Shown piece by piece: positions 1 to 64,000 of a stretch of DNA of 64,000 bases. This DNA is from Brachyhypopomus gauderio. Taxonomy: Eukaryota > Chordata > Actinopteri > Gymnotiformes > Hypopomidae. The stretch spans positions 2,034,203-2,098,202 of the forward strand of contig NC_135222.1 of the NCBI RefSeq assembly GCF_052324685.1. The letters run 5' to 3'. The number at the start of each line of letters is the position of its first letter. The stretch's first letter is position 1. The notes beneath the pieces were generated by a model. It was not told the origin of the DNA, searched no databases, and saw only the letters and a program-made list of their open reading frames with translations. A program made the translations under genes and the position numbers.

Positions 1-64
1 GTGATGTATTAATTGTTTGTGGTAATATGGTGTGTGAGGTATTGCATTTTATTCCCTTTTTTAC

Positions 65-3000
65 CTATTGAACTGGTACTTGAGGCATAATCATAGTATA
101 ATTGAAATCTACTGGTGGTCTTCTATAACTCATAGTGGTGTAGTCCTGATCTGAGTTTGAGTGAAGAAAATATTGAAGGCTATGAGCATAGATCAGTACA
201 ATATTTTTAAAGCAAATATTTAACAAAAAAAAAAAACAGAAAATACACAAGAGACATAGGTTTCTTTTGGGATGCTGTATATTTATTTTACATGATGATT
301 TACTTTGTTACATTCTAATGAAATAGGCCTTTTTGAGCAATTTTGCAATAATGGCACACATACCTAAGATAGATACAAGATGTCTATCTTATAGTGCAGC
401 ATGTTGATCATATTCATGGGACAGGCAAATCGGAAGAGGCACATTTTTCCTTGACAGTGTCATCTACAATTAAGAATGAACAGCATTTAAAATAATAAAT
501 ACATGAAAGTATTGAAATATCACATTGTGCTATGCCATGAAGAGAATGTTTCTCACCTTTGGACACCTGAAAATAATGTTTACAGAGTCCTGATCTGAAA
601 TAGAGACGATCAAGACAATCTGTCTGTTCTTGTTATTGGTTGTGTCAACAGAAATTCCAACCAAAGGCGCTACCACTGTAATGTAGTCTGATGCCCTAAT
701 GTAGGAAAAACAAAGAGGAAAGCAAAGAAAAAAGTAAGTGTGATTCAGTTTATCACAGTGAAAGACATTTGTTGTTTTGATCTTCATTAATGTACCTCCT
801 GTTGTAGATGCTGAGAATGTTCAGGATTTCTGGGAGTCTTTCCCATTTCAACTTCAAACGGGCAGCAAGTTTTGACTCATGCAGGCCGGTCTCAATTTTG
901 GCATGTACAGAATATTCCTGGCAATCTACACCCCACGCAAGCTTGGCCTAATAGGAAAGAGTCATGCTCAATTTAAGTTCAATACATGTACATTTGCAAA
1001 AGTTGGTGTCTTGTCTTGAAAACTGCTACAGAAAACCAAACTTACAGCGATTTTATGCTTGCTTGGCAGAACACCATCAGCACAGATCTTCCATTTGTCA
1101 TTTTGCGCAGTTGAGGAAAACACAATCTGGACTCTTGAAGTGGACTTGTCCAAGTAAGCAGCAAGCTGATATCCCAGTGCACGGTCAGTTCTAACAGCAC
1201 GAGCAATGATGGCAAAGGCAGGTGGAACAGAATCTCCAAGTAATTTAGCCTACAAGTGTAAAGAGACTCTTTAGCACTTAAAGTGGTGCTCATGGACCTA
1301 AAATTTTGCCTTGTGTTGGTCATATTTAAAATCACAACATGAGACTTTGTGGTACCTGTTTCTCAAAACTGGAGCTGCTGGTGCCTGCCACTTCCTCTAA
1401 GGCCAAATACTGCCACAAAAGCAGAAAACTCATTATTTAATACATTTGTCGGTTTAGACACTATTATTAAATCTTCTTTAAATATTTTTATGTTTGAAAA
1501 CCTTGTTCTTATGGAATTGCTGGAAGCTTCCACGTGTAGAAGTGGCCTAAGAAAAAATAATGAATGACTCACAAGATTGTTTCTGTAGAAGGTCAGAAAT
1601 AAAAATAAGCACTGGAAGACCACATACATCCTGAAATCAGTGATTCACTCTAAACTTACCTCAGATGTGCGAGCACTGGATGAACTACTGGAACTACTGG
1701 AACTTCTGGATCTCTTAGAACTGCTGGAACTGCTGGAATTACTGGGACTCTGATTGCTGCTGATTGAGGAAGAGGAGCTCGATGAGCTTGACCCGATGTT
1801 CTTCAGTCCAGCCTTCAGCATTTCCCTCAACCTCAACAGGACGTTACGTTCTTCTGAGCCTTCACCTTGATCAAGGCTAATTCCTTTACTCAGCTTTTCA
1901 GCTGCCTCAGGACCAAGTTGGACCTCAAGCTCCAGTCTTTCAAGGGCAGGGCCATCAGCTAAAGTGAACATGAGAGTAAGTTTGCCATATTTTTATTCCT
2001 ATAGGTAAAATATCACAACAGATCTTATTCAAGGTTTATCCTGAGAAATTACCTCGCATTACTGAAATGCGAACTGTGTGGTGTCCAACAATGTAGTAAA
2101 TAAGATCGTTGTGAATAAAGCCAGCGTTGCGGAAGGAAATGTCTAGGCATGCCTTCGTGCGAATTTTGGGGATGACACCACACACTGTCTTTTGAAACGA
2201 AGTAGGGATCCAAGTGGGCTGAGCATCAGAGGGCGCTGGAGGTGCCAGAGACACAACCCTCTGACTAGGGAGGTCCTCAACGTTCCTGGCTACAGCCACA
2301 GTCTCAAAGCTGTTGGAGCAGGTTACAGTGACAAATTAAAGCTGACGATATGCAAGATCTAAATGGATCTTATTACGTATATTAACAGTTTTATTAAATG
2401 CTTTATGTTTTTTAGAATAGAAATACAATAAAGACATTTTTCCATTACCTAATGGTTGCAACATGATCAGGACATTCAACAGGTACAAGCTCCACCTTGA
2501 AATTATTCTTTGGAAGGTCAGCTTTTACACTAAGTTTTCCTGGCACATTTATATGGATCTTTCCTTTGGCTATTGCAGCAGCCTGAATGAAGGCAGTGTT
2601 CACTCCAATTACAGCAAATGTCTGCATGACAATACTGAAAGAAAAACAATGGGAACATTTTGATGGTGTTTTACTGGCTTGTATTCTGAGTCAGTTGAAA
2701 GGTGTCTGTGGTACTGTACCTTGGTCTGGCCTCAGCATGCAGCTGAATATTAGTCTTCCTCAAGTGGTCAAGAGTGATGGGCTCTGTTTGCTTATGTAAA
2801 TGAGGTGTGATGGTTGCCTGAACTAAAAGATATCAAGGAACACCTTTAATCAAACAGAACTAATAACGTGCATTGTTCAAGCCAGGATGTGATGTTGAAG
2901 TGAAGCCCTACCATTGATAGATGCTGCAGCAACAGCAGCAGTGTAATGACTGAACTCCATCGGCAGACCAACAGCAGTGGGAAGGATGCGACGCACCTCA

Positions 3001-6000
3001 GCTGGCATCATGGGCTTGGAGTACTGGACATCAATCCCAATCTGAAGTGCCCTAACAATCTCCCTCAGGTATTCACGTTTCCCTGTAGCAACCTCCACAG
3101 AGCGAATGACAGATTAGTTTTAGCACGTAAATAATCATTACTTTTTAAATAAAATAATTGCATAATTAAATACCTGTGCTGCTTGTTCCATGACACTTTC
3201 AATTAGGTGTTTGTCAATTTGGCCAAAAGCAATTTCTTGTCCGAGGAGTTTGACGTACATGGAAGCCAGTGGCTGATTTGTTGGCAACAAATTTCTCCAG
3301 TCCTTCAATTTGGAGAGGAATAACAGAGTAAGTAAATATGTGATGAAGTAGATACAGATTAATCTATTGAAATTAATTGAATTCAATGTTAATGTTGTCT
3401 TCTTGCCTTCATGATGTGCTTTATCTTGGTCATCCAGTCAGTGTTCTCATTACCAGCTTGGATTTTCGTCACAACTTGCTGGAGTCCCTCTGTTCTCACA
3501 CCAACCTGGATGAAAGAATAAGTGGTCATTCCAGTTGTAGAATAAAAATCTCACCATTTAAATGAGTGCACTGACACCCTCAAACAGTGCGCGTCCTACC
3601 TCAAGAACATCAGAAGCAGCTCCAGCCAGGTAGGCACGTGATTTTGCCACAACAGCTCTGGGCACGATGTTGGCACCATCATTGATTATGAAAGCGCTAC
3701 CAGCAGCACCAAGCATAACAGGAGCTTTGAAGGTAAAATAAACATTTATTCTTCAGCGATAAAATCATTTACTTATTTTACTGTAATTTACCGTCTTTGG
3801 AAAAATAGCAAAGTTCTTTAACACTTACACAAATAAACGTCAGCACGGAAGGCTCTGCTGAAACGGAAGCTCAGTCTGTCCAGTCTGGGACTTAAGATTC
3901 TGATGGCAACATTAGCTGCAGCAGCCCTGTAAGATTCACAGTAGTCATTTCTGGGTTGCAGTTTAAAGTTCAACAATATAAGTTATAATTTGAAAAGTGA
4001 GACATTCTTACACATTGACGAAATCAGGGGCCATGCTTCTGGTCAGAGACTTCATGTGAGAGTAAGTAAAGCTGGTGACTTGCATGCTGGGTTCCTTATC
4101 CAAGGCATCAGCAATAGTGGACATAAGAGCTATTGAAGGCTTGGTATCAAAGAGCAGAATACAGGCAACCATACGCAGTTCAGGATGAAGAGTCTTATCC
4201 ATATACAGTTGAAGTGCCACCGTCTGGACCTAAAACAGAGCAATTAGACTGAGCTCCAGGTTGAAAATGTGCTAAAATGCATATTATGATCAATCATCAT
4301 AGGATGCTTACCATGTTCGGTTCTGTCTTGGCAATTCTCCTAAGGGCCAAGATGGCATTATCTTTCACCTTCATGGGTAAGTTTGCAGCTGCAGATCCAA
4401 ATCCTGGGAGGAGTTTCATGATGGGCTTAATGCTAGATGGGTGGCCTGCATTGCCCAGAACCTTCAGTGCCAGGGTGAGTTCATGCATATCAGCTCTGGA
4501 AGTAGCCTCAGCAACAATGTCATGGATCGGCTGAGGAGAAAAATTCAGAGATTAAATGTGTTTGTTTTTAGACCAGGTCCATTAGAATTAATGAACATTG
4601 AAATGAAAATGTTCATCACACTGAACGGTATAATTGTTTCCTCTCTTGATCTCGGATCATGTTTCCAAATTACGTTTGTCCACATTGTTATATTTGATAC
4701 CATTTGATACCTATTAAGAAAAGTAATTGAATCTAAAGGAGATGATTTATACTCATAAATCAGACGTTTTACCTTCAGGAGATCAGCAGGACATGAAGGA
4801 ACTTCAGCACAGTATCTGGCAATCATGGAACCATAGCCCAGCATGATCAACTCACGCAGCATTGCAATCGATTTGATTTTCGGGTCCAAAGCCAGACTCT
4901 GTCCAACATAGCAGAAAGTCAGAAGGTTTTTTAGCATTTATAAGGGTCAGCTGAACTTCATTTACCATAAGGATAAAAGTATCTACTCACAGCAGTCATG
5001 CGGAGAGTGTCGGGATTAGCCTTGACCATGTGCAAAGTGAACAGAAGGCCCTGGATGAGTTCTGGCTTGGTTAGCTCATCAGCTTGGAACTTGTGATTGA
5101 TGAATCTCAAAGCTACTGGTGTACCAATAACAGGTATCGTATCCAGAATCCATCGTCTACCAGAAGAAGAGTTTTAGAAAAGCACAAATCACGCTGCACT
5201 GTATTTCATTGAAATGTTCTAAGGAATTTTACCTGTAATCATGCTTGGTCTTGTACTGAGCCCAAATTGCCTCAATATCATCCATAGTTGCAAAACGCAG
5301 GAGTTGCACAAGCTGAACATACTTCAGGGGAGCATCGTCATGGACTTTATTTACATTGTTTTCAACCAGATGTTTCAAGACCTCCACAATCTGAAAGTAA
5401 GGGAAATGGCTGAAGTTTTGATGGCATAATAAAATTACACTTGTAAAAGAACAAAATGTTTCTTTCAGAAAAATTCATGAAAACATATTCATGCATGTTA
5501 ATGTACATGAGCAATGATACCTGAGCCTGTACATTGTTGATCTTCAGAAGCTGAATAGGGGTTTGAAGAATCTCAGTGCCAAACTCATACCGTAGGTTTC
5601 CACGGGCTGAATACTGGTCATTGCTAGGAGCGGTGGGCTTGTTCTGCACCTCCAGTAAGTTCAACGTTTGGCTGGTGTGAAAAATTACTTTTCAGATTTT
5701 TCATACAATATTTTATCAATGTAGTGACAGGATGGAAAATACGAGACGATAGATCATACTTGGCTCTCATTTGTGCTGCTCCATTCAGTGTATTGAATGC
5801 TGAAAACTCATGGACCTCTTCAACTCTAGCCTCAGAGACCACAGGTTGAGCATCAATGAACTTCATGTCGTACGTGTAGGTTGCAGTTCCAGTCTGACTC
5901 TTAAGTCTCTGTGATGAGAACAGAATGAGTTCTAGAAGGTGTACACTTTACCAGTTTTAATGCTCACTTAAAAATACTGAACTCATTGATAATGTTTGAT

Positions 6001-7048
6001 CTCACCTGCTGGCATTCAACACATGTCTCAAGATAGGCCAAACCGATATCCTTGATCACCCTTTCATGGCAATCGGTCAGGTCTTTGGACTTGGTCACAG
6101 CAATGTGATTGGTTCTTCCATCTTCTCTGATCATATAATGGGTCTTGCAGACACCCTGGGTTCCATCCTTGGAAAATGAAATTATTTAAGCTGAGATGGT
6201 AGATCAGAATATGACTGAAACATCAAGAGATATTAAAAGAAATGTGTTCTCGTACCTCATGCAGTTCATAGACGTGCTGGGTCTTCTTCAGGTTGAGCTG
6301 AAAGATGTTGAGGATACCTCTGTGCAGGTTCAGAACAGTAGATGAAACTCCAGCAGGGGCAAATACTTTTCCAACCACACCATTAGAGTACTCAAATTTG
6401 ATGGGAGTTACAAGCTGACTCTTCAGTGCTGATGTGAGTTTAGTGGCAGGAGTGAAAGAATCCTCAGGCCAGACACCAGAGTACTCAAAGAGCTTGGGTT
6501 CCAAGAGCTGAACACAAAAGGATCCCAAATCTTTGTTAGAGTTTCTTAAAAGCACAAACTAGCCATGTATGTGTTGATGACATAGCCACAGTTCCTATTT
6601 CATGCAATGACAAATTATTTTACCTTCAGGACGCATATGTTCTGAGCTGTAGAACTGATGAGAACTTTGCTGCTGATTTTCACACCAGCCTTGGCCAGGC
6701 CCTCCTGAGGCACACCACCCAAGATCCGACCCTCATAGTTGTACACAAAGGTCTTACCGGCAACAAAGTCTGGAACTTATGAAATACATTTCATCTTTGA
6801 AATACCTTAAATAATAATGTCTGAGTGTGTCTAAAATGAGATTAAACTTATGTTTATAAAAAACACTTACCTAGGTTAATCTGTTGACTTGCTAAATGAG
6901 GTAAGAAAATAATAAAATAATTAACCATTTTGCAAAGATTTGCAACTCGATTACAGATTCCAATTAGTGTTTCTGAGGAAATTAAACCATTATCTGATCA
7001 TAACTTACCCACAAGGGCCACAGTCAAGGCAAGCACAACAGCTCTCAT
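65..7048 (-). CDS. vtg: vitellogenin, type I-like (egg-yolk precursor)
   Basis: Multi-exon gene for the secreted lipid-carrying yolk precursor made in liver and taken up by oocytes. Exon 1 (7009-7048) encodes a signal peptide beginning [13 protein letters not shown]; a 21-nt second exon (6872-6892) adds SQQINL. The N-terminal Vitellogenin_N region follows ([16 protein letters not shown]..., about 6.7 kb). The exon near 6.1 kb carries [11 protein letters not shown], which resembles the receptor-binding HLTKTKDL motif of fish vitellogenins. Helical lipovitellin exons run from about 5.9 to 2.0 kb. A short poly-serine phosvitin (about 45 residues) lies at 1650-1820, followed by lipovitellin-2 exons at about 1250-557. 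The last exon appears to end at a TAG at 65-67 with AATAAA on the minus strand at 47-52, so no cysteine-rich beta'-component/C-terminal (VWD) region is visible. The last exon's acceptor and frame are the least certain part. Identity is secure; the paralogue is not assignable. Confidence 0.93.
1650..1825 (-). other. short phosvitin poly-serine domain
   Basis: Within the vitellogenin exon that starts [16 protein letters not shown]. Runs of serine (AGC, AGT and TCC codons mixed) are interrupted by only a few N, Q, P, K and R residues. Phosvitin is the phosphate- and calcium-carrying yolk segment. At about 45 residues it is short compared with most type A vitellogenins, in line with short-phosvitin forms of some freshwater fish. 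Confidence 0.85.
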
Positions 7049-7086
7049 GGCTGGTTATCCAGTGGTGGATCCTCAGAGAGGGTGCC

Positions 7087-7094
7087 TTTTTATA
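7087..7094 (-). promoter_or_regulatory. TATA box of the vitellogenin promoter
   Basis: TATAAAAA on the minus strand about 40 nt upstream of the vitellogenin ATG (7046-7048), leaving a very short 5' UTR as is usual for vitellogenin genes. Confidence 0.75.
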
Positions 7095-7207
7095 TCATCA
7101 GTTTTGATGAGTAAAGAGTTGTTTTCAAATGAATTATTAACTCATGAATCCCAATAGAGATGGTCATGATGCCTGTTTAACCAACTTACACAAATCAATG
7201 ATTTTAA

Positions 7208-7220
7208 GGTCAGGATCACC
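7208..7220. promoter_or_regulatory. imperfect estrogen response element
   Basis: GGTCAGGATCACC matches the palindromic ERE consensus GGTCAnnnTGACC with one mismatch. It lies about 115 bp upstream of the TATA box, which fits the known estrogen control of hepatic vitellogenin genes. A weaker candidate, GGTCATGATGCCT, lies at 7162-7174 (two mismatches). Confidence 0.55.
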
Positions 7221-9096
7221 TGGTCTCATGTCATGTTGAGAACAATGTCCATGTAAAATTTTGTATAAAATAAACTATTTATACATTAAAATAAATTATA
7301 CAAAATCAAATAAATTAATGCCTTCATCTGAAACATGTTACTGGACATTGAATCAAACCACATTTTGGACATTTTTATAAATCACATTTGTTCTTTTTTT
7401 CTTTCAATTTTTTACATTTTATTTATTTATTTATTTATTTGTAATTTTGGCAAAAACAATCAAAGCAGGCTTTTTCAAGAAGTGCACAGAATATACACTA
7501 AATGTTTATGGAGAAACTATGGAATAGTGCCTAAAATCTTTGACCTTTCTAAAACTTCCTAAAATAAATGTAATTATGCAAGCAACCTAAATAGACTCCC
7601 TATGTGTCAGATACACATATTGTATAAATAAGAGATTGATTCATATTGCAGTGAATTAAAGAATGCTGCAGTCATTAACATTTTGAACATTTCCATCATG
7701 GATATGGTTCAGTGCATTGTGTTACTGTAGCTGCACTGAAATTCACATTTAGTTGTACATCAAACAATTTCATTCTGTGTGTACAAGATAAGTAAAACTA
7801 ATGTTTTAAACTAGTAGGTAATTACATACAACTTAAAGAAATATATTAATACATCTGGCACCTTTTTACACTCCATGCTATATGTTCTAAAAACCTCTGA
7901 GGTGCTAAATGCATGTGAAAAGAGGTCTTTGCTAATTCCATGACCTGGGGTAGTGTGACCTGAACCTGAAATGCTCTACTCTAGCCTGCTCTGCTCTCTG
8001 GACTGGTTTACTGGTAATTTTCTCTGCTCATTTTTATGTTCACTTCATGTGATCATAAAAAACAAACAAACAAAAAACTGCTGCTTCCATCCTGTCTAGT
8101 GAAAACAATATAAGTTCAGAAGCTCAGGTCCTCTAGTTGAGCTCGAGGTTCCTGCACATAACATTAATTGTTCCCAAGATGCACTCTTTCTGCTGACTGG
8201 TCACTAAGCACTTCTTCACTTAGGCCTCTTTTACTGGTGTACTCCTGTATCTTGGTTGTTTCATCTTGAATAGTGGCTATGATGCTCACTATCCCTTGCC
8301 CACCTCCTTCACAGTTTTAGGGTTCTAGATTTAGGACGAAACCGCATTATGAGTGGTTTCCTTGTTTTGATGTCAGTGACCCCTATCTCCTCCTCTGTTC
8401 AACTTAATATGCCAGTGGGTTATAGCACATATCTTGTTCTTCCCATTCAGCTGACTGTGTTTGACAGCCGATATCTGTATTTTGAAACACATGTAGACTT
8501 GTTCAGTGATGATCTGGAGCTTGTTGCATGAATTATTTAAACTTGTGATAGCTAAGCTCCTGCTTCTGATTAGTTCAATACTTTCTGATTTGCTCAAGTC
8601 ATCTAAATTGCATATTGTGATTTTCAGAAAACAGCAGACACTACTACATGTGGTTGAAAATATTTTAATAGTTTCACATAACACTGCATTCACTCTTTAA
8701 ACACTCATTCTTCATAAATTAATTCTGTTTTAATTGAATTAATTAACAAATTGTGGTAAGAGACACGGTTGTGTTTTTGGCGAACCAACTTGAATTGCAC
8801 GTGTGTTTTGAATGGTGCGCAATTAGCACATCAAATGATGGAGAAGATGCAGAACCCTCAGAGTGGGCACCTGGATCATCTTAGTTCCACACAACTGCTC
8901 TTCCTCCTTGAACCAGTGGTGTCTCATCAGAGCACCCCCCCCCCCATCAAATTGTCCAGAGAACATATGCTACTTATACATATAAACTTATGTAAATTAT
9001 TATACATTTTTAAATAAATAAATAGATTTAAATAGATTTTTTAAATATAGGCTACTGTATACTTCCTGTGTGGGGGGCGCTGGACTAATGGGAGTC
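7221..9096. other. vitellogenin upstream intergenic region, no gene seen
   Basis: AT-rich, with no convincing coding exon. TGACC half-sites occur near 7941 and 7957 and could be further nuclear-receptor half-sites. No transposon ends were recognised. Confidence 0.5.
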
Positions 9097-9200
9097 TAGG
9101 GGTGGACTGGCATACATTACTACCGGGAATTTCCCCAGTGGGCCAATGGGTTAGTGGGCCGCCGGGCTGCCAGCCGCCGGTAGTTTAACTCGGCCTGTGG
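9097..9200. repeat. hAT-like terminal fragment (GGGGTGGACTGG end)
   Basis: Begins TAGGGGTGGACTGGC and is followed by GTGGGCC-rich sequence. A similar end in the opposite orientation (CAGGGGCAGACTGGGG, read on minus) lies at 21149-21206. The two could be the termini of one outermost element now split by all the nested insertions, but the flanking 8-mers do not match, so this is unproven. Confidence 0.4.
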
Positions 9201-10083
9201 AGGAGCCATTGTGGCACTGCGGCCCCGGCCCGCTCCAGTCAGGCAAACCTACTCAGCGCGCGGCCGCGGACTGAGCCTGTAAACACATGAAGGAGTTGGA
9301 CCGCGGCCGCGGACTGGGCCAGCTGATATGGGCTGACAGTATGCAGCAGAGATAAAAAATAAAAATAAAAAAGCTGCAGAGGTTACTCACTGGGTGAACA
9401 ATGTAGGGTTCAGTAGCTTTCCAGTTGTTTTTCCCCTGTATTTTGTCAGGGTCAAGTTGTTAAGTTTGTTAGTTATTTTGTTATGCCACTATGTGGCTTT
9501 GTAATCATATTATTGCTGGAAGTAATATTGTCCATATGACAATAAAAGCTGTCATATATACTACGTGCCATGTATAGATTCATATACAGTATATTGTTAT
9601 AATTATCCTAAATTCGCGAGATAGCGAGACTGCTGCCACCACCTTTGTTAAACCGGGAAGGTCCGGTCCCTGAGGCTGAACATAACCACACACACCACCG
9701 AGATAATTAATAAAGTGATGTAAAACTATCACAGAAACATATAGGTCAGGTCAGGCAATCACTATGTACGTGGAATCAGAGGCCACGCTATCTTTAAGAT
9801 ATCACACCACACCACCACAACCCTCGATGTCACGATCACCGCAAACAGCCAACCCAACAGATCACTTAAATAGCACACCATATAAATGGGCAGGCACCAC
9901 CACACACTACAGGACCCCCTAATCCACCCCACAACCACACACCTTCCCTATCCTTTAATTTTGAACACTAAAAACAAGCAACAATATAATTGTTTCTAAA
10001 ACCACTACTTATCTCGCTGGCGAATAAGACCCTCCCCCGGGGTCTGAGCTTATGGCGTTGTTTAGTTCTTGCACAGGCTAGGC
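9201..10083. other. repeat-rich non-coding stretch of unknown family
   Basis: Contains a NotI-like GC patch near 9260-9310 and a CA-rich segment (about 9680-9930). No coding region was recognised. It continues after the insertion, at 11765-12100, so the flanks were contiguous before the 10084-11756 element arrived. Confidence 0.4.
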
Positions 10084-11756
10084 CAGTGATTCTCAACTGG
10101 TGGGTCGCGACCCAAAAGTGGGTCGCGGACACGTTCTTGGTGGGTCGCGGACAGCTTGTTAAAAAAAAAAAAAAAAAGTCTACTCTTCAGATTTTGTACT
10201 CGTCTTTTATCTTGAAAAAAGACAGAGGCACATGCCACAGCTCCAGACTGCGACTAAAATGGTCGCAATCGCGACCATAAATGAGTAATAAAATTATTTC
10301 ACTCGCCAGTGGCGACAGGTGATACAAGAGCATTATATTTTATGGGTGAAGATTTTTTGTCATTGGAAAAATATCCACAATTTTCTTTTGAGGTTGTATT
10401 TTAAAAGTTAACCGATAGCCTATGCTATAGTTCCCACTCTCATGTTCGCTCTGCCCATTAACAAAAGCGGGAATCACCAGCGTGACTCGCAAAGCAGCGG
10501 AGCCGAGCTGAAACTTTAGCACTAAGCGTTAGCTTGTTGAAAATAGCGAAGCCAAAAATATTGGATTTTTTCACAGTCTACATTTCTATCGGACCATAAG
10601 AGGACACACTCCTTTATAACTGTACATAGTTTTAAGTTCATTTTAATGGGATCAAAAGTCACTCATATACATACTATGAAACCTGGTCAAGTTTGTTTCA
10701 CGTTCGCATATTCGGAATTCTTTCTTCAATACCTTTAAGTTAAAAGTACCAAAATATGCAAATTCTTATTTCTGGCACCCAAGACAAACATCTACAACTT
10801 TGTTTACATCAGGAATATATGTATTTTAAAACATGTTATTTTAAATATACTCCTGTCACCGCTGCACGGTCTAAGGCACCGTCTACAAATGACCTTAACA
10901 CGGAAGTGGAGGTCGTAAAGGCCCCAGAGCACTGCGCACTGTTTTTTGCAATAATTTCAATAGCTTTTAAACGGTCCATCTAAGACCACCAAAGAAGTTG
11001 GATTACATAAAGTTAATCTTTAATAACAACCTACAACTAAAAGATGGGTATTTATACCTTGCATCAATGTGTGGTGGTCAGTTTTTGTCAAATATTTCAA
11101 TAGCTTTTAAATGGGCCATCATAATTCCACAAAACAAGGTTGTTGATTAGGATGCACTTAACTATAACTTGTTTTATGCTCTTATAATGGACATTTTAAA
11201 AGCTATTTAAACATTTGACAAAATGTGCACTTAATATTTATACAACTTGTTTTTATCTTATGAAGAATCGTTAAAAAAATTATTTAAATCTTTGCAGAAA
11301 AAAAGAGTGCGCAGTGCTCCGGGGCCTTTACGACCACCACTTTTGTCCATGTTAAGGTCATTTGTAGATGGTAATAATAGTACATTTAAAACATGTCTAA
11401 TTTCGAATACGCGAACATGAAACCAACTTAACCACAGTTACAAGGAAGAGAAAACATCAGTCATGTTGGACGACAGAGATCCTAAATAACAGCTGACCTG
11501 ATGTGAGTGCTTATTAGTTTATATTATGGCACCTAGAAAAAGTTATTGGTGCCTGATTTTTTCATTTTAGGACCTACTGGCTCCTTGAGTAATTTTTAGT
11601 ATGTAGCCCAGCATGAGAACCATCTTGTTGCCATGGTAACCACCAATTGTTTACCCTTTTAATTTGTTATAATATTTGTACTGTATAAAACTGGGTCGCG
11701 ACTTAATGACAATGAGAAAAAGTGGGTCCCGGGCTGAGACCAGTTGAGAACCCCTG
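10084..11756. mobile_element. fold-back non-autonomous hAT element, copy 1
   Basis: Ends CAGTGATTCTCAACTGG and (minus) CAGGGGTTCTCAACTGG form the terminal inverted repeats. A perfect 8-bp TSD GGCTAGGC sits at 10076-10083 and 11757-11764. TIRs starting CAGnGnTTCTCAAC are typical of Charlie-type hATs. Inside is a long imperfect palindrome: about 10685-10985 is repeated in reverse at about 11100-11440 (shared blocks TCTACAAATGACCTTAAC, GTCGTAAAGGCCCC and GAGCACTGCGCACT). No transposase is encoded. An inverted, nearly identical copy is at 32242-33325. Confidence 0.9.
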
Positions 11757-12099
11757 GGCTAGGCTCCACAGCGTCACAGGCAAGTCCTACACTATCTCCC
11801 CCCGCTATCTTGGTACAGGAGGTAATCACTCCTCCCCTCCTACCGCAGGAGCATCTAAGCCAGCTGCTAGCTATCTTCGTCGCCGGCTGCTCTAACCGCA
11901 GCGAACAACACCCTCCCGCACCACATAGATGCCGTCTTGCCAAAGTTCGCCCAAACCAAAAACCTGTCTCCCTCACATCACCCATCCCCTTATCTAGCTC
12001 ACCCTCATCAGTCCCCAATTACTCACAGGTGCACTCAGTCGCTCTTGAACACACCCCTCCACAGCTCACTACAATATATACACACACACATATACAGAT

Positions 12100-12102
<3 letters not shown>

Positions 12103-12166
<64 letters not shown>
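12103..12166. repeat. (TA)n microsatellite
   Basis: About 32 TA units abutting the left end of the BED-finger hAT. The hAT target duplication (TATATATA on the left, AATATATA on the right) falls inside this AT tract. Confidence 0.95.
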
Positions 12167-12169
<3 letters not shown>

Positions 12170-12539
12170 GGTGGGGTGCGATTAAAAAAATTAATCGAAT
12201 TAATTAGAAGCTTTGTAATGAATTATTCTAAATTAATCGCATTTAATCACATTTCGATATTTCACATGAGAAATATTAACTTAAGTTTGAATGATGAATG
12301 AATCAATGAACATAATCATAAACCTCAACATCTTGTTTATTTTTCCACCAGTCTACTACACAGACCAATAGATGAGTGCAGAAAACAGAGCAAACAGTTT
12401 TTAGAACACTGGAAATTCTGACCAAACATTTTTAATTTTGGGAGCCTTGCTCAGGATATTGGAAGAATAAGAAGAACTGAAGTAAATCAGAAGATGTTTT
12501 TAATACCATTTTAGATGGTATTTAATTTAGATCTTTAAT

Positions 12540-12579
12540 TTCCCAGGCCATAGGCATCTCCATAGTGCCTAGAAGTGGT
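12540..12579 (-). pseudogene. BED-finger hAT transposase fragment, last part
   Basis: Reads on from the 18489-18688 fragment across the Tol2-like insertion: ...MQKTTSRHYGDAYGLG, resembling the short motif after the WTSVSNxNYLGVTAH segment in ZBED-like hATs. It then stops, so the C-terminal dimerisation domain is lost. Confidence 0.5.
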
Positions 12580-13168
12580 CTGTGGTGGACGAAGTACACC
12601 AATTATGTACTTGAGTAAAAGTACAGTTACCTTGCATTGAATATTACTCAAGTAAAAGTAAAAGTATTCACCTAAATTTTTTACTTGAGTAGAAGTACGA
12701 AAGTATCTGCCTTCAAAAATACTTAAGTATTTAAAGTAAAAGTAAAAACCTTTTTTTTCTTAGCGTCACATCAAAACCCCTAGGCCTACTCGATCAACAG
12801 GTGAACAGGAAACAGTGCCTTACATTTGCCTAGCAAACACAAAATACACAAAACTAGCCTATATTATCCTCACGACATTCATTTCCAAACTTAATCATAT
12901 TAATAATTCACACTAGAAAGGTAGACAAGAAGACAAACCGTTTATTATGAAAACATAATTCACCACCAAACAGAACAATAATTTCGAACCGGCCACTTCA
13001 GTCCTAGCTTGGGGGACTTTTTCTGAGGTTATACGTTGTCCACCACATGGCGGGACAGGGAAGCTAGAAGCTCTAGCACCTAGAACTAGAACTGTGTGCA
13101 GCCCAACCAACTGAACTCATAATATTAAACTTGGCCGAATAATTAATAATAATTAATATAATAATAAT

Positions 13169-13430
13169 CAGGGTTGCCAACTCTCACGCAATGAGCGTGA
13201 GACACACGCATTGACTGTCTTTACCACAGACCGTCTTCACACGCTCACACGACATACATCCGATTTCTCACAATGAAAAAAAATCTAGTTTATTTACCTC
13301 TGATCCCTATCTATGATTCAATGAGTTACTAGTTCGCTCTGGCGCCAACCACCGGCGATCGATCGATCGCGATATAATACTTAATTTGTGTGCAACAATT
13401 TATACTCGCCACCACCCCCACCCCCCGCCA
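13169..13430 (+). repeat. CAGGGTTGCCAAC MITE family, copy A
   Basis: Starts CAGGGTTGCCAACTCTCACG and includes a GATCGATCGATCGCGAT block. The same sequence in inverted orientation ends at 19300. The right-hand boundary is not clear. Relatives are at 46842 and 51834-52075. Confidence 0.7.
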
Positions 13431-14279
13431 ACATTTTACACACATGCCGCCGCCCCGCCCCCCCAAACTAATAATAATAATTTTAATAATAATTTTAATA
13501 ATTTTGCTTCGCCTCGCTCATATTTGTTTGCCTTCGCCTCCCTCATAGGAATGAATTGCGAAGTTCGCTTCGCTTGGCCAAATTCGCGTGTATGTGTCCC
13601 CGGCTTTAACGTTGATGTGGGAGTCTCCTGTGTTAAACTGGCACTTAGCATCTCCACAGATTGCAATTTGGGTACTAGCACACTGCTTTGGATAAAAGCA
13701 TCTGTTAATGTAGTGTATTTCGATGTGATATAATTAACCGGGGTATATAAACCACCCTGTTGGTAGTACTCATCTAATGGCGAACTTACTTCGATGTGTT
13801 TTTTCAAGTTTGATGGCGAGTTCATAAATGATGACAGCGACAGGGGCGGATCTAGAAAAATATTTACGGGGTGGCGAGAGGGTGGCAGGGATTTTTGAGG
13901 GGTGGCAACATATGGCAGATGTATACATACTGAATTTAATCAGTTATCACAGTTTAATAAGAAATAGTATGTACGAGAGAAAAAGCAAACAGTTTTTGAC
14001 TATGTCAAAGTGGCAGCATTGTAGGCAGCATTTGTACAAGAAACTATGTAAATAAAAAACGTACCCAAGGAAATCTATGTATCTATGTAGTAAGGTGTGC
14101 ATAAATACATTGGAAATAAAAGGGTCATTACACTCAAACAAGGTACTGAACATCGCTTTTATTGTTTACTCAGAACACACATTCTCCCCAATTGTCCCTT
14201 GATAGCTTGAACAGATTTATATACAAAAGAAGAGACATTAAAACAAAAAAACATCAGAACAAGTACAATAACAACAACA

Positions 14280-15056
14280 CTATAAGAGCTGAATGCGGCG
14301 ATTTGCATGTTGCTCAGCAAAACGCTTCACAAATTTATCTAGGTCTAATGCTTTTGTGCGTTTTGATTCAATGCTGAGTACAGCCAAACTCGATAGTCTC
14401 TTTTCTGTCATAGTAGACCACAAATAAGTCTTTATGAGCCTAAGAGATGAAAAGCTTCGTTCACATGATGCACTGCTCACAGGTAAAACAACTGCTATTT
14501 TACACAACCTGAACAACTCATAAAAAACATCCTGGTATGGGTCCAAAAACTGAGTAAACTCCATTAGAGTTGTAGGACTCTCCTTGTCCCCCTTTTTTCT
14601 GTCTAGTACTCTCCTTGTCTGATGTAACTCATGTTTGAGATCCTCAATATTTGAATGATAAGCTTCAGCCAATAACAGAACAGCCTCCTCTCTCAAAAAA
14701 GTTGGACTTGATGGATTTAGTGCCTGTACACCCTGCATAATATTACAATTTGTGTTAGAAAATCTTCTTCCTATTTCTCCAATCATGTTATCCATAACTG
14801 GATAGTACACAGAGACACAAAAAGTGTGTTTACTATCTGGAGCTACATGCTGTCCTAAGGTGGAGTGAATGACAGTATCCTGAAGCACCTTTGTTGTCTG
14901 TCTTGGCCTCTTTAATTTTCGAGTTGTATCAATGTTACTTCGTTGACATAAATCCAGTGTTTCACTCCACATTTCCTCAAAAGAGGTTTGACTACGGTAC
15001 TGGACAAGTGTCTCTTTAAGCGCTTCAATAAGTTCAACAGCCTTAGCATAGTCCAC
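14280..15056 (-). pseudogene. hAT transposase, C-terminal half
   Basis: A frame of about 258 codons from DYAKAVELIEALKE to ANRRIQLL. It contains the hAT dimerisation signature (VLPVSSASCERSFSSLRLIK, then LSSLAVLSIE). The frame joins the preceding 15043-15783 frame at a junction near 15050, where the central catalytic part of the usual DUF4371/hAT protein is absent. The copy therefore looks internally deleted and non-autonomous even though both ends are intact. Confidence 0.85.
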
Positions 15057-15783
15057 CGTTGTAAAAATATCTCAAAACAAATGATATTTGCTCTTTTTTC
15101 TGAACATCTTTAGTTTCATCAACAATAACTGAAAACTGCTTGCTTGTTTTAACTTCCTGGATGATTTCTTCTTTGACCATTGTAGCCAAGCACTCAAGTA
15201 TTTCATTCTGTATTGTTTTACTGGTGTATTTTGCATTTTTAACTTGTTGTTCAAGTCTTTTTTTAATGATGGGGTTATGGTTACCCAGCAAGTCTAACAT
15301 AGACAGAAAAACACCCTTTTTTTCTGAGTTGGGAGACTCCCTGTGGCCCCGCTGTGCTATGTTTTCTGTGGCTGTTAGAACTAAAATTTCTGCTAATGCT
15401 TTAATGTAGTATTGGTTTTCAGCCACCTGCTTCTTTTTTTGTTCATCCATTAACCCAAACATTGAGGTATTTTTATCCATAATTTTCTTGTTCTCTGTCC
15501 ATGCAAACATTGCATTTACATGGCTTTCAGATCTGGCATGAGAACAGAAACCACTATCTTTCATTGTAGCCTTTTTCCAGTTACGATAACCCTCTAAAGA
15601 GGTGAAAACAGTCCTTGGAGCATCGGGGAGAGAAAAATGTCTACAAGCAAAACAGTAAGCTGCATCTTTAGATTGTGAGTATTCTACCCAGGGATGAGAT
15701 TTATACCAATCACTGCGGAAGCTTCTCCTGGCACCTCCCTGGACAATCTTGGGGAAACTCTCTCGCACTGGCTGAACTGGCAC
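15043..15783 (-). pseudogene. hAT transposase, TTF finger and DUF4371 part
   Basis: An open frame of about 246 codons. Residues 1-70 form a TTF-type zinc finger (SDWYKSHPWVEYSQS, AYCFACRHF, then SHARSESHVNA). DUF4371 follows and ends in FSVIVDETKDVQKKEQISF, whose DETxD is the first part of the RNase-H-like core. The frame then stops at the internal deletion. An intron or linker separates it from the N-terminal exon at about 16.1-16.7 kb. Confidence 0.85.
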
Positions 15784-16103
15784 CTCATACCTGGACTTGG
15801 ATATATCTAGAAGATGGAGGAGAGTAACTCCATTACATCTGAACTAATTATACAATATAACAAATAGTAAAACAACACCAATTTGTAACTGTCATGGATT
15901 AGTTATAACCACAAAACAATGTTAAGACACTAACATTTTAACCTGGGAGAGTATTTTTAGGTTAGTTTGTTTAATTTTGGAATTTAAACTGAGCAATAGA
16001 GCTAAAATATATCTCTGTTCCCAACTTTTCTCAATTATTCATATTTATGCAAACATGAATATATTTATTAGAAGAAATCTAAGCAACATATTTTAAATGC
16101 ACC

Positions 16104-16715
16104 TTATAGCGAAATGTCTGTTTTGTTCTTATTTATATGTAATTTAGTATAATATGCAGCAACACTTTCCATACCATGTGGACCAGCTCGACTGGAGACC
16201 ATTGGTGATTTCTCAGGCATTCTTCTTTCCCCTTCACAGTCTGAGCCCTGCATGTTATCTTGTCTCTCTCTTTCTCCCTCCTCATATTGGTGATGCTCTC
16301 CCTTCTCCATATCTTCACCGCTGTGGTGTTCTTCCTCCTGTCCCTGGTCGCCTTGGCCTTGTATTCTATCGTTGTCACATTTTTGTTGCCCCTTTCTCTC
16401 TCCTTCCACTTTTTCCTTCTCTTCTCTCTCTCCTTCCACCTTATCCTTCTCTTCTCTCTCTCCTTTCACCTTATCCTTCTCTTCTCTCTCTCCTTTCACC
16501 TTATCCTTCTCTTCTCTCACTCCTTCCACCTTATCCTTCTCTTCTCTCACTCCTTCCACCTTATCCTTCTCTTCTCTCACTCCTTCCACCTTATCCTTCT
16601 CTTCTCTCTCTCCTTCCACCTCATCTTCGTTTACCTTGCTCTGTTTTTCAGTTTCTGTTTCTGGCGCCTTTCTCTTTGGTGAGAAAAAACTATGAATATT
16701 ACCTTTCCTCTTCAT
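16104..16715 (-). pseudogene. N-terminal exon of the DUF4371 hAT, with charged repeats
   Basis: Begins MKRKGNIHSFFSPKRKAP, a common start for fish TTF/DUF4371 transposases. It then runs into about eight copies of a ten-residue highly charged unit (EREEKDKVEG). The downstream part is E/G/H-rich. Upstream in-frame codons extend to 16808, but the ATG at about 16713-16715 is the likely start. Confidence 0.65.
16390..16625. repeat. 30-bp coding minisatellite
   Basis: About eight tandem 30-bp units (CTTATCCTTCTCTTCTCTC core) inside the transposase N-terminal exon. The unit is a multiple of three, so the frame is kept. Small differences between units (T/C at the glutamate/lysine codons) give VEG and VKG variants. 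Confidence 0.9.
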
Positions 16716-18488
16716 TTCTGTAAGATTCCCAAGAAACTTTATAATGTTTTTGACAGACATTGAATCAGTATTAGTAGGTATGATGACAAAATTTTCAAAC
16801 ATCCCCAAGATTTAAAAGAATCACATATCTAGACAGAGCTAAAATATACCTTTAAAATGATACCTGGATTTTGAAAATTGGTTTAGAATTGATAAAGTTA
16901 TGATATTTATAATATCATGTATCACATTAAAATATAATACATTAATAATTACAATAGAAGTCGTGTGACTGAAATTCACATAATCTAATTCGAATTAATC
17001 ATAATTAATAATTAATCATAATCTAATTCGAAGTGATGTTAACTATATTACCATTTAACAACAAGTTATATCAGAAAACAATTAGATTAAACTACACAAC
17101 ACTGGTATCAGTACCGATTTCAAGAAAACACTGTGGGAACGAGTTAAACCGAGACGCCGCTTTTAGCCTAAAGTTGCTAGCTACCGTGACGTTCGATACA
17201 CCAATGTCAATCATGACTACTTATTTTCCGCGGTCTAGTAAAATACTTTCGCCTGCACGGATTTCGATTAAATTTGGTCAGTATTGAGATAAAAGCTGTA
17301 TTTTTAGGTCCACATATATTTCGATGGTGTCCGGAGCGTTGATGAAGAAAACAGACCGCTTGAAAACAACAAAGTATCTTCTCGCTGGTCTCCCGACCTG
17401 AAATCGCCTCAGAGTTGACTATAAATAGTGCCTGATGATTGGCTGGGTTGTGCTTAACGAAGTCACAGTATTATTCAGGAAAAAACATACACCTGCTAGG
17501 CGGTGAGGAGTGATGTTATATGACACCCTTACAAAAGTACAACGTAGTTTGGAACACATTACTGAGCCAGAATTTTTCGCATCGAACGTTGGTTCGTCAG
17601 CATACCTAGTATTAGCTTAACCTACTTTACACACAACTAACGTCAGACCCAGATAACTTGACATGTATAGCGAAATAACGTTATTTAACCTGATTTATAT
17701 CATCTCAAAATCAGCATCGCAACAATACTAACAATGACAATGTGCTTTCACTGTAATTTCATTTTTTAATATATATAGCAATCAGTTTTTACCTCTTTTC
17801 TCCCGTGTCTTCTTTCCTCCTGGCTCCGCCTCTTTGCGGGTTTTTTTTTTCTTCTCCAGACCAATCAGTCTCTTGCCGGTCTGACGTAATCTTTTGCCGT
17901 GTTCACTGCCGTCGGACATTGGAGATTTGCGCTCGTAAATGTCAAATGGCCATAACTTTTCTTTTAATTTGTTGCTGCCAACTGGGGTGGCAGCAGGGGT
18001 GGCAAGGCTTCCTTTTAGGGTGGCACTTGCCACCCCATGCCACCCCGGTAGATCCGCCCCTGGACAGCGATGTGTTCTTCGGAATGCAGAGGAGGAATAC
18101 GAATCATTTTTCTTTTCGAGGAATTCAAACAATTGGGCTAAATAAGGCCAGGGGTGTTGGGGGAAGCCATCTGTTGCAGCCATGTCAGATCCACAGCCAT
18201 TTAGGGTACAAATCTTAATCTCTTACTGAGCGCTGATGGGTTATAGTCTGTGACACGGTACACTTTAACCTTTCGGTATTTTATTAAGTGTTGATTTAAA
18301 AATGAAAAAGGAACTAGATGTTTCTGTAAATGTAATGAAGTGAAAAGTAAAAAGTTTTGCTTTGAAATGTAGTGAAGTAAAAGTATAAAGTCTTACCAAA
18401 TAAAAGTACTTGAGTAAAGTACAGATACATGGAACCGTTACTTAAGTACAGCAACGAATTACATTTACTTAGTTACTGTCCACCACTG

Positions 18489-18688
18489 GAAGTGGTCTTC
18501 TGCATGCTCAAAGCAAATGACTGGATCATCCATTCATCATCTATAATATGAGCTGTCACACCAAGATAATTATTGTTGCTAACAGAGGTCCAGTGATCCC
18601 AGTCAGAGACACATTTGTGGCGCTTTTCACTATAACCTGTTTTACTTCCCTTTCCTCATCAAAGAGCTGCTGGATTTGCTTCAACACT
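18489..18688 (-). pseudogene. BED-finger hAT transposase fragment, catalytic N-terminal part
   Basis: The minus strand reads VLKQIQQLFDEEREVKQV, then ATNVSLTG and, after a one-base frame change, WTSVSNNNYLGVTAHIID. This is the conserved WTSxxNxxYLGVTAHFID block of ZBED/hAT transposases. It continues into 12540-12579 once the Tol2-like insertion is removed. Confidence 0.8.
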
Positions 18689-19049
18689 GGTTCTGTTCTA
18701 AATAGTCTACTACACAGAGGTGGGGACTCGAGTCACATGACTTGGACTCGAGTCAGACTCGAGTCATTAATATTAAGACTTTTGACTTGACTTGAAAAAA
18801 TATTCAGAGACTTAGACTTGACTTGGACTTTTACACCAATAACTTGGGACTTGAATTGGACTTGAACCTTTACTTGCAAAGACTTGATTTTTTTTTTACC
18901 CCAAATCTAAATTTTAAAACGCATATTAATATTTATAAAGTGCGCCCCATTAATTTCATTTCCGTCCTTCTGACGCAGACCAGTCCTCTGCTTTTCCACA
19001 CTCTGTACGTGTGTGTGTGCATGAGCTGCAGCACAACCAATCAAAAGGG

Positions 19050-19300
19050 GGGTTGGCGAACGTAAATTTTTACCGGGCGGGGTGTAAAATGGACACAAAT
19101 TAAGTATTATATCGCGATCGATCGATCGCCAGTGGTTGGTGCCAGAGCGAACTAGTAACTCATTGAATCATAGATGTGGATCAGAGGTAAATAAACTAGA
19201 TTTTTTTCCGGCGTGAGAAATCGGATGTGTGGCGTGAGAGCGTGTGAAGACGGTCAAATGCGTGTGTCTCACGCTCAATGCGTGAGAGTTGGCAACCCTG
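19050..19300 (-). repeat. CAGGGTTGCCAAC MITE family, copy B (inverted)
   Basis: Reverse complement of copy A. It ends GAGAGTTGGCAACCCTG at 19300 and shares the GATCGATCGATCGC block and the segment TAACTCATTGAATCATAG. The left boundary is unclear; the GGCGAACGTAAA and GTGTAAAATGGACAC blocks are shared with the copy at 51834-52075. Confidence 0.75.
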
Positions 19301-19377
19301 GGTTCTGTATCTGAACTCGGGGAAGAGAGCCTCTCTCTGTCACCATCATAATATCCAGTTCTATCTCAGCATGGATT

Positions 19378-19507
19378 GTGTATTTGAACATCTACGTCGA
19401 GAAAAAAATATATTGACAAAAGTGGAGCGAGTTTTCAGCTATGGGGACATCATTCATCGTGCACAAATGACATACAGACTTTTGGCCAGCAAATGCAATG
19501 CAGAATA
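19378..19507 (+). pseudogene. hAT transposase C-terminal remnant
   Basis: Plus-strand frame ending VERVFSYGDIIHRAQMTYRL...KCNAE then stop. It resembles the SERVFSxGGIIxRPxRARM...LxFLKCN dimerisation end of AC-type hATs, and is the only coding trace left in the 18715-20123 element. Confidence 0.65.
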
Positions 19508-20442
19508 GTTTACTGAAATGTCTAAAGTTGCAGATTCCTGTTAATTGTTCAGTTCTTATATTTGTTTGTCTTGTGTCACTCACACATGTTCTCCAAGAAA
19601 CCAGATAAGAGAAGAGAGGGAAAATGCTGTTATGGTTCTTTATATTGTACTGTGAAAATATCAGCACTTTTTATTTGAACATGGAGTTCTACTTATGACT
19701 TTTTCACAGAATATTTATTTCTGGAAAATTGTAGTTTAAAGTATGAATATTTTTGCAGCTAAGTTTAACAAATTGAACTGTGCAATAAAGAGGTGTAATT
19801 TTTATTTTTTTTTATACTTCGTGTTTTCAGTTGCACATGTTTTATCAAGATTTGAGGAGAATACAGATTTAAAAAAGAACGCATGTCTATTATTTACATT
19901 TAAAATTTAAAATATACCTGCAACATTAGTAAAAAAAAAAAAAAGACTCGAAAGGACTTGAAATTCCAAGTTTCAGACTTGGGACTTGACTTGACTATTG
20001 CCTGTCTTGACTCGAGACTTGACTTGACTTGAGTGTCTTTGCTTGAGACTTGACTTGGGACTTGAGGTATAAAGACTTGGACTTACTTGAGACTTGCAAA
20101 ACACTGACTTGGTCCCACCTCTGCTACTACATACTACTGGCGTTCTGATCAAGCCCCAAATCAGTATGCCGTATGCAGTATGTGACCAAAATGAAATTTT
20201 CCAGTACGCGAAACATACCCGGATGACCTACTACTTCCCCAAAATATTCCAGTACGCGAACAGAGCTATCTTCGTGGTGTACTGCATCCCATCATGCAAC
20301 ACTACATTCACGTGACCCCGTAATATGCTTTGCTTTTGTTGCATACAGGAAACTGTACTGCATACTACTACGAGGACCAGTATGCAGTATCCAGTATATA
20401 CTGAGTCCAGTATGTAGTAGGTTATTTCGAACAGAGCCATTG

Positions 20443-21000
20443 TCTTTCTGGACAGAAGTTCGTAACTTGCATCAGCTGACGCAATTTGCAGAACTTCTTG
20501 TACAGCCTGGATTATACTTTCGCGAGTGACCGTAGCACGTGACTCCGCCCACCTCGCATGAACTTATGTCTAAACTTGCCGCGTCTTACTTAAGCCTTCG
20601 ACCACAGAGAGCGGTCTACAGTCCACAGCAATCCATCTCGCCAGTGAATTGGTCAATTTGTCTGACGTGGACTTTGACATTTTGTTTCTTAATTTGAACC
20701 CCGACATGTGGTCGAGTGTTGACTGGCGACACTGCTCGTACTAGGAATACATTTAGCAGCTAAGTTATCATTACTGACCTGCGCGTTAGCCCCAACATGT
20801 TTTGCATTGAGGTGGTAACGAAGGGTGGAAGTGCTCCTGTGATAAGCGAACTCCTTCCTACATAAAGTGCAAATAACACTATTTGTGTTTGTACTTCCAT
20901 CTGGAAGTTTCTTATATTTAAATTTCCCATCCACCAGCGTAGCCTCTTCAGTCATCTCCATCATGCTCATCTTATTGTGCGTCCATATAATCTGTATGCC
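20443..21000 (-). pseudogene. BED-finger hAT transposase, N-terminal part
   Basis: A BED zinc finger (VICTLCRKEFAYHRSTSTLR, then YHLNAKH) with preceding DGKFKYKKLPDG at about 20800-20960 on the minus strand. A second piece reads ADASYELLSRKTM at 20443-20520 just before the MITE boundary. The middle is degraded. Confidence 0.75.
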
Positions 21001-21148
21001 TGGAACTCGTGCACTGAGAAACATTCCACGGTGCAAAAGTGTCTCATGCGTTAAATGCGTTAAAATGCATTAATATTTTTAGTTCGTTCATTTCCCTGTA
21101 ATTAATTAATCGAAAAATTAAAGCGTTAAAGTCCCACCACTAATATAT

Positions 21149-21206
21149 ATAGTGGGCCAGTCTGTCAGGAACTCCCGGGCCACTTTTTCTCCCCAGTCTG
21201 CCCCTG
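21149..21206. repeat. hAT-like terminal fragment (CAGGGGCAGACTGG end)
   Basis: Reads CAGGGGCAGACTGGGG on the minus strand at its outer edge, then GTGGCCCGGGAG. It is similar to the end at 9097-9200 in the opposite orientation. Confidence 0.4.
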
Positions 21207-21208
21207 CA

Positions 21209-21723
21209 GAGAGCTGTACATCAATATAGCCTGTACATATTATTTTGACTCTTATGTAATTGGATTATCCTCTATGATTTCCATTAGCATTCAGACAGTT
21301 CATTAGCTGACTAGTTGAACAGTTTACATTTAAAGTTGACACAATTTCTTTAAAATGAAGGAAAATTCTGGTTTATCCTTACAAACCCCTTCAAGAGGCA
21401 TTCAGTTGAAGACAAAAAAAGATAGAGGAGCTTGGGAACAAGCTTCTTTATCCTTTTTCAGGGTTCATCCAGGTGCTTGAAATCCTTGAAAGTGCTAGAA
21501 TTTTGGCTAAAGCACTTGGAAATGCACTTCACAACAAATGGTTATGTGACTGAATGGTTGACTTGTATATAAGATTTGTTGCAAATATATAAGTTACAAA
21601 TACCACCTCTTGTAATTATAGTGGGAAACTTGAAAATGAACCGCCATTAAATAAAATATATGCTAGCTTGGTATCTAAGCTATGGCTACCGGAATAAATC
21701 CTAACCCAACTCTTTATTAATAC
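21209..21723. other. non-coding stretch
   Basis: No gene seen. CAGGGTTCATCCAGGTGC near 21459 resembles a repeat start (CAGGGTTCATACACC) in the rpf1 intron at about 42187, suggesting a solitary hAT-like end. Confidence 0.35.
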
Positions 21724-21731
21724 ACCATCAA

Positions 21732-21899
21732 CAGAGGCGTCTTTGCATAGAGGCATGGCTAGGCAACTGCCTTGGGCCCCTCCCACTGCAGCCCACTGTA
21801 TGGGCCCCCTGATTAGCTGATTTATTTCTCGCATATTAATGTTGATGGGCCCCATAGCAAAATTCGCCTTGAGCCCCCAAATTTCTCAGTCCGCCACTG
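21732..21899. mobile_element. 168-bp hAT-type MITE
   Basis: Ends CAGAGGCGTCTTTGC and (minus) CAGTGGCGGACTGAG with a perfect 8-bp TSD ACCATCAA at 21724-21731 and 21900-21907. The GGGCCCC-rich interior is non-coding. Confidence 0.85.
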
Positions 21900-21907
21900 A
21901 CCATCAA

Positions 21908-22490
21908 TACACTTATTTTTCTGCTTTTAACAAGTCCTATTTAGGTCTCATCTGACCACAGAACTTTCTCTGGATCAACCAAATGGTCATGGACAAACGT
22001 AAGACGGGCCTGGACATGTGCTGATTTGATTTGTTGTCTTTGTGTATTACCCACAGTAACCTTGAAAACCAGCTCTCTTCAGGTCATTGACTAGCTCCTC
22101 TTGAGTAGTTCTGGGCTGATTCCTCACCTTTCTTAGGATCACTGCTACACCACGAGGTGAGATCTTCCATGGAGCTCCAGTCCGAGGGAGATTGACAGTC
22201 ATGTTTAGCTTCTTTCAATTCCTAATAATTGCTCCAACAGTTGATCTTTTTTCACCAAGCTGCTTGATAATTGCCCAGTAGCCCTTTCCAGCCTTGTGGA
22301 GATCTACAATTTTGCCTCTGGTGTCTGGTGTCAATTTGCTGGAGTGCTTGGGGGTCGAGTGACCCAATTTTGGCCCATGGATAGATGCCCTCACATTTGT
22401 CTCAAGAATATTCATCATTACCTTAATTTCCAGCTCCTTCAGAATACCCTTTAGCCTTTTTGCTACCATTTTGATATTTGTCCTTAATCA
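21908..22490 (-). pseudogene. Tc1-like transposase, N-terminal part, degenerate
   Basis: The minus strand encodes the paired-type helix-turn-helix [20 protein letters not shown] then [16 protein letters not shown]. After a frame change come [16 protein letters not shown]-like and [18 protein letters not shown]-like blocks of Tc1 transposases. The catalytic DDE part is reduced to a trace (a WSDE-like segment near 21950). Several frame changes mark it as dead. Confidence 0.85.
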
Positions 22491-22749
22491 GTCACTGATG
22501 TTATGGATGTAGTTTTGGTTGTGCTGTATGTAATTTTATAATTTTGGATATTTCTTATAACCATTGCCTGATAAGTACGTTTCTATAATTTGTCAAAGTT
22601 TCAAAAGCTCCTCTTGCACACATGGACGAATTGCTGATAATTCCTTTACTGACACTCAAAATGATGGAGACATATAGACATTTTGTTTTTGTAACGAAAT
22701 GGAAATGACAAGTTAGCTTTATCAGTAACTGAATAATTTCTGATAAAAC

Positions 22750-23410
22750 AGAAACTGTTTCTAAACAGTCCATAAAGAAGATACAACTTGCACAAAATGC
22801 TGCAGCTAGAGTCCTAACTAAAGCTAGAAAATTTTATCATATTAGTCCCACTCTCGTGGCATTACACTGGCTTTGTGCCATTACACTGGCTTATCGAATT
22901 GAATTAAAAATTCTTCTGTTAACCTATAAAGCGTTAAATGGTCTTGCCCCACAATATCTGAGTGAACTCATTGCTTACTACAACCCATCTCGCCTTTTGC
23001 ACTCCCAAAATGCAGGATTTCTCTTAGTTCCAAAAATTTGTAAGACTACAGCCAGAGGCAGAGCTTTCTCATTTAAAGCCCCTCAATTATAGAACAGCCT
23101 TCCAGCTCCAAGCCGAGATTCTGACACAGTTCCAATCTTTAAATCTAGACTTAAGACCCACCTATTTAATCAAGCCTTCAGTTAATATTCCCCTTGTAAG
23201 GTGTGTGGCTCAGGGGGGCCCCAGACGTTGAGATTTCTGGTAGTCTGAGATGTTGAGGCGGTCATCCAGCTGTGTTATGGCATCACTCTAGTTGTGACAA
23301 TGTCTTGACTAGAAAGCAATGTTTCAGTGAGCCCTCATTACTGTGGTCACCTCCAAACCCCTCCCTTTAGTTATGCTACTATAGATTAGCCTGCCGGAGC
23401 AACATGCTAA
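22750..23410 (+). pseudogene. LINE 3' end (L2/CR1/Rex-like reverse transcriptase C-terminus)
   Basis: The plus strand reads KIQLAQNAAARVLTKARK, HISPTLVALHWL, LLTYKALNGLAPQYLSELI and ARGRAFSFKAPQL, then a stop, with NSLPAPSRDSD after it. This is the typical C-terminal tail of fish L2/CR1-like reverse transcriptases. About 300 bp of 3' UTR follows. It is 5'-truncated, as most LINE copies are. Confidence 0.85.
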
Positions 23411-23659
23411 TCACTGACACGTGAGCTATGTACATTTAAATCAGTGGTGGTTTAAATTTATGTCCACACACTCAACCTGTATTGTCTATCTTTTTGCATG
23501 CTTCTACCTAAGACGATTGCATGCAAACACCTACGAGATAGTCTGGCTTGCCGGTGGATGTACTGATGCCGGGGTTGGATGTGCCATTGCCGCAAAAGGA
23601 TGTGCTGATGCTAGCTCCTACCTGAGGCTCACCATCTACACCAAAGGTACTGTGACTCA

Positions 23660-23980
23660 GTGGCGGTTCTAGGGGTGGGGCTACAGGGACATTGGCCCCA
23701 GCTGAAATCTGAGAGCGATGATCATCAGATTATAGGTGGATGCAATTCCATACCCAAACACTAGTGGCGCCAAACCAGAATGTCCAGTGTGAACAAAGCT
23801 TACAGAAGATTTGCACGATCCCGCGGAGAAAGTTTTTCTATCCACAACCGTGGCACTTTTGAGGAGTTGGTTGGTAAGTCATAAATCCCTGTTCAAGACT
23901 GATAAACATTAAATTAAGAAGCAAAGCTAACATTAGTAACAGTAGTGTTACTAGTGTAACTGAGGCCCTACTTCTGTTTA
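23660..23980 (+). repeat. hAT-like left end and spacer
   Basis: CAGTGGCGGTTCTAGGGGTG at 23660 matches the CAGnGGCGGnTCTAG ends of the TTF/DUF4371 hAT family. No matching right end or TSD was found before the LTR element begins at 23981. Confidence 0.45.
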
Positions 23981-24485
23981 TGTTATGCAGAGACACGCGA
24001 ACGCGCATAAACCATGTGGTCTTATGCGGCGGTACGCGAACGCGCATACACCACGTAGGGTTGTATTAAACCCAAACACCAAAATCACAAAACAAAACAA
24101 AAAACAGAGACCACCGCCAAAACGATCACGAGAAAAGATACAAAGGAAAAAGTCTTCGTGAAGGAAGCACGAAGGAAAACCACCAACAGAAAAGAAACAA
24201 AATAATGACACGGAATAAACTCAACGTGAGGTAAGTAGCCTACGAAAACACAGCACGCAAATCTAAAGAAACGCGGAAGAGCTCAACGCGATGTACGTAA
24301 TAAAAGAAATGCAAAACCATGAAACAAAAGAAACGCGGAATTAAATCAACGCGAGTTAGGTTCACAAAAGGAAAACAAAAACCGCCAGGGGAAGAACCGG
24401 CTCACCAATATAGACGGCGAAAAAATAAAAACTTCCCAAGATCTGAAAGAGAAACAAGAGGAGAAAACAGTGGGGGGGAAACTTG
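23981..24485 (-). repeat. left LTR region of the Gypsy-type fossil
   Basis: Near-identical to 27476-27936 over its length. It starts TGTTATGC on the plus strand. Confidence 0.75.
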
Positions 24486-25485
24486 AACTCATTTATGAAC
24501 CTTTGAAAGACTGCGGGGGCGTTCATGAGCCCGAACGGCATGACCAGGTACTCGTAGTGTCCTGATGGGGTGATAAAAGCGGTCTTCCACTCGTCCCTCT
24601 CTCTCACACAAACCAGATTGTACGCACTCCGCAGGTCTAGCTTGGTGAAGACCGCGGCTTGTTGTGGGGACTCGAATGCGGTCGCCATAAGGGGCAGTGG
24701 GTGACGGTCTTTAACCGTGATTTTATTGAGGCCCCGGTAGTCAATGCATGGCCTTAACCCACCGTCTTTCTTCCCAACAAAGAAGAAACCGGCCCCCGCA
24801 GGGGAGGTGGAAGGCTGGATGAGACCAGCAGCCAGGGACTCCTGAATATATTGCTCCATGGGCTTACGCTCGGGTACACCTCTTGGAGGTTATGGTACTC
24901 GGAGGGAACCCGACGTAGGTCAATAGCTTCGGGCAGAGACAGGAGCTCCGACACATAGGGCCCCATTGACTGACGGTCAGATGGAGCCAGTCAATCTCAG
25001 GGTTGTGGCGTTGGAGCCAGGGAAGGCCAAGGATCAACAGCGTTTTGGGGGCCTTAATGACGTAGAGGGCTATGTGCTCGGTGTGCCCCCCTATAGACAA
25101 TACGAATGGGATAGTCTGGTCAGCGACCCCCCCTGAGGACAGCTACCTGCCGTTCACCACGGCCACAGCAAGAGGCGTGCTCAGCGGGACCAAAGGCACA
25201 CCGAGCGCTTCGACTAAAGCAGCGTCGATAAAGTTCCCTGCCGCTCCTGAATCAACAAACGCGAGGTGCCTATGCCTGGTAGATCCCCGCCACGACAGGG
25301 TAGTGTGAAGTGTCAAACCGTTGGTATGGGGAGAACCCGAAAGGCCCGCTGGAGGCCTCCCTTCTACCAGCGGACCTGTGCTTTTCCCTGTAGGTCCGGG
25401 CATACCATGCGTTTGTGTCCCTCCTTGCCACAATACAGACACCGGCCTTCAAGCATGCGCGACTGCCTTTCTTGTGGGTCGAGAT

Positions 25486-26452
25486 CAGAGGTGAAAAGAG
25501 TACTGAAAAATTGTAATTGAGTAAAAGTATCATTACTTTGCCTAAAATCTATTCAGAGTAAAAGTAAAATTACCCATCTCAAAATTTACTCGAGTAAAAG
25601 TACAAAATTACTTCATTTAAAATGTAATTTGAGTAAAAGTTACTTAGTGAACCAAATTCAGCACAAGTTGTTTTAATCAATTTCAAAGTGTATTTACGTG
25701 CACATCCACACTTGCAAAAAGATCAGCTGGGCTCAGGAACATACTTCCTCACAGCACAAGGACAAGGAATTGTGCAAACAATTTTCAGTCCTATTGTCCA
25801 ATGGACAACACTATGATAAGGATAAAGAAATTTAAATTACAAATTATTCAAAAAACAAAATGCACACAAAATTAAGTGCCCACAAGATGCCACAAATCAA
25901 ACTAAAATGCAACAGATTTCCACTACTCACAATAAAATGCCCACAGGATCCCACATCAAAAATTAAAAAATGCTCATAGGATCCCACAATTTAAAAGTAA
26001 GTGCTCACAGGATCCAACTATTCAAAATACAGTGCCCACCAGATCCCACTATTCACAATAAAATGTCCACAGGATCCCACAGAATCTGATAGATAGAAGA
26101 TTTAAAAATAGAACAATCTCATCCTTTTGGAAAAAAAGTGCACCAGATTACGACCTGATTATGAGACAATGGAAAGGGTGCGTGCAAGGCAAGGCCATGC
26201 AATTGGCCTTCAGTTCTGGGACTCAGAAGTTTAAATTTCTGCCCGCATTTAATTTTTCACCATCAATATTTTTGTACTCAGTAATGTGAGGGCGTTCAAA
26301 TGTAGTGAAGTAAAACTACTTGGGGCAAAATGTACTCAAGTAAAAGTAAAAATTACATATTTCAAAAATTACTCAGAAAATTACAAATTACTCATAAAAA
26401 GTACTCAGTTACAGTAATGTGAGTAAATGTAATTAGTTACTTTCCACCTCTG
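25486..26452. mobile_element. Tol2-like non-autonomous hAT inside the LTR fossil
   Basis: TIRs CAGAGGTGAAAAGAGTACTG and (minus) CAGAGGTGGAAAGTAACTA with subterminal GAGTAAAAGTA repeats. A perfect 8-bp TSD GTCGAGAT lies at 25478-25485 and 26453-26460. The interior (25900-26080) repeats a CCCACAGGATCCCAC-type motif several times. Non-coding. Confidence 0.9.
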
Positions 26453-26640
26453 GTCGAGATGGGCCTGGCCTATCTGCATTGGCTGTTCTTTGTTCTCCTC
26501 CCTGGTCTCACTACCCACAGCGAAAGAACAGACTTTGGCTGTATGCGCAACACTGGTGGTTTGGGATCGGTGCTGCTGTGTACGCTCTCGTAGCCTGTTG
26601 TCCAGTCTGACCGTGAGGTCAATGCATGCGTCAAGACTGT

Positions 26641-26837
26641 GGGCAGTGGGCAGTCATGGCCTGGTGGTTAGGGAACTGGTCTTGTGACCGGAGGGTCGAT
26701 TCCCAGACCTGAGGCCATGACTGAGGTGCCCCTGAGCAAGGCCCTAACCCTCAATTCCTCACTTGTATTAAAAAATTTGATAAAAATGTAACTCGCTCTG
26801 GATAAGGGCGTCTGCCAAAGCCAAATGCCGTAAATGT
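26641..26837 (+). mobile_element. tRNA-headed SINE
   Basis: Promoter-like boxes: A box within TGGCCTGGTGGTTAGGG and B box GGGTCGATTCCC. A fish SINE body follows, and the tail CTCTGGATAAGGGCGTCTGC is shared by many teleost SINEs. An 8-bp TSD AAGACTGT lies at 26633-26640 and 26838-26845. It sits inside the LTR fossil. Confidence 0.88.
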
Positions 26838-27475
26838 AAGACTGTCTGGGGGTTCGCAAACGGCCAATTCGTCCTTCAGGGTGTCGTTAAGCCCTTCCTG
26901 GTAAACTGCCAACAGGGCTGCGGATCCCCATTTCAGTCAGCCAGTCAGCTACTGATCGCTTGCCTTGGCGTAACCGTAACAGGCGACCAAACCACCCCCT
27001 CGGAGGCAGGATGATGGAATGCCTGCCGCATGGCCTCGGAGAAACGTTCATAGGACACACATAGCTCAGTCTGGTTCTCCCACACACGGGTTGCCCATGA
27101 CAATGCCTTCCCAGAGAGGAGAGCCAGCACGTAGGCTACTTTGGCTCTCTCAGTGGGGAAGCGCGATGGCTGCTGTTTTAAAATAAGCGAACATTGCAGC
27201 AAAAAGCCTCAGCACTCCTCCGGATCTCCGGAGTAATGCTTTGGCGCAGGCAGGGCAGGTTCTACCAGTGCCTGGGCCACAGGAGCAACGACAAGAACAA
27301 CAGGCTGTGCAGTGGCTTGAGTGGCACGGTCAGGCTCTGTAACTGTAACTGAGTCAATATGTGTTGTAGTATTTCTTCATGACTGCTCAACACCTGACCC
27401 TGCTGCATTACGGCAGCACTCAGATCCGCTATGTCTTGTGGTGTAGCTGGGTTCATGTTTTAGGCTGAGTTGTAC

Positions 27476-28195
27476 TGTTATGCTGGGACACGAGAACGCG
27501 CATACACCGAGTAGGGTTGTATTAAACCCAAGTGCCAAAACAAAACAAAAAACAGAGACCACCGCCAAAACGCTCGTGGGAAAAGATACAAAAGGAAAAT
27601 GTCTTCGTGAAGAAAGCACAAAGGAAACCACCAACAGAAAAGAAACAAAATAATGACGTGGAATAAACTCAACGTGAGGTAAGTAGCCTACGAAAACACA
27701 GCACGCAAAACTAAAGAAACGCAGAAGAGCTCAACGCAATGTACGTAATAAAAGAAATGCAAAACCATAAACAAAAGAAACGCGGAATTAAATCAACGCG
27801 AGTTAGGTTCACAAAAGGGAAACAAAAACCGCTGGGGGAAGAACCGGCTCACCAATCTAGATGGCAAAAAAATAAAAACTTCCCAAAACAACCTGAAAGA
27901 GAAACAAGAGAAGAAAACAGCGGGGGGGAAACTTGAGAAGGACCCAAAAGGGTAAATTTCAAGAAGTTAAAACACTTGAAAAAACAGCAACAGAGACGAG
28001 AGGCGAGGAGGCAAAATACAACGAGGAGTGTACCAAGACGTTACCGGCTGACCGCTCGAGAAAAACAAACAACTCAGCGAAGAGACGCTGCAGCGAGCCT
28101 CCCTAAGAAGGGAGCAAGACAGCTGAATGTCATCTTCGCTGATTACGTCTACGTGACGTAGATCGCGAGCGCCCTCTGGTGGTCATGGGCAGGGC
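27476..28195 (-). repeat. right (5') LTR of the Gypsy-type fossil
   Basis: Begins TGTTATGC on the plus strand; the outer boundary near 28195 is approximate. The gag start (MNPATPQDIADL) lies just inside it on the minus strand. Confidence 0.65.
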
Positions 28196-28435
28196 AGTGC
28201 TGGGGCCTTTCGCTAATAAATGTAATGCAAATTCATGTTCTTCTTTGTAAATTACATTAGAGTGTTATATAATGTTTGGCAATGATAGAGAATATGAAAA
28301 GAAAGGGTCAGTGTCAGACAGGAATTCAGCAGTTTTTGGCCAAAAGATTGAGTCAGCCAGACGCTGAAACAGAGCAGAGAGAGAGCAGCAGAAGACTGTA
28401 GACCAGAGGCTGGTCGGGAGCAGGGCACCTCAATC

Positions 28436-28560
28436 AATCAATCAAATTTTATTTATATAGCGCTTTTTACAACAGTTGTTGTCACAAAGCAGCTTTACAA
28501 GTGCCGAGTCCTAGCCCCCAGTGAGCAAGCCAAGGGCGACACCTCCAGTCTCTCATCAGG
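28436..28560. repeat. retroposon tail-like repeat
   Basis: ATTTTATTTATATAGCGCTT followed by TTTACAACAGTTGTTGTCAC and AAAGCAGCTTTAC is a very common fish interspersed repeat, usually the 3' part of a LINE or SINE. An AATC microsatellite-like start is present. Confidence 0.6.
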
Positions 28561-28851
28561 TCATAAATCATTTAAGGAGAGCAACAACTGTTAATGTAAT
28601 GTATGAAGTGTCTGATATTGTGAAATGGCACATAACTTTACTGAATTCTTACACCTCATAGTGATAAGATTTACCATAACTTTAATGTAATGTCTTTAAT
28701 TTTTATTGGTTTGTATATCACCACATGTACAACGACTCACTTTATATTTTAAGCTTTCAAGTCTTTCCTTCAGTTTTAAATAAATAATAATGTGGTCTTG
28801 TAGACAGCATGGTTTCTGCTGAATAGTTTGTGACATATATTTGTATTTTAG

Positions 28852-29318
28852 CCATAAACTGGGACAGGACTCTTTCTGATAAGGACAAGCAGAGTGAAGT
28901 TGATGACTTAACTCCCCATTCTACTGAGCCACCAGAGTCACCAATCAGTGCAGATCCTATAGGATCTGATGGTAAGAGGCTCTCTCGGAAAGTAATAACT
29001 GCTTGCATGTGTATTGTGACACTAAGCTTATGTTAAATAATTTGTCATTTGCTGCTTTCAGACGTCTTCCAGTGTGGTGCACAGAATCCTGTGCAGACGT
29101 CAAATGATTGTTCTGCTCCAGTAGGACCTGATGGTATGCTTTTCATTCTGTAAATGGTCTTTAAATTTCAGTGAATTATGCACTCATTCACTTACTGTTG
29201 CTGAATGCCATGAAAGTTAAAAGTTGAGGGATATTAACAATTGATTCCAACTTTTATTTAATTTGCTTCTCACCAGACATTTCCCAGTCAAGAGCAGGAG
29301 GCCCTGTGCAGCCTGTCC
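28852..29318 (+). pseudogene. array of three short symmetric exons, gene not recognised
   Basis: Three candidate exons with good AG/GT borders: 28852-28971 (120 nt), 29062-29133 (72 nt) and one from 29277 onward. All start and end in phase 1 and are multiples of three. Their peptides share a pattern (ADPIGSDD, SAPVGPDD, then DISQSRAGGPVQPV), as if duplicated from one another. The third runs into a TTAA at 29319 where a piggyBac-like element begins, so the gene is disrupted. No domain was recognised. Repeated phase-1 mini-exons are known from fish NLR-type genes, but the sequence does not identify them as such. Confidence 0.4.
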
Positions 29319-29956
29319 TTAACCCTCTATGGTACACATTAGGATATCAGTTGCAAAAAAATATTTGTAATGTTTTTCTTGCTTAAAATTGGACACTTTA
29401 ACAAAATCAATATACATTTTCATTATTTTAAAATTTATTTCTTATTTTTAAGGTTGTTGCCTCAAGGCAACATTGTACCATAAGGTACAAAATTAAACAT
29501 TTAATGTTTTCATACAGAAAAAACTAAGAATATTTCTTCAAATTGTATATTTCTTTTGCCAAATACTTAAATAAAAAGATTTTATTCATTTTTTAAGCAT
29601 AATAGATTTCAGATTTCACAATAAGTAAGTTTATGTATTCAGCCGTTGCTCTCAGGCAACATTGTACCATTGCGGAACAATTCTTTTTCTAAGTAATCAT
29701 ATCCATTTATGAAATACAAATCAATATCCAATCCATTAGATTTTTTAGAATTCAAAACAGTAAATAACACCAATACCTTCCTTGTCATTACATTCACAAG
29801 CATGCCCATACACATACAAGACCATCCGCATAAACATACAAGTACCCACATGAACATCACCATCTCCTTCCTCTGTTTGACACATCACTGTTTGTAAAAC
29901 TTGAGGAAGCAATTCCTCTCCACACAGGTAGGTAGCACATGATGAGCAGTAAACCT

Positions 29957-30211
29957 TTATAATTCCTGAGCAAACTGGGTATTTTCATATCTCTTTGTGT
30001 TCCACCCAAACAGGCCAGTGTCCTGTCTGATCAAAACACACTGGTACTGCTGGCCATGCTGCAGATGCTTTTGGCATCGTTTCAGTTGGTAATTTTCATT
30101 ACCATCATCATCATCATCACTCTCACTCTCCCTGTGCTGGTTTGCACCTATCAACTCATCTTCCTCATCACTATATGATACCTCATCCTCACTGTCAACT
30201 GGCATTGCCAC
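29957..30211 (-). pseudogene. acidic N-terminal fragment, possibly piggyBac-like transposase
   Basis: About 84 codons: MAMPVDSEDEVSYSDEEDEL, a DDDDD run, then CQKHLQHGQQYQC. Acidic N-termini are usual in piggyBac transposases, but no diagnostic residue is present, so the assignment rests on the surrounding TTAA/TIR context. Confidence 0.35.
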
Positions 30212-30929
30212 CTGTACTGTAGCCTACATCTTTTAGACTTGCCATAGAAAATTCATCTCCTCTATTCAAATGTACAAATCTATACTACGTGAATTACAAA
30301 TTCTTCTAAATGTAATAGATAAACAATTTCCTGGAAAATACATAAAATTTATATAGATAATGTAAAAATATTGCATGCACTCCTACACTAATTGTTGCAG
30401 CTGTTTTGAGTTAGAATTTGTGCACACGTGATTTCATTATAGTACAGTGTTGCCTCAGGGCAACATGCACTTTTTTGTATTTTTATGAGATATATTTGAT
30501 TACATCTAATGTAAAATGCTTGAAAATACATCTTCACTTACCAATAAATAATGTTTAGATTTTTTAAAGATGTAAAATTGGATGGAAATAGCTGAAAAAC
30601 ACACTTTTCTGAGAGAAAGAAATGGTGCCATGTGACTTGTGTGTATGTGCTGAAAAAGGAAGCAAAATGGTCACCTGTAGAGCATGTGATGTGACCAATT
30701 TTTAGCATTTTCATTGGTTAATATAGGGTCATATAGTTCTTAAGGTGGACAGAGAAGTATATAGCATGCCTAATTTTCTTTCAACATGATGTAGCCCAGG
30801 GTTAAACCAGTAACCCTAGTCTAACATTTCTAGAGTAAACATTTATTGAAATATGTTTTGTTAAAATATGTTCTAATTTGTGAGACTTTTAAGCTGATAG
30901 GGTGTAGCTAACTAACTCAGTTATTATGC

Positions 30930-32125
30930 CAGTGTAGAGTGAAGTGTAGAGGAATCCCATTTGCTCGCAATACTAACTTTACTGCCAGAGCTATGAACAG
31001 TAATTGGGAAAGAGACCATCTATCAACCCTTTTCTCTAATCAGAGTGGGGAGGGGCCAGGGCACTCACACTGAAGCGCGAGCGGAGTCCGTTAGTCGGAG
31101 TCAGAGTGAGATTGAGGGAAGAGAGACACACCGAGATTTTATATGGTTTTTTCGTGACCCAAATATCATTTTGTGTCCGAGTTTTAGTTATTTGTCTGTT
31201 TAAACGAGTTAACTGCTACCAGTTAGGTTTTGAGGAGCAGTAGAGTCACCCTGCCGTGTTTATACGGTTAATTGAAGTTTCAGCAATATTAGCATTCTGC
31301 TAACCGTTAGTGCTAGCTATTTCGCCGTTCATCGGCGAGTGTGTTGAACGGTAGACTGCACGTTTGTCAGCCGAGTGAGACGAGCCGCTAGCTGATAGCG
31401 CCCTGGGTCACCGGAACACCCAGAGTTCCTCAGTCTTGCCTCCGCGGGACGAAAACACCACCCGATAGCGCTCCGAGTTACCGGAATGCTCGGAGTTCCT
31501 CAGCCACCATTACAATCTCCACTGCATTCCAAGATGGCGGGAGCCCGAGTTTGTGAGCGCACTACACCTAAGCACTGATTCGTGTACCGTCCGAATATAA
31601 AGCCAAGGATTCGTTACATACTGCACTTCAACAGGCCTGCACCATTTTATTATTTTATTATTTTTATGCCAGCTTTTACAAAAGCGTTAAGAGTTATTGA
31701 AGGGTGACCGGTCACACTAAATTTATAGATAAGTACTAGACTTAGATTCTGTTGTGTTGTATTTTCTATACACTGTTATATTTAAGTGAAACCATTAATC
31801 TGGTTAGAGCTGGTTCTAGAAGTCTTACAGATTTTAAACTGCATCGCAGTTATCTAACTAGCAGAATATTTTGTTATTCACAGAATTTGAGTACTATAAC
31901 AGATTCTAAAGCTAAATCATTTTGTTAATTTGATATCTACATTTGGAATTGTGTTTTGGTATTTATTTTCCTTTATAGCTAAAATATATTTATATAATTA
32001 ATATATAATTAAAATACATTCTGCTAGTAAAACTGTCTGTGTCCACTCTATGGGTATATGGTTGGTATGAGTCAGAGTTAGATCGGGTAAAGTTAAGTTA
32101 ACTAGTAACAACTGGAGCTTAACAG
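30930..32125. other. GC-rich promoter-like stretch, possible solo LTR fossil
   Basis: Contains two direct copies of a block of about 40 bp beginning GATAGCGC and ending GAGTTCCTCAG (31396-31433 and 31464-31503), then TATAAAG at 31598 and AT-rich sequence. Such enhancer-like repeats upstream of a TATA box would fit an LTR. No coding parts, clear ends or TSD were seen and the family is unknown. Confidence 0.25.
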
Positions 32126-32241
32126 GTGAGAACCACACCCACAAACTCAGTATAATCACAAACACCACCCCCTCTGTGGCAACAGAGGGCTACAATGATA
32201 AAGTAGTATGTGTTGCCTGGAGGCAACAAGGTACCATAGAG

Positions 32242-33325
32242 CAGGGGTTCTCAACTGGTCTCAGCCCGGGACCCACTTTTTCTCATTGTCATTAAGTCGC
32301 GACCCAGTTTTATACAGTACAAATGTTATAACAAATTAAAAGGGTAAACAATTGGTGGTTACCATGGCAACAAGATGGTTCTCATGCTGGGCTACATACT
32401 AAAAATTACTCAAGGAGCCAGTAGGTCCTAAAATGAAAAAATCAGGCACCAATAACTTTTTCTAGGTGCCATAATATAAACTAATAAGCACTCACATCAG
32501 GTCAGCTGTTATTTAGGATCTCTGTCGTCCAACATGACTGATGTTTTCTCTTCCTTGTAACTGTGGTTAAGTTGGTTTCATGTTCGCGTATTCGGAATTA
32601 GACATGTTTTAAATGTACTATTATTACCATCTACAAATGACAACATGGACAAAAGTGGTGGTCGTAAAGGCCCCGGAGCACTGCGCACTCTTTTTTTCTG
32701 CAAAGATTTAAATAATTTTTTTAACGATTCTTCATAAGATAAAAACAAGTTGTATAAATATTAAGTGCACATTTTGTCAAATGTTTAAATAGCTTTTAAA
32801 ATGTCCATCATAAGAGCATAAAACAAGTTATAGTTAAGTGCATCCTAATCAACAACCTTGTTTTGTGGAATTATGATGGCCCATTTAAAAGCTATTGAAA
32901 TATTTGACAAAAACTGACCACCACACATTGATGCAAGGTATAAATACCCATCTTTTAGTTGTAGGTTGTTATTAAAGATTAACTTTATGTAATCCAACTT
33001 CTTTGGTGGTCTTAGATGGACCGTTTAAAAGCTATTGAAATTATTGCAAAAAACAGTGCGCAGTGCTCTGGGGCCTTTACGACCTCCACTTCCGTGTTAA
33101 GGTCATTTGTAGACGGTGCCTTAGACCGTGCAGCGGTGACAGGAGTATATTTAAAATAACATGTTTTAAAATACATATATTCCTGATGTAAACAAAGTTG
33201 TAGATGTTTGTCTTGGGTGCCAGAAATAAGAATTTGCATATTTTGGTACTTTTAACTTAAAGGTATTGAAGAAAGAATTCCGAATATGCGAACGTGAAAC
33301 GAACTTGACCAGGTTTCATAGTATG
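32242..33325. mobile_element. fold-back non-autonomous hAT element, copy 2 (inverted, truncated)
   Basis: Begins CAGGGGTTCTCAACTGG and is the reverse complement of about 10670-11756. A 228-bp stretch (33012-33239) translates to exactly the same 75 residues as 10756-10983. It ends at about 33325, without the other TIR, where pogo-like sequence begins. Eight bp before it (CCATAGAG) belong to the piggyBac-like end. Confidence 0.88.
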
Positions 33326-33540
33326 TATAGCCTACGTACGGTGTATACAGTACAGTATTTCAATACTACAAACGTTTTTTTGCATTATGGCTCCAAAGAA
33401 AGGCTCTAGTAGTAGACTTTTTTAAGGACCGGAACCAATTACAATACTTTACAATTTAAAGTATTGCTTCCAGAACCGAGCAGTTCGAGATACGAGCACG
33501 GGTCTGGAACGGATTAAACTCGTATCTCGAGGTACCACTG
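33326..33540. mobile_element. pogo/Tigger-like fragment
   Basis: The right end read on minus, CAGTGGTACCTCGAGATACG, is a Tigger/pogo-type terminus, with TA directly outside at 33541-33542. A short MAPKKGSSS start near 33398, like the N-terminus of pogo transposases, is fused to the 3' end, so this is an internally deleted copy. Confidence 0.65.
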
Positions 33541-33761
33541 TATTACGTTATAAATGTAATTGTCAAATTAAAAAAAGGTCTTGAAATTGGAGGGTGAGCT
33601 GCCTATTTGTTGTAGGTAACGTTTCAAAGATGAAAAACAATTATGTGCGCGTTTCACACAGCAAATTGTCCCTCACGCACTCCATACTGAGGAAGTACAC
33701 CGGTTGTCTCGTGATCTTGATATGATTAAGTTAATTTTTGCTATTTCAGTTTCCTAAAACA

Positions 33762-36761
33762 ATGTGGCTGTCTAGTCTCCTGTTTGTTTTGAGCCTGTCA
33801 GTAAGCGAATCATCGTCAACTTGTCCATGCGCGCGCGAGGAGCTGTGTCAGCCAATTCAGCACGAGCGAGACTTCGAGGTGAGTATTCGAGTTTTCATGT
33901 AATAATTTTAGAGTGCGTTGCATGATTTCTCTTGCATGAAATGCATTAATCTATCAGTGGTAAATTGTGTCAGTGCCGCAGCGAAGAGAAGTAAATAACC
34001 CGATAAATGACTATGTAAACCACACGAACGTACACAGGAGTTGAATGAACTCCCACAGAGTTCATTTTAACACTTTTTGAGGGTTTATATAGCTCCACAC
34101 TCGAGTTAAATTAGTTAAAACATTTAACACTTGATGGGAGTTACTTTGTTATCTCTCAGTAACACTGTGGAATTTTAAAAATAACATTTGATTTTTTTTT
34201 TATCTCAGTAGTGTTAGTTTACCTGGACTGCACTAATTCGAAAATCTAGCAAGCTTGAGCAAAATCCTGGTGAGGACTTTTACTTTCTGAACCTGGAATT
34301 GACACCTCTGCTCTCTACATGGATCCACAGCCCCCTGGGGGACTGAATGGGGTGCAGGAAGGGGAGAGAGGACAGACCCTAGTGACAGAGCACCATCCAC
34401 CACTGGGCATACAAACACATTCATGCACACACACTCAGACCACTGCTTTTATTGAACATGAAGACACACAGACACACTCAGGGAGGACCAATTTACCTAA
34501 CCTCCATGTCTTTGGACTGTGGGAGGAAACCCACGCAGACACGGGGAGAACATGGAAACTCCACTCAGATAGGGACTTGAACCCAAGACCCCAGTGCTGA
34601 GAGGCAAACGTGTTAACCACCAAGCCACCGTGTTGCCCAATTTTGAATATATTAAAACCATTGAACCAGAGGAATGGCATTGTTCTGGATATAGCATTTA
34701 AAATAGGCAGGTTGTAGACAAACTGAAGTTCTTAGTTTATGCAAAAGCAAATTGAAGTATGTCAAATGCTTGTCTCATATTCCCATGAGATAATCTCAAC
34801 TCCCTGCAGGTTTTTGTATTTGATGTTGGTGGAAAGTCCTGGAAATTTTATGACTGGTCCAGGGTGACAACGGTTGCTGCCTTCGGAAAGTTTGACGCAG
34901 AGCTTCTGTGTTATGCTCATTCACAAGGAGCGCGTCTTGTTTTGAAAGGTAGACGTATTGTTTTTTTTTTATAAACACCATCTAAAACATCTGTATACTA
35001 CAGAAGGTAACCTTTTTAAAACCAAAAGGTATGGACGTTCCTTCACAGGTGATGTACCACTCCCAGATATGGTGAATGAAGACAAAAGGATGGCTTGGAT
35101 CAAGGAGCAACTCATTTTAGCAAAGAGGCAGTTTATGGATGGCATAAACATTGACATTGAACAGGCTGTAGAAGAGTCCTCCCCTGAATACTACGCTTTA
35201 ACGTCACTTGTGAAGGAGACAACAGACATGTTCCATAAAGAAATTCCAGGCTCTCAGGTAGAACACTGAATAGAGTACTAAAAGCCCTGTAAGGTTCCCT
35301 GAACATTGGCTATCATTTCTGCTGCTGATCTTTTGTCTTACTTATGTAACATCTAGGTATCCTTTGATGTGGCTTGGTCACCTAAGTGTATTGATAAGCG
35401 TTGCTATGACTACACTGCAATTGCAGACTCTTGCGACCTGCTCTTTGTAATGTCGTATGATGAACAAAGTCAGATCTGGGGGGACTGCATCGCCATGGCA
35501 AATGCACCCTTCAATCAGACGCTGGCAGGTAATAATAAAAGCGTGTTTCTGGAAAAAATGTGCTATATGTGTTATACAGGAATAACAAAGACATGCATTT
35601 GTCTTGCAGCATATGATCAATACATTGGGATTAAAGTAGACCCAAAGAAACTTGTGATGGGAGTTCCATGGTATGGTTATGACTACCAGTGCCTAAACTT
35701 CTCACAGGTATCAAACGAAAAACTGCAGTGGTGTTCCTGTGTTCTTCCTTAATCATTGCAGGGTTTTTAAACTTTTATTGGTTTTAACATTTTGATTTAC
35801 TCAGCATAACATCATAACCCAAGCCATAAATGCCGCATGTCAGCATGTGCTTATGCTCATGAACTGTGTCAACATTCGTTGGTACACCAGTTGTTTGCAT
35901 TAGTTTTGAACTGTGTCTGGCTTGTTTCGACTGACATAGGGCAGGTTTCCTTCCAAGGCTTTTGGTAATTTGACTGAAGTAACAGATACACAACCAAATA
36001 TGGTTTTCAAGCACATAGAACAGAACATTTCCGATCCTGTTCATTCTTTGAACCAGGAGTTGGTACTGTAGTGCATTTTGGTGTTTAGTGTAAGTTACCA
36101 AACTGTGCTGCAATCCAGCCCTCCAAATTCACATTATGTAAGGAAATATTAGCTGTTCAGTAATGTTGTCATTACATGATTTCAAATTATTTGTTAACTC
36201 AAGTTCTGAAACCAGAAAATTCCAGTGGTTACATTACGCAAAATGAGTGACTCAAGGTTTTAAATCACAATTTATTGCTGTGTCATAGCAGGGGGTCTGT
36301 ACGATCCGTGAAGTGCCTTTCAGAGGGGCTCCTTGCAGTGATGCATCAGGAAGACAGATCCCTTATAGCACTATGATGAGACAGGTCAACCGCTCCATGT
36401 CTGGCAGGCTATGGGATGAGATCCAGCTGGCTCCCTATTACAATTACAAGGTCTATTGCAACAATATTTTAAACACCATTAATGCCACTCTGAAATTAGG
36501 GAGACCGGCAGCATTTACAAGCCATTTCTCCATTAAACCTTACAGGACAACGAGGGCAAGATCCATCAAGTGTGGTATGATGATCCAGAGAGCATCTCAC
36601 TGAAGGCCGCTTACGTGGGACAGCAGAGTTTACGGGGAATTGGCATGTGGAATGGAAATCTCCTTGACTACAGTGATGACCCTGTTGCCAAGCAGCAAAG
36701 TGCTGACATGTGGAATGCCCTCACTCCGAACCAACAGTCGGTGTCTTTTGCAGTCTCCTAG
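33762..36761 (+). CDS. ctbs: di-N-acetylchitobiase
   Basis: Lysosomal glycoside hydrolase family 18 exo-enzyme that removes the reducing-end GlcNAc during breakdown of asparagine-linked oligosaccharides. Seven exons join in frame: 33762-33878, 34810-34948, 35049-35257, 35357-35528, 35610-35707, 36292-36450 and 36546-36761, giving 369 residues (human about 385). The signal peptide begins MWLSSLLFVLSLSVSES; CPCAREELCQPI follows as in mammalian CTBS. The catalytic GH18 motif MDGINIDIEQ (glutamate as acid/base) is in exon 3, MGVPWYGYDYQCLN in exon 5 and VPFRGAPCSDASGRQIPY in exon 6. The C-terminus has LRGIGMWNGNLLDYS. It is convergent with spata1, as in mammals. Intron 1 holds a SINE. Confidence 0.97.
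34240..34640 (-). mobile_element. tRNA-like SINE in ctbs intron 1
   Basis: Read on minus it begins GGGCAACACGGTGGCTTGGT, with a B-box-like GGTTCAAGTCC near 34575-34585. The body GTGGGTTTCCTCCCACAGTC belongs to a very common teleost repeat. The 3' boundary (about 34240) is approximate. Confidence 0.7.
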
Positions 36762-37473
36762 GAGACTATAGCTATTTCTGCTACCCCATATAAAACTCTG
36801 TCTTAGGTCTAAAAAGAGTGGAGATTTGACATTTGTTGTAATTGTTAGATCTAACTGCTTTTTTATTGCATCAGTAATAGTAATTGACATTTTTACAGAT
36901 AACACTATCCCTTCTGGTTTAAATAAAGTTTAAATGAAATTTAATTCTGAAATTTAAAACCAGCTACTGTTTGTAAAAAGGCTTATTTTTTATTGTGAAC
37001 AGAAAAAAGAATAAAAGAAATACCCAACATCACACAAATATACTGAATGATAAACAGTAGATGAACATAGTCACACAAGTCATTTACCTTATCCTTACCT
37101 TAAAATATCAGTTACAAAATAATCAGAAATAACTGGATAATTTTTTTAGATTTTAGAGCTTTTTTTTTTAGAGCTTTTTCTAGTCAACTAAGTCTTACAT
37201 GAGGGTGAAATTTTCATTTGTTTTTCTTCTGCCTAACTGGACTCTTGTGTTTTATGTTTGTACAAAGTTGCATTTGAAACAGTTTCAGGCATATATAAAG
37301 GTAATGACATTTCAGCTACTAAAGTAGCTAAAATCATAGATAAAACTAACCAATACAGTTACAAAGTTAGCCCAATATAAAACATTTCTGTACAAACACC
37401 TTTAGCTACATTTCTGTATGATTTGTGTACAAACCATTTTCATTTCAGCAAATCACTGCTTGTAGTGCAGGGA
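36762..37473. other. intergenic region between convergent ctbs and spata1
   Basis: Holds both 3' UTRs. AATAAAG at 36922 can serve as the ctbs poly(A) signal. AT-rich with a duplicated TTTTAGAGCTTT; no other gene seen. Confidence 0.6.
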
Positions 37474-40400
37474 CTACAGAGGCTTACATGTGCTAAGATG
37501 GAAACCAAGGCCTGCGGAGGCTATAAGAGACGCAGTAGATGAGCACTGAGACTTCTTCTGCAGTAACTCTGCTTTCAGGGTGTGCATTTCTGTGGCAGCC
37601 TGCTTTCTTAACTATAAAGAACAAAATTAAATGTATTGGGGCGAGTAACAATGGTCTTAATGAATTACAGTGATGATGAATGAAGCATATAGTGAGTGAA
37701 CTACTGCATACCTTCATTTCTGTGGCAAGTTTCATTTTGGCATCATCCAGGTTTTTCTTCAGATTATCAATTTCACAGCTCTCAGTCATAATCTGGATTA
37801 TAAGATCATTCTGTGAATAATAATGATATATTACTCAACGTGGGTTTAAGTTATTATTTTATCTACACTGTCAATACCCAGTTTAGTATTACTCTGCACC
37901 ATAAAGTAGCTGTTTGTCTCCCTCTGCTGGAAGGCAAAATACATTTTTTTCAGTCACTGAAGGTGAAAGGCTGACCTTTGTGCTCGATGGATTCCCTGCT
38001 CGTCTTTGCCTGTTTCTTCCCTCTCTGGCTTGCAGTTGTTGAAACAGTTTGTCATAAAACATCTCAAGTTCCTGTCGAAGACTTTTCAGGGTTTCTTCCA
38101 ATGGTGCAGCAGCCTTCTTGGTATCAAAATACTTTCTCTTCCATCTGTCCCGCGCTAAGGGGCCCGTGGAATAGACACAAGTGATACCCAAGTTTGTTTC
38201 ACAGTTGAATATTAACATGTGTAAGATGCATTTAAGTGCATACCTTGGTTTCTACGGTGTCTATTCAGAGCTAGAAGGTCTTTTCCCTTCCTAAGAAGCT
38301 CTTGCCTTGTCCTTTCTAGTTGTTTTCGTTCCTCTTTAACAAGCTTAATTTCCTTCAGTAACATATCCCCTGGAGAGAAAGATTACTCTTTACTAACCAA
38401 CTGCAACTGTTCATGCACTGTAATTTGAGTGAAACAGGAGTAGTAGATTACTGTTAGTTGGTTGTGTAGGTGTGTTGTTTGCTATATGCAGAGCCAGAGA
38501 AGGAACACTCAGAGACGAGTCACCCACAGGAGGAGACACTGAACCGCTCACAGGGAACTGTGATGTCAAGACAAATGAGCCTTATGCAATAAAGCCTTTC
38601 ATAAACATTCTTTGCACAGCTCACAGGAAGGGAACCCTACTGACCACTGAAATTTAGCCTGACACTAAAGGTCAGAGTCTTTACAACGACCAGACTTTAA
38701 CAAGCACAAGACTTCCTGAGCTCTGAGCACTATTCAGAAGGATCTCGGCTTAGACATGTGTTATAGAATTTTTGCTTCGGGGATTATGGAAATGTTTTAC
38801 CTGGTTTCTTAACTTCTTTATGGTTGCTTTCAGTGTTTGAGACTGTTTGGATTTCCTAAATTGTAGAAAATGATAAGATGTTCTCTAAAATATCAGGATA
38901 TGTACCCCTAGAACACAACATAACAGATTATCATGGCAAGCCCCCCTTATAAAGTATTACCTCTCCTGAGTAAGAGCAGTTCCATTGTCAGGATCTTCCA
39001 GCGATTCTGGTACTCCTGAATCTCGGATAAAGTTTTTGTAAGTCTTTTTGTTCATTTTTTCTATTTTAGTTGGAGTCTGTTTAATATGTATTTCTGTATA
39101 AAAAACAACTAAATTATTCACATTGTTCACATTGCATTTTTGCTTCTACTATAGAAAAGTTATTAATGTCAAACTCACACACCTTTCTGGATTTGTATAA
39201 TTGTATAATTTCCTTCCAAAACAAAATACTTTCTAAAGTCTAAAAGTACCTAAATGGAGGTCATGTGGAATCATGGCCATGCCCAGTTATGTTTTACTAA
39301 AATGATCTTTTATCCTGGATCTCTCACCATGCTGTTTTACCACAAGTTCCTCCTGGACACTCCTGCACATGTTATTGGGCCACACTGAATCCTCACGTCC
39401 CAGAGAGTCTTCCTCCCTCTCCTCCAGGCAACTTGAGCTGCCCTCATCCTCCAGACTCTGGTCTCGGACACACTGCTGTGGCCCTTGTTTGATTAGTGGA
39501 AATTTAGTGGGCTCTTTTGTCTGGCCAGGTGCATAAGGAGGATAGCCTCTCTGAGAGTCTGTGTTGTAAATGACTGTGTGTGGGCTTAGGAACCTGGAGC
39601 AAAGGTGGCTGGTATTTCCCTCCATAGGCAGCAGATAGAGCTCTGGGTAAGGGGACTGGATTACAGAAATTGCAATGAGAAATAACCTCATTACTTCAGA
39701 TCAGGTCCAAATCCACAAATATACTAATTATGGCAAAATACTTACATAAGGTGGTGCAAAGAATTTGACTTTTAAGTCTTTCTCCTGTTTTGATTTAACC
39801 TAATAAAAAAAAATCAGATACATTTTGTGTGTCCGTTTAAAAAGAAGGGCCCATTGATCCATATCACCCTGTTCTAAGTACCAACCATTCTATTTCCTCA
39901 CTATTGTAACTATGAATGCTTTATTAATTTAAATATAACACTAAGACAATAAATAATATGCCTTAACATAACCTCTTAAGCTCCAGGTTTTATTTAGTAG
40001 ATATTTGCAATCTTAATTATTTGTCCAGGAAGTGTCTTTTGTTATTTCTATCACAGCAAGTAAGGCTACTTACCAATGCCAAACATCTACCAACGCATTT
40101 TAAAAAACAATATCCATCAGTGTCCTTATCAGGACCAAGTAACGCCCCAAGCTCATCTCTGACATCTTTCAGGGTGATGTGTGGACACACCCTGGAGTAC
40201 GAAGCACAACCGATGTGTTAACATAACATGGTAGCTGACAGTAGGCATTACTTCTCGCCTAATGTAAGCATCAACGTTACATCGTGTAAAATGGAAGCCT
40301 CGAATGGGCCAAACTGTGTGAAACTTTGATGTGCATTTTTCTTTTGCCTGCTCACCTGATGAAGCCCGCTGATATGAAACTGTCTGTGGCTTCAACCGAT

Positions 40401-40597
40401 ACTTTATTCAGCTTTGAATTCCACTGTTCGTCTGGGACAAAAAACACATGGAGCTCCACGAACTGGTCGCGGCGCTATTCCGGGAAAAGGGCCGGAGAGA
40501 CACGAATGAAGAGACCACTGCGCACCACAATGTCCTGAACTAAGCTTTGAACACATACCTCTGAGTTTCCAGATCTCTCTCCCGTATAACAGCTCAT
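37474..40597 (-). CDS. spata1: spermatogenesis-associated protein 1
   Basis: Minus-strand multi-exon gene. Exon 1 encodes MSCYTGERSGNSE (ATG 40595-40597). Exon 2 (40356-40474) encodes VELHVFFVPDEQWNSKLN...ISAGFIR, closely matching mammalian SPATA1. The apparent TAG at 40475-40477 is the splice acceptor, not a stop. Then come VCPHITLKDVRDELGALLG (about 40.1 kb), KVKFFAPPY (39.75 kb), YPELYLLPMEGNTSHLCSRF and a low-complexity acidic part (39.3-39.7 kb). A coiled-coil C-terminus follows: ERKQLERTRQELLRKGKDLL, RDRWKRKYFDTKKA (the IFT20-like SPATA1_C region) and MHTLKAELLQKK, ending TCKPL. Molecular role is poorly known; it is linked to sperm/cilia. Exon borders in the middle are approximate. Confidence 0.92.
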
Positions 40598-41312
40598 TTT
40601 CCTGTTTTCAGTATGTAATCCGAAAATGTTTTATTTTTCTCCTCATAGACGTTAAGCAACCGCTGAGTGGAAATCGCACTGAGCGCTACAAACCTTCTAC
40701 ATGTGGGAGTGGACCAACTATCTCGTGTACTCAAGTCATTTTTACGGCCCTTGATATTTTCCTCCCTAGCGATGGTTCATGAGATGGAGGTTGGTTCAGA
40801 AATGATCAACACGTTGACCTTCTTTCGCACGTCTACACTTGCAAATTTGTCAACTCATGTACTAGTTTACGTGCCTGTGCAATTTCCATACCCTGGAAGT
40901 GCAATAGCATATATACAATTTTCGAAAACTATGTGTACAATGTTACTTGCGGCGAAGTGCGGTTTTATGTTGAAGAGAAGTTTGAAGAGAAAACGCCTTT
41001 CAAACGCTTACAATGCAACAATGTGGTAAAAGTATAAATGTCAATTTACATTTGGGCTCAGAGTCAAAATAAGAGGCAACAAAATATACATGACTTATTT
41101 TAATATACATTTACTATACAGTTTGCCTTCCAGATTTTTCTAGCAGAGCCCGGAGCCTCCACTTCTTCTTCTCATTAGTGAAGTTCAAAATGGACTGGTC
41201 ATCATAAATGTATAAACAGATTTATAATGACAGAAAGGTCAATGGGTTGCACTTAATCTTTCTTAAACTCTGATTTATCATCATATCCCTGCTGTTTTAC
41301 TCTCCAGAATTC
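40598..41312. other. spata1 upstream / rpf1 downstream spacer
   Basis: Holds the spata1 promoter side and the rpf1 3' UTR. No exon matching GNG5, which lies here in mammals, was found. Confidence 0.5.
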
Positions 41313-44300
41313 CTCAGAGATGGAATTTTCTTCTGCTGGAGTCCATTTCATGGCGCTTAAAGAGAAAAGGCAGATTTGATTACCAAAAAGGCAAAGGACA
41401 TCCGTGTACTCTACAACTCGATCTATGAAAAACATACCATATGCAAACCAGTTAACCTCTAGAAGGTCCTCACCTTATGAACCCATTCGAACTCTCCAAA
41501 CTTGGAATCAAATGTTCCTTTCTGCACAGAGCGGAGCTTAAGTGTGAAACGGGGTCCTAGCTCTTGAATTCCTACTCTCTTTTCATTCTTGAAGATGTAT
41601 CTGTGAAAGGCATGAACATGTGATCATAGATGTGTTGCCAACTCTTGACAGCAACAGTTCCCAACTTTCAAAGAAAGATTGACAATCTTCTTTTAATTTG
41701 AAGGAATTTAGGGCTGGATTTAGAGAGATTTGCTCTACATTTATACATTTCTTTAGCCAACAACCAACTGCATTAAAACTGGTGCCATATTCATTCACAG
41801 CAATTTCCACACTAATATTTATTAATAATACTGATGGTTAACAATACCCAGGACTTAATTTGAGCCGGATCCTGTCGGAACAGGATCCGGGAACTCTTTC
41901 ATTTTGAAGGGTGCGTTCCGGGAACTGTCTGCCTCGATCCGGTAACTTTCAAGCCTACTAATTATAATTAGTGAAGAAATCTGTCTGTTTTGAACCAATT
42001 AATTGAACAAATAATTCTATAAAATATTTTTTTTAAACACAAGATCCACATTCAGGCTTCCTAAATCACATAAGAGCTCTCCCTTTTAGCGATACCTTTC
42101 CGCGTCTCCCCCATAAAGCCTGGCACCTCTCGAATTTTATAACTTTGCACGCACCGCGCCTCAGCGCAATGAACAGTCATGTTTGCAGGGTTCATACACC
42201 TTTACAAGGTGGAATTAAAGCACTTGTACGTCACTTTAAAGGTCCATTTCAATATTTCCCAGCATGTTAAACTTAATTAAGTTAAATATTTATACATGTA
42301 CTCGAAATTATTCGAAATAATTAGCTTTTTATCACATTATTTAATAGTTGTTCAAAACACCGAATCTTAACGTCTTCACGTTCTCTCATGTTTCGTCCTG
42401 GAATTACAAGAGGTTTGTATTTGTTAACGTAATACAAGAGAACTGTTCAGTCAGACAGCTATTTATTGTGAAACCAAGTAGTACAATTTCAAGTAGCCTA
42501 CTTTAGCCTAAATTCCAGCACTTTTCAAACCTGAAAGCAACATTAAAATTCATCAGGTAAATGTTCATTCCCCTGTTTTAGTAGTTGTTTTTGTTATAAT
42601 AAAACACAAATAAATTGCAAATCAGTTTTACGGTTTATGCGGGTCATTAATAATAAAATAAAATTATTTATTAGGCTACATTTTACAATAAAAAATAGAA
42701 ATGGTTGATGGGAAATATTTTGTGTTACGTAGATATCAGACAAAGGTGCCAATTTGTCAAAATAACAGTCAAACAGTTTGACTAAAAAGACAGTCAAAGC
42801 TTTTCTTTTTTACAAAAAAAGCGTTTGATTGTACTACTAAACAACAGAGACTTGAAGCAAATGAAGGCAGCACAGTGGAGATGTTATTGGGGCAGGTGTG
42901 AGTGTGGTTGAGTCCCAAATGAAGGCAGCACAGTGGAGATGTTATTGGGGCAGTGTGGTTGAGTCCCAAGCTATATACTAAACAACTAATAAGATAAGAA
43001 ACGATTCTGCACTTAAAACACTTATAAAACACACATAAATCATTTAAAAGTAATTTAGAAAACGAATTGGCTTGTTATTTTGACATTTGTGTGCCTAAGC
43101 GTTGCGTTTTGTGTGCGATCCGGTGACATTGTTGGCCTCAGTGACCCAATGTCTCATGCCGCTGTTTGCGTTCCGGCATCGTTTGATTTACAAATTAAGC
43201 ACTGACAATACCTGTGGAACCGGAAAAAGATGAAGTCTCGCTGGTTGTGGAAAGTGGCAACCTGGCGGCCAACGAAGTGTGGATCGTGAGGAAATAACGC
43301 TGCAAACATGCGGCCGATGGTGTGACCCAGCCTGGTGGTGAAGTTGTTCAGAATGACCTCAGGGTGGTGCTCTGTTGGGTCCTTTCCTCTTCTCTGCAGG
43401 TGAAAGCATGAAAAAAAAATACAATTACTGTAATACTCCTACCACATATTACAGACATTTAAAATGGTGAATAACCAAGATAAGCAATGGGAAGGTAGCC
43501 AACCAATAATGTTGTCATGAACATTGTGAACATCTCAGTTTGCAATAACAATAATCACTCTGAAAAGGCAACAATTTTGTTTATTGTTTTCACTGCTAAT
43601 CCCTTCGGGTCCATTTCATGTCTACGTCAAGCAGTCAAGCAAAAAAGGGAAAAAATAAACAATTATCAACCTTCATCTCTTTGCGAAGACGAACACTACT
43701 CATTTTGAAGTGTGCAGTGGGTCCATCAGGAAGGTGACAAAGAACCATGCCATCTTTTACAAGCTGAGTTAAGGAACATCACCACACACGTCCTGCTCAT
43801 TCTCATTAAAAACTTCAACTACAAAGCTTTTCAGGTTGTGAATTCCATCAAATTCAGAGGTGAAGGATACTTGGTACTTTTCTGTCCTCATTAATGACCA
43901 TAAGGTATGTGAAGTTCCGTGATACACACTGAGGAATGATCCTCTTCAGGGCAAGGCCTCTTCTGTAGTACACGTGTGCATCTGGTATTACTGTTGCTAG
44001 CTGCTCACAAAACCGCACGGTTCTCTAAAACCACAGGAAGAAGCAAGAAACACATCTCTGGTCAATTTAGCCAAAACATGCAATAACATACGAGATGCAT
44101 TTCTGACTGCAAGCTCATCACACTGTTTCCATTCTCTACTAAGCTTGCACAGTCTGTGCAACATTTAACCCGAGGTACTGGTTTTGTAGAGGTATGCTAT
44201 ATACCTATTCAATATTCTTGATGCCATTTTGAGTATATTGTGCTAAAATAATAATTCTGCAGTACTAATTATATACTAATCAGATTGGTTTGGTTATAAG

Positions 44301-46153
44301 TATAATTATTTGAAAAATGTACTGCAAAGTAACATGCCCTTGCTCAAAAAAGCTATTTTAAAACAGAAAAATGAGCTATAAACTGCCTTATGTAAAAAAA
44401 AAAAAAAAGTGTTGAATTTGCAAATGGATATACATTTTGTTGCTTAATTTTCTTCACTGTTTTACTGGCTTCAGATGTTATTTTATTTATAGATAAGAAA
44501 CTGCACATGTATGAAGGTCAAATCCTTTACTACCTTTTCAGTAGGATAAGGACTTGTTTCCTAGTAAATACATTACTTTAAACCACCAGTCAGGTGTATG
44601 AGATAGATGTGTAGTTCACATAAATTGAGTACAATATAAACAAGAACAATTTGCACTTCTAAACTGTGCCTTGAAAACAGCTTGTGATCACAAAGTTTTC
44701 AAAAAGTACATTAACAGTCTAGTTTGTGTGAGCAACTGCTAGACCTTAAGGTGTTTTTTTCTGATTGACACCTTTTCAGTTATTTACAACTATAATGCAA
44801 CAGCATAACCTAAAGTTTGCATGTACAGAACTGAGATCTAAACTTGTAGAAATGGACAAATTAAAGAAAAGTGAATAATGAAAACTAACTTACAAAACTG
44901 CTATCATATGCAAACAATAGTACAGTAAAACTTTAAACATTATGTCAGTCACTATTGCTTCTGTTCTAAATCAGTTTGAATGAACACACATGTAAAATGT
45001 GCCAATGTTCGACTCTGTATTCATCAAACTTCATCCAGACCTAGATTAGAATTGGCCTTAATATGTTTAATCAATTTACGCTTAAGTAAATGATCTTACC
45101 CCTCTTGGTCTGTCTGATGTGGTAATGAGAACTTTTGGGTTTGTCAGTTTGTTGAAGTAAGATGAGAACTCATCTGTTCCTTCATCAAAAGCTACCTGTA
45201 TTCAATACAAACATGTCCGCATTATTAACATAAAATCTTAAAGCACGGTCTGTTCACACCTATCCACAGAAACATTTCACACCTCCTCATCTTCTGGGTC
45301 TACCGTTGTCTCATCATACAGTCTCTGGTTTTCAATGGTCTTTGGAACCTCTTTTGGTGGGGCCTGCAAAGGAAATATCATAGACAAAAACCAAGTGGAC
45401 AGAAAAATCAGTAGTTTGGAAAAGTCAGCAAAACATCAGTGTTAAAATGCCATTTTGACAATCTGAAAATCACCAGCAATAATAGAAGGTATATGGCGAG
45501 ACGAATATGCCCTTTCACATACCTTGTCTCCGAGTGCTTCTCTCTCCTTTTTTCTTTTCTTTCGCAATTCCAGTTTTTGCTTGAGTGAAAGAAAAAGAAA
45601 TTCAGTTACCTGGTTGCATTCAAATTAATGTAGTTACCATATTACCCAACACACGCATGTCCAAGATTCTGATGTCAAATCAGGAATCAGTTTCTGTCCG
45701 ATTACATAACATTTGATCCCAGGTGAATATGAGAGCATGTTAATTAAAGCTACATCTTTAATCATGTTTAATAACCCCCAGCTTAAGTTAGACAGGAGAT
45801 ATCACAGCTAACGTTAGCTAGCTAGCAAGCAAGGAGATACATTATCAGACGAGACAAGCTGGCGGCATAGTTAAATAACTACAGCTAGATATCTAGCTAG
45901 AAAATAAATGACATGCGATTTAGAATGAAGATACCTTCCGTTTATCTTGCTTGATCTTGGTGAACATCAGATGTCTCCGCTGTTTATTCTTTATGGTCGA
46001 CACGCTGAATGTGGGGGGGAGCGAGGACTCTGCCGGCTCCACTGAACCACCATCCTCCGCCTCCTGGACGGGCTGGTGCCGTTTCTTTACTTTTTTAACT
46101 TTAGTCTTTGTATTAATCGTGTCTTCCGAGACTGGTACCTCAACGAAATCCAT
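41313..46153 (-). CDS. rpf1: ribosome production factor 1 (Brix domain)
   Basis: Nucleolar Brix-domain protein needed for maturation of the 60S ribosomal subunit (pre-rRNA processing). Exon 1 (45935-46153) encodes [20 protein letters not shown] with a lysine-rich nucleolar-type tract, then [18 protein letters not shown]. Later exons: [20 protein letters not shown]-like (45.5 kb), [20 protein letters not shown] (45.3 kb), [20 protein letters not shown] (45.1 kb), [13 protein letters not shown] and [10 protein letters not shown] (44.0 kb), [20 protein letters not shown] (43.7 kb), [20 protein letters not shown]...FIFFRFH (43.2-43.4 kb) and [20 protein letters not shown] (41.5 kb). The end is [10 protein letters not shown] and TGA at 41313-41315. 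A hAT (41849-43204) sits against one donor site. Confidence 0.96.
41849..43204. mobile_element. hAT inserted at an rpf1 splice donor
   Basis: Ends CAGGACTTAATTTGAGCCGG and (minus) CAGTGCTTAATTTGTAAATC with a perfect 8-bp TSD ACAATACC at 41841-41848 and 43205-43212. On the minus strand the right TSD copy reads GGTATTGT, where its GTATTGT is the intron donor (exon ...CACAG, then GTATTGT). The element enlarges an intron of about 0.25 kb to about 1.6 kb. The interior includes a CAGGGTTCATACACC-type repeat near 42187 and a local duplication at 42858-42968. No transposase recognised. Confidence 0.9.
42858..42968. repeat. tandem duplication, unit about 50-57 bp
   Basis: Two copies of AATGAAGGCAGCACAGTGGA followed by GATGTTATTGGGGCAG and GTGTGGTTGAGTCCC. 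The first copy has an extra GTGTGA. Confidence 0.9.
44040..45098. other. long rpf1 intron, AT-rich
   Basis: About 1.05 kb intron between the RRGLALK-containing exon and the exon encoding [13 protein letters not shown]. Poly-A tract at 44395-44408. No transposon ends or other exons recognised. Confidence 0.6.
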
Positions 46154-46340
46154 GTTGTTGCTGTTACTAACAGCTTACCTGAATTCACGTGGGTCTGAAA
46201 ATTTCTTTCCGTGTTTCCGTTTAGTCTGAGGTTCCCGAATCCTTCCGAGGCTCTTTGGGGAACTCAGGTTTGTCACAGCGCCCCCTAGCGCCGAGGAGGA
46301 CTCCGGCTATACTTACACCGTACGATAGCTAAGGAATCAT
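46154..46340 (-). promoter_or_regulatory. rpf1 5' UTR/promoter region
   Basis: CpG- and TTCCG-rich sequence directly upstream of the rpf1 ATG (TTTCCG/TCCG repeats are ETS-like sites on either strand). TATA-less, as expected for a housekeeping nucleolar gene. Confidence 0.45.
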
Positions 46341-46841
46341 TCCGCTGACATTTTAACATTACAGTGTTAAAAATGAAGTTCAAAATACACTCTCATGCAT
46401 GTTAATCCATACACCTATTGTCTGTCCCTTACCCCGAAACTCCACTTTTATTAGATAATGCGGTAGCCCACATGTCTGCTAGCTAATTTATGCAGAGCAA
46501 ATCCTTTTGACGAAGAACACAACGAAAAGAAAGATGAGCAGGACCGTACATTTCAGCACGAATGGACAGAGGAAGTTATCTTTGTGGAGAGTACAGGTTC
46601 TGCGGTTTGTTCAATAGGCTATACAATGAAAAAATCTTCAAATATAAAAAACTATCAAATATAAAGCGACACTTCCACACACGCCGGGCTACATTTGCAT
46701 AGAAATATCCAGCGTGGAACAGCAGGAAGAAAATCAGACTTATTATACTCAACAATTGTTGGTCTTCCTTAAAAATTCACGGATTTAATTGTATTCAGTG
46801 TTTTAAAATTGTTTTATGGCTCTCACGGAAATACATTTTAC

Positions 46842-46916
46842 AGGGTTGCCAACTTTTGACGTTCGCTCGGAGTGAGATTTTAACCTGGAGCCGGTGGCGA
46901 GTGTATTTTGTTGAGC

Positions 46917-46947
<31 letters not shown>

Positions 46948-46990
46948 GTTGATTCAATTTTCTATAAAGGCAGAAGACACTCATCACTGT
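46842..46990 (+). repeat. CAGGGTTGCC MITE fragment with a 29-G run
   Basis: Starts CAGGGTTGCCAACTTTTGAC. It includes a G29 homopolymer at 46917-46945 in the position where other family members carry GGCGGGG or longer G runs. The right end is not found. Confidence 0.65.
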
Positions 46991-47377
46991 AAGCTATATG
47001 CAATAATCCATTAGAGATAATTCGGCTAAAGAGACTACTGTTTAACTAAAAAGATAATCTAAAACGTTACTGTAACAGATAACAGACAAACAGTGCCACT
47101 TACTACATGGCACTGTTGTATGGTTAGCCCAGAGGAATATCAAACTTAGGGCCTGGTGACCAACAGCACTGTAGAGTTTGTCCTCTAACACACAGGCATG
47201 TTTAACACAGAGATATGTTAAAGTAGTGAAAACATTTAAACATTGAAAAGCACTCTTTCTTCCTTTGGTCATTTGATGTATAGCCTACCTGTAACTGAAT
47301 GCATATTGGAGGATGTGTGAGAATGTTTTGCGTGGTTGTGTTCTTAACACACACACACATCGCATGTTGTGTTCTTA

Positions 47378-47379
<2 letters not shown>

Positions 47380-47454
<75 letters not shown>
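47380..47454. repeat. (CA)n(TA)n microsatellite
   Basis: About 9 CA units followed by about 28 TA units. A shorter ACACACACACACAT tract at 47348 is separated from it by a duplicated TTGTGTTCTTAAC. Confidence 0.95.
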
Positions 47455-47456
<2 letters not shown>

Positions 47457-47599
47457 CATTCCCAATTATGTTTAATTAAAACTTTAAAAAAAATCCTATT
47501 CATCTCAAAATAAGGGAAAGACCCCTTCCCTCTAAAGGTGCTTAACACTGTCCATTGGAATGTTTCCACACTTCCACAGATTAAATTAGATCATAAGAT

Positions 47600-50240
47600 C
47601 TAACAGCTTTCATACCATGCCACTGCCTGACGTAAGGCTCTGTAGATGCCTGGGTTTTGAGAACACACAAGACCACCACCTCTCCGTGCTTGTCCACTCT
47701 CCCGGTTCAGGTCACCCACACATGCCCATTGGGCTTTGGATGCCAGGGACACACACCACTTGGAGTGGTCCTCATAGGAAGTAAATACGACGGGTCCTGG
47801 CAGGCCGATCCTTCTAATGTTCATGGCATGGTAGGGCAGTGAGCAGTTGGATGGGAGATGGTGGGGCTCTCGTTGCCAGGTTTCCACGAGAACATCTGTC
47901 ATAAGTGTCTGTGCTACCCAGCCAGCATAAATGTCTGTAATATCAATAGAAGACCACGGTTATGGGTGGACCAACATGGACCTTCACTGTGTGTGCATGT
48001 ATTATCCATGTGATCTGTGTGATCTGCATGGAACATGGTATTCTGCACGTTCTGAAAGCATTGCACCTATTACACAAGCAATATAAACAGGTAGTCAAGG
48101 ACAGAATTGTACTTTGGCATGCCTAAAAGTCAACAAATGGCTGTGTGTCTATCCAAAAAGCAAAGGAAGCATGTGCAGTGTGTTACCTTCAAGCAGAGAA
48201 GAGGTCCAGAATGCTCTTACCATCAATGTAGCTGTGAGATTTGGCAAAACTGAGGAAGGTCTCTCCCAGGACCGACTTCAGCTGCACCAACCTCCTCCTG
48301 GGGGCTACGGCTGGCGTTTTTCCAGCACAGAGATGTGCCATGTCTGTCATGTCTGTGCTATATGCCACCGGTACTGAGCAGTTGTACACACGTGGATTCA
48401 TGTAGGCCAGTTGCTGTGCTGATGAATACAAGGATGAGCATTTAGAGATTTTAACATCAGAGTAATTCAAAATCACCGGCACACAAATGAGTCATGTGAT
48501 TGGTAATATGAAATGAGTCATGACTCATGTGATTGGTAATGCTAAATATGCTTTATTTATAATTTTACTGTATACAGAATTACAGGATACGAGAAAAATT
48601 TCCTAATGTTAGATTTTTTTGTAATATGTTGACATAGTCTGCTCACAAATTTTTTGGAACTCTTTGTAGTTGTAAGTAGTGCAGTGAAACATCTGGCCAA
48701 AGACTTTTCCAGTGGAGGGGTAGCCAAAACCCGTCTCAGGAAATGGTGGAAAGTGAGGAACACTGTGTGTTAACCAGAATCCCTGAGACTGGTCAAAAAG
48801 CACCATACCTAGACAACATGTACACAGCACAGCACAATCACTCATTGCATATCATCCTTCAGTGTGAAAAGAACATTTTTTTTTTTTGGTGACCTGCTAA
48901 TTCCATTTGAATCATCTCTGCACACTGTACATGGCAGTGTTTGACCAACCTGGATACTTTGAACTGCAAACTTTGACATTGATGCTGACAAAACCAAGAC
49001 AGTAACAAAACAAAATGCCCAAATCAAAGGACAGCGGTGTGTTGCTAGGAGTCCATTTTCCAGGAAAATATGAACAGCCCATAAATGGAATACATAAACA
49101 TTATCTGATTCAGGAAAAATATGAAAGCATGAAATCAGTATTTAGTCAACAGCTCTTATCAGCTATGGTCTTTGCACTAGACCTCCCCTCTCTGAAACAT
49201 CAAATAAACGTGCTTTGAAGTTTAAAAGTACCTTTTGTGTGCCCGTATTAAAAGTACCTTTTGTGTGCCCGTATTAAAAGTACCTTTTGGGTGCCCGTAT
49301 TAAAAGTACCTTTTGGGTGCCCGTATTAAAAGTACCTTTTGGGTGCCCGTATTAAAAGTACCTTTTGTGTGCCCGTAGTTATTCAAGTACTTCAGCACCG
49401 GAGGAGCATCATTGTAGACCATGTATGCGGAGCTGTTCAACTGTTGAATAATCAGTATTGTTTATCACTGAATTTGAACTATATTTAAATAAGTAATGCT
49501 TCAGAAAAAAAACCTACTTATGTCATTTTTGCTATTCATGTTAAACCTAGATGTGGGAACAGTTCTTCTTAAGCACTTAATCACAGGAGAAGTGGCAAAA
49601 TAATCATGCAGTGTAAAGCAGCTTCTTGTTTTGACACCTATAATCATACCTCATATCTATGGTACACCTATAATCATACCTCATATCTATGGTACATATC
49701 TATGGTACACCTATAATCATACCTCATATCTATGGTACATATCTATGGTACACCTATAATCATACCTCATATCTATGGTACATATCTATGGTACACCTAT
49801 AATCATACCTCATATCTATGGTACATATCTATGGTACACCTATAATCATACCTCATATCTATGGTACAGCTGGATGAGGGTCCTGCCTACTGCACCTTTA
49901 CTGGTATTCACCACATGTGTACTGAACTGCCAGTCTGTCAGTGAAGGATCCAAATACATGTAGTCAACTCCACTTCCCACAGCACCCTTTATATATTTGG
50001 GCAACTTGTACACGACAAACCTTACATTGCAGAGAACAAAGACATTGTGAGCATTTCTAAATATCAAACATAATCAAACATTTACTAAAAACCTTCATCA
50101 GACAAGAAAACAAGTGGAAAGTCCATCTACCAGTCAACGGGCTTCCCTTCTTCATCCAGGCAGGACAGTTCTGTCTCACACAGGGAACCGAAGACGAATG
50201 CTTGGATGAAAATCGAACAGAAACTCCAGACTGAGAACAT
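47600..50240 (-). CDS. dnase2b: deoxyribonuclease II beta
   Basis: Secreted/lysosomal acid endonuclease; in mammals DNASE2B degrades nuclear DNA of lens fibre cells. Six exons: 50131-50240 (signal peptide MFSVWSFCSIFIQAFV, then CLDEEGKPVDW), 49852-50020 (FVVYKLPKYIKGAVGSG... to LIQLYHRYE), 49362-49440 (LNSSAYMVYNDAPPVLKYLN then NYGHTK), about 48636-48808 (GMVLFDQSQGFWLTHSVPHF), 48221-48415 (YMNPRVYNCSVPVAY...LSFAKSHSYID) and 47600-47934 (ETWQREPHHLPSNCSLPYHA, YEDHSKWCVS, GDLNRESGQ, ending WYESC). Both conserved histidine motifs of DNase II, GHTKG and DHSKW, are present. Its position beside uox supports dnase2b rather than dnase2. The introns after exons 2 and 3 begin with minisatellites built from the exon ends. 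Confidence 0.95.
49222..49377. repeat. 26-bp minisatellite made of the dnase2b exon 3 end plus splice donor
   Basis: Six tandem 26-bp units (unit starts TTAAAAGTACCTTTTG). On the minus strand each unit reads TACGGGCACACAAAAG then GTACTTTTAA: the last 16 nt of exon 3 (YGHTK codons) followed by its donor. The unit nearest the exon (49352-49377) is the real exon end; three of the others have ACC in place of ACA. A single extra unit (26 nt) would shift the frame; three units would not. Confidence 0.95.
49635..49866. repeat. 30/13-bp minisatellite made of the dnase2b exon 2 end plus splice donor
   Basis: Six 30-bp units (CACCTATAATCATACCTCAT core) with four extra 13-bp pieces (CATATCTATGGTA), making a 43-bp higher-order unit. 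On the minus strand each 30-bp unit reads TACCATAGATATGAG then GTATGATTATAGGTG: the last 15 nt of exon 2 (YHRYE codons) plus the donor. The copy next to the exon body (ending at 49866) is the genuine donor. Confidence 0.95.
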
Positions 50241-50712
50241 TTTCTCTCTGTGGCACATAATGGATCACAAGGCTTATTGACAGGAACAAAGAACTAGCCA
50301 GTTGCCAATGCTAGTTCCTTAGGTTTCCTCACATCTACTTATAGTGAAACAACATGTGTGCAGCTGTGTGTGTATGAAAGAGGAAGTTGGGTTTTTTGTC
50401 TCATGACATTCTTAATGGCAGATATGACCTAAAGAACAAGGAGCACTGCACTGCTTTCTGCTGGTGTCTTGTTAAAAGAAGCTACAGTAAAGTAGCTCAT
50501 CTCCTCTCCTAGAGGTCTACTATACACTTCAATACGCTGCAATTCTGGATGCTACTGTAGGCCAAAATTAACTGGATTAGGTGTGTTGTTTTACAGCTGT
50601 TTGTTTGTAGGGCTGTAGATCTGTAAGATCAGTGCATGGCATAAAACATGATTTACATGAAAAGTTGAAAAGTTAGAAGCCAAGATAAATTAAACACCAC
50701 TATGGCCATGAA

Positions 50713-51673
50713 CATAGGCGTGCAGACATAGACATCAGGTGCTAAAGCACCACCAACTCTGCCCTTTATCAACGAAAGTGCCCTTTGAAACTTCGGTTTT
50801 AAAAATATTATATTATGATTATTAACATTTTACTGAGGTCGGTTTAAATCGATCTTTTGAAAACCTGAGCGATTAAAAACAATGCCCTGAAATGCGCCAC
50901 CACCTCGCACACACCCGACCTCTCTCTTCCTTTAACACCAGATGCGCTGCAGCAGCAGCCTGGTAACATACACATCAAGTCAAATCGTACCGTTTGCCCT
51001 CTAAGCCCAACGTGAAATCATTTTGTTGTGCAGTAAAATGTCTCATACAGCACCAAACTACTAAGCATTTTTAGCCGACTGGTCATCTGATAAACTAGTC
51101 GCTCTAGCCCAAATCAATGAAAGATAACGTGAGGACGACCACATACAAATAATTAAGGTAGAATTTGCAAATCTATGTGTTAAGCTGAACGTTTTCTGTT
51201 GTATGCTATAGGTTTTGTTAGGCAACATAAATTAACACATTCATTTGTGAAAGAAGAAACGGGAAGTTCCCCATTACCTGTGAAAAATGCCCATCTGCAT
51301 TCATGTAATGACACAGAAGGAGTAGCCTATAACTCCTTCTCCTACTTTTAGGTCTTTTTACTGTCTTAATTGTAGGCATATATTGATTTAATAATTCCAA
51401 AATATATGCAACAAGGCCTGCAGACAGTGGAGGGTAAACAGAAGTTAACTGAAGGACTTAACATTGACTGTATATACTTAATATTGGATATGGATTTTAT
51501 CAGTTGGTGGTGTGACTTTTTTCCGTTGAAAACTCACTTTTAGAGAATAAATAAAAGTCAAAATTCATTCAACATATGCGTGTATTTTTTACAATGAAGT
51601 GTTCCACGTGTGCTAAAAAGCGCCCTTTTCCCCCCTGAGCACTTGCCCCCCAAAATGTCTGTGCACGCCACTG
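50713..51673. mobile_element. non-autonomous hAT
   Basis: Ends CATAGGCGTGCAGACATAG and (minus) CAGTGGCGTGCACAGACAT with a perfect 8-bp TSD GCCATGAA at 50705-50712 and 51674-51681. 961 bp, no coding region. It lies between the divergent 5' ends of dnase2b and uox. Confidence 0.88.
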
Positions 51674-51833
51674 GCCATGAATATTAGCTTTCATTTACTG
51701 AAGCACCAGGGCACATGCAACTGCTATTAAAAATAATAAAAGATTAAAAATGAAAGGTTTTTGACCTTGAATTTTTCTCAGTAATACAACAAAGGACACA
51801 GAAATAGGCTGTGTACTGATTAGCTATTATAAC

Positions 51834-52075
51834 TAGGGTTGCCACCTAGGTCTGACAAAAAACAAGAACACTCTGTCATACGCGAACGTAAATTGTTGAC
51901 GGGGGGGGGGGGGGGGGGGGGGGCGAACGTAAAATGTTACCGGGGGGGGGGGGGGGTGTAAAATGGACACAGCGAGAAAAAAAGACGGATTTAAAGTGTG
52001 CAGAAACAGTCTAAATAGTCGTTTGAACTAACCTAGTGAAAACCGGGACATTTTTTTGCGACAGGTGGCAACCCT
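51834..52075. mobile_element. TAGGGTTGCCACC MITE with poly-G tracts
   Basis: TIRs TAGGGTTGCCACC and (minus) AGGGTTGCCACC. The flanks ATTATAAC and AATATAAC (51826-51833, 52076-52083) match 7 of 8. Internally GCGAACGTAAA and GTGTAAAATGGACAC are shared with the copy at 19050-19300. G runs of about 23 (51901-51923) and 15 (51942-51956) occur. Confidence 0.75.
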
Positions 52076-52104
52076 AATATAACACTATCCTGTGTTGTAC
52101 GCAA

Positions 52105-52240
52105 GCTATCATTACATGTCCCCCCCACTTTTTCAAAAGCCGGTTTTGGTCCCCCCCAGTTTTTACGGTTAAAATCAAATATTTAAATAGCGCCGAATCC
52201 ATGTCCCCCCCACTTTTGAAATCAAAATTACGTCCATGGT
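52105..52240. repeat. GTCCCCCCCA-rich repeat
   Basis: CATGTCCCCCCCACTTTT occurs near both ends of this segment in the same orientation, with GGTCCCCCCCAG between. It resembles a common fish non-autonomous repeat, but boundaries and family are uncertain. Confidence 0.35.
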
Positions 52241-52421
52241 TGTAGTGAATCTATATATTTGAAACCAGTACAGTCCTGAACATAAATATGACCTGTTGGA
52301 CCCATTGCGAAACACAGGAGACACCACCCCCTTAATATAATCCTCTGTCTCCACTAAGCTCTATTTCTGGGGACAATCTGGAGGCTAAAAGAACACACTC
52401 TGAGAACAACTTTGAAAAAAT

Positions 52422-54470
52422 ATGGCTACCTCAAATCAGGTATAAATATTTTTGCTTAAAGGCTATTCCAGTCAAACTCAGTTAGCCTCATTGTTTAGAT
52501 ACTACAATATTTATGTCTATTTATATTTACATTATTATTTATCATAACATAATAAATATTTGTAACTCAGTGCTTTAACCATAAAATGTTTCCACAGAAT
52601 GTGGAGTTTGTGAGGACAGGGTACGGGAAGAACCTAGTAAAAGTTATGTATATACGGAGGGAGGGGGCTTACCACTACATAACTGAGATGAAAGCCGACG
52701 TCCAGCTGACACTGAACTCTCGCAAAGACTACCTGACTGGAGACAACTCTGACATCATCCCTACAGACACGATCAAGAACACAGTTCATGCACTGGCCAA
52801 GCTAAAGGGAGTAGGTGTACCATTCCAAGACACATGAGGTTCAGAGAAACTCATTAGTGATCAATTAACTAATTCCTTTGTAATTCATGCATGCAGTGAA
52901 GGCAAAGCTGCTACGCTTATTTCAGTGGTGATTTTTATTATCTGCTTAAGCTCACCGGATTCCAAGGAAAATTATAGATGTATGACATATAGGTTTGCAT
53001 AAGCTCTTTACATAAGTCCTATTCTTTATAGAATAGTTAACTAATTGGCTTTACTATCACTAATATAGTACATATTTTCTTTGGGTGAATCTGTTCTGTC
53101 ATAATAATCTGGGACTGAAGCTACAAAATGGATGGAGCGATCCTCAGTTTTGTCTTTGATAGGTTAACACTATTGAGGGTTTTGCCCTGGACATCTGCAA
53201 CCACTTTCTGACAGCGTTTAAGCACGTCACGCGAGCAAAGGTCAACATTGAGGAAGCTCCCTGGAAGAGACTGGATAAGGTATCTCAATACCTTTCCAAT
53301 ACTGATGGGTCTTTCTAACAGTCATGTGTTTTATGATGATAGGATTGTCAATATCTGTTTTACAGAATGGCACTCAGCATGCTCATGCATTTATATTCTC
53401 TCCTGAAGCTTGGCACTTCTGTGAGGTAGAACAGTATCTAAATGGTGAGTGATACACCGTGTTCACCATACTCTTAGGTTTGTGATACCAAAAATATCCA
53501 TCTCAATTTAATGGAAAAGTTAAGGATTCCCTCGGTTATTGTTGCTGTGTGAATTTTCAGAGAACCCAGTGATTCACAGTGGGATCAAAGACATGAAGGT
53601 TGTAAAGACCACGCAGTCAGGTTTCGAGGGCTTTCTTAAAGACCGCTTCACTACCCTCCAGGAGGTCAGGGACAGGTTCTTCTGTACCTCTGTGTATGCT
53701 AAGTGGCGCTACAACAAGCACTGGGATGTGCCATTTAACACCACATGGTAACCAAAAAAAGAGAATAATTTGTAGAGGATTAATAATGTATGTGTTAAAA
53801 GGTTACAGTTTGTATGGTCTTTGCAGGGACAGGGTGAAGGACACAATCATTGAGAAGTTTGCTGGGCCTTATGACCGTGGGGAGTATTCACCTTCTGTTC
53901 AGAAGACTTTGTATGATACACAAGTTCTTGTTCTTGACAGATTGCCAGAGGCAAGTTAGATTCATGCCATTTCAATAATAAATCATTTTCAAAACGTTTG
54001 AGTATGAACAAAGTCAGGTAATCTTCAGGACATGCACCTTATTTAACAGATTGAGGAGATTGAAATAATCATGCCAAACCAGCACTACTTTACGATTGAC
54101 ATGACAAAGATGGGTATCTCCAACAATGATGAGGTTAGTTTGCTAAAATATTCTTAGAAATCAGAGAAGCTTGATTAAATATATTGTTTAACTTATTTCA
54201 GTATATATGACTTTTATTGTCTAGATAAAATGATCAGGTCCACGGAGACCACGGCAACAGTTCACAAATAAATTGGCTTTATTTTAGATACAGTGCTATA
54301 TATAAAAACAGAATACAGAAATGAAACCTCTCCTTAAGAGTGATGTGTTAAGAGTGACATGTTAAAAATGTGTTAAAACTCTTCATCTCTTCCAGGTTCT
54401 TCTACCTCTGGATAACCCTTCTGGAAACATCACAGGGACCGTCCGACGGAAGTCACGGGCTAAACTTTGA
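52422..54470 (+). CDS. uox: urate oxidase (uricase)
   Basis: Peroxisomal enzyme oxidising uric acid to 5-hydroxyisourate in purine breakdown; lost in apes but active in most fish. Eight exons join in frame: 52422-52439, 52598-52810, 53163-53279, 53366-53444, 53561-53747, 53827-53950, 54050-54133 and 54396-54470, giving 298 residues (mouse 303). Diagnostic blocks: [81 protein letters not shown] and [20 protein letters not shown]. The C-terminus AKL is a PTS1 peroxisome-targeting variant. The intron after exon 6 uses a GC donor (CCAGAG, then GCAAGT). No disabling change seen. Confidence 0.97.
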
Positions 54471-56175
54471 AACCAATCTGAAAAATGGGTCATCCACACA
54501 AAATGGCATTCACACAGAGGTTTAATAAAAAAACCCATAGATTATTTACATCACCATTTTCCCAAAAATAAGTCAATAAAAACAAATAAATAAAAGTGTG
54601 AATTCATTTTAAAATGACTCGATCATTTATCAAGGTGCATTTGAATGCAATGACTGCAACAAATACTATTCCCATATAATAAATAGTTGCATTAATAAAT
54701 AAAATTAGAGTAAGTACATACTTAGACAATGTTGTGAAGACCGAGTATGGATTATGTTTTACAAAATAGATTTAGATGCCTTGGTGAAGAAAGAGAACTG
54801 AGATTTCCTTTGGATATCTTGCAGATTTAAAGGTATCTGCTGAATTATGGTTAATTATGGACCTCAAATTAGGTACTTCTAAACACACCTAGAAAACAGA
54901 ATTTGAATTGAACATATACTCACTGAAATTACCTTTTTCTTTTGTTGTGTAAATTCGGTGTGAAGAGATGCAGGTATTTATGCAGAAATCTACATAAGTG
55001 ATTTACAGAGAGGGTAAAATCAAATGTAAATGTCTTAGGGGACCACTAAGAGAGACCTACAGCAGTTACACAGAAGGCATCATTTGGTCATCCCACCACA
55101 TATTTTACAAAGTCGTTCATGATTTAAATATTAGGCTTGTGGCCTGTTTCTAAACACATTTGTGAAAGGTTGACTAACATTTACAGTTGAATCAGTGCCT
55201 TTTTTGATTCAAGCAATTTATTGCAAATTTCTCACATACATCTCAATCCTCTGTTGCAAGACAGATTTCAAATGAACACTGTGTTAAAGTCTTTTTTAAA
55301 TGAACCATGCCTACCACAGCTGCTTATGCACCACTGATCATTGGCTGACTTAGAACTGGTTTTTCACCATGTCAACGAACAGATTCAGGAATCATTTATT
55401 CAAAATGAATGATCACTATGAACCTTGAGGTGAAACAAACATCAAACAGTTTGGTGACTGGATGTGTGGAGTAATCAAGCTAATCAGCTTCCAAACGTAT
55501 GCAAAAGTGGGCCTGTATTTATTCAGGTACCCGCGCCTAGCTACCTGTTAAACTGCATTAGGAGAGTCCTTAGTTTTGGATGGTTTAAATAATCCCTTAA
55601 CATAGCAACACAGAACCATACACAATCATTTGCTCTGTAACCTAACTGTAACTATTCATGATTTAAGAGTCTTTATGGAGAAAAGGAAACAAGCACTAAC
55701 TAAACAAATAAATTAAAAGTCCCGTCCTCTTTTTTCTTTGTATGTACAGCCCAATAATGCAGTTCCCATTTAAATAGTCTAAAAGATCACTCCTTACCTA
55801 GCTACATCTTAAACAATAGTGTTTATAGTCTGCCACATTCTCGCAATCATTACAATTAAAATCTTTAAAAACTGCAAACAATACTGAATAATGAATTCTA
55901 ACATATGTACAAGTCCACAAAAGAAGTCAACATTATTATTTTAAAGAACTTTCATAACATCATTCAAATGTGTCAAACATAAAATCACTGAGACAAACAG
56001 AACATGTACCTGTTCAGCTATTTCGGACTGTGAAAGACAAATTCACAGTACTTTCTTGTGTCTTTGCCCACAAGAATGTATACATTGCATGTGAGGACAT
56101 GGCATTTTCCAGTCTGCAGTTACCCTGCTGTTCCATGGCATGATTGTCTTCCAAGGGGATGACCTGTCCCCAGTG
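54471..56175. other. uox / samd13 convergent 3' region
   Basis: Holds both 3' UTRs. Poly(A) signals AATAAA occur on plus at about 54574-54592. No coding exon or transposon ends recognised. Confidence 0.55.
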
Positions 56176-56960
56176 CTATGAGGCATTGCTCTTCAAGTGT
56201 TGGGTCTGAAGTGGTTTCACATGGTATTCATAAATCTTCAGTGCAGGGCCCAGTTTTATTGAGAGTCCAGTCAGAACGTCATTGCGAGTCATTAGCAAAA
56301 GAGATTTGCCATCGATTTCCTGTAGATGTAAATATATTTGGTTGAGGTCATGTAATACAGAATGGCATTAGCTAAATACAAACATACAAACAGGACAGTG
56401 ACCTATTCCCCTCCCTCCTTTAAACACTGATGCTGTACACAAGAACACTCATTGCACTAAAAAAAAAAGAGAGATGCAAAAAATGCATCAGTTTTTACAA
56501 ACGATTAAGAGAAGAGAGACAAACAATACTTTGGACTACTTTACCTGATCCTGGAAGGCACTGGCCTGTTCTTCAAATCCAGTAGCTTTAAAATAGTTGA
56601 CTACGTCTGTCACAGCCCAGTGTGCTGGATCTGGCAACTGTCCGTTCTCCACAGAACTGGCAGACACAATCACACCAATAGCCTATGTTAAAGTGACATC
56701 TTGGGAGAAACTGAATACAACAAATGCCAGTAAAACACTTAGTCCATAAAACATTTGGGTAGTAACAGTTCTCCCATTTAATGGTCTTTTACCCTTTAAC
56801 CAAAATCGTCTCATATGCAAGTTCAAACATTAGATAGAAACCTAACGTTTTTTTAAAGCATAAAGGAGGGAGATTTTAATCAGGCTATTTAGCTGAAAGG
56901 AGAATCACTACTTAATAAATACCTTTTTGTGTCCATTGAACCATTTGCCTTGGTTTCCAT
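56176..56960 (-). CDS. samd13: SAM domain-containing protein 13
   Basis: Small protein with one sterile alpha motif domain, a protein-interaction fold. Coding exons 56923-56960 ([12 protein letters not shown]), 56545-56656 ([20 protein letters not shown], then [17 protein letters not shown]) and 56176-56319 ([20 protein letters not shown], then [17 protein letters not shown]) join in frame to 97 residues. The last two match mammalian SAMD13 closely. The exon 2 acceptor is taken at 56657-56658 (CCAG before TTCTGTGG) because the upstream AG at about 56683 would bring a stop. The ATG exon starts after an acceptor (TTTTCTAG, then CTGTCATG), so a non-coding first exon lies further right, probably near 59.0 kb. 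Function unknown. Confidence 0.9.
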
Positions 56961-59030
56961 GACAGCTAGAAAACAAACATCCCATTACCAAGTGCCTAGA
57001 TTCAACTTAGACAGCATCCCTCTCTCTCAGGCACACGGGCTATGGCATTCGCTGTTCTCTTCACTGACCAACTTATTAGCAAGAGTAAGCTATCTAAGCT
57101 AATGTGCTCAACAAATCTTAAAACAATGCAACAACGTGCTAAAAGCAGCAACGTTCTCTATAAAACAGCATCTCTGCTGTATGAACTGGTCAGCGACGTG
57201 ATGATGTCCACTTCTCCCAGCTCATTTAACTACTGATACACTGTTCTGTAAGATCGGCGATGAGTATCTTAGCAACTACTACAAAAGCCAAAAACAACTT
57301 CTTACACAATGTATATTTAAAAACTAGACACTGCAAAACCTCTTGCAGAAAGGAACATTAACTGCAAATGATATGATATGCCTCTAGCATTGCGATTCAA
57401 TTCAATTATATACATATACACAATATTGACATCTTCTAGTTGCTTAGCAACATGTTTGAACAGATGTACAGTTGTTGGGGAAAAAATCTGGTAATGAAAA
57501 TACAAAGCTGTCATTTCTTCTACAAGTTATAGTTAAGCACAGACTAAACCACTAAACAATAGTGCATTAAAAATAATGGAATTCTTCATTGGCTTCATTA
57601 TTTCAGGGTTTAAACTGCATGTTAAATTGGGTCAGGTGAGTTAAGATCCATGAATGTGTGTGTGTGTATGTGTTAGTTAAAAGAAAGTGACCACGGAGAA
57701 GTACTACCTAGTTGTTAATGACGAATGCAGTGCCTCATTTGATGTCCTCAGCTCAAACCTCATGGTAGGGTCTCCCCATCAGTGACATTGTTTTCTAGGT
57801 TTCCTTAGTTGCCAGGGGTGCTCAAAAGTGTGTTTAACCTTAAAGTAAAAGAAACATAGAGCACTTGTTTTAGGCAAATTATCTGTACACTGTATGTAGC
57901 CCTGCACTTTTTTATAACACCTCCCCATTGTTGTCCGTGGTATTGGTAGAAATATTGGTATGTGCATAAAGGTGCCATTTTTTGGGCATCATAATAAGTG
58001 TACCACATGGGGGAAGCTAACCAGACAGACAGACTACAACATTAAATGTAGGCCTTTAGTAAATTTACACACCCTGAAATTGGCCAACAGAATGCATAAA
58101 CCAACGTTACACCTAAATCTGACCACCAAATTGACTGTAAACTGTACATTAACTTGCTCTTAAAGTGTTTACCTACACTGTGTACACTATTTTATTGGAA
58201 TTTAACACCATTTACTGGAAGTAAACATAAACTATGACTTGTGTCAGATGGTTCTCTTACATTCATTTCCACAAATGTACATGTCTGGTATCAGCAGACA
58301 GTCAGTACAGCCGAAACAGCAGCTAAACACGTTTGGATTGATGTTACATTTTATTCTAACGGTATAAAGGGGTGACACATTCCCACATATAAAGGGGTCA
58401 CATATTGCGACCACAGCCGTCAGCCGGATTTACAGTTAAAGAAATCGGTTGTCACAAATTTCGGTGTAATGCCGGAAATATGGAGGAACTCAAATACAGC
58501 TCCTGCAAACTGCACTATTTACTTTGCCAGCACAAGCATGTAAGTTAGCCTACGTCTTGGGATCGCGTACATAATCATAACTCAGTGTGGAGAAGTCTTC
58601 AAAAGTACCACAACTCTGCGACATGATGCTGAATGGTGTGAGTTTGGAGAACAAGGGTAACAAAACAACTTTTTATGGGTTTACACTACCTGGGGGAACA
58701 ATAATAAACTATGTGATGATAAACTATGTGATGATAAGCTATGTGATGATAATCTATGTGACAATAAGCTATGACAAACGCTGTGGACGACATTTGTAAA
58801 ATGTCATAAGTGTAAAGCAGCTAAACACACGAATACCGATGTTAGCGTGCTAGCTATATTAGCTTTATTAGCTACAGTAACAACGGGAGACAGATTAGCT
58901 AGCTAGCTAATTAAACTTGAATTATCTACATTGTCTAGCTACCTCTCCACGTAAAAATTCAATAATTTAGAAAATTTTAACAAATATTGCTCCAGAAAAC
59001 ACATACCGTTTCGAGTTAGAGTACCACGCA
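56961..59030. other. probable samd13 first intron
   Basis: No coding exon seen. Contains a 15-bp repeat at 58705-58773 and two ATAAAGGGGT(G)ACACAT copies near 58365-58395. Confidence 0.5.
58705..58773. repeat. 15-bp minisatellite
   Basis: About 4.5 copies of TAAACTATGTGATGA with small variants. Confidence 0.85.
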
Positions 59031-59175
59031 TAGATCGATTGGATATGATGCCTCTCGCAGCTCAGCTAAATTTGACACAGTCCGACTTTCCTTCCGGCAA
59101 AAACCTTCTACGCAGGCGCCATTTTCCACCAATCGCGTGCGCACGCAGAGAATTGTGGGTCTGGTAGTTTTCTTA
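59031..59175 (-). promoter_or_regulatory. candidate samd13 promoter
   Basis: Locally GC/CpG-rich: GCGCCATTTTCC (YY1-like GCCATTTT), CCACCAATCGCG (CCAAT box) and GAATTGTGGGT (similar to the ZNF143/SBS ACTACAATTCCC element read on the other strand). It lies just upstream of the region where a samd13 first exon is expected. Confidence 0.4.
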
Positions 59176-59564
59176 AAATTGCAGCAGTTTAAAGATCAAT
59201 CTGTTATGATCTAGACTTCATCTTCTAATGGAACACTACATTTAACGACTTCTCATTTTAGTGAGCGATCACCAAGTAGCAATATACACACAATATAGTC
59301 TACGCAGTTTTCGACTACTTGACACTATGTGCACTATGTGAACGCAATACTAAGTCTTCGTATGAGTTTACATGTCCATTTCCAGTAGTTCTGTAAGCCT
59401 ATAAAATCAGCTCAACAACATTGTTGCCCACGAGAAGCATGATACGATCTCAGATACGGCACACAAAATAAACCCACAATTTTTAAAAATTGTGTGGCAT
59501 ACAACAAAACGAAAATGCCCCCGTCCAGCATGGAGTTTTAAAAATATAACGTTCAAATACAAAG

Positions 59565-60588
59565 CATTTTCTTTTATTCATTATAGTGACATATTATTTG
59601 ATACATAAAATATGCTACAGCGAAGAGGTGTACACTTCCCTTAAAAATACATGTAATAATGTGGGAAAGGGGGCAGCTTTCTAAATGACACTGTGCAAAT
59701 TATCATACAAAACTAAATACAGACATTGCATACTACAGCCCACACTGACAAGTGAAATACTAAATTATTTCCTTTAAATATCGTTTTTGGGAGTGTCAAG
59801 TGCTAAACATTCCAATAAATTAAAACACAATGCCTTCCACTAAAAACTTTGAATGACATTTCAGAAAAATTCAGTTAGGCCAACTTGACAAATATAACAT
59901 TACATTTATAAGCCATCTTTTAAATGAACCAACAGATAGATTCATAAAGAAATAGACATATGAAATAATTAACATCGCCAAAAGGCTGACCATCTAGTCA
60001 GCAAAATGGCTTTGTGCTGAATGTAACCGCCACTTTATAACTACCATTTGGCTGTACACACTAGTTAAAACTGCATTTTGGTTGAATGGATGAAATAAAC
60101 AGTATAGTTGGGAATGTAAAATTACAAAAAAAATAAATTAAGAAAAGGAGAAAACTAAGGCAAAGTGTACAAAACCCTGGGAAAATTTATTCCAGAATAA
60201 CCTAAACAAGTTGCAGTTGCACTTAAACCACTGGCATGGCTTCAGGGAATAAAAGCCTGTCATTTTCACGCTGGTGTATTAATCTTTTTCAGAAATTAAC
60301 ATTTCAACAATCTTCCAGAATCTTGCTTGTAATGACATGGTGTAACATTACTGAAATGTACTGATCTAATAGTTGGGATTTGCCACATGTGTGCCTTGGC
60401 TTGTATTGTGTTCTTAGTTGATAATCATATAACCCTTAAAAAAAAACAAAACAAAAAAAACAAAAAACAAAAACCCCACATACATGCATGCGCTTCCTCC
60501 AACATTGTCTGGTGTGTGCCATGTATACACAGACACAGGCGTACACACATTCAGGTGTGACAAGCCTGTGGTACATGGTGGATAGCAC

Positions 60589-60627
<39 letters not shown>

Positions 60628-61098
60628 TAACAGGTAACAGACAAAATATGTTGCTGGCAAGAACAAGCAGCACCAATCCTTAAAAAAGTGCATTTTCACA
60701 GACTAATACATTTGCTTCACCACAAATCAGAGTAACTGGCCTCTTCCCTATTCATAAATATCAAACAATAATAATAATCATATCAATAATAATAATAACA
60801 GGAAGAATACAATAATCTTGAAAATGGTGACATATTTTGAAACAAAATAAGAAAAGGCTAAGGGTGCTTTGTGTGGCAACCCTAAAGAGAAACAGCATTG
60901 CCTGCCTGTATGTAGCTCTGTGCAAACTGCACACAGATCATGGCACTCATGAATTTCTCCCAGCCTCATGGAAGGAGGAAATGTCAGATAGTTTAAACAC
61001 ATACGATGGTCACGGCTTCATTCTCACCTTTGAAGGAGTGCAAAGTAAAGGAAACAAATAATATCTTGATTATGCTAGAGCCCTTTGAGAACCTCTCA
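59565..61098 (-). other. long 3' UTR of prkacb
   Basis: No other gene in this stretch. A minus-strand AATAAAAG at about 59571-59577 is a suitable distal poly(A) signal. It contains (TA)n at 60591-60624 and an A-rich tract at 60437-60475. Confidence 0.55.
60591..60624. repeat. (TA)n microsatellite
   Basis: About 17 TA units inside the prkacb 3' UTR. Confidence 0.95.
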
Positions 61099-62803
<1,705 letters not shown>

Positions 62804-63033
62804 CTAAAACAGGCAAAAGGAAAACAAGTAAAACACTAAATTAAACACAGTATCACAATTTATTAGCAATGAATTTGGTCAATGAAAATTTGATTTTACT
62901 ACATCACACCTTCTATTGAATAGAGAAGTCATTAAGATAAAAAAAGAATGCAGTTTTCATACTATAGTACTATTTCAATAAAAAATATATATATATATAT
63001 ACTATTTCTTAACAACAGAGATTTATAAATATA

Positions 63034-63036
<3 letters not shown>

Positions 63037-63112
<76 letters not shown>
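63037..63112. repeat. (TA)n microsatellite in a prkacb intron
   Basis: About 37 TA units; a shorter (TA)n tract lies at 62985-63001. Confidence 0.95.
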
Positions 63113-63114
<2 letters not shown>

Positions 63115-64000
63115 TTGTCACTTCTATAAGCAGAGTGTAACGCAGAGCATCTTTTCAACATGTAACGTTTACTACATTATGGTAAACGAGACAACGAATG
63201 GGACTGAAGTAAGAAAATGATTGACTAAGAACATACACAATAAGGACACTTAAATACACTAACACATAATAACAAGACAAGAGACAGGTAATACAAATAA
63301 CACAGACTAATGTATAAACCAACACCACTGAACCCGAGGGAGGAGTCGGGGAGGACCCTGACAAAGACAAATATTATATTTGTTATGACAAGTTTCACAA
63401 AGTTTAATTCCACAGGTAAGCTGCATAAAACTGCCAAACTTTATTATTCAACTTTCACTGTTTAATCCAATTAAATTAAAGAAAACTTAGATTTTTCTGA
63501 ATTTCAAAGATTAAATCAAGGAATGCCAATCATTTTAGGGTACGAACTAGGCCATATCTAATGATTTCCCCAACAAAAGCCTACAGTGAACAAGGTGAGT
63601 GTTTTCTTTGAAGTTTATACAAAACACAAAATGTTTCCATTTCCTTTTTATGTTTACAAAGACACTTCAGTTTTTACTCAAATGGAGAACAGGGTTTAAA
63701 AATGCATTGTGATGCAGCAATCTGACCCAAAATACTGTACATAGATCTTTTCAAGTATGCCCTTGCTTTTTGCTCAATCAAAATGGACTAAATTCAGATG
63801 CCCAATGTGCTTCCTCTACAGGGCTCTTCATTGACAGAGTCATATGTGGGAAGAGATGAGCATACCTGCCTAGCAATGGAGAAATAGATGCTAGTTACTA
63901 CTAGCATTAGCTCTTCAATATTCGTCAGCATCAAATTTGGGAAAAAAGACCAACAAAATCAAACTGAAATGAATCTAGTGGTATGTTTTTAGCTTATTAC
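63113..64000. other. prkacb intron, no exon recognised
   Basis: No match to the upstream PKA exons (glycine-rich loop, MKILDKQK) was found on either strand, so the intron continues past the edge. Confidence 0.6.

Follow-up and report, generated by a model that had tools for sequence, protein, structure and literature searches.

The 64-kb stretch of DNA analysed here, hereafter the window, contains an intact DNase II gene on the minus strand (47600-50240), which runs from start codon to stop codon in six exons. When the exons (exon 1, 50240-50131; exon 2, 50020-49852; exon 3, 49440-49362; exon 4, 48808-48647; exon 5, 48418-48221; exon 6, 47934-47600; all on the minus strand) were joined at GT/AG borders, they gave 1053 nt and one continuous frame of 350 residues. 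The Pfam DNase_II profile (PF03265) matched this protein with 416.7 bits over profile positions 1-326 of 326, the Burkholderia DNase II structure 5i3e matched it with an E value of 2.5e-34, and GHTKG and DHSKW of the fish protein aligned with GHTKG and DHAKW of 5i3e. We take the conserved HTKG and DHSKW stretches to have an active-site role in the family. By its full-length profile match and the conserved GHTKG and DHSKW, the gene is assigned to the DNase II family. An earlier note on this DNA had proposed a DNase II gene with these exon ends, and the continuous protein and whole-profile match agree with it; the minus strand of all exons, which that note left unstated, is to be added to its description. 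The name dnase2b presumably applies, as judged from the human protein and the human gene order; the neighbours in the window (exons for uricase and GH18 by Pfam, and a vitellogenin-type exon match slightly under the cut-off) also suggest a gene of dnase2b type. In its own genome (796.5 Mb, 840 contigs), there are this locus and one other DNase II locus, on contig C7, which is 43-55% identical. Neither Rfam (gathering threshold) nor a tRNA scan gave any match in the window. Intron 4 holds two copies of ATTACCAATCACATGA(G/C)TCAT on the minus strand, which start at 48540 and 48507, 33 bp apart.

Introns 2 (49441-49851, minus strand, 411 nt) and 3 (48809-49361, minus strand, 553 nt) each open with a minisatellite. 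Array A (49222-49377, minus strand) consists of 6.0 copies of a 26-bp unit, TACGGGCACACAAAAGGTACTTTTAA, laid across the exon 3/intron 3 junction, and takes up the opening 140 nt of intron 3. The six units are identical save for one A/C position, which reads A, C, C, C, A, A from unit 1 to unit 6. Unit 1 is formed by the exon 3 end, TAC GGG CAC ACA AAA G followed by GTACTTTTAA, which closes the exon with ...YGHTK and the first base of a Gly codon, and the other five units are wholly intronic. Since the end of exon 3 encodes the conserved GHTKG, exon 3 is the source and the intron copies are derived. The donors of the array have their first intron bases at 49361 (the coding junction), 49335, 49309, 49283, 49257 and 49231 (minus strand), so that the six 26-bp copies of the exon end with its GTACTTTTAA donor, as proposed in the earlier note, are indeed there. 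The donor AAAGGUACUUUU of this array is nearly self-complementary, and adjacent donors could pair over 12 bp in RNA.

Array B (49634-49868, minus strand) lies across the exon 2/intron 2 junction, where exon 2, its source, ends in ...YHRYE, and takes up at least the opening 202 nt of intron 2. It holds ten copies of GTACCATAGATAT in 30/13-bp alternation, six of which run on into GAG followed by GTATGATTATAGGT, and there are no substitutions among its units. The first intron bases of its donors are at 49851 (the coding junction), 49808, 49765, 49722, 49679 and 49649 (minus strand), spaced by 43, 43, 43, 43 and 30 bp. The sixfold repetition of exon end and donor claimed earlier therefore stands, and for the 30/13-bp pattern given for it a better description is a 43-bp unit flanked on both sides by a 30-bp unit. 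In both arrays, the unit spans the exon end and the donor, and the first of six donors is the coding junction. When the two units were aligned locally, the score was 10 against a shuffled mean of 11.5 (P 0.82), which supports the view, also held in the earlier note, that two unrelated donors were separately amplified. Each array matched only its own locus in the 796.5-Mb genome, by a search that passes over simple repeats and very common words, and within that scope a dispersed repeat as the source of the units was ruled out. A paralogue with the same arrays was likewise set aside, as 9 kb scanned at the C7 locus held no array of more than 3.3 copies except a TA run. None of the three other donors and none of the five acceptors of the gene has a copy of its own junction in the intron beyond shuffled expectation. 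The near-absence of substitutions in the two arrays suggests recent growth or recent homogenisation.

All 36 joins of the six exon 2 donors with the six exon 3 donors were computed, and the pair of first donors is the one join that gives 350 residues; the remaining 35 lead to a premature stop. In the 30 pairs that use a later exon 2 donor, translation ends after residue 94, as intron 2 reads on as GAG GTA TGA; in the five that combine the first exon 2 donor with a later exon 3 donor, it ends after residue 139, 140 or 141. The proposal that three units (+78) would add 26 residues in frame is thus wrong, as TAA follows residue 139. An isoform set would call for a frame left open by downstream donors; since 35 of the 36 pairs are truncated, the arrays are no isoform device in this gene, and the downstream donors, if used at all, would be decoys. 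Donor strength was estimated as duplex energy with the 5' end of U1. The intron 2 and intron 3 donors gave -5.8 and -5.6 kcal/mol, compared with -14.0 kcal/mol for a perfect site, -5.0 and -4.4 kcal/mol for introns 1 and 4, and -8.0 kcal/mol for intron 5, and the donor copies inside one array are identical in U1 pairing. Going by the intact frame, the first donor probably wins often enough. RNA structure masking the downstream donors was considered and dropped, since neither fold is convincing (array B, z -0.26, no convincing pairing; array A, z -1.54, not significantly stable).

How unusual such arrays are was judged against 20 random 10-kb stretches from six large contigs, with 4,259 N among the sequences scanned. 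Under one rule (period 9-150, at least 2.8 copies, score of at least 80, lower-scoring overlapping rows removed), these stretches held 34 tandem arrays, one of which is really an AC run; 14 of the 20 had at least one array, and one had nine. The window, with six arrays in 64 kb under the same rule, is not array-rich, and two of the six lie at donors of the dnase2b-type gene. Another, a 30-bp array at 16395-16625 (minus strand), was rejected as a junction case, being in frame within an open reading frame as a ten-residue repeat; an open reading frame of hAT-type transposase (14283-15071, PF05699) lies near the one that holds it. By eye, no exon was recognised alongside the arrays at 25507 and 25867, and a further array lies at 58704. 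With uniform placement, about 0.5% of donors are expected within the terminal unit of an array, and two donors of this kind would occur in about 8-30 of 25,000 genes, as consecutive donors in about 3-6, an order-of-magnitude estimate which assumes 25,000 genes with 5 or 9 donors each, ignores selection and treats placement as uniform, which it truly is not. If introns 2 and 3 are each taken to hold one array, the probability that both founder units span the donor is about 0.7%. As tandem repeats, the arrays are plainly beyond chance; as a coincidence with donors, they are barely so. Because tandem arrays are abundant in this genome and other exon ends share the architecture, chance placement is enough, and the case for a special explanation of the double event is weakened.

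Across the genome, we counted sets of three AGGTRAGT motifs at 16-46-bp steps, with the pattern read backwards as the control. The triple motif had 5,923 placements (3,754 + 2,169) versus 6,879 (2,020 + 4,859) for the control, and the single motif 62,438 (32,291 + 30,147) versus 87,175 (40,391 + 46,784). Per single motif, triples amount to 9.5% for the donor and 7.9% for the control, slightly higher for the donor, and donor motifs are not clearly over-amplified genome-wide. The first 100 triple-motif placements listed formed 20 arrays by eye, at 1.3-23 Mb of contig C1, and the upstream side was viewed for 10 of the 20, three of which had been picked beforehand by eye as exon-like. All three begin at an apparent exon end, which makes at least two to three of the 20 arrays among the matches listed. 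The other seven viewed gave no clear exon-end case; one is array from end to end and one is ambiguous. The same architecture is thus found at two, probably three, other exon ends on C1, as read from their sequence. For example, a GTGAGT donor array follows an LDL-receptor class A exon (PF00057, 48.4 bits; C1:3151500-3152200, minus strand) with nine donors at exactly 45-bp steps, and the frame is open through the stretch read, so that each further donor would add 15 residues; this exon is a better candidate than dnase2b for isoforms set by repeat length. At C1:2518640-2519040 (minus strand), a 38-bp array with at least four donors, in which the acceptor-like CCCATACAG is also repeated, stands at an exon end with a weak resemblance to troponin T (E 0.13), and its downstream donors lead to frame shifts or stops. 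The least sure case is a 37-nt exon-like stretch at C1:2562440-2562900 (minus strand), where each unit of a 44-bp array with at least four donors closes with a near-identical exon end followed by a GTAAGTT donor.

Some further observations were made during this survey. At C1:11312130-11312445, a 34-bp array ends about 20 bp from an apparent minus-strand exon acceptor, with the junction itself uncopied. On the plus strand of C1:2524729-2526629, AGGTGAGT is repeated every 56 bp or so across nearly 2 kb, another donor-motif array, with steps beyond the 16-46-bp spacing that was counted. An uninterrupted myosin head match (962.7 bits) lies on the minus strand at C9:22191169-22193205 in an open frame of 1942 residues, and this myosin heavy chain is intron-less, possibly a retrocopy. 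At C1:21.12-21.44 Mb, several myosin exon matches occur in pairs of identical score about 151.5-151.7 kb apart, which may be either a recent segmental duplication or an assembly duplication.

We consider it probable, at roughly three chances in four, that the two arrays are young, passively arisen minisatellites of the exon/intron boundary, in which the first donor is spliced and the downstream donors are decoys. In each case, a short tandem duplication (about 30 and 26 bp) would by chance have included an exon/intron junction and founded the array; slippage or unequal exchange would then have lengthened the array within the intron, where added length is presumably tolerated. The protein would come from the first donor of each array, with the five donors behind it as decoys. 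Use of a decoy would give no full enzyme, because each downstream donor leads to a premature stop, and such transcripts are candidates for nonsense-mediated decay. The arrays would then be by-products of a genome rich in minisatellites, neutral to mildly harmful in effect, and the near-identity of their units points to their youth. Against plain chance stands the probability of about 0.7% for both founders, together with the finding that two of the six arrays in the window lie at donors of one gene and none at its three other donors or five acceptors. The weak U1 pairing of both real donors would also fit a helpful role of the copies. Such a role, in which extra U1 sites help a weak donor to define its exon or divert transcripts, and copy number tunes enzyme output, seems unlikely to us. 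It would account for two weak donors that are each followed by five identical sites and for only one of six donors being productive, twice, and for a boundary repeat in human CBS, higher copy number is reported to accompany lower activity (PMC5188458). However, the donors of introns 1 and 4 are equally weak and have no array, the near-identical units carry no sign of long conservation, and tandem arrays are common in this genome regardless.

A directed process that makes donor minisatellites, for example breakage at a co-transcriptional structure or at near-palindromic donors, is improbable. Two unrelated donors of one gene are affected, further donor arrays occur elsewhere in the genome and the array A donor is nearly self-complementary, as such a process would have it, but the triple donor-motif arrays are not clearly above the backward control, pairing is unconvincing in array B (z -0.26) and reaches only z -1.54 in array A, and seven of the ten viewed donor-motif arrays are not clearly at exon ends. 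We give very little credence to an assembly error as the origin of the copies or of their number. The array B units are indeed without substitution and the arrays were read in one assembly, yet tandem arrays of diverse periods are numerous in the genome, the internal variant of array A is common to three adjacent units, and both arrays lie within long contigs (C12, 24.8 Mb). Finally, it is hardly to be expected that the true exon ends lie elsewhere, so that the arrays would not be at donors: the exon model was built from sequence alone, but its join matches DNase II without a break along the entire profile, and GHTKG runs across the exon 3/4 border.

Returning to the passive origin that we prefer, the dnase2b case alone would be a curiosity with a human precedent; it gains interest from the doubling in one gene, the single productive donor of six in both arrays and the hint of a common class. 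It is a speculative idea, and we hold it to be rather doubtful, that splice-donor minisatellites form a large class in this genome, perhaps at hundreds of exon ends, and that copy number at dnase2b and the LDL-receptor class A exon sets how many transcripts are functional relative to decoy or lengthened ones. If true, it would amount to fast, reversible and length-coded tuning of gene output, and the genome would hold a natural library of competition experiments between 5' splice sites. With their identical donors set at a fixed spacing, such arrays are the natural counterpart of the duplicated-donor constructs that serve to probe site choice by the spliceosome, and the read-out at dnase2b would be clean because the full protein requires the first donor in both arrays. 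Should the class prove as frequent as our small sample hints, the tolerance of splicing for decoy donors, and the relation of repeat length at splice sites to expression, could be tested at scale.

Several known systems can be compared with these arrays. The origin of introns through tandem duplication of splice motifs, reportedly described by Zhuo et al. in 2007, is alike in that tandem duplication copies splice sites, and differs in that dnase2b gains no new intron and existing donors are copied. The same origin is the subject of Lehmann et al. 2010 (PMC2891723). In human genes within segmental duplications, 27 intron modifications by tandem repeats at exon-intron boundaries have been described (PMC2812944); the repeats likewise straddle the boundary, whereas the human cases are recent paralogues in which the repeats can be retained in the exon or spliced out, and at dnase2b the array is intronic, one copy of the gene was found and the conserved exon is the source. 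A literature search directed at fish, with most subscription journals outside its scope, found no title on splice-donor minisatellites, and passages of PMC4329672 and PMC3488318 hold nothing on them beyond a reference. Human CBS is a further such system. Its 844ins68 allele, a short duplication over the intron 7/exon 8 junction of which one copy is strongly favoured with a normal message (PMC2630376), shows that a splice junction present twice can be used with a strong preference for one copy. Its 31-bp VNTR at the exon 13/intron 13 boundary, c.1444_1467+7(16_21), has 24 exonic and 7 intronic bases per unit (PMC2630376; the repeat is also covered in PMC1395315), and higher copy numbers of it are those reported with lower enzyme activity. 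As in arrays A and B, its unit joins an exon end to an intron start in tandem and its copies carry the donor; in contrast, the human repeat has 17-21 copies in most people and is variable, and the arrays described here have 6 copies each in one assembled genome, with two arrays in one gene. The CBS 31-bp repeat can therefore be seen as a direct precedent for the array anatomy: the boundary minisatellite is a kind already known, and the genomic context, an array-rich genome with sister exon ends, is new here.
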